DNA of 41,018 nucleotides. Origin: a virus. Positions 1 to 41,018 of this stretch are shown piece after piece. Under the pieces are notes generated by a model. The model worked only from the letters and a program-made list of their open reading frames with translations. It searched no databases and was not told where the DNA came from. Position numbers and translations under genes: made by a program. The stretch is taken from positions 1 to 41,018 of IMG/VR virus record IMGVR_UViG_3300011113_000247. One strand, 5' to 3'. Position 1 is the stretch's first letter; the number at the start of each line of letters is the position of its first letter.

Positions 1-1
1 T

Positions 2-142
2 TTTCCGAACGGGGCTAATGCTGATCAGGTGGATGTGACGGTAATGGCCTGGATGCGATTTAGGCAAGGTAACTTTGTGCGGTTGGATGAGGATGATGAT
101 GAGGAGCGGGATTTAGAGGCGCGGAGTGTTGAGTATTATTGA
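2..142 (+). CDS. Large terminase subunit, C-terminal end (partial)
   Basis: An open frame enters from the left edge and stops with TGA at 142, giving the last 46 residues of a protein. The segment FPNGANADQVDVTVMAW matches the end of the large-terminase nuclease domain, where a late acidic motif of the type hDDQ-VDA completes the RNase H-like metal site. An acidic tail follows (DEDDDEERD). The protein would be the ATP-driven motor that cuts and packages phage DNA at the portal. Its place directly before the head genes fits the usual order terminase, portal, scaffold, capsid. The ATPase domain and most of the nuclease lie outside the window. Confidence 0.75.
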   Translation, partial: FPNGANADQVDVTVMAWMRFRQGNFVRLDEDDDEERDLEARSVEYY

Positions 143-183
143 CAAAAAGGGTATGTTAGCGCCAGTTTTGTTAGGGGTTTTCC

Positions 184-2925
184 ATGGCTGAGATTCCTGT
201 TGAGGCGTTAATACGTGAGGCGGCGGCGGGTCGCGGCGTGGACCCTGATTTAGCGGTAAAGATTGCGAGAAAGGAGAGTGAGTTATATCCGAGGGCGAAG
301 AACCCGAGGTCCTCGGCGTATGGTTTGTTTCAGATAACGGACGATACGTGGAAGCAGTATGGTGGGACGCGGGAGAATCGTTACAACATGATGGATAACA
401 TCCGGATTGGTGTGGACATTATTGCGTCCAATCGGGATAGGTTTTTGCGGGAGTTTAAGAGAACGCCGGATGCGGGTGAGTTGTACACCATGCATGTGAT
501 GGGTCAGACGGGTGGGCCGAAGTTATTGAAAGAAAATCCGAATGCGTTGATGGCGGATGTGGTGTCGCCAAAGGTGATTAAGGCGAACAAGATACCGAAG
601 ACGCAGACGGTGGGTGAGTTTATTGCGACTTTGCAGAAGAAGATGGGGTCGAAGGTGGATGCCCAGATGGCGAAGCGCCCGGTGAAGGAGCAGACGGCGG
701 GGACGGTACCAATGCCTGCTGCGCCGAAGGAGACGATGCGTGTTGTTCCGCAGCGTGAGCGGTTGCAGCCGTTAGCGCAAGCACCGGAGGGTGAAGATCA
801 GGTAGGGGTAGTAACAAAAGATGTGTTGGAGAAGTTAGGGCCGAATTATCAGGCGGCGTTAGCGGCGATGACGTTGGGCGACACACGTGAGGATGACGAT
901 GATGAAGAGGCGTTATCCGAGCAGTTTGCATCGCGGCAGGAAGAAGAACAGCGCAGGGCTGAAGTACCGCGAAACGTGATTGCTGATCTTGATTTAAGTT
1001 ATCAGAGCCCGTTCCCGCAAGAGCAGCCAGTGCAGCAGTTTAGGCATGGTGGGATAGTGCATCGCGCCGAGGGGTCACCGATGTATGGTGAGGGCGTACC
1101 AGATAGTGGTCCGGTGACGGCGGATACACGTAGGGCGCTGTCTACACGTCAGGGCTTGTCTGCTGCTGAGATGATGCGGCTGTTGAAGGGCGTTGCCGGT
1201 GAGGGAGTAAGTAATCTTGAATCTTTGGCTCGTGGGTCCGTGGCTACTGTTCCCGGCGTGGTTGGAGATATTGAGTCTTTTTTTCGTTCCGATAAGGAGC
1301 GGAGGTTCGCAACAACCCCCGAAGTAGAGCGGCAGTATTTGCCTTCTCGCCTAACCAAGCCAACAAAAGAGTCAGAGGGTTTTATCGAGGCCGGTACTTT
1401 TATTGATCCGACAATTGCGGCAAAGATTGCCAAGCCTGTTGCCAAGGGCACAGCCAAAGCCGCACTCGCAGGATTTAAGTCCGTAAGCCCTCAGTTAGAG
1501 AATATCATTCAGAAAGGTGCACCTGCGGCAGAACCGATGTACGTGGTCAAGCCTACGGGCGGCACGACATACCCCGCAAGTATGGTCTCAAAGATTGATG
1601 ATTATCTCCAGCGTATTGAGCGCGGAGTTACTAGTAACTCCGGAGAAACTAGGCCGAGAATTTTTGAAGGAAATGAGCTAAAAGGTAAAGATGCCAAAAA
1701 GATCATTGACTTTGTTAAATCAAAAGGCCGTGATTATTTAACAAAGCGGTATGGTAGCCCTCAAGATGCGATGAAAGAGGCGATATTGGATGGGCGCGTT
1801 ACTTTAACGGGGGCGGATGCAGAGTTGTTCCCGCCAAGGTTATTAGCAGAAGCCAGAGAAGGTAACCCTGTAGCGTTAGAGCGGTTTGAAGAGATTTATG
1901 ACAAGTCTACAGGTCTTCGTGGAATTGTAGTAGCGGATGACCTTAACAGAGCTACAGGGGCTCGTGGAATTGCATTAACTGAAGATCTTAAACCCCCAAA
2001 AGAAGCTGTTGCAAAACAAAAGGAATGGGAAAAACTTTTAAAAGAAGGCGCTTTGCCGCATGAAATTAATCTTAATGTAGTAGGGGTGCCCCGCAAGGAT
2101 TTAGGGTATGGCTACGGCTCTGATGCAGAAACAGAATTACGCAAATTTTTATCAGGGGAAAAAGTTCCACCAAAAGAAGCCTCTGGTGTTATGTATGCAG
2201 CACGGCACGGTGAGCCTATTTATGACCTAGATAGTATGTATCCACGACTAGAGTATTTAGAACCAGACACAGTAATACCTGCATTGGCCTCAGTGGTAGA
2301 TGATCTAGATAGGATGTCGTTCCCAGAAGCGTTGGTGCGCGGGATGCAAAAGACAACTGTGTTCCGCAATGACGAAGCAGCAATTTCAAGAGCAGCACAA
2401 GGAAAAAGCGTACCGGTTGAATTATTCCAAAGAGGCGTAGAGCCAATAGCTCCCATAGGCGATTTTTCTTTGGTTCGAGTGAAGTCTCCCTTTGCTGTAA
2501 GAATGGAAGGGGCAGCAATGAGGCATTCTATTGGTAATTACGCGCTTGATCCTAGTTATGGGTTTGGTGGTAAGAAAGCATTTGAAAGTGGAAAGGCACA
2601 AGTCTTTTCTATTAGAAACGCAGAAGGAAAACCGATAGTCTCAATGGATGCGCTTGTATCGGAAAGTGGCTATCCTGTTATTGGTGAGATCAGGTCCATC
2701 TTTAATAGCGAACCGAATGAACAAGAAAAACAAGCTATTTTTAAAGCGTTTGATACGTTATTGACTCCGTATTTTGGAAAAGACCCTCGTTTTTTAGAGG
2801 GAGCGCTACCTTCAAATACTTATTCGCACTCGAGAGAAGGTCATAAACTTCCTCCTGACCAAAAAACACAGATTGATTGGTGGCAGGCTTATACAAACTT
2901 TCTAAGGAAACAAGATGCCCGTTGA
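184..2925 (+). CDS. Lytic transglycosylase (SLT) domain protein with long C-terminal extension, virion-associated
   Basis: The first 140 residues or so form a soluble lytic transglycosylase domain: the likely catalytic Glu is E31 in KIARKES, followed by the GLFQI box at 47-51 and a helical HVMGQTGG segment. Such domains cleave peptidoglycan, here probably to open the wall during DNA entry. The remaining 770 residues are not a lysozyme. A GGIV box lies near nt 1050 and a PVAKGTAKAAL stretch near nt 1440. The last 200 residues include MRHSIGNYA and FSIRNAEGKPIVSMDAL, which recall PcfJ-like proteins (MxHCVGxY, then SLRdxxGxP); that comparison is from memory and weak. GC falls from about 63% at the start to about 35% near nt 2000. 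An AGGGG Shine-Dalgarno site precedes the ATG. The gene overlaps the portal start by 11 nt. Confidence 0.8.
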   Translation: MAEIPVEALIREAAAGRGVDPDLAVKIARKESELYPRAKNPRSSAYGLFQITDDTWKQYGGTRENRYNMMDNIRIGVDIIASNRDRFLREFKRTPDAGELYTMHVMGQTGGPKLLKENPNALMADVVSPKVIKANKIPKTQTVGEFIATLQKKMGSKVDAQMAKRPVKEQTAGTVPMPAAPKETMRVVPQRERLQPLAQAPEGEDQVGVVTKDVLEKLGPNYQAALAAMTLGDTREDDDDEEALSEQFASRQEEEQRRAEVPRNVIADLDLSYQSPFPQEQPVQQFRHGGIVHRAEGSPMYGEGVPDSGPVTADTRRALSTRQGLSAAEMMRLLKGVAGEGVSNLESLARGSVATVPGVVGDIESFFRSDKERRFATTPEVERQYLPSRLTKPTKESEGFIEAGTFIDPTIAAKIAKPVAKGTAKAALAGFKSVSPQLENIIQKGAPAAEPMYVVKPTGGTTYPASMVSKIDDYLQRIERGVTSNSGETRPRIFEGNELKGKDAKKIIDFVKSKGRDYLTKRYGSPQDAMKEAILDGRVTLTGADAELFPPRLLAEAREGNPVALERFEEIYDKSTGLRGIVVADDLNRATGARGIALTEDLKPPKEAVAKQKEWEKLLKEGALPHEINLNVVGVPRKDLGYGYGSDAETELRKFLSGEKVPPKEASGVMYAARHGEPIYDLDSMYPRLEYLEPDTVIPALASVVDDLDRMSFPEALVRGMQKTTVFRNDEAAISRAAQGKSVPVELFQRGVEPIAPIGDFSLVRVKSPFAVRMEGAAMRHSIGNYALDPSYGFGGKKAFESGKAQVFSIRNAEGKPIVSMDALVSESGYPVIGEIRSIFNSEPNEQEKQAIFKAFDTLLTPYFGKDPRFLEGALPSNTYSHSREGHKLPPDQKTQIDWWQAYTNFLRKQDAR

Positions 2926-5278
2926 ACGCATAAACAGCGCCCCTCAAGGCGACATTGAAGTCGATGTGGAGATGGAAAATCTCCCAGAGATTGAGATTGA
3001 ATTTGATGAAGAGGGCGGCGTTACTGTTAGCCTTGACGAGAGCGAGGATGACGTAGCGTTCGACGCGAACCTTGCGGAAGTTGTTCCGGAAGACGTCCGC
3101 TCCAAGATTTCCGAAGACCTCATGATGTTGTTTGAGGCGGATGTCACGTCGCGCGATGATTGGGAAAAGCAATACGCACAGGGCTTAGAGTTGCTTGGCT
3201 TCTCAATGGAGGAGCGCACCAAGCCGTTTAAAGGTGCGTGTGGCGTGTACCACCCACTGCTGTCCGAGGCGATTGTGCAGTTCCAAGCACAGGCGTTGAA
3301 GGAGTTAATGCCGTCAGGTGGCCCTGTTAGAACACAGGTATTGGGCAAAGAGACGCGTGAGAAGTTGATGCAAGCCCAGCGTGTTCAAGAGTTTATGAAC
3401 TACCAGATCACCACGGTCATGCAGGAATATACCCCTGACTTTGATCAGTTGCTGTTCTATGTGGGCTATGGCGGTTCGGCGTTCAAGAAGGTGTACTACG
3501 ACTTTGACAAAGGTCGGATGGTAAGCAAGTTGATCCCTGCGGATAACTTATACATCCCGTACAACGGCTCGTCAGTGATGAGTGAGTGTGAGCGCATCAG
3601 CTACAAGTTTCCGATGTCGGTGAATGCGTATCGCAAGGCTGTTGCGCGTCGCCAGTATTTGGATATTGCAGAGGCCACAAGCATCCAAGAGCAGACACAG
3701 ATTGTTGAAGCGAAGGATAAGTTGGTAGGTCAAACACCTGCTGGTGATGAAGAAGAGATGATGTTCATTGAGTTTCAGGTGGACTACGATCTCCCCGGCT
3801 TTGAGGATAAGGATGAAGAGGGCGAGGCAACGGGCATCAAGCTCCCGTATGTCATCACCATTGATGAGACCTCAGGCAAGGTAGTTGGTATCCGTCGCAA
3901 CTGGATGGAAGGCGAGGAAGAGAAGAAGCGCAAGGAGTATTACGTTCATTACCTGTTGGTGCAGGGCCCCGGTGCCTATGGCTTGGGCTTTTTGCATTTG
4001 ATTGGTGGCTTGTCTAAGACAGCGTCGGCTGCGCTGCGTCAGTTGGTAGATGCCGGTACGTTGTCCAACCTGCCTGCTGGTTTTAAAGCGAAGGGCGCAC
4101 GGATTGAGAATGATGACGTGCCGATCTCTCCGGGCGAATGGCGTGACATTGATGCCGGTGGCATGGAGATATCGCAGTCGCTCTTGCCATTGCCGTACAA
4201 AGAGCCAAGCCAGACGTTGTTCGCGCTTCTAGGCTTCTGTGTGGATGCAGGCCGTCGGTTATCGTCGATTACGGATTTGCAGGTAGGGGATAGCAATCAG
4301 AATGCAGCGGTAGGTACGACGATTGCGTTGTTGGAGAAGGGTTCGTCGGTGATGTCGGCAATCCACAAGCGTCTGCACTATGCGCAGAAGCTTGAATTCC
4401 AGCTTTTGGCAGAGGGGTTTGCTGAGTACTTGCCGGATGAGTATCCGTATGATGTGCCGGGGGAGACTCGGAAGATTAAGCGAAAGGACTTTGATGATCG
4501 TATCGATGTTCTGCCAGTGTCTGACCCCAACATTTTCTCGATTGCCCAGCGCATCACTATGGCGCAAACGCAGTTACAGTTGGCTCAAAGCGCCCCGCAG
4601 ATGCATAACATGTACGAAGCCTATCGGCGCATGTACGAAGCCATCGGGGTGCGGGATGTAGATGCCATTTTAATAAGCCAGAATGTAGATAAGCCAAAAG
4701 ATCCGGCCAGTGAGAACTCACAGGCGTTGGATGGGGTGCAGTTGAAGGCGTTTGCCGGTCAACAGCATGATGCGCATATCATGAGCCACATCTTATTTGG
4801 TCTGTCCCCAATTGTTGGGGCGATGCCAAACGTCGGTATTACCATTCAAAAGCATATTTTTGACCACATCACCAAGAAAGCGGAAGAGTTTGTCGAGGCG
4901 GAGCTGTTTAAGCAGTACGGTACTGACCCAGACCAGCTAATTTCCCCGCTCCAGCGCGAGGCAATGGTGGCGTTGAAGGTGGCTGAGTTCTACCAGCAGG
5001 CAAAACAGTTGCAAGAACAGCTATCTGGGGCAAATCAACAGCAGCCAGACCCGTTGATTGAGTTGAAAAAGCAGGAGTTGGCGAATAACGCACAGCGTGA
5101 TCAGGCCAATGCTCAGATTGCCCAGCAAAAATTAATGCTGGATCAGCAAAAAGAGCAGAATGATATGGCGGTGGATCAGGCTAGATTGCAGCAAAATCAG
5201 CAACTAGCGGCAGAACGGAACGCTGTTGCATTGATGAAACAAGCCGGTGGCGCTCAAGGAGGGCAAAGACGTGAATAG
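2915..5278 (+). CDS. Portal (head-tail connector) protein
   Basis: This 787-residue protein sits between the terminase and the scaffold and capsid genes, where a portal is expected, and has the size of P22-like portals. After an acidic N-terminus it has a helical stretch (DDWEKQYAQGLELLG), then PFKGACGVYHPLLSEAIVQF and the core motif YVGYGGSAFKKVYYD with PADNLYIPYNG, which are typical of portals of marine and freshwater podovirus-like phages as I recall them. A middle segment, YGLGFLHLIGGLSKTASAALRQLVDAGTL in sense, fits the clip and stem helices. The last 130 residues are glutamine-rich coiled coil, comparable to a barrel extension. Twelve copies would form the ring through which DNA is packaged and ejected. 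The ATG lies inside the previous gene, suggesting translational coupling. Confidence 0.85.
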   Translation: MPVERINSAPQGDIEVDVEMENLPEIEIEFDEEGGVTVSLDESEDDVAFDANLAEVVPEDVRSKISEDLMMLFEADVTSRDDWEKQYAQGLELLGFSMEERTKPFKGACGVYHPLLSEAIVQFQAQALKELMPSGGPVRTQVLGKETREKLMQAQRVQEFMNYQITTVMQEYTPDFDQLLFYVGYGGSAFKKVYYDFDKGRMVSKLIPADNLYIPYNGSSVMSECERISYKFPMSVNAYRKAVARRQYLDIAEATSIQEQTQIVEAKDKLVGQTPAGDEEEMMFIEFQVDYDLPGFEDKDEEGEATGIKLPYVITIDETSGKVVGIRRNWMEGEEEKKRKEYYVHYLLVQGPGAYGLGFLHLIGGLSKTASAALRQLVDAGTLSNLPAGFKAKGARIENDDVPISPGEWRDIDAGGMEISQSLLPLPYKEPSQTLFALLGFCVDAGRRLSSITDLQVGDSNQNAAVGTTIALLEKGSSVMSAIHKRLHYAQKLEFQLLAEGFAEYLPDEYPYDVPGETRKIKRKDFDDRIDVLPVSDPNIFSIAQRITMAQTQLQLAQSAPQMHNMYEAYRRMYEAIGVRDVDAILISQNVDKPKDPASENSQALDGVQLKAFAGQQHDAHIMSHILFGLSPIVGAMPNVGITIQKHIFDHITKKAEEFVEAELFKQYGTDPDQLISPLQREAMVALKVAEFYQQAKQLQEQLSGANQQQPDPLIELKKQELANNAQRDQANAQIAQQKLMLDQQKEQNDMAVDQARLQQNQQLAAERNAVALMKQAGGAQGGQRRE

Positions 5279-5414
5279 GAAGCCTGCAAAAGTGATGCAA
5301 ATGCGGTCAAAGCCGCCGAAGGCCCCCAAAATTGTTTCACGTGAAACAATTAGCCAGCCGAAGCCGACCTATGTCTATCGCAAAGATGCTTTTAAAAAAG
5401 TAAAAATCACATAA
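5271..5414 (+). CDS. Small basic protein of 47 residues, carries the parS palindrome
   Basis: A GTG start at 5271 overlaps the portal stop codon by 8 nt and is preceded by an excellent Shine-Dalgarno site (AAGGAGGG, 7 nt upstream). The frame runs to TAA at 5414 and encodes a Lys/Pro-rich basic peptide with no domain I recognise. Its central codons for IVSRETI form the 20-bp perfect palindrome described under the parS entry. The ribosome site argues that the frame is translated; the exact palindrome argues that the DNA itself is also under selection. The gene may be little more than a translated carrier for the site, or the peptide could have its own role in head assembly. Function unknown. 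Confidence 0.6.
   Translation: MNRKPAKVMQMRSKPPKAPKIVSRETISQPKPTYVYRKDAFKKVKIT
5331..5350. promoter_or_regulatory. Consensus chromosomal-type parS (ParB loading site)
   Basis: ATTGTTTCACGTGAAACAAT is a 20-bp perfect palindrome. Its inner 16 bp (5333-5348), TGTTTCACGTGAAACA, are identical to the consensus parS of bacterial chromosomal ParABS systems, where ParB binds, loads as a CTP clamp and recruits ParA and SMC. No parA or parB gene is seen in the window, so a host ParB is the likely reader; that last step is inference. Confidence 0.8.
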
Positions 5415-5418
5415 AAGT

Positions 5419-5456
5419 GGTGTTTTTATAGAAATACACATGCATAATAAGCATGT
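5419..5456 (+). promoter_or_regulatory. AT-rich intergenic segment with inverted repeat, possible promoter
   Basis: The gap 5415-5501 holds an inverted repeat ACATGC-ATAATAA-GCATGT (5438-5456) and a -10-like CATAAT at 5443-5448. No good -35 hexamer lies at the right distance. It could be an operator or a phage-specific promoter for the co-chaperonin, scaffold and capsid genes. There is no T-run, so it is unlikely to be a terminator. The call is weak. Confidence 0.25.
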
Positions 5457-5501
5457 AGCCTTCAGATAGGGCGTGTACTGTCTGCGAACTTGGGAAAAAC
5501 C

Positions 5502-5687
5502 ATGCTTCAGTTTAGTGAAAGTGTCTTATACGCCATCCGTGCGCTTAAAAAACAGACGGAAGATTTGGTAATTACCGGATCAGTGCGGGACATGGAGCAA
5601 TACAAGTTCCTGATGGGCCGTCTTGAGGGTTACAAATTCGTGGAAGATGCCATTTTGGCACTTCTAAAGAAAAACCCTGAAGAATAA
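5502..5687 (+). CDS. Small conserved-looking head-module protein, unknown function
   Basis: This encodes 61 residues from the ATG at 5502. A TTG four codons upstream (5490) is in frame, but it has no ribosome site, so the ATG is preferred. The peptide is predicted mostly helical (SVLYAIRALKKQTEDLV, then FVEDAILALLKK), with no membrane segment. It stands between the portal mini-gene and the GroES-like gene. I do not recognise a family. A small helical protein here could be an assembly factor or a minor head component, but nothing in the sequence settles that. Confidence 0.6.
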   Translation: MLQFSESVLYAIRALKKQTEDLVITGSVRDMEQYKFLMGRLEGYKFVEDAILALLKKNPEE

Positions 5688-5699
5688 GGACTCATCAGC

Positions 5700-6161
5700 A
5701 TGACAAAAACAGCGCTAGAGCAGAAATGGGAGCAAGAAGCCGTTCAGGAGGCTGAAGAAGGGCCTACTTTGGACGACGCTTATGCAGATGACGGCAGTCT
5801 TGTCGTTGAAAACCTTGAAGGCTCCGTTTTAGATCGCATCCCCCGGCCCACGGGCTGGCGTGTCGTTATTCTCCCCTACCGTGGGGCAGAAAAAACCAAA
5901 GGCGGCATCGTTCTTGCCGAACAAACAAAAGAAAAGCAGCAACTGACCACGGTTTGTGGCTATGTCTTGGCGCTGGGTGATCTGGCGTACAAAGACGAAG
6001 GTAAATTTCCCAATGGTCCTTGGTGTAAAGAGGGTGATTGGGTAATTTTTGGCCGTTACGCGGGTGCGCGCATCGGTTTGGACGGCGGAGAAATCCGGAT
6101 TCTTAATGATGACGAGATTCTCGCCCGTATCAATAATCCAGAAGACATTCTGCATATGTGA
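5700..6161 (+). CDS. GroES-like co-chaperonin (Cpn10 fold)
   Basis: Residues 47-150 resemble GroES/Cpn10. RIPRPTGWRVVILPY starts the barrel, KTKGGIVLAEQTKEKQQ at 65-81 has the look of the mobile loop with its hydrophobic GGIVL tip that docks on GroEL, and a GDWVIFGRYAG strand lies at 112-122. At 153 residues it is longer than bacterial GroES (about 97), mainly through an acidic N-terminal extension of about 46 residues. Phage co-chaperonins such as T4 gp31 replace GroES so that the host GroEL can fold the major capsid protein. The position upstream of scaffold and capsid fits that role. It probably acts in the cytoplasm as a ring on host GroEL; the capsid as client is inference. Confidence 0.85.
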   Translation: MTKTALEQKWEQEAVQEAEEGPTLDDAYADDGSLVVENLEGSVLDRIPRPTGWRVVILPYRGAEKTKGGIVLAEQTKEKQQLTTVCGYVLALGDLAYKDEGKFPNGPWCKEGDWVIFGRYAGARIGLDGGEIRILNDDEILARINNPEDILHM

Positions 6162-6169
6162 GGACAGTT

Positions 6170-7126
6170 ATGACCAATACCGTACCGGATACGCAACTGG
6201 AATTTAACCTTGGCGAGGAAGAACAAGAAGCCTTGGTTGAGTTGCCAGAGCAGGAAGAGCAGCAAGACGCTGCGGAAAACCGAATTTTCACCCAAGAGCC
6301 AAAGCAGGAAGAAGAGGCAGCGGCTAAGAAGAAGCAGCATAGCGAGGAGTTGGACAACGTCAGTGAGAATGTCCAGCGCCGTATTGCTAAACTGACAGCA
6401 AAGATGCGGGAGGCGGAGCGCCAGCGCGAAGCCGCTATTGAATACGCCAGAAACGTCCAAGCCCGTGCGCAGGATTTGGAGCAGCGCTTAGTTCAGACGG
6501 ACAACAGCCGTTTGACAGAGACAAAGTCGCGGCTTGAGACCCAGACAGCTACGTTAAAGGCCATTATCAAGCGCGCTCGGGAAGAGGGCGATATTGATAC
6601 TGAGACAGAAGCCCAAGAGCGGCTCTTACAGCTTTCTTTGGATCAGCGGCAGGTCACTGAGTGGCTTGCGCAGCAAGAGCAACAGAAGCAAGAGCCGCAG
6701 AGACAGGAAACTGCTTATCAGCCTCCGGCCCAACAGGTGCAACAAGCGCCACAACGGCCTACACCAAGCAAGCGCGCAGAGGATTGGGCGGCAACCAATG
6801 AGTGGTTTGGTAAAGACCGAACCATGACCTATGCAGCATGGGCGATTCATGCCGATTTGATTGAAAGAGAGGGGTTTGACCCTGAATCGGATGAGTACTA
6901 TACTGAATTAGACAACAGGATTCGGAATGAGTTTCCACATAAGTTCCGGCCTGCTTCTGAGCCTCAACAGAGACCACGGCAGAACGTGCCAGCCGTGGCT
7001 CCTGCTGCCCGAAGTTCCGGGGTAAATAGTGCACGCAAAACGGTGAGATTGTCACCGAGTCAAGTTGCTATGGCAAAGAAGTTGAATGTTCCTCTTGAGG
7101 AATACGCCAAATACGTGAAGGAGTAA
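6170..7126 (+). CDS. Scaffolding protein
   Basis: This encodes 318 residues from the ATG at 6170, which has an AGGA site 5 nt upstream; an in-frame GTG at 6158 overlaps the previous stop but looks worse placed. The protein is highly charged, with an acidic Glu/Gln-rich N-terminus (about 1-55), then a long coiled coil through about residue 175 and a Gln/Pro-rich linker. The C-terminal helix, LSPSQVAMAKKLNVPLEEY, is a tail I associate with scaffold proteins of this phage type. Low complexity, helicity and position just before the capsid genes all fit an internal scaffold that directs prohead assembly and then leaves. No protease gene is seen, so it may exit intact as in P22. Confidence 0.75.
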   Translation: MTNTVPDTQLEFNLGEEEQEALVELPEQEEQQDAAENRIFTQEPKQEEEAAAKKKQHSEELDNVSENVQRRIAKLTAKMREAERQREAAIEYARNVQARAQDLEQRLVQTDNSRLTETKSRLETQTATLKAIIKRAREEGDIDTETEAQERLLQLSLDQRQVTEWLAQQEQQKQEPQRQETAYQPPAQQVQQAPQRPTPSKRAEDWAATNEWFGKDRTMTYAAWAIHADLIEREGFDPESDEYYTELDNRIRNEFPHKFRPASEPQQRPRQNVPAVAPAARSSGVNSARKTVRLSPSQVAMAKKLNVPLEEYAKYVKE

Positions 7127-7129
7127 AAA

Positions 7130-7600
7130 ATGAGCCAAGAGAAACTTACTATCGACCGTGCTCCTCGCACGTCACGCGAGAAAGAGACACGTCGCAGACC
7201 TTGGACTCCTCCGTCAAGGCTAGATGCACCACCTGCCCCTGAAGGTTTTCAGCACCGTTGGATTCGTGCAGAGATCAACGGGTTCGAAGATAAGCAACAC
7301 GTCTATGGCAGACTTCGCGAAGGCTATGAGCTTGTCCGCAATGAAGAGCTGCCCGAAGACTACCGCAATACCCTGCCTACCATCGAAGATGGTAAACATG
7401 CAGGTGTGGTAGCCGTTGGAGGCCTGATGCTTGCTCGTATCCCGAATGAGACACTCGCCGAACGTGGTGCTCATTACAACCGTAAGGCGCAAGACCAACT
7501 TCAAGCAGTAGACAATGAGTTGATGCGTGAGAACGCACACTCGACAATGCGGATACATGCTCCAGAACGGAGCACTCGCACTACTTTCGGTGGTCGTTAA
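7130..7600 (+). CDS. Conserved head-module protein, unknown function
   Basis: This 156-residue soluble protein starts three bases after the scaffold stop. The N-terminus is Arg-rich and disordered (TSREKETRRRPWTPPSR), followed by a small folded part: HRWIRAEINGFEDKQHVYGRLREGYE, then an EDGKHAGVVAVGGLMLARIP segment and a helical end. The pattern, a basic tail followed by a compact strand-rich domain, suggests a minor head or scaffold-associated protein. I recall similar proteins at this position in other environmental phages but know no assigned function. There is no membrane segment or catalytic motif. Confidence 0.7.
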   Translation: MSQEKLTIDRAPRTSREKETRRRPWTPPSRLDAPPAPEGFQHRWIRAEINGFEDKQHVYGRLREGYELVRNEELPEDYRNTLPTIEDGKHAGVVAVGGLMLARIPNETLAERGAHYNRKAQDQLQAVDNELMRENAHSTMRIHAPERSTRTTFGGR

Positions 7601-7627
7601 GACTACACAACCCTTTAGGAGCTATAC

Positions 7628-8215
7628 ATGGCAAACGTAGATAAAGCCTATGGTCTCCGCCCTATGGGTAACCTTTCTGCTACTGGTGCACAGAAGCAGT
7701 TTGGTTATCTCATCGCGGACAACCAATCAGGCGCTATTTATCAGGGTGATCTGGTCACACTGAAGAATGGTTACATCGTCAAGTTTGATGCTACTCTGCA
7801 CAAAGTTGCAGTTGGTGTCTTCAACGGCTGTAACTATGTTGACCCCACCTCAGGCAAGCCGACTTGGAGTAACTACTATCCCGGTTCGGTCAATATCACA
7901 ACCGGCCAGATCACTGCCGATGTCATCGACGATCCGAATCAGTTGTTTACGATTCAGGCGGACGAAGATATCGTTCAGACTGATTTTGGCAAACAGGCAG
8001 ACATTGCTTACGCCGCAGGTAGTAATGTAAGTGGCGTGTCGGGCACTGAGTTGGATTCGTCTTCTATTGCAGAAAGCGCAACTAAGGTGCTAACACTTGT
8101 TGGTCTGTACAACATTCCGGGCAATTCTTTGGGCGAAAACTTTACCCAAGTGATTGTAAAGATCAATTGCCATCTCTATGGCAGCCAAGGCGTTGTTAAT
8201 AACGCCCCGGCCTAA
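7628..8215 (+). CDS. Probable capsid decoration / head structural protein
   Basis: This encodes 195 residues and is preceded by an AGGAG site. It opens with MANVDKAYGLRPMGNLSATGA and is rich in beta strands, Gly, Thr and Asn, with no helix-rich domain. It lies directly upstream of the major capsid protein, the usual slot for a decoration (head-stabilising) protein. Proteins with this start are common next to capsid genes in environmental phages, as far as I recall. The name decoration protein is inferred from position and composition; a minor capsid protein is the alternative. Confidence 0.6.
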   Translation: MANVDKAYGLRPMGNLSATGAQKQFGYLIADNQSGAIYQGDLVTLKNGYIVKFDATLHKVAVGVFNGCNYVDPTSGKPTWSNYYPGSVNITTGQITADVIDDPNQLFTIQADEDIVQTDFGKQADIAYAAGSNVSGVSGTELDSSSIAESATKVLTLVGLYNIPGNSLGENFTQVIVKINCHLYGSQGVVNNAPA

Positions 8216-8228
8216 TAGGAGCTAAATC

Positions 8229-9152
8229 ATGGCTATTTCTCGTTCGCAACTTGTAAAAGAGCTAGAACCCGGCCTGAACGCTCTGTTCGGGATGGAGTAC
8301 AAGCGCTATGAAAACGAGCACGAGGCGATTTTCTCAATTGAATCGTCTGATCGTGCCTTCGAAGAAGAGGTCATGCTGACCGGCTTCGGCGAAGCCCCGA
8401 CCAAGAACGAAGGTGCTGGTGTCAACTATGACTCCGCACAGGAATCGTTCACGGCTCGTTACACCCACGAAACCGTTGCTTTGGCATTCGCTCTGACTGA
8501 AGAGGCCATTGAGGATAACCTCTATGACCGCTTGGCTTCGCGTTATACCAAGGCACTGGCTCGTTCGATGTCTTACAGCAAGCAAGTCAAGGCCGCATCG
8601 ATATTGAACAATGCGTTCAATACCACTGGTCCTTACAACGGTGGCGACGGCGTTTCCCTGTGTAACGCCAACCACCCGACTGCACTGGGTCCAAACTTCA
8701 GCAACGTGCCAACTACGGCCGCTGACTTGAACGAGACCTCGCTTGAGCAGGGCATCATCGATGTCGCTGGTTTCACTGACGAACGTGGCCTGAAGGTCGC
8801 TTTGTCGGTTCGCCGCATGATCATTCCTAAGGAACTGCAATTTACCGCAGAGCGCCTGATGAAATCGACCCTGCGTACCGAAACCGCAGATAACGACATC
8901 AACGCCATCAAATCAATGGGCATGGTTCCAGAAGGTTACTTCGTGAACCACTTCCTGACCGATCCGGACGCATGGTTCCTGTTGACCGACGCTCCGAACG
9001 GCCTGAAGATGTTCCAGCGTTCCAATATCAAGACCGCCTTTGAAGGTGATTTCGATACTGGCAACGTCCGGTACAAGGCTCGTGAGCGTTACAGCTTTGG
9101 CTGGTCTGACCCCCGTGCAATTTGGGGTTCGGAAGGCTACACTCCTGCCTAA
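8229..9152 (+). CDS. Major capsid protein
   Basis: This 307-residue protein has features of an HK97-fold capsid protein of the Mu-gpT-like kind. A helical N-terminal arm (SRSQLVKELEPGLNALFGMEY) is followed by an E-loop-like strand region (EEVMLTGFGEAPTKNEG), a long spine helix (ALTEEAIEDNLYDRLASRYTKALARSM) and a P-domain end (RYKARERYSFGWSDPRAIWGS). Its length is usual for the family. GC-rich third positions and very regular codons fit high expression. It is followed 13 nt later by a strong terminator, so the capsid message can end here. Together with the scaffold, portal and co-chaperonin genes it forms the head-assembly module. Confidence 0.85.
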   Translation: MAISRSQLVKELEPGLNALFGMEYKRYENEHEAIFSIESSDRAFEEEVMLTGFGEAPTKNEGAGVNYDSAQESFTARYTHETVALAFALTEEAIEDNLYDRLASRYTKALARSMSYSKQVKAASILNNAFNTTGPYNGGDGVSLCNANHPTALGPNFSNVPTTAADLNETSLEQGIIDVAGFTDERGLKVALSVRRMIIPKELQFTAERLMKSTLRTETADNDINAIKSMGMVPEGYFVNHFLTDPDAWFLLTDAPNGLKMFQRSNIKTAFEGDFDTGNVRYKARERYSFGWSDPRAIWGSEGYTPA

Positions 9153-9164
9153 TTAGGAGAACGA

Positions 9165-9195
9165 GAAAAGGGGCCATTTGGCCCCTTTTCTTTTA
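9165..9195 (+). terminator. Rho-independent terminator after the major capsid gene
   Basis: A perfect 11-bp stem GAAAAGGGGCC (9165-9175), loop ATTT and GGCCCCTTTTC (9180-9190) are followed by TTTTA. The GC-rich core with flanking A and T tracts makes a classic intrinsic terminator that may also work from the opposite side. Confidence 0.9.
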
Positions 9196-9299
9196 TTGGC
9201 AATGGTGTATATTGCCAATATTCCGGGATTCCCGGTGTATTCGACAGTCCCGGCTGACGACATGCAGACGAATACGCCTAACTCGCATGTGAGGACAAC
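9194..9299 (+). ncRNA. Candidate structured RNA leader (or operator region)
   Basis: Three nested or adjacent pairings fill this gap. TATTGGCAAT (9194-9203) pairs with ATTGCCAATA (9211-9220). CCGGG (9223-9227) pairs with CCCGG (9231-9235). GGTGTATTCG (9234-9243) pairs with CGAATACGCC (9269-9278) with one G-U wobble, and holds an inner CAG/CTG stem. CCGGGA at 9223 can pair with either of two TCCCGG copies (9230 and 9248), so alternative folds are possible. The GAGGA ribosome site and ATG of the next gene follow directly. TTGGCA at 9196 could also serve as a -35 element. I cannot assign a known RNA family. Confidence 0.45.
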
Positions 9300-9737
9300 A
9301 TGGCTAATACCACTTTCACCGGGCCGGTGATCTCTGATAACGGCTTTATCGGCCCCGACGTTGTAACCGTCAAAACCGCTGCAAGCACTTTGACTGCTGC
9401 TGATAGCGGAAAAATCATCTTCTTGAATTCGGCTACTGAGTTTGCCACCACGCTTCCTGCTCCTGTGTCTGGCCTTCGCTTTACTTTTGTTGTCAAAGCA
9501 GCACCAGTAGGTACGCCTTACACCATCGTTACCAATGGCGGCGCAAACATCATCAAGGGTATGCAGTTCAATGCTGCCGGTGTCGCAGGTGATACTGGCA
9601 CTGCTGACGATACTATTACCTTTGTGGCAAGCTCTTCGGTTGCTGGCGATCGTGTGGATTTAATTTGCGACGGCACTAACTGGTTCGCTTACGCCTACTG
9701 CACACTAGCGGCATCTATTACCTTTACCGCTACCTAA
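9300..9737 (+). CDS. Small structural protein, unknown role
   Basis: This 145-residue protein is rich in Thr, Ala, Gly and Val, beta-strand in character, with no charge clusters and no membrane segment. It begins ANTTFTGPVISDNGF and contains ITFVASSSVAGDRVDLICDGTNWFAY, a pattern often seen in phage fibre or capsid-accessory proteins that end in a strand with an NWFAY/TNWY box. It is the first gene after the capsid terminator and the structured leader, with a GAGGA site 5 nt upstream. The role could be a head fibre, a decoration protein or a minor structural protein; the sequence does not decide. Confidence 0.65.
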   Translation: MANTTFTGPVISDNGFIGPDVVTVKTAASTLTAADSGKIIFLNSATEFATTLPAPVSGLRFTFVVKAAPVGTPYTIVTNGGANIIKGMQFNAAGVAGDTGTADDTITFVASSSVAGDRVDLICDGTNWFAYAYCTLAASITFTAT

Positions 9738-9750
9738 TTAGGAGGTCGCC

Positions 9751-10032
9751 ATGGCGTACATGAGCGATTTACAAAGTACCTATCGCAATAATGACGGGTT
9801 CGTTTTTACTGGGCGTACCCGTATCAAAGCTATTTATGTGTCTCCTGACACAGGCATTGGGTCGATAGTACTTAGGGATGGCGGCGTTAGTGGCACTGTT
9901 TTGTACAAAATTGACGTCCCTGCGGGGAGCAGTGCCATTTATATGTCACTACCTGAGGATGGCATTTTGTTTAAAGATGGTGCCTATGCAGATTTAACAA
10001 CTGTTATTTCTGCCACATTCTTCTGGGCATAA
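9751..10032 (+). CDS. Small beta-rich virion protein, unknown function
   Basis: This encodes 93 residues with a near-perfect TTAGGAGG ribosome site 6 nt before the ATG. The body reads as alternating strands (TRIKAIYVSPDTGIGSIVLRDG, then IYMSLPEDGILF) ending SATFFWA, with no helix and no membrane segment. The strong ribosome site and lack of charged tails suggest a multi-copy structural protein. I recall proteins of this look next to capsid genes in related phages, without a known function. Confidence 0.65.
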   Translation: MAYMSDLQSTYRNNDGFVFTGRTRIKAIYVSPDTGIGSIVLRDGGVSGTVLYKIDVPAGSSAIYMSLPEDGILFKDGAYADLTTVISATFFWA

Positions 10033-10043
10033 GGAGCCGAATC

Positions 10044-10304
10044 ATGATGATGAAGATGAACAAAAAGCGTAAGAAGTCAGGCATGAGCATGGATAAAGGC
10101 ATGAAATATGCCAAATCCAGCAAAAAAGGCATGGCTGGTGATGACATGTACAGCATGGATTCCATGCCGATGATGAAAGCCGGTGGCGGGGCAGTAAATG
10201 CCCATAAAAAGATGGCTATGGGCTACAAAAACGGCGGCATGGTTGAGATGGTTCAGTCTCGCGGCAATGGCGCGGCACGTGGCAAAAAGACACGTATCTG
10301 CTAA
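10044..10304 (+). CDS. Met/Lys/Gly-rich small basic protein
   Basis: This 86-residue protein has an extreme composition. The first half is Met- and Lys-rich (MMMKMNKKRKKSGMSMDKGMKYAK). Two Gly-Gly boxes follow (MKAGGGAVNA and YKNGGMVEM), and it ends RGNGAARGKKTRIC with a C-terminal cysteine. It has an AAGGAG ribosome site. The protein looks disordered and would bind nucleic acid or acidic protein surfaces. The ending G-x-G-AARGKKT is one I recall in many phages, always unannotated. It may be a packaged small basic protein or an assembly factor; both are guesses. Confidence 0.65.
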   Translation: MMMKMNKKRKKSGMSMDKGMKYAKSSKKGMAGDDMYSMDSMPMMKAGGGAVNAHKKMAMGYKNGGMVEMVQSRGNGAARGKKTRIC

Positions 10305-10307
10305 ATC

Positions 10308-10595
10308 ATGCCTCGCAAGCGCGAAAAACCTATCGCTACTTCGGTCAAGTCGGGCAATTTTCGCCCGACTAAGTCCGGGGCAGGCATGACGGAACAGGGC
10401 GTAAAAGCCTATCGTCGAGCCAATCCCGGAAGTAAGCTGAAGACAGCGGTTACAGAAGATAACCCTTCTCCCGCGCGCGCGTCGAGAAGGAAGTCTTACT
10501 GTGCGCGTAGTGAGGGGCAGATGAAACAATTTCCTAAGGCAGCGGCTGATCCAAACAGCCGTTTGCGGCAGGCCAGAAAACGGTGGAAATGCTGA
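10308..10595 (+). CDS. Conserved small basic phage protein (resembles DUF6321)
   Basis: This encodes 95 residues, strongly basic. The core GMTEQGVKAYRRANPGSKLK is followed by RRKSYCARSEGQMKQFPK, DPNSRLRQARKRWKC and the stop. That sequence of boxes, including the two cysteines and the RKRWKC end, matches what I remember as DUF6321, a short family found in phages; the label is from memory and unchecked. The function is unknown. The run of basic residues and conserved Cys suggests nucleic-acid binding or a metal site. It starts three bases after the previous stop. Confidence 0.7.
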   Translation: MPRKREKPIATSVKSGNFRPTKSGAGMTEQGVKAYRRANPGSKLKTAVTEDNPSPARASRRKSYCARSEGQMKQFPKAAADPNSRLRQARKRWKC

Positions 10596-10596
10596 A

Positions 10597-10839
10597 ATGG
10601 AATTAATGGTATGGAATTTTGTTCTTTCAGCCCTTTTAGCCGTACTAGGGTGGGTATTGAAAGAAAAATCAGCCGAAGTTCAACGGCTGCAAGTGCTTAT
10701 TAATCGCACTCGGGAAGAAATTGCCAAAGAGTATGTGACGAAGGCTGAAGTACATGCCGATATTAATCGGGTTTTGGATCGTCTTGATCGATTAGAGATG
10801 AAACTTGACCGTTTGATGGAGACTAGAAATGCCAGCTAA
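10597..10839 (+). CDS. Small membrane-anchored coiled-coil protein
   Basis: This 80-residue protein has a single N-terminal membrane segment (about residues 4-20, VWNFVLSALLAVLGWVL), then a long amphipathic helix or coiled coil containing EEIAKEYVTKAEVHADINRVLDRLDRLEMKLDRL. Topology and size recall small accessory lysis or membrane-remodelling proteins, but it lies far from the lysis genes and among small virion genes. It starts at once after the previous stop and overlaps the next gene by 11 nt, so it is likely co-translated with both. Role unknown; a holin-type role is possible but not supported by context. Confidence 0.65.
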   Translation: MELMVWNFVLSALLAVLGWVLKEKSAEVQRLQVLINRTREEIAKEYVTKAEVHADINRVLDRLDRLEMKLDRLMETRNAS

Positions 10840-11164
10840 AAGCGCCAAACAAAAGAAGTTGATGGATGCGGCCGCGCATAATCCTGCTTTTGCTAAAAAA
10901 GTTGGCATTCCAACAAAAGTTGCCAAGAAATTTAGCAAAACAAGCAAGGGCATGACCTTTGGCGGGGGTGGTGGCGTCAATCGTGTCGGAAAAGCGGTGG
11001 CTATAGATCGTCGTGATCCTGACATTGGAAAAATGATTGGTCCCGGTATCCCTCCTAGCATGAAGCATTCAGGGGCGTCGGGGCTAAATCAAAATACTTT
11101 TCAGCGTTCTAAAGGTAAACGCTATGCCTCTGGTGGCATGGCTAAAAAGGGCAAAGGATGCTAA
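10829..11164 (+). CDS. Small basic Gly/Lys-rich protein, unknown function
   Basis: This encodes 111 residues beginning MPAKSAKQKKLMDAAAHNP, a start seen in several short phage proteins that otherwise differ. Two parts follow: a helical Lys-rich segment (AFAKKVGIPTKVAKKFSK) and a Gly-rich disordered end with YASGGMAKKGKGC and a terminal cysteine, like the protein encoded at 10044. The gene overlaps its upstream neighbour by 11 nt and touches the adaptor gene downstream. Composition suggests nucleic-acid or acidic-partner binding. No catalytic motif is visible. Confidence 0.65.
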   Translation: MPAKSAKQKKLMDAAAHNPAFAKKVGIPTKVAKKFSKTSKGMTFGGGGGVNRVGKAVAIDRRDPDIGKMIGPGIPPSMKHSGASGLNQNTFQRSKGKRYASGGMAKKGKGC

Positions 11165-11836
11165 ATGGCAACCTCAGGAACAACCACCTTCAATCTTGAG
11201 TTCGATGAACTGATTGAAGAGGCCTATGAGCGGTGCGGACTTGAGGATCGTACCGGCTATGACATGCGTACTGCGCGTAGGTCATTAAATCTGTTGTTTC
11301 TTGAATGGGCCAACAGGGGGCTCAATCTTTGGACGATTGAGCAGCGCCAAGTAACGATGGTCTTTGGCCAAGCTGAGTACACGCTGCCTTCTGATACGGT
11401 AAATGTGTTGTCTGCTGTTATTCGAACAGGGACAGGCCAGAATCAGCAAGATATCACCATTGATCGTATTAGCCAGAACGAATACTTGCATTTGCCCGAT
11501 AAGAATACACAGGCACGACCTGCCCAGTATTACGTTCAGCGTACATCTAGCCCAAAACTTTTTGTTTATCCCGCGCCGGATAACTCAGAGCCATACATCT
11601 TCCGTTACTACGCAGTGCGTCGGATACAGGATGTAGGGGCATACACAAACACGTCAGACGTTGTATTTAGGTTTTTGCCATGTCTGGCAGCAGGCCTTGC
11701 CTATTACATTTCTCTTAAAAAAGCGCCGGAGCGTACGGTGGTGTTGAAGCAGTTGTATGAGGAAGAGTTTGCACGAGCAGCACAAGAGGATAGAGACATT
11801 GCCAGTGTGTATTTAACGCCTGATTTAGGGTATTAA
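11165..11836 (+). CDS. Head-tail adaptor-like protein (tail accessory / gp4- or tubular-type)
   Basis: This 223-residue protein has the build of a head-to-tail adaptor. An N-terminal helical hairpin (FDELIEEAYERCGLEDRTGYDMRTARRSLNLLF in sense) is followed by EWANRGLNLWTIEQ, a strand-rich middle (TMVFGQAEYTLPSDTVNVLSAV) and a C-terminal helical bundle with LKKAPERTVVLKQLYEEEF. The LEWANRG-LNLW box is one I associate with the P22 gp4-like and T7 gp11-like connectors of podovirus-type phages. It would form a ring under the portal that seals the DNA exit. A second adaptor-like gene lies at 12607, so exact roles are uncertain. Confidence 0.65.
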   Translation: MATSGTTTFNLEFDELIEEAYERCGLEDRTGYDMRTARRSLNLLFLEWANRGLNLWTIEQRQVTMVFGQAEYTLPSDTVNVLSAVIRTGTGQNQQDITIDRISQNEYLHLPDKNTQARPAQYYVQRTSSPKLFVYPAPDNSEPYIFRYYAVRRIQDVGAYTNTSDVVFRFLPCLAAGLAYYISLKKAPERTVVLKQLYEEEFARAAQEDRDIASVYLTPDLGY

Positions 11837-11837
11837 T

Positions 11838-12170
11838 ATGGCTGGCTATGCCGTTGGTAAATACTCGTTAGCCATATGTGACCAGTGTGGCCAGCGGTAT
11901 CCGTACAAGATTTTAAAGAAGGAATGGACGGGGTTTAAGGTTTGCCCAGAGTGCTATGAACCAAAGCATCCACAACTTGAACCAAAGCGCGGCATTAATG
12001 AGCCTATCGCCATTTATGAGCCGAGGCCAGATGTGGTCTCTACCGTTCGAGTATCTATTTGGCAAGGTGGGGATTCTACGTTTGCGTCTGTTGGGATGCA
12101 ACCTGCGCCGATTGCAAAAGTATTGGATGCAACTGGCGTGATATCCCAAGTTACTGTATCGATTACGTGA
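11838..12170 (+). CDS. Zinc-ribbon containing small structural protein
   Basis: This 110-residue protein has two CxxC knuckles, CDQCGQRYPY near residue 14 and FKVCPECYEPKHP near residue 35, forming a four-cysteine zinc ribbon. The N-terminal GYAVGKYSLAICDQCG leads into it. The C-terminal half is strand-rich (VSTVRVSIWQGGDSTFASVGM) and resembles small virion proteins. The gene is wedged between two adaptor-like genes. A ribbon fused to a virion-like domain would suit a small structural joint stabilised by zinc; DNA binding is an alternative. The metal site is inferred from the cysteines. Confidence 0.65.
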   Translation: MAGYAVGKYSLAICDQCGQRYPYKILKKEWTGFKVCPECYEPKHPQLEPKRGINEPIAIYEPRPDVVSTVRVSIWQGGDSTFASVGMQPAPIAKVLDATGVISQVTVSIT

Positions 12171-12179
12171 GCATAATAC

Positions 12180-12599
12180 ATGGCAATTACGCAGACATGG
12201 ACGACAAGTTTTAAACGGCAGGTCTTGCTCGGAGAGCATGACTTGGATACGGACGTTCTAAAGATTGCGTTATACACATCTGCTGCTATTTTAGGGCCAG
12301 ATACAACGGAGTACACCACAGTGGGTGAAACAAGTGGTACGGGGTATACGGCAGGAGGAATAACACTGACAAACGTCACTGTTAGTTCAGGGAATGGCAT
12401 TGCTTACGTTGATTTTGATAACCCGACTTGGGCGGGGGCGTCATTTACTGCCAGAGGCGCGTTGATTTATAACAGCAGTAAGTCAAACAAATCGATGTTT
12501 GTTTTAGACTTTGGCACGAATCAAACAGCGGTTAATGAGAACTTTGTGATTGATCTACCTGCAAACAATCCTACGTTTGCTGTGATTAAACTGGTTTGA
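12180..12599 (+). CDS. Virion structural protein, paralogue A
   Basis: This 139-residue beta-rich protein is clearly a paralogue of the product at 13647. Both start MAITQ, share FKxQ and ALYTSAA, then YTT-x-x-E with an AGG turn, then TARGxLIYN, an NK-x-x-x-V-x-DFG box and a final AVI-x-LV. Identity is moderate but spans the whole length. It has no membrane or signal sequence. Such proteins are common in the adaptor-to-fibre interval of environmental phages and probably lie on the capsid or tail surface; the exact site is unknown. It starts 9 nt after the zinc-ribbon gene. Confidence 0.7.
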   Translation: MAITQTWTTSFKRQVLLGEHDLDTDVLKIALYTSAAILGPDTTEYTTVGETSGTGYTAGGITLTNVTVSSGNGIAYVDFDNPTWAGASFTARGALIYNSSKSNKSMFVLDFGTNQTAVNENFVIDLPANNPTFAVIKLV

Positions 12600-12606
12600 G
12601 GTAATC

Positions 12607-13326
12607 GTGACATATAACGAACTGTTCATTCAAATTAAGAACTACCTGCAAAACGACTTTCCGTCCGATACATGGACGAACATCGCGGGTAGCGGTACGA
12701 CTACGTCTACCGGTACAGAACAGATTAACTTTTTTATTAAGCAGGCTGAAGAGCGTATTTACAACTCGGTTCAGATTCCTGCCCTGCGGAAGAACGTCAC
12801 AGGTAACGCAAGTATTAGTAACCCGTATTTATCGTGCCCTACTGATTTTCTGTCGGTGTTTTCAATGGCGGTGGTTGATGGGGATGGTAATTACGAGTAT
12901 TTGTTGAACAAGGATGTGAATTACATCCGAGAGGTTTACCCAAACCCGACTAGTCAAGGGCTTCCTAAATATTATGCTTTGTTTGGCCCTCGTGTGTCGT
13001 TATCTACGATTACGGATGAACTAAGTTTTATTTTAGGTCCTACACCCGATGCTAATTACGTGGTGGAACTGCACTATTACTATTACCCAGAGTCGATCAC
13101 AACCGCTGGAGATGGGCGTACATGGTTAAGCGACAACTATTCGCCTGTTCTGCTGTACGGCACACTTGTTGAAGCGTACACATTCTTAAAGGGTGAGACG
13201 GATTTGATTGCTGTGTACGACAAACAATATCAAGGCGCACTGGCACAATTGAATCGTCTGGGCACAGGTTTGGAGCGTGGCGATGCATACCGCGATGGTC
13301 AGGCAAAAATTAAGGTGAATCCGTGA
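12607..13326 (+). CDS. SU10-like adaptor protein (head-tail joining)
   Basis: This encodes 239 residues from a GTG start with a GAGG ribosome site overlapping the previous stop region. The N-terminal helices (MTYNELFIQIKNYLQ, then FIKQAEERIYNSVQIPALRK) lead into a beta domain (LSCPTDFLSVFSMAVVDGDG), then RVSLSTITDELSFILGPTPD and a C-terminal helical pair around WLSDNYSPVLLYGTLVEAYTFLKGE with Y-x-x-x-YQGALAQL. This matches my memory of the phage SU10 adaptor family, whose members form a 12-mer ring between portal and nozzle. With the product at 11165 it would build the neck. Which of the two binds the portal directly cannot be told. Confidence 0.7.
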   Translation: MTYNELFIQIKNYLQNDFPSDTWTNIAGSGTTTSTGTEQINFFIKQAEERIYNSVQIPALRKNVTGNASISNPYLSCPTDFLSVFSMAVVDGDGNYEYLLNKDVNYIREVYPNPTSQGLPKYYALFGPRVSLSTITDELSFILGPTPDANYVVELHYYYYPESITTAGDGRTWLSDNYSPVLLYGTLVEAYTFLKGETDLIAVYDKQYQGALAQLNRLGTGLERGDAYRDGQAKIKVNP

Positions 13327-13360
13327 CAACTGCTTTAATTCATTTTCCATAGGGGTTTTT

Positions 13361-13645
13361 ATGCAGGTTACAGCGCAAACTCAGCTAGGCTTTCTTGAAG
13401 TTAGAACAAGTTCCCATGGGGGGCATTCTGTTGAAGACCTCGCTGACGCCGCAGTAGAACGGATTTTATATGTTGGTGAAAGCGTACATCCTGTTATTCG
13501 TGATCAGGCTATCGCGTTCAAAGAGAACATAAGGTCAGTCGTTGCTTTTTATATGAAAGAGGCAATTAAGTCTGATCGTACTACCGTAGCAAATATGCTT
13601 ACTAAAGCAGGGCATCCAGACTTAGCAACTATTATTGGGGCTTGA
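13361..13645 (+). CDS. Conserved small protein, unknown function
   Basis: This encodes 94 residues, largely helical, with a distinctive LGFLEVRTSSHGGHSVEDLAD start and a middle segment AAVERILYVGESVHPVIRDQA. I recall very similar proteins in many marine and freshwater phages, always unannotated and always among structural genes. Two histidines (SHGGHS) could hold a metal, but no catalytic pattern is clear. It stands between the SU10-like adaptor and the second MAITQ paralogue. It may be a small assembly factor or a minor virion component. Confidence 0.7.
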   Translation: MQVTAQTQLGFLEVRTSSHGGHSVEDLADAAVERILYVGESVHPVIRDQAIAFKENIRSVVAFYMKEAIKSDRTTVANMLTKAGHPDLATIIGA

Positions 13646-13646
13646 T

Positions 13647-14081
13647 ATGGCTATCACACAAGCTATCTGTAACACATTTAAGCAGCAGTTATTCCAAGCG
13701 CAACATAACTTCGACGCTGTGGGCGGCGACACGTTTTATTTGGCGCTGTATACATCCGCTGCAACTATTGACGCGTCAACGACGGTGTACACGACCAGTA
13801 ATGAAGTGTCGTCCGTAGGCACTAACTACCCTGCCGGAGGTGGGGCGCTGACTAGTTTGGGGGTTACGCTATCTAGTGCAACCGCTTTTTTGGACTTCAA
13901 CGACCTGACGTTCCCTAACGTGACGCTTACGGCTCGGGGATGTCTAATTTATAACGACACGAACGCAAACAAAGCCGTTGCTGTATTTGACTTTGGTTCA
14001 GACAAAACAGCGACAAGCGGGGATTTTACGGTTATCTTCCCGGCGGCGACGTCTTCAACGGCTGTGATTAGGCTGGTATAA
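13647..14081 (+). CDS. Virion structural protein, paralogue B
   Basis: This encodes 144 residues from the ATG at 13647; an in-frame TTG at 13635 would overlap the previous gene and lacks the MAITQ start shared with the paralogue at 12180. It has the same order of boxes: FKQQLF, ALYTSAATIDASTTVYTT, AGGGALTSLGVTLSSA, LTARGCLIYNDTNANK, DFGSDKTAT and a final AVIRLV. The pair are separated by the SU10-like adaptor and a small helical gene, so they arose by duplication with later insertion, or were assembled separately. A strand-rich surface or neck protein is likely; the precise role is unknown. Confidence 0.7.
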   Translation: MAITQAICNTFKQQLFQAQHNFDAVGGDTFYLALYTSAATIDASTTVYTTSNEVSSVGTNYPAGGGALTSLGVTLSSATAFLDFNDLTFPNVTLTARGCLIYNDTNANKAVAVFDFGSDKTATSGDFTVIFPAATSSTAVIRLV

Positions 14082-14084
14082 ATA

Positions 14085-14462
14085 ATGGCATTCATTACCG
14101 CAGATCGAGTTCGTGAAGTTACAACATCTGTTGGGACGGGGAACGTCACGCCTTCTGGTGCGTATAACGGGTATCAGACTTTTGCTGCGGGCATAGGTGC
14201 AGGTAACTCTACTTATTACACTATCGCGTTAGACTCCGCTAACCAGTGGGAAGTGGGTATAGGCACTTATGTAGGCCCGCACTTTACGAGAGATACGGTA
14301 CTAGCTAGTTCTAATGGGAATGCTTTAGTCAACTTTGCGGTTGGCAGTAAAGAGATATTTTGTACACTACCGGCAGAACGAGCCGTGTATAACAATCCTG
14401 ACGGGTCTTTGGTGTATGACCCTGCCGGGTCAGCAATTATTTACGCAATCGCACTGGGGTAG
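14085..14462 (+). CDS. Stand-alone fibre-domain protein
   Basis: This 125-residue protein matches a domain that usually forms the N-terminal part of phage tail-fibre proteins: the series ADRVREVTTSVGTGNVT, GAYNGYQTFAAGIG, YYTIALDSANQWEVGIGTY, TRDTVLASSNGN, and FCTLPAERAV. Here it ends shortly after, so the domain is a separate small gene. It may link a fibre to the tail or head, with other fibre proteins docking on it. It is followed three bases later by the next small structural gene. Confidence 0.65.
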   Translation: MAFITADRVREVTTSVGTGNVTPSGAYNGYQTFAAGIGAGNSTYYTIALDSANQWEVGIGTYVGPHFTRDTVLASSNGNALVNFAVGSKEIFCTLPAERAVYNNPDGSLVYDPAGSAIIYAIALG

Positions 14463-14464
14463 AG

Positions 14465-14782
14465 ATGGCAAACTTTGTCCGCACTCCGTCAAGAAACGTA
14501 GGCACTTCGCCGGTAACAGTTTTTACTGCTACCTCTAATACAGTTGTTATCGGGTTAAGTGTCGCTAACATATACGGAAGAACACTCCCGGTAAAAGTCT
14601 GGCATGACAGCTCGGGTGTAGTTACTTACATCCTTAAAGACCTTAGAATTGGGCCGGGCGAAACAGAAGAATATATGAAAGGTAACAAAATTGTTTTGCA
14701 GACAGGCGATACGCTTAAGGCGCAGACGGTTTTGGCTAATGGCTTTGATGTCTACGTATCTGTATTGGAGGGCCTAGCATGA
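14465..14782 (+). CDS. Small beta-rich structural protein
   Basis: This 105-residue protein has a pattern typical of phage virion accessory proteins: RNVGTSPVTVFTATSNTVVIGLSVANI, then LPVKVWHDSSG, then IGPGETEEYMKGNKIVL and a final strand region FDVYVSVLEGLA. It is predicted to be an all-beta sandwich without enzymatic motifs. The stop overlaps the next start in ATGA, so the pair are coupled. Position between a fibre domain and the repeat protein suggests part of a receptor-binding or neck-appendage assembly. Confidence 0.65.
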   Translation: MANFVRTPSRNVGTSPVTVFTATSNTVVIGLSVANIYGRTLPVKVWHDSSGVVTYILKDLRIGPGETEEYMKGNKIVLQTGDTLKAQTVLANGFDVYVSVLEGLA

Positions 14783-15015
14783 GCGGTTTTTACAACGGTA
14801 CAGATTATGCTAATAAAACTTTCTACGGTTTTAAGCTAATTCAGGCCACTGGTGAGCTGAACATCGACGTGATTGACGACGATACTGCGGTTGTTAGTTT
14901 GCCGGAACCAACTTACATACTCGCGCCCAATCAATACGTAAACTGGGTTTGGTCAACAGACGTCTATCAGTTCCAGTGGGGAGCTAACGGACATTTAGAG
15001 ATGGTGTTCCTATGA
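14779..15015 (+). CDS. Small structural protein in the appendage cluster
   Basis: This encodes 78 residues, aromatic-rich and beta in character (SGFYNGTDYANKTFYGFKL, then WVWSTDVYQFQWGANGHLEM). ATGA overlaps at both ends join it to its neighbours, so translation is coupled along 14465-16244. No family is recognised. The aromatic surface and context suggest a small appendage or adaptor for the repeat protein encoded next. Confidence 0.65.
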   Translation: MSGFYNGTDYANKTFYGFKLIQATGELNIDVIDDDTAVVSLPEPTYILAPNQYVNWVWSTDVYQFQWGANGHLEMVFL

Positions 15016-16244
15016 CTACTATTATCGATCTAGGCAAGTTACGGTTTTATTGGGCTGGTGCGTACAACAACGCTACCCAATACGAACTAAATGACGTTGT
15101 TCGCTACGGTGGTAACGTCTATGTCTATATTAACGTCGTTGCTACGATAGGCAACGAACCTACTGATACGTCTTATTGGGCGTTGATGGTAGAGGGTATT
15201 AATTTTGTCGGTGTATGGAGTTCAGCTACACAGTACTTTATTGGTGATTCTGTTGCCTATGGTAGTACTGTCTACGTAGCTTTGGCTGACAACATTAATA
15301 AGCAACCAGACCTATTCCCGGGCACTTGGTCTACTCTGGTTGAGGGTATTCAGTTCGAAGGGGTGTATAACTCCGCGACGACTTATCAGGCCAATGACGT
15401 TGTTACGTACGGCCCTTCTGCATATATTGCGAAGCAGACAACCAATAACAACCCACCGACAAACGCTACTTATTGGGACCCGTTTGTTAGTGGCATTTCA
15501 CCTTCGGGGGTATACAACCCCGCTACTACGTATTACCCCAACAACATTGTTGCCTACGGCGCAAACTTGTATATCTGTACCGCGCTTTCAACAGGGAATG
15601 TACCGACAAACACTTCTTTCTGGACGTTGTTTGTTACAGCGTTTCAAAACCGTGGCAACTGGGCTACATCAACGTTGTATTACGTAAACGATCTTGTTCA
15701 GTACGGGGCTAACACGTACGCGTGCCAAGTTCAAAACACTTCCGGTGTATTTGCCACGGATTTGGCAGCGGGCAAATGGTCACTGTTTGTATCCGGCTTA
15801 CGCCAGCGAGGTAACTGGACAACCGCCACGGCATACTTGCCTTTTGATATTGTGGTGTACGGGGGCAATACGTATTCTTGCGTACTTGCTAATACCTCTA
15901 CAGTATTTGCGACTGATTTAGCGGCGGGAAACTGGCAAATTTTTAACGGCGGTATTCGTTGGCGGGGGACCTTTGCTCCTGCGACTCAGTATCTGTTAAA
16001 CGATATTGTCTACAACACGTCAGGAAGCACATACATTGCCACAACAGACTTTATTTCTGCGGCCTCTATGTCAACAGACATTACGGCAGGTAGATTTACT
16101 TTGTTTGCGCAAGGCGCTAATGTTACGGGCATACCGGCGATTTCGCCATCAACTGCCAACTATATACTCAGTAATGACGGAGTGTCTACACTGTTCTGGA
16201 CCCCCAGCTACACGTTCCGTAATTACGTCGATCTAACCATGTAA
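15012..16244 (+). CDS. Seven-repeat carbohydrate-binding-like virion protein
   Basis: This 410-residue protein consists of seven consecutive modules of 49-54 residues at about 12-62, 63-112, 113-161, 162-210, 211-262, 263-314 and 315-368, plus a 42-residue tail. Each module has the pattern G-x-[WYF]-x-x-x-[TS]-x-Y-x-x-x-D-x-V-x-YG-x-x-Y followed by a W or F. This resembles CBM5/12-type chitin-binding modules, in which surface aromatics bind sugars. Modules 5 and 6 are most alike (both contain FATDLAAG), pointing to recent duplication. The likely role is binding surface polysaccharide on the host as part of a fibre or appendage. Confidence 0.75.
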   Translation: MTTIIDLGKLRFYWAGAYNNATQYELNDVVRYGGNVYVYINVVATIGNEPTDTSYWALMVEGINFVGVWSSATQYFIGDSVAYGSTVYVALADNINKQPDLFPGTWSTLVEGIQFEGVYNSATTYQANDVVTYGPSAYIAKQTTNNNPPTNATYWDPFVSGISPSGVYNPATTYYPNNIVAYGANLYICTALSTGNVPTNTSFWTLFVTAFQNRGNWATSTLYYVNDLVQYGANTYACQVQNTSGVFATDLAAGKWSLFVSGLRQRGNWTTATAYLPFDIVVYGGNTYSCVLANTSTVFATDLAAGNWQIFNGGIRWRGTFAPATQYLLNDIVYNTSGSTYIATTDFISAASMSTDITAGRFTLFAQGANVTGIPAISPSTANYILSNDGVSTLFWTPSYTFRNYVDLTM

Positions 16245-16254
16245 GGAGAGTCAA

Positions 16255-19038
16255 ATGCCTACAGTAAAATCTGTCATCGTTCCTGAAGTTTCGACTTCCC
16301 TTACGACGGCGTACACTAATTCAACTAGTTCAGGTGCCACTTTAAAAGCAGTTAATGCTATTGGTGTGGCTGACCCAACTATTTGGGGGACTACTGCTAG
16401 TGCAGCATCTGAGTGGACTTTTTTTGGTACTAGTAACCCAACTTTTGTAGGCCCTGATGGGCAGACAGCGGGTAATACGGCACCGTTCCCAATTCAGCTT
16501 TCTGCGGATCGTATGCTTCTGCTATGGACCCCAGCAAACATTCACTGCGGCGGAACACGAGATTATTTAAGTGGTACGGTGTTGCACTCGCAAATCGTCG
16601 AGTGGACGGGTACCGTATATCGAGCGGGGCCGATTGTTAACGTGTTGCTGCCTGCTGCGTATTTCAACTCTCAGACAATAGGCTTGTGGACACGCCCTGA
16701 TGGGGCCAGTGCGCAGATCGGTCAGATGTTGGCAAGGGCGGTTGCTATTACCAGTACTAAAGTTGCTCTTGTATTGCGTGACTCTACCAACTTCCATCTG
16801 CTACGCCTCAATATCTCAGGTAATTCTGTAGACCAAGCAAACGTCGTGAACTTTGCGTTGTCGGGTGCTACGGCGTTTAACTCCACGACCGCGTTCGCTT
16901 TTGATGTAAGCCCAGTGCTTGATAACACCAATAAAGTAGTGGTGATGGGGTCGAACGGCACTAACTGGTCGATGCAGTCTTACAACATTCCAGATAGCGG
17001 TGCACTTACTGTTGATTCGACGTTGTTTAGTACTGGCCTTGCGCATACTACGGGCGGTGCAGCGTTTGCTCCGCTAACGGCAACGGTCAACGCTGCCAAC
17101 ACAACTACGTATGTAGTAGCCGCTAATACGGTAACAACAGCAACGCTGTCGATTCAACATGTTGCGTTCAACAGTAGTACTAGTATATTTAGTACGGTGG
17201 GTACTCCGGTTACGATTACCAACACGGCTACGACGGGTATCGCAGTAAGGACGCTTTCCTCGGACGCTACCGCAAATGCTGTTGTAGCGTTTATAAACAC
17301 TGGTGTGACTAGCGCAATGAGTTTTGCTCGGCAGACGAGCCTAACGCAGGCAACCAATACGGTGACTACCACTACACTTAACTCTTCTGCAACTCGCGCA
17401 CTTAAAGTCAGCTTTAACTGGGGTTCTTCTCGTGCGGTGTTTTTGGCGGAAACAAATGGTTTGGTCGTGTACGACAGCACTGGCACTGGCACTGCACTAA
17501 TTACAAGTGCAGATACTAACTCAACTACACAATGTCAGACTTATTGGTATCCGTTTAATAGTCGACCGCTATATACCGTTTCAGATACAACCCCGACTAC
17601 GGTTGGTCGAGTACCTCAGTTTATATCGCGTATAAATATCGGCAGCGCCACTTCTGTTGGCACCGCGCAGCTTGTAGGTAACTACTTGCCATACGGCTTT
17701 CCTTATCAAGGGCATCATAGCTGGTCTGAAAAAGCCCAGTGCTGGATGATTGGGCAAGGAGGTCGTATCTATGCAGTAAGCACTGCGGGTGCCGTACTTA
17801 ATGAAGTGAGCCTGTATAACCTGTCTCCGACACTAGGGGTTAACAGTGTTTATGTGTCGATCAAAGCACTAGAGTGCACGCCTTCTGGACGCATTTATTG
17901 CCTAACTGATAGCCAAGGCGCACAAGTTACTTCTTGGTATGGGAACCAATGGGCGAGTACAACCGCATCGCTTTGCTATGGTTTTGGTCTAATGGCAGTT
18001 ACTTCGAGCCAAACACTACCTAGCGCAAACTTAACATCGACACCTACTAACTTTAGCGCACAGTTTAAAGTAGTAATTGACCTTGAATCTTATACAGACT
18101 ACTCCGGCATTGAAAGGGCTTTGGGGTTGTATATAGAAACGACTTCTAACGCCAACGTACGCGCAATTAGATTTGATGGTGGGCAGTGGCTAGATGTGGC
18201 TAATACTGCAATCCCAACAACCACACTTACAAGTTTTCATGTAGGTTCTCGGCCTAACTTCCGATTAGTGCAAGATTCTCCGGCAGACCCAGCCAACCAA
18301 ACTGGCCTGTGGCGAGTTATTGGCGCAGTAGGGTTGAATAGCGCAGCTAATATGGCGTTTCAGGCCATATCCACTACCGCAGTAAGTGACCCTAACATCG
18401 CCAACGTTGCAGTGGCTACTAATATAAACGCTACAACAGCGGCGGTGTATCCAACAGTCAAAGCGGAATCGTATAACACGATGTTCCTTACTAATTATGA
18501 TCCCCTTGCACTAGTTAGTCGTTACTATTTCTGTGTTGGGGGTAGGCTGATCACAGGGCTGTATGGAGTACCAATTGCCGGTGCAAATACAGCGCAGTTT
18601 GTTAATGCCATTACTACTAAGTACGGTTTTGCTGCATCGCCTTGTAACACCGGCACTTCGGCTATCGCGCAGTCTATTTACTTATTTGATTCGGTTACTG
18701 CTCAGGCAGGTCCAAGAGCTACACTAACCGCAACAAGTGGTAATGGGTGGACTACGCTGGTTCGAAACGGACAAGCGCAATTGGATGTGTTTGCTAACGG
18801 CGTTAATAACAGGTACTCCGTATCTGGTCCAGACACTGCACTTTTGCATGTGAGTATCAGTGGCGGCGGATCGGACTTCTTCGTTACTTCTGTATTGGGG
18901 CAACCAGTAAATACATCTACGTCTTCTGCGTATAGAAATACAGATGTGTATTTTGTGCCAGTTGGGTATTCAGTCAAACTCAAATCAACGCTACCGGTAT
19001 CTTTATCGGCTATGTTGAGTGTTGTGGAGGATGTATAA
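16255..19038 (+). CDS. Large fibre/appendage protein, unknown fold
   Basis: This 927-residue protein is rich in Thr, Ser, Ala, Asn and Val and almost free of charged clusters. It reads as long stretches of beta strand, such as NKVVVMGSNGTNWSMQSYNI and RIYAVSTAGAVLNEVSLYNL. The middle resembles repeated blades of a propeller (strand, turn, W or Y), and the end, FVTSVLGQPVNTSTSSAYR, a beta domain. No enzyme motif is clear, so depolymerase activity is not claimed. It has an AAGGAG ribosome site. The position after the repeat protein and before other fibre-type genes makes it a receptor-binding or appendage protein. Confidence 0.65.
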   Translation: MPTVKSVIVPEVSTSLTTAYTNSTSSGATLKAVNAIGVADPTIWGTTASAASEWTFFGTSNPTFVGPDGQTAGNTAPFPIQLSADRMLLLWTPANIHCGGTRDYLSGTVLHSQIVEWTGTVYRAGPIVNVLLPAAYFNSQTIGLWTRPDGASAQIGQMLARAVAITSTKVALVLRDSTNFHLLRLNISGNSVDQANVVNFALSGATAFNSTTAFAFDVSPVLDNTNKVVVMGSNGTNWSMQSYNIPDSGALTVDSTLFSTGLAHTTGGAAFAPLTATVNAANTTTYVVAANTVTTATLSIQHVAFNSSTSIFSTVGTPVTITNTATTGIAVRTLSSDATANAVVAFINTGVTSAMSFARQTSLTQATNTVTTTTLNSSATRALKVSFNWGSSRAVFLAETNGLVVYDSTGTGTALITSADTNSTTQCQTYWYPFNSRPLYTVSDTTPTTVGRVPQFISRINIGSATSVGTAQLVGNYLPYGFPYQGHHSWSEKAQCWMIGQGGRIYAVSTAGAVLNEVSLYNLSPTLGVNSVYVSIKALECTPSGRIYCLTDSQGAQVTSWYGNQWASTTASLCYGFGLMAVTSSQTLPSANLTSTPTNFSAQFKVVIDLESYTDYSGIERALGLYIETTSNANVRAIRFDGGQWLDVANTAIPTTTLTSFHVGSRPNFRLVQDSPADPANQTGLWRVIGAVGLNSAANMAFQAISTTAVSDPNIANVAVATNINATTAAVYPTVKAESYNTMFLTNYDPLALVSRYYFCVGGRLITGLYGVPIAGANTAQFVNAITTKYGFAASPCNTGTSAIAQSIYLFDSVTAQAGPRATLTATSGNGWTTLVRNGQAQLDVFANGVNNRYSVSGPDTALLHVSISGGGSDFFVTSVLGQPVNTSTSSAYRNTDVYFVPVGYSVKLKSTLPVSLSAMLSVVEDV

Positions 19039-19039
19039 C

Positions 19040-19702
19040 ATGGCTTTTGATATTACCCTGTTGAAACCCAACCCACCAGCGTCCCCGGTTGTACCACCAG
19101 CACCGGGGCTGGTGTTTATTAAAACAATACCAATGTCATTTCCCGGGTTTAGCGGAGCTACTACTTACTCCACTATTACTGTAGATGCCCCGGGAGACGC
19201 TAACTTTACTAAGTATCGGGGCATATTGTTTCGGTTTTATGGTATTGGTTTTGCAAACGCCACTGGTTGCGATCTTCGTATACAGCCGCGTAGAAGTGGG
19301 CAAAATATTACTAACACGATTAGTTTTCAGATAAACCAAATAAGTTCTGCCGCAGCAACTGGCTGGATCAATACTGCCGGCGTAGCCCCTCAAAACTTTA
19401 CTACGGGTACCCCTGCGCTTGCTAACAACCCGCTAAATAAGCTAGATATATTGATGCATCCCATAGGGTATGACATTGATTTTAGTTTTGGGTCAAATTC
19501 CACACTATTTATTGGGTCTATGGGTAAGTCTACTGGAACCTACCAACAGGCGGGTAATTTACTTACTCCTATGATGAATAGAGACAACCCCGGCTTAACG
19601 CTCTCTTTATCCTCCTCAAACTTCTTTACTTCGTGGAACTCAAACAGCTTAAATGCTGATTTACCGATGACGTGCGACATTTATGGGTATTGCATAGCAT
19701 GA
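19040..19702 (+). CDS. Appendage/fibre-associated protein
   Basis: This encodes 220 residues from the ATG at 19040, chosen because a GGAGG site sits 9 nt upstream; an in-frame GTG at 19019 would overlap the previous gene. It has a proline-rich start (PNPPASPVVPPAPG) and then an all-beta body (STITVDAPGDANFTKYRGILFRFYGIGFANATG) that looks like a jelly-roll. It ends TCDIYGYCIA. The proline linker suggests an N-terminal attachment peptide followed by a receptor-binding head. The stop is shared with the next start (ATGA). No family is recognised. Confidence 0.6.
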   Translation: MAFDITLLKPNPPASPVVPPAPGLVFIKTIPMSFPGFSGATTYSTITVDAPGDANFTKYRGILFRFYGIGFANATGCDLRIQPRRSGQNITNTISFQINQISSAAATGWINTAGVAPQNFTTGTPALANNPLNKLDILMHPIGYDIDFSFGSNSTLFIGSMGKSTGTYQQAGNLLTPMMNRDNPGLTLSLSSSNFFTSWNSNSLNADLPMTCDIYGYCIA

Positions 19703-20043
19703 ACGAACTACCCTACATATTTGAAAATGGTGCGGCACGACAAATGTCGGAGGATGAGTATGCTAACCATCTGACCGCCCTTGCTAATTATGTACCCCCC
19801 ATACCTTCAGCCGTGACTATGCGGCAGATGCGCCTTGCGATTATTGGGGCGAGAAAGACAACTGCTGTAAATGACGCAATTAAAGCCATCGCGGATAGCG
19901 CAGAAAAAGCAAGGGTTCAAGTGGAGTGGGATTACGGCACAGTGGTTGAGCGCACTGCGCCTTGGTTCTTAGCTATCATGGAAAGTATTGGGTACACGGA
20001 CGTTGACATTGATGCTTTGTTTTTGAAAGCCGCGTCGTTGTAA
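19699..20043 (+). CDS. Small tail-fibre-linked protein
   Basis: This encodes 114 residues from the ATG at 19699, overlapping the previous stop by 4 nt. The C-terminal 70 residues follow a pattern I recall in short proteins encoded beside phage fibre genes: MRQMRLAIIGARKTTAV, then VEWDYGTVVERTAPWF, then a final ESIGYTDVDIDALFLKAASL. The N-terminus (NELPYIFENGAARQMSEDEY) is likely a flexible docking peptide. It could be a fibre assembly chaperone or a small fibre subunit. The first is slightly more likely from context. Confidence 0.6.
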   Translation: MNELPYIFENGAARQMSEDEYANHLTALANYVPPIPSAVTMRQMRLAIIGARKTTAVNDAIKAIADSAEKARVQVEWDYGTVVERTAPWFLAIMESIGYTDVDIDALFLKAASL

Positions 20044-20063
20044 CTTGTTAAGAGGGCAGGCTA

Positions 20064-20825
20064 ATGTTTGGCTATAGTGCGTTTGCCCAAGCTCCGTTTG
20101 CGACTATCCCGATGCTGGGTGCGCCAGCATCGGTTACGCTGACCGGGCAAGAGCTGTTCATTCACATAAACAGCGTAGCCACCACTGCTGACGCAAATGT
20201 AAATCTAGTTTCTCAGTTACCACTTGTCGCTTCTCAAGGGGTACTACAGTTTAATTCAGCTTATGCGCTGAATGGGCAACAGATAACGTCGTTTATAGAG
20301 AGTCTGGATGTTACGGCATTTGCCAACACGACACTTAACTCTCAACTGTTGCAAGCGTTCCAAGGCACCGTAACCGGTGCGCCGGGGTACGTAATAACCG
20401 GTATAGGCATGACTGCGGATCAAGGCAGTCTGACTACAACCGCAGCTGCAAATGTAGTTCTTAATGGTGGCGTTGTAACCGGTGTAACCGGGATTATTAG
20501 CGCTACAGGCACCGGCTCTACTACGTTGGTAGGGCAGCTTGCAAATATTTCGCAGGGGGTTGTCACCGCGTCAGGCGGGGCGGTAGCTACAATAACAGGC
20601 GTTACGGCACTTATTAATATTAATAACGTGCTTGTGTGGGGCATCATACCAACCCCTGATGACCCTGCATGGCAGACGATTAATACGCAGCAAGCGGAAG
20701 GTTGGGTTGTAATACCTACGGATCAGAACAGTATATGGGGCAATATACAGACGGCAAATACTACTTGGACTGATATTGACGATTCTCAGCCGGGTGACGG
20801 CAACTGGACAAACATACCAAACTAG
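20064..20825 (+). CDS. Beta-repeat structural/fibre protein
   Basis: This 253-residue protein has a start (MFGYSAFAQAPFATIP) common in phage structural proteins whose middles are built of short beta repeats. Here the repeats are units such as NVVLNGGVVTGVTGIISATGTG and TLVGQLANISQGVVTASGG, each a strand plus turn. The C-terminal 60 residues are rich in Trp and Asp, with W-x-x-I boxes (WQTINTQ, WGNIQTAN, WTDIDDS, WTNIPN). The Trp boxes repeat about every 13-18 residues and may bind a partner. It ends just before the lysis region. Confidence 0.65.
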   Translation: MFGYSAFAQAPFATIPMLGAPASVTLTGQELFIHINSVATTADANVNLVSQLPLVASQGVLQFNSAYALNGQQITSFIESLDVTAFANTTLNSQLLQAFQGTVTGAPGYVITGIGMTADQGSLTTTAAANVVLNGGVVTGVTGIISATGTGSTTLVGQLANISQGVVTASGGAVATITGVTALININNVLVWGIIPTPDDPAWQTINTQQAEGWVVIPTDQNSIWGNIQTANTTWTDIDDSQPGDGNWTNIPN

Positions 20826-20839
20826 TAGTGGAGGCATAA

Positions 20840-21526
20840 ATTGACCCGCTAACCCTGCTTGCCGCTGCCAACGCCGCTGTTGCGGCTGTAAAGAAAGGTT
20901 GTCAACTTTACAAGGAGATCAAGGGCGCAGCAGGGGATGTGTCAGACGTACTGAAGGACTTGAAGGAGCAGTACAACAAGATAGTAGACCCAACGCCTGT
21001 ACAAAAAGCACAGTACCACGCGGAAGTGCAGCGGGTGCAGGAGATAGCAAAGTCCGACCCCAACGATGTTTTCACCGACATTGGCAATCAGTTGGGTGCG
21101 TTGATGGACAGCTATGACGCGATCAGCAAGTTGTTCTTGAAGGAGCAATTGGAAGCCAAGCAGGTCTACAGAGGTGAAGAAAGTATCGGGCGACGGGCGC
21201 TAAAGCGCATATTGATAACGGCTAGACTAGACGCTATGCTGGTAGAGATTCGAGAGACGATGACGTATCGAGCGCCGCCAGAGTTAGGTGCCTTGTGGAG
21301 CAAGTTTGAAGATATGTGGCAGCGCATCGTTGCCGAGCAGGAGGAAGCCCACGCAGAGGAACTTAGACTGGCTCAGATAGCAAGATGGCGACGCAGAAAA
21401 AGAATAGCGGAAATCAAGTCAAAGGTGGCGTGGGTCTCGGCAGTGGTGTTCGTAGTTATATGGGCGGTGGGACTAATGTGGCTGACGACAAGAAGCACGA
21501 TACAGAGAATGTACCTTGGTCACTGA
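20840..21526 (+). CDS. Coiled-coil protein with C-terminal membrane segment, apparent ATT start
   Basis: The open frame has no ATG, GTG or TTG near its ribosome site, but ATT at 20840 lies 5 nt after a strong GTGGAGG and gives the start (M)DPLTLLAAANAAVAAVKKG. The next usable codon, GTG at 20939, would drop 33 residues with coherent coding character and has only an AGGGGA directly adjacent. From ATT the protein has 228 residues: an Ala-rich hydrophobic N-terminal helix, a long coiled coil, a basic stretch (WRRRKRIAEIKSK) and a C-terminal membrane segment at about 196-216. Function unknown. Its position before the holin suggests a lysis or membrane role. The last 142 nt overlap the next gene in another frame. 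Confidence 0.65.
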   Translation: MDPLTLLAAANAAVAAVKKGCQLYKEIKGAAGDVSDVLKDLKEQYNKIVDPTPVQKAQYHAEVQRVQEIAKSDPNDVFTDIGNQLGALMDSYDAISKLFLKEQLEAKQVYRGEESIGRRALKRILITARLDAMLVEIRETMTYRAPPELGALWSKFEDMWQRIVAEQEEAHAEELRLAQIARWRRRKRIAEIKSKVAWVSAVVFVVIWAVGLMWLTTRSTIQRMYLGH

Positions 21527-21690
21527 TCGTGGTGGTAATGACGGTGCTGTTGATGTTCTTCATCATAATGCCGGTGTTAGCATTTATGTACTACGACATG
21601 TATTACGCCACCCAAGCGGCAGTGCACGAGGTCAGGAAGATGCGGGAGTTACGTAAGGAAATACAAATTGAACGGATGTACGGTAAATAA
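21385..21690 (+). CDS. Small membrane protein overlapping the previous gene
   Basis: This frame encodes up to 101 residues with one strong membrane segment (about 46-70, WSLIVVVMTVLLMFFIIMPVLAFMYYD) and a charged C-terminal helix (EVRKMRELRKEIQIERMYG). The ATG at 21385 lies 142 nt inside the previous gene, with a weak ribosome site. The Gly-rich first 30 residues may be no more than shadow sequence; a GTG at 21478, after GGTGGG, would give about 70 residues starting VADDKKHD and is a good alternative. The membrane helix and tail are surely coding. It lies 9 nt before the holin start, so a lysis accessory role is likely. Confidence 0.65.
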   Translation: MATQKKNSGNQVKGGVGLGSGVRSYMGGGTNVADDKKHDTENVPWSLIVVVMTVLLMFFIIMPVLAFMYYDMYYATQAAVHEVRKMRELRKEIQIERMYGK

Positions 21691-21699
21691 GGAGCAATC

Positions 21700-22212
21700 A
21701 TGCTGACGCTTATCTCAACCATCGGTGGCTACATAGTCGCCCTCTTCCCAAGACTGTTTGATATGTTGCAGGATCGTGCGGACAAGAAGCACGAGCTAGA
21801 CATCCTACACATGCAGATGCGTCAGCAATTAGCGTTATCAGAGCGTGGCTACTCCCCGTCAGACAAGACCGAGGAAGTCCGCGAGAACGACGAGCAGGAT
21901 CACCAGCAATACATGGCGCAGATTGGCGCCATCTACAACAACCAAGAGAAGCTACTAGAGTCCTCTTCCCAGTGGGTTAAGGATATGACTGCGGCTACCC
22001 GCCCGTTCGTGACGTTCATCTTTGTCCTTGAGCTTGTGCTAATTAACTTGCTGACGATGCTGTGGATTTTCATACACGGTGACAAGGTGACATCAATCGG
22101 TGAGCTGATTCAGATCATGGAAATCGTGTTTGACGCAGACGAGATGGCGCTCTTGGGTACGATCATCGCTATGTGGTTTGGTTCCCGTGGTAACTCGAAG
22201 GCTGGCAAGTGA
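21700..22212 (+). CDS. Holin, three-TM (GTA-holin-like) family
   Basis: This 170-residue protein begins with a hydrophobic amphipathic segment (LTLISTIGGYIVALFPRLF), then a charged helical domain (about 25-90). The signature half follows: ATRPFVTFIFVLELVLINLLTMLWIFI in sense at 99-125, then EIVFDADEMALLGTIIAMWFGSRG near the end. The (V/A)(T/R)RP-x-x-T box before the main membrane segment and the FGSR end are what I recall from the family named holin of 3TMs, for gene-transfer release. A holin forms the inner-membrane lesion that lets the endolysin out. It has an AAGGAG site and lies in a lysis cassette. Confidence 0.8.
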   Translation: MLTLISTIGGYIVALFPRLFDMLQDRADKKHELDILHMQMRQQLALSERGYSPSDKTEEVRENDEQDHQQYMAQIGAIYNNQEKLLESSSQWVKDMTAATRPFVTFIFVLELVLINLLTMLWIFIHGDKVTSIGELIQIMEIVFDADEMALLGTIIAMWFGSRGNSKAGK

Positions 22213-22283
22213 TTTACCTTGTCTATGCGCGGGTAGCCGCAACGGTATTGCTATGTGCTTATTTGATAAGTAATTTGCCATGA
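22209..22283 (+). CDS. 24-residue membrane peptide between holin and endolysin
   Basis: A GTG at 22209 overlaps the holin stop (GTGA) and the frame ends in a TGA that overlaps the endolysin ATG (ATGA), so it exactly fills the gap with 4-nt overlaps at both sides. The peptide, about IYLVYARVAATVLLCAYLIS, is a single hydrophobic helix with one Arg. This arrangement is typical of coupled genes and unlikely for random spacer. It may act as a holin partner or antiholin, or serve to couple translation. The ribosome site is weak (AAGG), and 25 codons is too short to prove coding. Confidence 0.45.
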   Translation: MIYLVYARVAATVLLCAYLISNLP

Positions 22284-22765
22284 AACTACCACTTGCCACA
22301 ATTGCAATGATTAAGCATCACGAAGGGGTGCGGTACAAGCCTTATAAGTGTCCAGCAAAGTTGTGGACGATAGGTGTAGGGCACGTACTGTACCCCGAGC
22401 AGGGCAAGATGCCCGTCGATCAACGCGATAAGTTCGCACTCAAAATAGAGGACTTCCGTGTATTTAGCAAAGAAGAAGTTGATTCGATCCTTGAGAAAGA
22501 CTTACAGCGCTTTGTCGCTGGTGTTCTTCGTTACTGCCCTGACCATCTTAACGAAAATCGCTTGGGCGCGTTGGTCAGCTTTGCATTCAATGTTGGGCTA
22601 GGCACTCTCCAGAGATCAACCCTGCGACAGAAGCACAACCGTGGGGATTTTGAAGGGGTAAAGCAGGAGTTCCTGAAGTTCACGAAGGGCGGCGGCAAGG
22701 TCTTGCCGGGGCTGGTCAAGCGCCGGAATGATGAAATAGCCCTGTATTTTGCGGAACCAAAATGA
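22280..22765 (+). CDS. Endolysin, GH24 (T4-type lysozyme)
   Basis: This 161-residue GH24 lysozyme has the catalytic triad of the Glu-8x-Asp/Cys-5x-Thr type: E15 in IKHHEGVRYKPY, C24 in KCP, and T30 in LWTIGVGH. The GH24 C-terminal features follow: RLGALVSFAFNVGLGTLQRSTL, then GGGKVLPGLVKRRNDEI. The Cys in place of Asp is known in P21-like endolysins. There is no signal peptide or anchor, so it needs the holin to reach the wall. It cuts the glycan backbone between MurNAc and GlcNAc. The stop overlaps the i-spanin start by 4 nt. Confidence 0.9.
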   Translation: MKLPLATIAMIKHHEGVRYKPYKCPAKLWTIGVGHVLYPEQGKMPVDQRDKFALKIEDFRVFSKEEVDSILEKDLQRFVAGVLRYCPDHLNENRLGALVSFAFNVGLGTLQRSTLRQKHNRGDFEGVKQEFLKFTKGGGKVLPGLVKRRNDEIALYFAEPK

Positions 22766-23229
22766 ACCCCTACCTGATCCTCGGCGGCGTTCTAGCCATT
22801 GGCTTGGCGGCTGGGGGCGGGTATTATAAAGGCAATTCTGCGGGTAAATCTGAAGTCCAACAAGCTTGGGATAGGGAAAAAACCGAGCAGTACGCTGTAC
22901 ATGCCAAAGCGTTGGAAGAAGCTGTAGAGAAACAGCAGCAGCTTCAGATGGAGGCAGATAAGTTAAGACAGGAGAAGGATAGTGAAATTCGCAATATCAA
23001 TGCTCGTGCTACCGCTCTTGTTAACAGCTTGCGCGACCGGCAAAGTCGCTCCGCCCCCACTACAAGTACCGTGCCCAGTGCCGCCAGCGTTGGACCCAGC
23101 GCCTGTACCGGAAAAGAGCTTTACAGAGAGGATGGCGAATTTCTTGTCAGGATCGCTAGAGAAGCCGACGAACTTAAAGCAGCCCTCGACCAATGCTACA
23201 AGCAATACAACGCCGCAAGGCAAAAGTAA
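22762..23229 (+). CDS. Rz-like i-spanin (inner-membrane spanin)
   Basis: This 155-residue protein has an N-terminal membrane anchor (about 4-24, YLILGGVLAIGLAAGGGYY), then a periplasmic coiled coil (EQYAVHAKALEEAVEKQQQ and onward), a Ser/Pro/Thr-rich hinge and a C-terminal helix with LVRIAREADELKAALDQCY. This is the usual layout of Rz. The gene for the outer-membrane partner is embedded in it in the +1 frame from 22982. Spanins fuse inner and outer membranes in the last step of lysis, and their presence means a Gram-negative host. Confidence 0.85.
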   Translation: MNPYLILGGVLAIGLAAGGGYYKGNSAGKSEVQQAWDREKTEQYAVHAKALEEAVEKQQQLQMEADKLRQEKDSEIRNINARATALVNSLRDRQSRSAPTTSTVPSAASVGPSACTGKELYREDGEFLVRIAREADELKAALDQCYKQYNAARQK

Positions 23230-23236
23230 GGAGTAA
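22982..23236 (+). CDS. Rz1-like o-spanin lipoprotein, nested in the i-spanin gene
   Basis: This 84-residue frame lies inside the Rz-like gene in another frame and ends 7 nt past its stop. It starts with a lipoprotein signal (MKFAISMLVLPLLLTAC); the lipobox LTAC puts the lipidated Cys at residue 17. A proline-rich stretch follows (VAPPPLQVPCPVPPALDPAPVP), the hallmark of Rz1. The mature lipoprotein sits in the outer membrane and binds the i-spanin across the periplasm. A nested Rz/Rz1 layout is well known in lambda-type cassettes. A GGAGAAGGA site precedes the ATG. Confidence 0.88.
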   Translation: MKFAISMLVLPLLLTACATGKVAPPPLQVPCPVPPALDPAPVPEKSFTERMANFLSGSLEKPTNLKQPSTNATSNTTPQGKSKE

Positions 23237-23238
23237 CA

Positions 23239-24927
23239 ATGCCCACTACATACAACAACAATTTACGTTTAGCGATAATTGCTAACGGTGAACAGACTGG
23301 TACATGGGGCACTACGACTAACGCAAACCTTGGCACTGTTCTCGTTGATGCAATAACAGGGCTTGTATCAATAACAACAAATGTACAACAGTACCCGCTT
23401 TTAGCAGCAAACGGAGCAGCGGATGAAGCACGCAGTGCGATGTTAGTACTAGACACTACTTATGCTGGAACTTATGAAGTATATGCACCGCCTGTGTCTA
23501 AACTTTATATTATAAGAAACGCATCGGGGCAGACCTTAAATCTGTACAACGCTACTTTAGCAAATGGAATTATTCCAGCTGGCGTTGCTTATGTTGTTCC
23601 TCCGGGTAAAACCGTATTTGTTCAGTCAAACGGCGTTCAATTCACCGATGCCGTTAACAGAATTAATGGCGCTTTAACACTAGGCTCTGCACTGCCCGTG
23701 TCTAGCGGTGGTACGGGGCAAACATCGTATACAGACGGGCAGCTTCTGATTGGTAACTCAACAGGCAATACGCTGAGTAAAACTACTTTGACTGCTGGCT
23801 CTAACATCACAATAACTAATGGTCCGGGGACTATAACTATCGCGGCTAGTGGTGGTGGGGCGTCGGTTACAAGTGTCACAGCTACAGCACCGGTTGCATC
23901 TAGCGGAGGTAGCACACCAGACATTAGTCTTCAAGCAGGCTATGGCGATACGTTAAATCCATACGCTAGTAAAGCTACAAACTTAGTACTGGCTTCGCCG
24001 AATGGTTCATCGGGCGTGCCATCGTTTCGTGCTTTGGTAGGGGCTGATCTACCTACCGTTGGAACCATTACGCCTAGTACGTATGGCAGCGCTTCGCAGG
24101 TTGCTCAGATTACGGTTGACTCAAAAGGGCGAATTACCGGCATCACAAACGTCGCGATTTCTGGCGGCGGTGCTGTATCTTCGGTTACTGGTTCCGGCGC
24201 AATTACTGCGTCGCCTACAACAGGCTCGGTTGTTGTTTCTGTAGCAAACGCTAGTTCTTCATCAGCAGGGATTTTAACTACAGGTTCTCAAAACATTGCT
24301 GGGGCTAAGACATTTGATTCCAGCCTGACTGCTAACGGTTTTTTAACCAACAGCCTCGCGTATAACTGGACAGCAACTACCGCCGTTTTTTATAACGCTA
24401 ATGGATACAACTTTGATTACAGTGGATCACGAATACTCAATGTATACACTTCTGGCACCGATCCGGGAGCTGATAACAGCCGGACATTAGGCACTGCTGG
24501 AAATCGTTGGTCTGTTGTTTTTGCGGCTAACGGCACGATTAATACTTCTGACGCAAATGAAAAACAAGACATTGCCGATCTTGATGAAGCTGAAAAACGC
24601 GTAGCTGTACGTATCAAAGGGTTAATTAAAAAGTTCCGGTTTAAAGATGCGGTTATTGCAAAAGGCGACGCAGCGCGTATTCATGTTGGCGTGATTGCGC
24701 AAGAAGTGCGGGATGCTTTTACTGCGGAAGGACTTGATGCTGATCGCTATGGCTTGTTTTGCTCTGATACATGGTGGGAGCGCGAAGAAATGGTCGAACG
24801 TAAACACCTTGATGCCCCCAGACTAGAACGCGTTATTTACACAGTGCCAACAGAAGGTGCAACGGAAAAAACCCGTTTAGGTGTTCGCTACGAACAGTTG
24901 CTTGCGTTTGTTATCGCTGCTATGTAA
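23239..24927 (+). CDS. Tail fibre with C-terminal S74 intramolecular chaperone
   Basis: This 562-residue fibre has an attachment-type N-terminus (NNLRLAIIANGEQTGTWGTTTNANLG), strand-rich repeats (SSGGTGQTSYTDGQLLIGNS, TGNTLSKTTLTAG) and a shaft up to about residue 430. The last 126 residues form a Peptidase S74 chaperone domain: S437 of SDANEKQDI is the expected self-cleavage Ser, the body contains KFRFKD, RIHVGVIAQEVRDAF and VRYEQLLAFVIAAM. S74 domains guide trimer folding and then cut themselves off. The gene directly follows the spanins with an AAGGAG site, so fibre and lysis genes are interleaved. Confidence 0.85.
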   Translation: MPTTYNNNLRLAIIANGEQTGTWGTTTNANLGTVLVDAITGLVSITTNVQQYPLLAANGAADEARSAMLVLDTTYAGTYEVYAPPVSKLYIIRNASGQTLNLYNATLANGIIPAGVAYVVPPGKTVFVQSNGVQFTDAVNRINGALTLGSALPVSSGGTGQTSYTDGQLLIGNSTGNTLSKTTLTAGSNITITNGPGTITIAASGGGASVTSVTATAPVASSGGSTPDISLQAGYGDTLNPYASKATNLVLASPNGSSGVPSFRALVGADLPTVGTITPSTYGSASQVAQITVDSKGRITGITNVAISGGGAVSSVTGSGAITASPTTGSVVVSVANASSSSAGILTTGSQNIAGAKTFDSSLTANGFLTNSLAYNWTATTAVFYNANGYNFDYSGSRILNVYTSGTDPGADNSRTLGTAGNRWSVVFAANGTINTSDANEKQDIADLDEAEKRVAVRIKGLIKKFRFKDAVIAKGDAARIHVGVIAQEVRDAFTAEGLDADRYGLFCSDTWWEREEMVERKHLDAPRLERVIYTVPTEGATEKTRLGVRYEQLLAFVIAAM

Positions 24928-24936
24928 GGGGCTGAG

Positions 24937-27147
24937 ATGCCACTACAGAAACTACAGTTTCGCCCCGGTGTAAACCGAGAAGGTACAACGCTCTCTAACG
25001 AAGGCGGTTGGTACGACTGCGATAAGGTGCGATTCCGTTCTGGCTACCCTGAAAAAATAGGTGGTTGGGCGGCAAATGGATATAACACTTTTCTGGGTGT
25101 GTGCCGTTCGCTATGGAATTGGATAACACTTAAGCAATACAACCTTCTTGGGCTTGGCACTAATTTAAAATTTTATGTTGAAGACGGGCAGATATATTAC
25201 GACATTACCCCTCTACGGGAAACGAACGGTAATTTAGCGGGGCAGATAACACTTGCTGTTACGAACAATTCTAACGTACTGACTATTACAGACGCTGGCG
25301 CTGACGGGCTACAAGTTGGGGATTTTGTTACGTTAGCTGGGGCTGTAACTTTAGGCGGAAACGTGACAGCTGGTGTACTAAATCAAGAATATCAAATTAG
25401 TTCTGTACTTTCAGGAACGCAATATACCGTTACCTTACGTCAGGCAAGTACATCAATTAATGGGGTCAAGTTTATTACAGACCCTTTGACTTCCGTTTTT
25501 ACTTTACCTCCAGATGTAACTACAGTAATTGCAAATGGCGATGCTGTTGTTCTTTTACCTACTATAGCACTACCTTCTGGTTTGTCAGCAGGTACTACGT
25601 ACTATCTAGTTAACGTCCCTTTACCGCCCCTCGCTGCAAATACATTTCAGCTTTCTCTTACGCCCGGTGGCCCTCCAGTAACTGTTACGACTCCGGGTTT
25701 AGGGCAGCAAGCGTTTTATTTTACGTTAGTCGCCAATACTAATGCGTCAAGTTCAGCTATGACTGCGCTAACAATTGCATATCAAATAAATACTGGTTTT
25801 CCTATATACACCGTAGGAACTGGTTGGGGCGCAGGGTCTTGGTCTCGTGGGGCGTGGAATTCTGGATTTACAACAGGGTTTGGTATACAGCTACGTTTGT
25901 GGAGCCAAATGAATTTTGGCGAGTACCTTATATTTAACCCGCGAGGGGGAGCGCTATATATTTGGCAACCCGGAAGTGGTGCTACGCCCGGATACAGTGT
26001 CCGAGGGGTAGTTTTGTCTCCTTCTTCTGTCACTCCCGCTGGTTGGACATCTACTGTTACGGATTCTTCTTGTCCTACAATTTGCAATCAAATCATGGTG
26101 TCGGATTCAACCCGAATTGTGATTGCATTTGGGTGTAACGATTATGGTAGTTCTGTACTAGACCCGTTACTGATTCGCTGGTCTGCACAAGAAAGTTTTT
26201 CTGAATGGGCGGTTAGCGCCACAAACCAAGCGGGTAGCTATCGTCTGTCGCACGGTTCCGAAATAGTAAGTGCGATACAAACTCGCCAAGAAATCATTGT
26301 ACTTACCGACGCGGCGATTTATTCGATGCAGTATCTTGGGCCACCATTTGTCTGGGGCTTTACACTACTTGCCGATAATATTTCTATTATGTCTCCCAAC
26401 GCTGTGGCGACTGCTACGGGTGTTGTGTTCTGGATGGGCACTGATAAGTTCTATGTGTACTCAGGCCGTGTCGAAACATTACCTTGCGCGGTACGCCAAT
26501 ATGTTTTTAACGATATTAACCGTACGCAAGAAGCTCAATTTCTTTCTGGCACAAATGAAGGTTACAGTGAAGTTTGGTGGTTTTACTGCTCTTCTGATTC
26601 TGATGTAATAGATCGTTACGTTATTTTTAACTACCTAGACCGCGTGTGGTACTACGGCACGATGGATAGAACTGCTTGGTTAGACTCCGCTTTGCGCCAA
26701 TTTCCACAAGCCGCAACGGGGAATAATATTGTTGTGTTCCATGAAGCGGCTGTAGATGATGGCTCTACTAATCCGCCCAGCGCGATTGACTCGTACGTAC
26801 AATCTTCTGATTTTGACATTGGTGACGGGCACAATTACGGTTTTGTAAATCATATGATTCCAGACATCACGTTCGATGGTTCGGATGTTAATGCCCCCCA
26901 AGTAATATTTACTGTTCGCCCTCGACAAAACCCCGGCGCAAACTATAGCCTTGCTGCATCACCTCCTGTTGTCTCCGCAAATAACTATGTCGGACAACAG
27001 TCATACAACGTTCAACAATTTACGCAAATTGTATATACCCGCTTACGCGGGCGGCAAATGGCTTTTAAAGTCGAATCGAATTCAATAGGTACTCAGTGGC
27101 AGCTAGGCGTGCCAAGAATGGATGTGCGACCGGACGGACGTAAATGA
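24937..27147 (+). CDS. Tail nozzle / gp10-like stabilisation protein
   Basis: This 736-residue protein has the start common to P22 gp10-like nozzle proteins of environmental phages: LQKLQFRPGVNREGTTLSNE, then WYDCDKVRFRSGYPEKIGGW. Residues from about 340 carry propeller-type strands (SEIVSAIQTRQEIIVLTDAA, VFWMGTDKFYVYSGR, VWWFYCSSDSDVIDRYVIFNY). The end (MAFKVESNSIGTQWQLG) closes the fold. Between about 90 and 280 lies a region of Gly/Thr/Asn-rich beta repeats (LTITDAGADGLQVGDFVTL) that looks like an inserted domain. The nozzle closes the tail under the adaptor and binds fibres. It overlaps the next gene by 4 nt (ATGA). Confidence 0.7.
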   Translation: MPLQKLQFRPGVNREGTTLSNEGGWYDCDKVRFRSGYPEKIGGWAANGYNTFLGVCRSLWNWITLKQYNLLGLGTNLKFYVEDGQIYYDITPLRETNGNLAGQITLAVTNNSNVLTITDAGADGLQVGDFVTLAGAVTLGGNVTAGVLNQEYQISSVLSGTQYTVTLRQASTSINGVKFITDPLTSVFTLPPDVTTVIANGDAVVLLPTIALPSGLSAGTTYYLVNVPLPPLAANTFQLSLTPGGPPVTVTTPGLGQQAFYFTLVANTNASSSAMTALTIAYQINTGFPIYTVGTGWGAGSWSRGAWNSGFTTGFGIQLRLWSQMNFGEYLIFNPRGGALYIWQPGSGATPGYSVRGVVLSPSSVTPAGWTSTVTDSSCPTICNQIMVSDSTRIVIAFGCNDYGSSVLDPLLIRWSAQESFSEWAVSATNQAGSYRLSHGSEIVSAIQTRQEIIVLTDAAIYSMQYLGPPFVWGFTLLADNISIMSPNAVATATGVVFWMGTDKFYVYSGRVETLPCAVRQYVFNDINRTQEAQFLSGTNEGYSEVWWFYCSSDSDVIDRYVIFNYLDRVWYYGTMDRTAWLDSALRQFPQAATGNNIVVFHEAAVDDGSTNPPSAIDSYVQSSDFDIGDGHNYGFVNHMIPDITFDGSDVNAPQVIFTVRPRQNPGANYSLAASPPVVSANNYVGQQSYNVQQFTQIVYTRLRGRQMAFKVESNSIGTQWQLGVPRMDVRPDGRK

Positions 27148-28535
27148 CATCTCAAATTATTACAACTGAATCAACGCAGTTAACCCCAACCAAAGCACCC
27201 GCGTTGCCGTTTGCGCCTGTGCAATATGATAGGCAATACCAAGACACATTTAACAATATTTTACGGCAGTATTTTAATACTCTTGATGGCTTTATAGGGC
27301 AGCTTATGGCTTCAACTGGAACTACATTTGGGGTTTATGGCGCGGGTACAGGCGCAGACGCTTTTGGACGACTTCGTGTGTCTAACCCCTATACGCTATT
27401 TGACAGCCAAAATCGTTATACCAAAGACAATCAGTTTAGCGAGACTACTGCTACAGGCGGAACAGCTACGTATAACAGTAACACCTCTTCTGTAGACATG
27501 GCTGTGACAACCGCATCTGGTTCTAGCGTTGTTAGGCAGTCTCTTCGCTGTATGCCCTACCAACCCGGTAAAGGACTTTTAGTCATGTGTACTTTTGTCA
27601 TGGCTATAACTAAAACAGGGTTACGTCAACGTGCGGGGTACTTTAATACTGATAACGGAGTGTTTTTAGAGTTAGCCGGTGCTCTAGAACCGAAGTTTGT
27701 ATTGCGCACCGCTACAAGCGGAAGTCCTAGTGATGCAAGGTCGATACCACAATCGAGTTGGAACGGTGACAAATTAGACGGTACTGGGGCATCAGGCTTT
27801 ACTTTGAATCTAACCAAAGCGCAGATTCTTTGGATGGATTTTGAGTGGTTGGGTGTTGGATCAGTGCGTTGTGGTTTTATTATTAACGGGCAGTATATTG
27901 TGTGCCACACGTTTAATAACGCCAATGATATAGATAGAGTCTATATGACTACGGCAATTTTACCGGTACGCTATGAAATAGAAAATACAACTACTACCGC
28001 GTCTACTTCTACACTAACCCAGATATGTTCTACGGTTATATCAGAGGGGGGCTACGGACAAGTTTCTGCGCCAAACACAGCAAGGCGCACCGCTATAAGA
28101 GCGGCTATCGCTACTACTTTTGTTCCTTTAGTTGCTATTAGACTAAAAACAGGGCGTACCGGGGCGGTTGTTCTGCCGCAAACAGTTAATGTGATGCCTA
28201 CTAGTGCGGGTAACTATGAAGTTGTATTAGCTAGATTAAATGATGCTACTTCGTTAACAAGCGCTAGTTGGGTAACAGCAGACTTTGAAAACGTAGAGTA
28301 CGACGTATCGGCTACCGCCGTAACTATTGCTGCTAGTCAGATCGTCGATCAGTTTTTTATAACTGCGACTAACCAAAGCGCTGGCGCAAGTGCCGAGCCT
28401 GTGGGGTACAACTTTGACACTCAGATTGGCGCTTCGCTTGCCGGGGTTAGCCAAGTTTATGTCGTGGCAGTGCGCGTTTTGTCCGGTACTGGCGACGCCA
28501 TAGGGTCTTTGACTTTTTATGATTTAACGCAGTAA
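27144..28535 (+). CDS. Virion structural protein with DAFGRLRVSNP box
   Basis: This 463-residue protein has a short N-terminal peptide with helical character (RQYQDTFNNILRQYFNTLDGF), then the box DAFGRLRVSNPYTLFDSQNRY near residue 72. I recall that box at the start of a family of phage structural proteins. A large beta domain follows (VRQSLRCMPYQPGKGLLVMC, ILWMDFEWLGVGSVRCGF) and another strand-rich domain ends it. The N-terminal helix with Y-x-x-x-FNNILR is often found in proteins that sit on the nozzle. It is likely an appendage or tail-tip protein. The exact role is unknown. Confidence 0.65.
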   Translation: MTSQIITTESTQLTPTKAPALPFAPVQYDRQYQDTFNNILRQYFNTLDGFIGQLMASTGTTFGVYGAGTGADAFGRLRVSNPYTLFDSQNRYTKDNQFSETTATGGTATYNSNTSSVDMAVTTASGSSVVRQSLRCMPYQPGKGLLVMCTFVMAITKTGLRQRAGYFNTDNGVFLELAGALEPKFVLRTATSGSPSDARSIPQSSWNGDKLDGTGASGFTLNLTKAQILWMDFEWLGVGSVRCGFIINGQYIVCHTFNNANDIDRVYMTTAILPVRYEIENTTTTASTSTLTQICSTVISEGGYGQVSAPNTARRTAIRAAIATTFVPLVAIRLKTGRTGAVVLPQTVNVMPTSAGNYEVVLARLNDATSLTSASWVTADFENVEYDVSATAVTIAASQIVDQFFITATNQSAGASAEPVGYNFDTQIGASLAGVSQVYVVAVRVLSGTGDAIGSLTFYDLTQ

Positions 28536-28547
28536 ATACGAGATAAT
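28509..28547 (+). promoter_or_regulatory. Possible promoter before the internal virion genes
   Basis: TTGACT (28509-28514) lies 18 nt before a weak TAAATA (28533-28538), and a better -10, GATAAT at 28542-28547, is too far from that -35. The region 28536-28576 is AT-rich and is one of the few gaps in the late genes. The evidence is slight. Confidence 0.25.
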
Positions 28548-28576
28548 TCTGAAAATATTTTAGATAGGGCACGAAC

Positions 28577-31500
28577 ATGGCTATCGACCAACAAGGAATT
28601 ATGGCATTGCCAGAAGGACAACAGGCGATGATGCCACAGCTGAGTTATTCAGACTCTTATGACGCTATGCGTCAAGCCCTACAGCAGGTCAATCCAGAGG
28701 TGGATGCGGAGTTACAGCAAACGCTGAATGGGCTACGCGCTACGCTAACAAATGTTTCTGACGAAGAGCTTCAACAACTTATCGATGCCGTACAGACATT
28801 GATTGATGATCCTGAAGGATATGCCAGAAATATTGCACAAGCAGTTCAAGAAGGCGATCTTGAAGCGGGTGTTTTCCCCGAAGAGTATGACGAAGAGTTT
28901 TTAGGTTCCGTACTTTCTGTTTTGTTGGATGAGCAGCGTACTCGTCAAGCAGGTCCGGGAATGATGATGCCTCCACCACAGCAGTTTGCTCGTGGTGGAA
29001 TAGCGGATGCAGCAAGACTCGTTGCAAGCAAAGGTCGCAATGGCGACACCATGTTGGCGCACATCACGCCGGGTGAGGCACGTCTGCTCCGTTCTCGTGG
29101 CGGTTCGGGCACGATCAACCCTGAGACAGGCCTACCTGAATATTTTTTAAAAGGGCTTTTTAGAGGCATTGGGAAAGTATTCAGTGCCATTGGTAGCGCA
29201 GTTAAAAGCGTTTTAAAAAGTCCGATTGGACGGATTGTTGGAACGATTGCTTTAGGTGCTCTTATTGGCCCGGGAGCAGGGGCTTTTGGCATTCAAGGGC
29301 TTGGCCTTGTTAGTTCGACAGCGGCAGCATCAGGGATAGCTTCTGGTGTAGTAGCAGGATTGGCAGGCGGGGGCTTAAAAGACATTTTAATTTCAGCAGG
29401 CACAGGTTTCTTAGGTGCGCCCGGAGGACCCGTTTCTGAATTTATTGGCAGCAAAATAGCTAACCCACTTCTTCGAGATGCGCTGGTCGGGGCAGGTGTA
29501 GGAACAGCGGCGGGATTGTTACAAGGGCAAAAGCTAAAAGATGCGGTTAAAGGTGGTTTAACTGCTGGTGCTATTTCTGGTGGTATGTCGTATCTCCAGA
29601 GCAGAGGCAACTTAGACGTGGCAAAAGCAGACGCTGAACAAGCTGCGGCAGCGAAGGCTGCACCAGCGAACGCTGCATCAGCAATTACGGAGGTCAAAGA
29701 TGAACTCACATCTACTCCGGGCTTGCTTACAAGGACAACCAAATATGCAGATGGCCGCGTAGTTCAACAAATGGTGGATGGCCGTGGTACGCCAATTGGT
29801 CCAGAAACCCCTGTAGGGGCGGCAACTCCAACTCCAACCCCGGCCCAAGCTCCGTCGCCTTCGGCCGCTGCGGCTCCTTCGGTAGTTGCTCCTTCAGCCT
29901 CCGCATCGGATTATTTGCAAGGGCTAAAAGCATCCACGATCAGAGAGAACTTCAGCATTCCAACACCACGCACGGTCACAGGTATCTCACAATACGATTT
30001 AGTGCCGCCGCCCTCAGTAGGCCTAACGGTAGACAAGCTTTCTGGTGGCATTCAACCTAACCTTGCAAATGTTCAACCACTTTCTGGAGGCATTGGAAAT
30101 GTCCCGATGCCAAGAACTTCTGCTCAAGTACAAGCCCCCGCGCCTTATACCATTCCTAAAATCAGTGACTCTCTTTCTACAATGGGAAGAGGTATAAAAG
30201 AACTTGGTACAGGGCAATTTAGTACAGGCGCGAAAACCTTCATGCAAGGCGCGGAAGACTTATTCTTCCCCGGTCCAAGCGATGAACAGATTAGAAGGTT
30301 TGCGGCAGAGCAGGGCATAACTCCTGCCAAAGCAGCGCAAGAAATTGGCGCGCCCGGCTTCATGCGTACATATGGCCCCGGTGTGGCAGCGGTTACAGGT
30401 ATTGGCGCACTTGCTGGCGCGTTTGAACGTAAAGAACTTCCAGAAAGTGAATTTGCTCGTGGTATGCGCGCGCCTATTGATTTGTCGGGCGACCCACGCG
30501 CTTATTACATCCAAGATATTCCGGGCGCGATATACGATGCGCGAGGGAACATTATTGGTTCTCGCCCATTGCCTCGATTCATGACAGGCTACGCCGAGGG
30601 CGGAGAAGTAGAACAACCGCCAGCGACAGATGTTACCGTGAAAGACGCGGCTGTGCGGTATGGTGAAGCGCCTCCTCCACTAACACTTGCAGATGTACGT
30701 GCCCCCGCCGTCTCGTATACGGGATACCAGAGAAGGTTTATTTCGCCAAACGAATCAGTCATGCCGGTAATTACCGGAGGAACCACGGGTGGCGTTACCG
30801 GGGGCATTACTGGTGGCGTTACTGGTGGCGTTACTGGTGGCGTTACTGGAGGAACCACTGGTGGCGTCACCGGTGGCGTTACTGGAGGAACCACTGGTAG
30901 CACTCCCGGAAATGTTATTTCCACTGACCCCAATGCGTACAAATATAACTACTTTGATAACTCTGCCCAAGACAATGAACTGATAAAACAGTTCCAAGCA
31001 GGAGAAAATCCTAAAACTCGGGCGGACTTGGTTGAGTTTTACTTGACGGACTTGGGTCGTTTGCCAGACCCCGCCGGGTTCAATTACTGGTTGAACAAGT
31101 TCGGTACTGAAATAGACCCGAATGAAATGAAACAATTGCAGGCGGGAGCACAGGCAGAAAAAGCGCAAAAAGAAGGGATAGCTTCGCTTTACAAGCAATA
31201 TGGTGAGCGTGAGTACGATCTTCCGGGCCTTGAATATTGGATGGGCGAAGCTGGTCGCGCGGGTGGTGTAGACCCAATTCGACAAAGATTTATTGCAAAA
31301 ATGCAAAAAGACATTGATATGGCTAATGCGGGGTATCGGACATTTGATCCAAACCAAATGGGTAGCCGTATGACCCAAGAAGAAGCGGATATGTTGAACG
31401 CTAGAGCGCCGTACTTATATGGAACAATTCCCGGCACAATTAGCTCACAATACCCTGCCGGGAAAACTAACAACATAGCCCGTGAACAATTGTTTAATCT

Positions 31501-31897
31501 GTACACCCAAAACTTAGGCCGGACAACGCCAGACCAAGCAGGGTTTGAGTGGTGGGTTAATAAGATTGGCCAAGATGATTACATTTCTCCGGAAGAAGCG
31601 AACCAGTTTTTGGCTGAAGCAAAAGCCAGAGGGGAAACAGTTCGCAACCCCAATGTAAACTTCCTGAACATGGGTGGTATTGCTTCCCTAAAACAGGGTG
31701 GTTACCCCCGTCGCACGGGCCAGATTAGTGGACCGGGGACCGAGACTTCTGACTCTATCCCAGCTATGCTATCGGATGGAGAATTTGTTATGACCGCTCG
31801 TGCTGTACGAGGCATGGGCAATGGTAGTCGCCGTGATGGCGCGCGCAAAATGTATGCGCTGATGCATAAACTAGAACGCAACGCTGCACGAGGATAA
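28577..31897 (+). CDS. Giant internal virion protein with GVTGG repeats and DUF4214-like motifs
   Basis: This 1106-residue protein has an acidic helical start (1-125), the boxes FARGGIADAARLVASKG (137-153) and MLAHITPGEARLLRSRGG (159-176), and a Gly/Ala-rich hydrophobic region (about 195-345) that could insert in a membrane. An Ala/Pro-rich linker follows. Residues 733-774 are a low-complexity run of TGGV/TGGT repeats from a 12-bp DNA repeat. Two DUF4214-like boxes follow (FYLTDLGRLPDPAGFNYW near 818-838, LYTQNLGRTTPDQAGFEWW near 971-993). The end has a box I recall from many phage proteins, GPGTETSDSIPAMLSDGEF near 1052-1071. It probably is ejected or lies inside the head; the role is inferred. 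Confidence 0.7.
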   Translation: MAIDQQGIMALPEGQQAMMPQLSYSDSYDAMRQALQQVNPEVDAELQQTLNGLRATLTNVSDEELQQLIDAVQTLIDDPEGYARNIAQAVQEGDLEAGVFPEEYDEEFLGSVLSVLLDEQRTRQAGPGMMMPPPQQFARGGIADAARLVASKGRNGDTMLAHITPGEARLLRSRGGSGTINPETGLPEYFLKGLFRGIGKVFSAIGSAVKSVLKSPIGRIVGTIALGALIGPGAGAFGIQGLGLVSSTAAASGIASGVVAGLAGGGLKDILISAGTGFLGAPGGPVSEFIGSKIANPLLRDALVGAGVGTAAGLLQGQKLKDAVKGGLTAGAISGGMSYLQSRGNLDVAKADAEQAAAAKAAPANAASAITEVKDELTSTPGLLTRTTKYADGRVVQQMVDGRGTPIGPETPVGAATPTPTPAQAPSPSAAAAPSVVAPSASASDYLQGLKASTIRENFSIPTPRTVTGISQYDLVPPPSVGLTVDKLSGGIQPNLANVQPLSGGIGNVPMPRTSAQVQAPAPYTIPKISDSLSTMGRGIKELGTGQFSTGAKTFMQGAEDLFFPGPSDEQIRRFAAEQGITPAKAAQEIGAPGFMRTYGPGVAAVTGIGALAGAFERKELPESEFARGMRAPIDLSGDPRAYYIQDIPGAIYDARGNIIGSRPLPRFMTGYAEGGEVEQPPATDVTVKDAAVRYGEAPPPLTLADVRAPAVSYTGYQRRFISPNESVMPVITGGTTGGVTGGITGGVTGGVTGGVTGGTTGGVTGGVTGGTTGSTPGNVISTDPNAYKYNYFDNSAQDNELIKQFQAGENPKTRADLVEFYLTDLGRLPDPAGFNYWLNKFGTEIDPNEMKQLQAGAQAEKAQKEGIASLYKQYGEREYDLPGLEYWMGEAGRAGGVDPIRQRFIAKMQKDIDMANAGYRTFDPNQMGSRMTQEEADMLNARAPYLYGTIPGTISSQYPAGKTNNIAREQLFNLYTQNLGRTTPDQAGFEWWVNKIGQDDYISPEEANQFLAEAKARGETVRNPNVNFLNMGGIASLKQGGYPRRTGQISGPGTETSDSIPAMLSDGEFVMTARAVRGMGNGSRRDGARKMYALMHKLERNAARG
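30776..30900 (+). repeat. Tandem 12-bp repeat inside a virion gene
   Basis: About ten copies of a 12-bp unit of type GGTGGCGTTACT, with variants GGAGGAACCACT and GGGGGCATTACT, lie head to tail in frame. They encode alternating TGGV and TGGT. Such runs change length by slippage, so copy number may vary between isolates. Confidence 0.85.
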
Positions 31898-31900
31898 GCC

Positions 31901-33007
31901 ATGGCAGAAATTACCGAACAGATAGTCCGCGAAGCACCGGATATTGAGAGACGAAAAGTCGGCCTCATGGAGTCGGCGAAAGCCGCCATTGAGGCAATAG
32001 GGCCAAGAAATCTCCCTGCCTATCAAGTTGCTGGCCTTACCCCAGAGCAGTTAGATGCTTTGCAGTTGGGCGCACGTGGCATTGGTGCATATCAGCCTTA
32101 CATGGGCCAAGCCGGTACGGCCATGACCGCAGGTGCAGGACTTCTCGGGCGCGGGGCAGATGTTTTGCAAGGGGCAGACACTCGTGGTCAGTTCGCTCCT
32201 GCACAAAGCACTTTGGGCATGGGTATTGGCGCGTTAGGCGGCGCGGCACAGGGCTTTGATCCGTCAAGAACGCAAGCGTTCATGAACCCCTACACGCAAC
32301 AAGTCATTGATGAGTCGCTACGGCAGATCAATCGTCAAGGGGACATTGCTCGTCAAAACTTGCAAGCGCAAGCAGTACGTGCAGGCGCGTTTGGCGGATC
32401 AAGAGAAGGTATCCAACGTGCTGAATTAGAGCGGGGCTTGTCAGAGCAGCGGAATGCAGCGATCACTAATGCATTAAGCCAAGGCTATCAATCAGCGGCA
32501 CAGCAAGCACAGCAGGCCTTTGAGCAGCAGCAACAACGCCAGTTAGCGCAAGCACAGGGCTATCAAGCTGCGGCAGGTATGTCCGGCAACCTTGCACAAC
32601 AGCAGTTTGGTATTGGCTCACAGTTGGCAGCAGGTCTTGGGTCGCTCGGCTCACAGCTTTCGGCAGTTGGCTTGCAGCAAGGCCAGTTGGGCGAAGCCAC
32701 GCAACGCTTGGGGCAGCAAGATGTCAACTTCTTGTTTGGCTTGGGTGGCACACAACAGCAGCAGTACCAGCGGGAATTGGATGCGCTCCGCGCTTCTCAG
32801 ATGCAGCAGTTGTATCAGCCCTACCAAGATATCGCCTTCTTGTCCGACATTTACAAAGGCGCGCCGTCGAGCCAGATGGCACTTACCACGCAGGCTGCAC
32901 CAGCACCAAGTCCGTTCCAGCAAGTTGCAGGCGTAGGCACTGGCCTGCTTGCAACAGGCGCGGCGATAAAAGGTATGGGCAGTGTCGGCCAAGGCTTCAG
33001 CATTTAA
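31901..33007 (+). CDS. Internal virion protein, Gln/Ala-rich helical
   Basis: This 368-residue protein has a helical start (MAEITEQIVREAPDIERRK), then AYQVAGLTPEQLDALQLGARG, a Gly/Ala-rich stretch, and the segment MNPYTQQVIDESLRQINRQGDIARQ, followed by RAGAFGGSREGIQRAEL. This combination is one I recall as a conserved block in proteins of the internal virion or ejection group. The C-terminal half is Gln-rich coiled coil. It overlaps nothing and has an AGGA site. The role as part of the DNA-ejection machinery is inferred from neighbours and composition. Confidence 0.65.
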   Translation: MAEITEQIVREAPDIERRKVGLMESAKAAIEAIGPRNLPAYQVAGLTPEQLDALQLGARGIGAYQPYMGQAGTAMTAGAGLLGRGADVLQGADTRGQFAPAQSTLGMGIGALGGAAQGFDPSRTQAFMNPYTQQVIDESLRQINRQGDIARQNLQAQAVRAGAFGGSREGIQRAELERGLSEQRNAAITNALSQGYQSAAQQAQQAFEQQQQRQLAQAQGYQAAAGMSGNLAQQQFGIGSQLAAGLGSLGSQLSAVGLQQGQLGEATQRLGQQDVNFLFGLGGTQQQQYQRELDALRASQMQQLYQPYQDIAFLSDIYKGAPSSQMALTTQAAPAPSPFQQVAGVGTGLLATGAAIKGMGSVGQGFSI

Positions 33008-33016
33008 GGAATAGCT

Positions 33017-35677
33017 ATGAAAGACGAAATCTTAAAGCGCCCAATGTTTTCGGAGCCGATGTCGAAAAAGACAATGAATGTTGGCATCATGCAGGGGTTT
33101 GAAGAGGACATGGACGATGAGATGGAGGACGACGCAGAGGAGTCCTCTCCGATGTCTCGTACACCTCAAAATCCAGAGATTCTGATGAATAACCTTCGTG
33201 GAGATATCAGATCAATTGATGCCCGGTATCTTGAACTGGCACAGATGGTTGGAGAAGACGCAGCGATGGAAACGCCGCCGGAAGTTCTGGCGATGCTGCA
33301 AAGTCAACTGGGTGCTCAAGCGCAGACTCCGCCTATTCCCGCTGGCGGGATTGGTTCGTTACAACAGGCTGATCAAGGTGCTGCTGCGCCGCCTATGATG
33401 CCTCCGGGCATGGAGGGTGCCGCCCCTTTTCCCCCGGGCGGGGCTGAACAAGCTCCGCCTACGCCTGATGGAATGCCTCCGCTTCGTGCAGCGGATGGCG
33501 CGTTTGTTACACAAGGAGCGCGTCTTTCTCAGCCCTTTATGCCAAGCATGTCTCGCGCTATGGAACTCGTGGGCGGCGAAGTATCACCAGAGCAAATGTC
33601 GGCTGAAGAAGCTAATTGGCTTCAGTCTTACCGTCTTGGCGGGGGATTCTCAGGTGGCTTGAGCATTCGTAACTTAGCATCAGAAGGCGCAAATAGATTA
33701 GGCACTGCTGTGTCGCCGTATCTGGCGCGTGGCCGCGAGTTGCTAGGCAGGGCTGTTGAGAAAGCCGATGAGTATTTGCCTTCTTTCCAAGGGCTACGTG
33801 TTGGCCCATTGCGCGGCGCGGATCAAGGCCGTGTAGTACTGCAAGGTAGAGAAAACATTGTGGCAGGCCCCGGTGGGATGCCGCAGATGGGCGCAGGTAC
33901 CAGATTCCAACCCGGCAGCACGATAGAAGCAGGCCGTATCCCGTTTAGCCAAGCAGTGCGTGAGTCTTTCCGTGTCAATCCAAAAGGCACTGCATTAGCC
34001 ACGGGCGTAGGCGCGGGTACAGCAGCCAGTATGCTTTCTTCGATGTTTGGTGGCGGCGGTGGCGATATGGCTAGCCGCTCTCCAGAAGAACTGGCGCGAG
34101 TAGTCGAGCAGATTAATCAAATCCCAACTGATCAACGCTCACAGACCTTTAGTGACATATCTCCTGCTACGGCCACAATTAATGTAGCCAATGCGGAGCA
34201 GCTCGATCTATCCACGCCGTTCGATACAATACCGAAGCCGGGAGCTAAACCCCCTCCTCTAGCTGCAAAAGGAGAAGCGGGTGGACCTACGCAGCCTCCT
34301 GTAGAAGGAACAGTTGCGAAGGATGCAGAGACCTTCATCAAAGACAAACTCAAAGAAGAAGCTCCTCTGAAGACCCGCGCAGAGCGAATCAAGGAAGAGT
34401 ACAAAGGGCTAGAGCCTACCTTCCGCGAATTGCTTGGCGATACACAATCGGATATGCGCACTAATGCGCTGTTGTTGTTGGCAGATGCAGGCTTTAAGTT
34501 TGCTTCGACATACAAGCCAACCATGGCAATGGCGTTTGCTGAATCGTTTGCTGGTGTGCCGAAAGGTTTTGCTGCATTGGCTGCACAAGCTCGTGATCGT
34601 GACATCAAAATTAAAACTTCCGTTCTTCAGCAGGCTGTTGATAACGTCAATCTGCAAGATAAGTACGCTCGTGACTTCCAGATCGAAGGCCTCAAGATTC
34701 AGGGCAAAACAATACAAGAGTTGCTCAAGGCCAAGAATGCAAAAGAGCTTGAGGCAATTAAAGCGAAAAATGCGAAAGAATTGGAAGTCTACAAAGGAGA
34801 CATTAATCTACTTCTTGAGCAGATTAAGAGCGGCGGCGTCGTTGAAAAAGACGGGGGCATGGGGCTTACCATTCAAGAGAGCAAGAGTGGTAGTTTCCTC
34901 GGCTCTTACATCAAGCCTGACAAAGAGGGCAACCTCCCTGCTCCAGTCCGCTCTGCAATCGATAGTCGTTGGACGCTGCGTCAAACGGATAACCCGTATG
35001 TTGAGAACCGTGGAAAGGCACCAACAACGGTTGAAACCGATAAGACAGAGCGCGTCAAGCTTGGCACTACCCTGCGTGGCCTAGACGATAGCCTCCGTGC
35101 GCTGGACGATCTGCGTGGTCAGTACTCGCAGTTGTATAGCCCCGGAACGTGGTTCACGGACAAGATCAATAACATCATTGTTCCTGTGTCTGGCGGCATG
35201 GTTCGTCCTGACGTTAATCAGACAGCGGCAGCAACGCAATTGAACGCTGGCTTAAATCAGGTGATGAAGCGTATTGCTTCGGCAAATGATCAAGGCCGTG
35301 TGGCGGTGCAGGAACAAGAATGGGCGCGGGATATGTTGGGCGGCTTGACTAACCCAACAGCATTCTTCTCGAACAAAGAGATTGCAGCCAAACAGTTCGC
35401 GGCAATGGAAACACAATTGCGGAACGCTCGTCAGCAAGTATTGACGCAGTTGGGCTTTGTGTCTGATGATATGTCCATGAGGGTACCTGCTACCGGTACG
35501 CAGAATGATCCGTTTGTTGTGCCAGCAGACCCGCAAGAGCAACAGAACATGTTCCGCTATCTGTCATCTACCATTGGCTCGATTCAAGACCCACGCGCCT
35601 CTGTGTACATCCGTATGCCTAACGGCCGAGTAGATCAATTTAACCCTGTCCAACTACGAGGGCTGGTACAAAAATGA
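33017..35677 (+). CDS. Large virion protein, helical with acidic and Pro-rich N-terminus
   Basis: This 886-residue protein has an acidic run (EEDMDDEMEDDAEE) near residue 30-43, a Pro/Gly/Met-rich disordered section (about 95-155), then APIVTQ-type motifs such as GAFVTQGARLSQPFMPSM and SAEEANWLQSYRLGGGF. A hydrophobic Gly/Ala segment follows around 335, then a long coiled coil (LQDKYARDFQIEGLKIQGK through LEAIKAKNAKELEVYKG) and a folded C-terminal domain. It overlaps the next start by 4 nt. It is likely an internal head protein delivered with the DNA; no enzyme motif is seen. Confidence 0.65.
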   Translation: MKDEILKRPMFSEPMSKKTMNVGIMQGFEEDMDDEMEDDAEESSPMSRTPQNPEILMNNLRGDIRSIDARYLELAQMVGEDAAMETPPEVLAMLQSQLGAQAQTPPIPAGGIGSLQQADQGAAAPPMMPPGMEGAAPFPPGGAEQAPPTPDGMPPLRAADGAFVTQGARLSQPFMPSMSRAMELVGGEVSPEQMSAEEANWLQSYRLGGGFSGGLSIRNLASEGANRLGTAVSPYLARGRELLGRAVEKADEYLPSFQGLRVGPLRGADQGRVVLQGRENIVAGPGGMPQMGAGTRFQPGSTIEAGRIPFSQAVRESFRVNPKGTALATGVGAGTAASMLSSMFGGGGGDMASRSPEELARVVEQINQIPTDQRSQTFSDISPATATINVANAEQLDLSTPFDTIPKPGAKPPPLAAKGEAGGPTQPPVEGTVAKDAETFIKDKLKEEAPLKTRAERIKEEYKGLEPTFRELLGDTQSDMRTNALLLLADAGFKFASTYKPTMAMAFAESFAGVPKGFAALAAQARDRDIKIKTSVLQQAVDNVNLQDKYARDFQIEGLKIQGKTIQELLKAKNAKELEAIKAKNAKELEVYKGDINLLLEQIKSGGVVEKDGGMGLTIQESKSGSFLGSYIKPDKEGNLPAPVRSAIDSRWTLRQTDNPYVENRGKAPTTVETDKTERVKLGTTLRGLDDSLRALDDLRGQYSQLYSPGTWFTDKINNIIVPVSGGMVRPDVNQTAAATQLNAGLNQVMKRIASANDQGRVAVQEQEWARDMLGGLTNPTAFFSNKEIAAKQFAAMETQLRNARQQVLTQLGFVSDDMSMRVPATGTQNDPFVVPADPQEQQNMFRYLSSTIGSIQDPRASVYIRMPNGRVDQFNPVQLRGLVQK

Positions 35678-38600
35678 CCACACTGACCAACGCACGTGGC
35701 GAAGTCATTGATCTAACTACCGGCGAAGTTGTTGGCCGAGCGGAAGGTGCTCCCACTGCGGTGGGGGCTCGTTCTCCGCGCGCCGAGGCTGCTGTACCAG
35801 AGGGGGATCGACTAAGCGGGTTAGTAAATAACCTCTCTTGGGGCTTTAACTCTGCGTTGTTTGCTCTGCCTGATGCTGCTACGAAGGCGATTGGTCGTGG
35901 TCTTGGATTGAAGGAAGAGGAAGTATTTACCTTAGGTAAGTTCTTCAACAAAGGAGCAACACCTGCACGTAATGCTGAAGAGCGGTATGCACGGGCAGTG
36001 GGTGAAGGCGTTGGCGGCACAATGCCTTTCACAGGCATTCTTGCATGGGCAGCGCGTACTAGCCCGATGGTAACTACGGCTAAGACCGTAAAGACGGGTG
36101 TATTAAAAGGCATTGCTGATGATGCCATCAAGTTTGTGCAGAAGAGTCCAAGGGCTGCCGCCGCGCTTGATGTTGCATTTGGCGCAGGCTATGAGGGCCT
36201 ACGTCAGGCGGTGGTTGAGAACGTCAGCGACGATGATCCTAACAAGGCGGTGTACGAGACCGTACTACCGATGGCCGCGTTTGTTGGTGGCCCGTTGGCA
36301 CTGAGCTATGCCCCTTCTTTAGCCGCAGGCCGTGCTGTTAAGCAGAAGCTCAAGAGCGCTACAGCAGGTCTTGGTGACACAGAAAAAGAAGTCTTGAGTG
36401 AGCTTGGCTCAGTATTGAAGCTCCCCGTAATTCGTATCCTCCCACAGCTTTTGATAAAAAACGCGGAGAGAAAGCTCGTTCAAGTATTCGGTCCGATTGA
36501 GAAAAGCCCAGAAGCACAACAAGCGCTACGGCAACTGGAGTTAGCGATGCAAGACCCGCGCTTCGCGGAAGCCGGGTTTATGTTCGATGTGGCGGAGAAG
36601 ACGATGTACGCGCCACTACTCGAACGTAAGGCAGAGTTGTTGAATCAACTTGGCCCCAAGGAGCTTGAGTCAACCAAAGCGCGCATCAACGAGAACCAGC
36701 AGAAGTTTGCAGCGCTGTTTGACAACATCGCGCCTGAAGCACGTCAACCGGTTATTGAAGCATTCCAAGCCGCACAAGCAGAGCGTCAGTCGTTCTTTGA
36801 CAATCTGTTGACTGCGCAAAAGGATTTAACAGAGGCGGAGAAGCTTGCTATCTCCGAGCGCCTCGGTCCGCAGAACATGGACATGATCAACAACGAGGTC
36901 CGTGGCGCGCTGATGGGTGCGATGGAGTTTGATTACAACATGCGCAAGAATGTTCTTAGCCGCATGGGGTTGCGTCAAGCGACAAGCCCTGATGGTCTTC
37001 CAATGCCTACACGAGAGAACGGGAAATCTTTGTTCCCGGCTAGAGACATGGAAGGTGCTGCAAATGCGTTAATTCAAAAATACACCCCAGAACGCCCTTC
37101 ACTACGAAACCCTATTCCTGAGCCTATTAGATATCTTGCTAATTTTGTTGTATCACAGCGGGATGCTCGTAATGCTCTTGAAAAACGAATGGTAAAGGAG
37201 TTAACTGATCAATCAATTAACGATCAGATCGCCGCGTTTAAAATGCCTCCTGATTTTGAAGCTGACGTTCGTAAGGCCGTAAATTTATTAATTCAAAATT
37301 TTGGTAAAGAAATAAAAAGAGGGAAAGAAGGACGGACTGCTGGCTTTTTAGAAATAGTAAAAAGACAAAGTGCAAGCATGATGTCTGATGGAACTATTGT
37401 TGTTCCTACAGGGATGCCGGGAAAGTCGGTAAAGTTCAACCCAAAAATGATTCAAGAGGATGCAAAACGTATTGCTGAAGAAAATTTAGGGGTAAACATC
37501 AACCTGCCTGAGGCATTGGATTACCTCGCTTCTGCTGCCCGGTTCCGTAACGATGCTCTTGGTCGGTACAACGCAGCGATGGGCAAGGGCGGCACCCGCT
37601 TGACAGATGCTCAACGTATTCTTGATACCGGCAATGCGGTGTACAAGGATATTGAAAAACTGATCTTGGACCACGTGCCTAAGATTAAGAGCGAGTACGA
37701 AGGCATGAAGAGCGTGCTTTCTGACTACCGCGCTGGCTTTGAGCAAAGTCTGCCTCTGTTGATCTCGCAAAAGCGGATGCGTGGTGACGAGTTCTTGCTT
37801 GGCAATGAACAGATCATGCAGCGCGCGTTCTCGAATGCTCGTAACCTGCAACAGCTACAAGTAACCCTCGGCGGCACTCCGCAGTTTGATGATCTGCTGA
37901 TGAAAGGCACGGTTGATTGGCTGCGTAGCAAAGGCGTAGTGAATCAGGATGGTCTTGTTGATCCGAAGAAGATTCGTTCGGTATTGGATAAGAACAGGAA
38001 TATCGTTGAGTCTTTGCCAGACAGCATTCGTACAACGCTAGATAACGAAGTCGTTCTTGCAGAAGACTATGTCAAGCGCATGGGCGAACTTGATCAGCGC
38101 CGTATTCTGGCTAAGAACGATGAGCTAGATCAGTTATTGCGTAAAGTTAGCCGCCCTGATGCTGATCCAAAACAAACATTGGCTAAGGCTATCCAAGACC
38201 CCGCCACGATGCGTGTCTTGGTAGACGAGCTAGGCAAGGACCCTGAACGCTTGGCCTCGCTACGCCGTGCCGTGTTTGATGTGGCAGGCGAAGGTGCTTT
38301 GCAAGGTGGCGCGCTCAAAACCTTCATCGACAACAATGAGAAGTCGCTGAAGGTATTGTTTAAAGACACCGGTCATTTAGACAACCTGAAGAAGTTGGCA
38401 GATATGCAGCGCCGGGTAAATGCCTTTGCAGATGTAACTGGGCAGATTCCTGTGTTTGAGTCGCTAGACCAAACGCTACGCAGTACGTTTGGCGCTGGCT
38501 TACAGTTCCTGACAACCACGGCACGTGAAGCAGCCGTTGGTCGTATTCGTCCAGAGACAGGTCTGCTGGCGGTGATGATTCGTTTTGCAGGTAGTTTGGA

Positions 38601-39063
38601 GAATCGTTTATACCAGCGAATCTTTACCAAAGCGCTTGAAGACCCGAACTTTGCAAAAAGCCTGACCTCGGTTAGCACCCCTGCACAAGCGCAGAAGCTG
38701 TTAGGACAATTTGAATCCATCGGTATTCCTCGCACCTCGCTGATGCCTGCACGTATGGCAACAGAAGAGGCTTCACGCGCGGCTGTTCAAGAGGAAGAGA
38801 TTCCGGGGATGAGAGAAGCGCCTGTTGTTCCACGTGAAACAGCAGCGTCGATGTTGCGCGCATTACCTCCTGCGCCTCCTACAACGGGCTACTCGTTACG
38901 TGTGCCGACTGCTCCTCCACGTCAACCGGGAAGTCCCGCGCAGAATGTACCAATGATGTATCCAATGCTGTTCCCGAACGATCCAATCAGCGGTATGCTG
39001 GAGCAACGTAGACAGCAAATCCAACAAGGGCAGATAGCCCCTCCGCAAATGCCACAACAGTGA
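35674..39063 (+). CDS. Giant internal virion (ejection-type) protein
   Basis: This 1129-residue protein is largely helical. It starts TTLTNARGEVIDLTTGEVVG and has a hydrophobic region at about 110-215 (SPRAAAALDVAFGAGYEGL, MAAFVGGPLALSYAP) and long charged helices through the rest. The final 90 residues are Pro- and Met-rich. Size, order and the hydrophobic segment suggest a large internal protein of the kind ejected into the envelope by podoviruses. A stretch around nt 37040-37500 has much lower GC (28% at 37261-37320 against 55% at 37501-37560) and other codon habits, pointing to a recombined block. A parS-like site lies in frame at 38826-38841 in codons for VVPRETA. Confidence 0.65.
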   Translation: MTTLTNARGEVIDLTTGEVVGRAEGAPTAVGARSPRAEAAVPEGDRLSGLVNNLSWGFNSALFALPDAATKAIGRGLGLKEEEVFTLGKFFNKGATPARNAEERYARAVGEGVGGTMPFTGILAWAARTSPMVTTAKTVKTGVLKGIADDAIKFVQKSPRAAAALDVAFGAGYEGLRQAVVENVSDDDPNKAVYETVLPMAAFVGGPLALSYAPSLAAGRAVKQKLKSATAGLGDTEKEVLSELGSVLKLPVIRILPQLLIKNAERKLVQVFGPIEKSPEAQQALRQLELAMQDPRFAEAGFMFDVAEKTMYAPLLERKAELLNQLGPKELESTKARINENQQKFAALFDNIAPEARQPVIEAFQAAQAERQSFFDNLLTAQKDLTEAEKLAISERLGPQNMDMINNEVRGALMGAMEFDYNMRKNVLSRMGLRQATSPDGLPMPTRENGKSLFPARDMEGAANALIQKYTPERPSLRNPIPEPIRYLANFVVSQRDARNALEKRMVKELTDQSINDQIAAFKMPPDFEADVRKAVNLLIQNFGKEIKRGKEGRTAGFLEIVKRQSASMMSDGTIVVPTGMPGKSVKFNPKMIQEDAKRIAEENLGVNINLPEALDYLASAARFRNDALGRYNAAMGKGGTRLTDAQRILDTGNAVYKDIEKLILDHVPKIKSEYEGMKSVLSDYRAGFEQSLPLLISQKRMRGDEFLLGNEQIMQRAFSNARNLQQLQVTLGGTPQFDDLLMKGTVDWLRSKGVVNQDGLVDPKKIRSVLDKNRNIVESLPDSIRTTLDNEVVLAEDYVKRMGELDQRRILAKNDELDQLLRKVSRPDADPKQTLAKAIQDPATMRVLVDELGKDPERLASLRRAVFDVAGEGALQGGALKTFIDNNEKSLKVLFKDTGHLDNLKKLADMQRRVNAFADVTGQIPVFESLDQTLRSTFGAGLQFLTTTAREAAVGRIRPETGLLAVMIRFAGSLENRLYQRIFTKALEDPNFAKSLTSVSTPAQAQKLLGQFESIGIPRTSLMPARMATEEASRAAVQEEEIPGMREAPVVPRETAASMLRALPPAPPTTGYSLRVPTAPPRQPGSPAQNVPMMYPMLFPNDPISGMLEQRRQQIQQGQIAPPQMPQQ
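38826..38841. promoter_or_regulatory. Second parS site (one-base variant)
   Basis: TGTTCCACGTGAAACA fits the published Bacillus parS consensus TGTTNCACGTGAAACA and differs from the copy at 5333 by one base. It sits in a 24-bp imperfect palindrome (38822-38845) that has two broken pairs. It lies in the coding sequence of a virion gene. Reading by a host ParB is inferred. Confidence 0.65.
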
Positions 39064-39070
39064 GGACGCC

Positions 39071-39229
39071 ATGAAAAAGCAAGTATGGGATCAACCCCGC
39101 CCAAAGGGGCTAGGCAAACCGAAAGCATTAAGCCCTAAGAAAAAAGCTGCGGCAAAGGCAATGGCAAAGAAAGCCGGTCGCCCTTACCCGAATTTAGTAG
39201 ACAATATGCGCGCAGCGCGTAAAAAGTAG
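39071..39229 (+). CDS. Small basic protein, last gene of the late operon
   Basis: This 52-residue protein is rich in Lys, Ala and Pro: KKQVWDQPRPKGLGKPKAL, then PKKKAAAKAMAKKAGRPYPN and LVDNMRAARKK. I recall close relatives in other phages, always unannotated. An AGGA site precedes the ATG. The composition suggests a DNA-binding or packaged basic protein. It is the last plus-strand gene before the convergent hairpin. Function unknown. Confidence 0.75.
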   Translation: MKKQVWDQPRPKGLGKPKALSPKKKAAAKAMAKKAGRPYPNLVDNMRAARKK

Positions 39230-39235
39230 CTGCTG

Positions 39236-39286
39236 GACACCGGGGAAAGCCACGTGTCGTTCTTCTCCCCTCACGCGGCCGGTGTC
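39236..39286. terminator. Hairpin between convergent genes, possible bidirectional terminator
   Basis: GACACCGG (39236-39243) pairs with CCGGTGTC (39279-39286), and inside it GGGGA can pair with TCCCC. The right arm is within the last codons of the minus-strand nuclease gene. There is a weak T-run after it on the plus strand (CTTTAA). The loop is long, so this is a plausible but weaker transcription stop. Confidence 0.45.
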
Positions 39287-39999
39287 TTTAACGGCTCATC
39301 TTCGGATGAGCCGTCTTTTTCAAACTGCTCTACCCGCTGCATCCACTGGTCTTGATACTGCTGGAACTCCCTCCCGCAAGTAACAAACTCCTGCACTTCC
39401 CCGCTTTGCGCCACCATAAGGATCACGCCGTGGTCAATGTCAGTGCCATGCACCTCGTTATGCGCTTTGGCATAGGCCGCTAATTGCAGGAAGTAATCGT
39501 CAATCCACTCCCGCTTCTTCATCTTGTTAGTCTGCTTGAAGTCAAGGATGGAGGGCTTTCCGTTGTACACAGCCACACAATCGGTGGTCCCTGCATATTT
39601 CCCGGGGTAGTACACAGGCACTTCTGCGCCCCAGACCTCGTACACATTAGGCAAGAAATGCTCTACCAGCGTATAGCCCATGCGGTAGCCTTTTACCTGT
39701 AGCCACGTGCGCGGCGGGTCAAGAGGTCGGTTGAGCAAGAGCCGCTCAACGACGTTGTGCATGTGTGTGCCTACGGTAGCCGCGTCATTGCGAATACGCT
39801 CCGCATTCTCCTTGCCTACCCTATCTTCCCACTCTTTCAGGAAGGTCTGATCCTTAGTGCCTGACAGGATCGTCGTGACACTAGGCATCGGGGGCTGGCC
39901 TTCCAAAACATACCTACGCCCCGCTTCCGTATCAAGCCGAGTAAGTTTTTCATAGCGGTATTTCTTACGAACAGGGATTAGTTGCATTAGATTAGCCAT
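39271..39999 (-). CDS. RecB-like PD-(D/E)XK exonuclease
   Basis: This 242-residue protein has the motifs of the RecB/Cas4-like nuclease family: an early GTHMHNVVE box (77-85), E126 in AEVPVYY, D140 in the GTTDCVAV motif, D153-x-K155 in ILDFKQT, and Q172 in YFLQLAAYA. These form the metal-binding centre. The protein probably degrades or processes DNA ends in replication or recombination, with MGME1-like or lambda-exonuclease-like proteins as the closest comparisons from memory. It overlaps the helicase stop by 13 nt; the ATG at 39999 is very close to AAAGG, so an ATG at 39987 is an alternative start. It is transcribed opposite to the late genes. Confidence 0.8.
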   Translation of the reverse strand: MANLMQLIPVRKKYRYEKLTRLDTEAGRRYVLEGQPPMPSVTTILSGTKDQTFLKEWEDRVGKENAERIRNDAATVGTHMHNVVERLLLNRPLDPPRTWLQVKGYRMGYTLVEHFLPNVYEVWGAEVPVYYPGKYAGTTDCVAVYNGKPSILDFKQTNKMKKREWIDDYFLQLAAYAKAHNEVHGTDIDHGVILMVAQSGEVQEFVTCGREFQQYQDQWMQRVEQFEKDGSSEDEPLKTPAA

Positions 40000-41018
40000 C
40001 CTTTCAGTTGTTCTCCAAGCACCGCAGACGCAATGTCAATCTTGTTCCTTAACGCTTTGACAATATGCTCGTCCACCGTCTTTGTAGCGATTAGATCGAT
40101 GTACGTCACCTTTTCTGTTTGCCCGATACGATGAGCGCGGTCCTCTGATTGCAGGCGCTTCTCTAGGTCAAAGCTATTGCTGTAGTACACCACCGTGTGG
40201 GAGGAGACGAGCGTTAGGCCATAACCGCCGGTTGTTGGATTGCCAACAAAGAAACGCAACTCACTGTTAGGGTCAGAGAACTCTTCAACAATCTTCTGCC
40301 GATCCTCCGCCTTGGTGTCGCCGTAGTAAGTAGCGACAGAGGTCATGCCGTATTCTTTCTGAATAGCTAACTTGATATCTTCAATGTTCTTACGGTAGTT
40401 CGCCCAGATAATTACCTTGCCACTGGCCTCTGCCAACAAGTCCATCAACTCCGGCAGCCTGTTATTGGGCAGCGCAATCTCCTGCCCATCGTCAAGCTTG
40501 ACGTAGCCGCAGACAATCTGATGCAGGCGTAGTAGCTGCGTCAGCGCATTGGTCGTACTCATTAAGCCTTGATCGAGCACAGATAGCGCCATCAGCTTCA
40601 TCTGCTCGTATGCCTTCTTCTGCTCCGCCGTTAGTTCTACGTCTCGGCGCAGGTAAATCTTGTCAGGCAGGTCAAGACACTCGTCTTTGGTGACGCGGAA
40701 CGCGAACCTGTCTAGCTTGCTCTTTAGCTCATCCAAGTGCCGATATCCGACTACCTGCTTGAAGGTGTGCGTAGGCATCTTGCGCTCTACAAGGACCGCG
40801 TACCGGGCTTGGAAGGTGTAAAAGCTGGTGTGATTTAGGCACTCATCCCCCAAGAAATCGCACTGAGAGTACAAATCCAACGGGCTTTTGGTGACAGGAG
40901 ACCCTGTGGCAATCCTGCGGTACACCGCTTCCTTACCTATTTTGACAATAGCTTTGGTGCGTTTAGCCGTATGGTTCTTGATCGTGGTGGACTCATCCAC
41001 GGCCATAAACGCCTCTGT
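39987..41018 (-). CDS. SNF2-type DEAD-like helicase, C-terminal part (partial)
   Basis: The open frame runs through the right edge of the window without a start, so only 343 residues are seen. Near the edge stands motif II as AVDEST, followed by TIKNHTAKRTKAI and motif III RRIATGSPV. The C-terminal RecA-like domain shows KVIIWANYRKNIEDI, TYYGDTKAEDR, VGNPTTGGYGLTL with YYSN, and motif VI QSEDRAHRIGQ, which is the SNF2 pattern. Walker A and the first motifs lie outside. Phage SNF2-type helicases act in replication fork remodelling or recombination. It forms a unit with the nuclease whose start it overlaps. Confidence 0.85.
   Translation of the reverse strand, partial: TEAFMAVDESTTIKNHTAKRTKAIVKIGKEAVYRRIATGSPVTKSPLDLYSQCDFLGDECLNHTSFYTFQARYAVLVERKMPTHTFKQVVGYRHLDELKSKLDRFAFRVTKDECLDLPDKIYLRRDVELTAEQKKAYEQMKLMALSVLDQGLMSTTNALTQLLRLHQIVCGYVKLDDGQEIALPNNRLPELMDLLAEASGKVIIWANYRKNIEDIKLAIQKEYGMTSVATYYGDTKAEDRQKIVEEFSDPNSELRFFVGNPTTGGYGLTLVSSHTVVYYSNSFDLEKRLQSEDRAHRIGQTEKVTYIDLIATKTVDEHIVKALRNKIDIASAVLGEQLKGWLI

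Follow-up and report, generated by a model that had tools for sequence, protein, structure and literature searches.

The window, by which we mean the whole 41,018-nucleotide stretch analysed here (positions 1 to 41,018 of the IMG/VR virus record IMGVR_UViG_3300011113_000247), contains a gene whose apparent initiation codon is AUU. That gene and its surroundings comprise the following features.

20064..20825, plus strand: upstream gene, 253 aa, ending 14 nt before the ATT in another frame; many unrelated genes occupy this position in relatives.
20830..20834, plus strand: Shine-Dalgarno core GGAGG, read from the sequence, 5 nt 5' of the start codon.
20837..20839, plus strand: in-frame TAA immediately 5' of the ATT codon.
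20840..20842, plus strand: ATT (AUU) initiation codon, assigned from homologues whose corresponding codon is ATG, GTG, TTG, ATT, ATC or ATA family-wide, or which have such a start one codon earlier.
20840..21526, plus strand: the AUU gene; its 228-aa product is predicted to be all-helical and to span the membrane near its C-terminus (residues about 196-214).
21385..21690, plus strand: overlapping downstream gene, 101 aa, one predicted transmembrane segment, with an ATG start within the 3' end of the AUU gene.
21700..22212, plus strand: 170-aa membrane protein (phrog_6637), putatively holin-like by hydropathy and place.
22280..22765, plus strand: endolysin (Phage_lysozyme, PF00959), by Pfam and PHROG.
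22762..23229, plus strand: Rz-like spanin, by PHROG.

The AlphaFold2 model of the 228-aa protein has six helices (pLDDT 84.6), the hydropathy of the putative transmembrane segment peaks at 2.3, and a segment of this kind is predicted in the C-terminal part of all complete family members (194/194). Pfam and PHROG returned no family for the protein, so that no match to a holin or antiholin family was obtained; other hits were scattered and weak. A PDB structure search with the model gave nothing with E below 0.001, and the matches in BFVD were uncharacterised phage proteins only. For a presumed resemblance of the N-terminus (MDPLT...VKxGxxLYK) to HeLo-like/SesA domains, searches by Pfam, PDB sequence and PDB fold provided no support. 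Elsewhere in the window, another frame inside the Rz-like gene (22982-23236) has a lipoprotein-like N-terminus (LPLLLTACATG) and is likely Rz1, and 27144-28532 encodes a structural protein related to proteins of cyanophages, of HMO-2011 and of phage DSL-LC04 (54% identity). Megablast of window positions 16100-41000 against GenBank phages gave no match.

The original prediction placed GTGGAGG 5 nt before an ATT at 20840, and the sequence bears this out: from 20828 it reads GTGGAGG CATAA ATT GAC CCG CTA ACC, with the 5-nt spacer CATAA between GGAGG and ATT. The duplex energy of this Shine-Dalgarno sequence with the anti-Shine-Dalgarno is -9.3 kcal/mol. The prediction was also right that no standard start precedes the GTG at 20939; that GTG, codon 34, is the first in-frame ATG, GTG or TTG after the ATT, and the 228-aa ORF opens exactly at the ATT. 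The TAA directly before the ATT means that no earlier start is possible in that frame. The motif GGAGGN5ATT is expected 0.88 times for the base make-up of the window and was observed once, so the motif alone is no proof of a start; we rejected it as sole evidence, and the case for the ATT start is comparative. RNA structure around the start was the same as in shuffled sequence, and an Rfam search of the start region gave zero matches.

Close relatives were found in IMG/VR by protein and distant ones via a relative in a GenBank phage; a search for relatives in bacterial genomes found none. Our start-blind scan searched with a pattern whose first element is the Asp-Pro that follows the start codon, so that the start codon itself played no part in it. 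All scan counts are among the matches listed, and the loci are environmental contigs, not independent samples. In the start-blind sample (n=120, among the matches listed), the codon before Asp-Pro was ATG in 66, ATT in 26, GTG in 24, TTG in 3 and GTT in 1, the single GTT being preceded by an in-frame ATT. Hence 119/120 matches carry ATG, GTG, TTG or ATT at the homologous codon, and the general absence of other Val, Leu and Ile codons there argues for a start codon rather than an internal residue. The pooled scans yielded at least 275 unique genes, all with ATG, GTG, TTG, ATT, ATC or ATA at this place or one codon earlier. At least 119 unique relatives have AUH (or ATT-GTT) and lack any canonical start in the stretch that separates this codon from the in-frame stop, and that stop lies 0 or 1 codon upstream in 106/119 of the unique AUH relatives among the matches listed. 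In a control set of ORFs of at least 130 aa from all fetched loci (not de-duplicated), AUH with a Shine-Dalgarno core stood at the mouth of the extended frame in 120/2924, and every one of these was the gene described here (120/120). On this comparative evidence, AUU at 20840 is the start codon of the gene at 20840-21526. The alignment with homologues that the original prediction had proposed as a check came out in its favour, in that relatives keep the first 33 residues and many begin with ATG there. The ATT start is thus strongly supported; the placement in a lysis region that accompanied it holds only in part.

Several loci required individual reading. L295, L300, L333 and L364, labelled AUH, in fact read ATG ATT GAC, so that ATT encodes residue 2 (through an inserted start codon or as a variant of the junction), and were reclassed as ATG. 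L005, L006, L023 and L032 read TAA ATT GTG GAC, where ATT or GTG could each be the start. L177, L309, L105 and L367, whose frames stay open over a long lead that showed no canonical start as far as it was examined, were excluded from the strict set, and starts first read as CTA, CTT or TTA were resolved as GTG-Leu.

AUH starts are strongly clustered on a tree of 203 non-redundant proteins (FastTree, 245 columns). The window's clade, delimited by an AAA/ATA N-terminal motif, comprises 87 non-redundant genes, and among the matches listed 70 of these start with AUU or AUC, 15 with GUG, one with UUG and one with AUG. In 17% of pairs the start codon differs at its third base, versus 59% at third positions within codons 2-33. 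Starts in the strict set of 78 genes show an ATT to ATC ratio of 70:7, whereas internal Ile codons are 31% ATT, 34% ATC and 35% ATA (p 5e-28, on the assumption that genes are independent). The neighbouring genes have an ATG start in 37/37, 31/31 and 76/77 relatives. AUU is also found outside the clade (L086, L102, L105, L177, L286 and the L313 group), some of these cases being singletons on long or weakly placed branches. These comparisons indicate that the AUU start is evolutionarily kept and is not a one-off. The gene border itself, at 20825-20840 in the window and in relatives, is a mosaic junction at which at least 46 distinct upstream sequences join one gene at the Shine-Dalgarno sequence and AUH start; the last codons of many upstream genes contain the Shine-Dalgarno sequence, which gives their proteins a PE, EE or EA ending.

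The consensus around the 78 non-redundant AUH starts is GGAGGAATAA followed directly by ATT, with GGAGG at -10 to -6. Mean anti-Shine-Dalgarno pairing is -7.2 kcal/mol for AUH starts, versus -3.6 for AUG (p 4e-13) and -3.8 for GUG (p 1e-9). Within the clade, the means are -7.6 kcal/mol for AUU/AUC and -3.0 for canonical starts, and a well-placed Shine-Dalgarno core occurs in 59/70 of the former versus 0/17 of the latter. Phylogenetically independent pairs favour the association of AUU with a strong Shine-Dalgarno sequence by about 7:0 (median p 0.016), which may partly reflect shared descent and recombination, since the two travel as one junction. Judging from these energies, the canonical-start relatives with weak Shine-Dalgarno sequences look as if low output had been reached in different ways, and host differences may contribute to the values of the ATG clade. 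Of 70 loci, 25 have an upstream ORF that stops 0 nt before the AUH codon and 19 have one that stops 3 nt before it (44/70), an arrangement that suggests termination-reinitiation. The window is unlike those 44, its upstream gene ending 14 nt from the ATT in another frame. The idea that close coupling to the upstream stop gave rise to the AUU was unsupported after phylogenetic correction (3.3:3.5 pairs).

The assignment of the gene to a lysis region, also part of the original prediction, is correct for the window, with lysozyme and an Rz-like spanin downstream, and in many close relatives; most ATG-starting relatives do not share it. Relatives of the overlapping gene, which themselves start with ATG in 76/77 cases, stand behind 41/49 strict AUH genes with enough downstream sequence versus 1/52 ATG genes, and Rz relatives stand behind 36/49 AUH genes versus 0/52 ATG genes. 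A link to lysis is thus well supported in the AUU clade and poorly supported in the ATG clade. From this gene order we infer a lysis-related role for the AUU gene; as a counterpoint, its ATG-starting relatives lie mostly away from lysis genes.

Taken jointly, these data lead us to a reading to which we give a probability of roughly 80%: translation of 20840-21526 would begin at the AUU with fMet, giving the N-terminus (f)Met-DPLTLLAAANAAVAAVK, and a kept weak start combined with a strong Shine-Dalgarno sequence would hold a membrane-anchored protein at a low, set output at the entry to the lysis cassette. The AUU would cap output, and the strong, correctly spaced Shine-Dalgarno sequence would supply sufficient initiation, aided in many relatives by the upstream stop that abuts the start. 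The outcome would be a low, fixed amount of the helical protein where the lysis cassette begins, probably set in ratio to the product of the overlapping AUG-started membrane gene downstream. Sequence comparison establishes the position of the start, its conservation as AUU and its association with a strong Shine-Dalgarno sequence. That the gene is kept low, as had been proposed, fits this pairing and would follow by analogy with reporters of other AUU/AUA genes; in S. aureus, such starts with a strong Shine-Dalgarno sequence yield about 10% of AUG output (PMC13009471). The proposed ratio to the next gene's product likewise draws on analogy, with Streptomyces, where the IF3-repressed non-canonical start of sigR sets its ratio to the coupled rsrA (PMC5472188). 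A need for low amounts is presumed, since the family and structure searches gave the protein neither a family nor a function.

It is possible, if on balance unlikely, that the AUU is kept so that translation tracks the free IF3 of the infected cell, timing the gene to late infection. AUU, AUC and AUA are the starts that IF3 classically discriminates against; the factor represses initiation at non-canonical codons as well as re-initiation, and in excess it blocks the growth of M13 (PMC2268962); sigR is a demonstrated case other than infC (PMC5472188). Sensitivity to IF3, which the original prediction had raised, would follow reasonably from an AUU start, and IF3 control of the gene is plausible. 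However, the GUG found in 15/87 clade members would abolish most of the IF3 response while retaining weaker-than-AUG initiation, and this exchangeability suggests that what counts is weak initiation more than discrimination by IF3 in itself. A broader proposal, which we consider rather improbable, is that the AUU and strong Shine-Dalgarno sequence act, across a widespread phage protein family, as a kept governor at the border between late structural and lysis genes, with an output that tracks IF3 or the ribosome state and helps to time lysis.

All canonical-start members of the clade (17/17) have an upstream 45 nt that is unrelated (16-40% identity) to that of the nearest AUU relative, and the genes themselves are 78-92% identical to that relative; start codon and upstream sequence have therefore been exchanged as a unit, by recombination at a junction on the gene border. 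This pattern would also be expected if the AUU arose once with a strong Shine-Dalgarno sequence, was tolerated, and has since spread by junction recombination with no regulatory role, an explanation we regard as doubtful. A single mutation from ATT to ATG would raise output, yet ATG occurs in only 1/87 members, in a new context, and no such point change was seen in an otherwise unchanged junction among the matches listed. The low divergence of the third position at the start codon relative to the rest of the N-terminus, the preference for ATT over ATC and ATA, and the presence of AUU outside the clade also speak against a neutral origin and favour a kept weak start.

Two further explanations would deny the AUU its role altogether. 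That the true start is the GTG at 20939, with the first 33 codons untranslated, is the call expected from usual gene finders, and in GenBank the relative MW202462 has its annotated start at a downstream ATG. In that locus (L082, MW202462.1) the GenBank start is at locus position 3025 and the family alignment puts the start at GTG 2998 (GTG CTA GAC CCC), so the annotated protein is without the conserved N-terminus. The downstream GTG is nevertheless highly improbable as the start. The original prediction had seen coding character in the 33 residues, and codons 2-33 do evolve as protein-coding sequence, with pairwise differences per site of 0.13, 0.08 and 0.59 at codon positions 1, 2 and 3; of the 17 columns that are invariant across 76 aligned members, 7 fall in this segment (D2, P3, A10, A13, V14, L23 and Y24). 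Codon 34 is poorly kept: only 16/78 AUH genes have GTG there, and across those 78 the nearest canonical codon downstream of the start lies anywhere from codon 4 to codon 90. Relatives begin with ATG, GTG or TTG at the position of the ATT, and we rejected the downstream start on the conservation of codons 2-33 and the variability of codon 34. Readthrough of the upstream stop, or frameshifting from the upstream gene, giving a fusion in which the ATT is an internal codon, could draw on the in-frame stops 0 or 3 nt before the AUH but is exceedingly improbable and was rejected, because the upstream gene, in the window as in roughly a third of loci, occupies a different frame or stops at a greater distance, and upstream sequences fall into 46 clusters; ATG, GTG or TTG at the homologous codon in relatives also stands against it.

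In infC (IF3) and pcnB of E. coli, as proposed here, an AUU start limits translation, and IF3 discriminates against AUU (PMC9410913); the phage gene differs in lying outside translation and RNA metabolism and in that GUG can replace its AUU, and no autoregulatory tie to IF3, as in infC, is known for it. A conserved non-canonical start with a very strong Shine-Dalgarno sequence is shared with cvfC1 (AUU) and ccpN (AUA) of Staphylococcus and Bacillus (PMC13009471), which in contrast are cellular genes whose output has been measured; cvfC1 stands first in its operon, whereas the phage gene closely follows varied upstream genes. As in sigR-rsrA of Streptomyces, the non-canonical start is on the first gene of a pair, there translationally coupled (PMC5472188), and ratio-setting is proposed here; sigR differs in its GTC start and demonstrated IF3 dependence. 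Prokaryotic start codons also show compensation of weaker starts by stronger Shine-Dalgarno sequences (PMC5622118), but that survey concerns AUG, GUG and UUG and selection for more output, and AUU falls outside its set.

Non-canonical starts of this kind are already known from infC, pcnB, sigR, cvfC1 and ccpN, and the phage family adds to them. We found no paper in the open PMC literature on a conserved phage AUU start. To our knowledge, very few genes with natural AUU starts are known, nearly all of them cellular. Gene finders limited to ATG, GTG and TTG clip a highly conserved part of the 228-aa protein. Moreover, dozens of natural AUU, AUC, GUG, UUG and AUG versions at one homologous codon provide a ready test bed for asking why a weak start is kept, how Shine-Dalgarno strength offsets it, and whether phages exploit IF3 discrimination.
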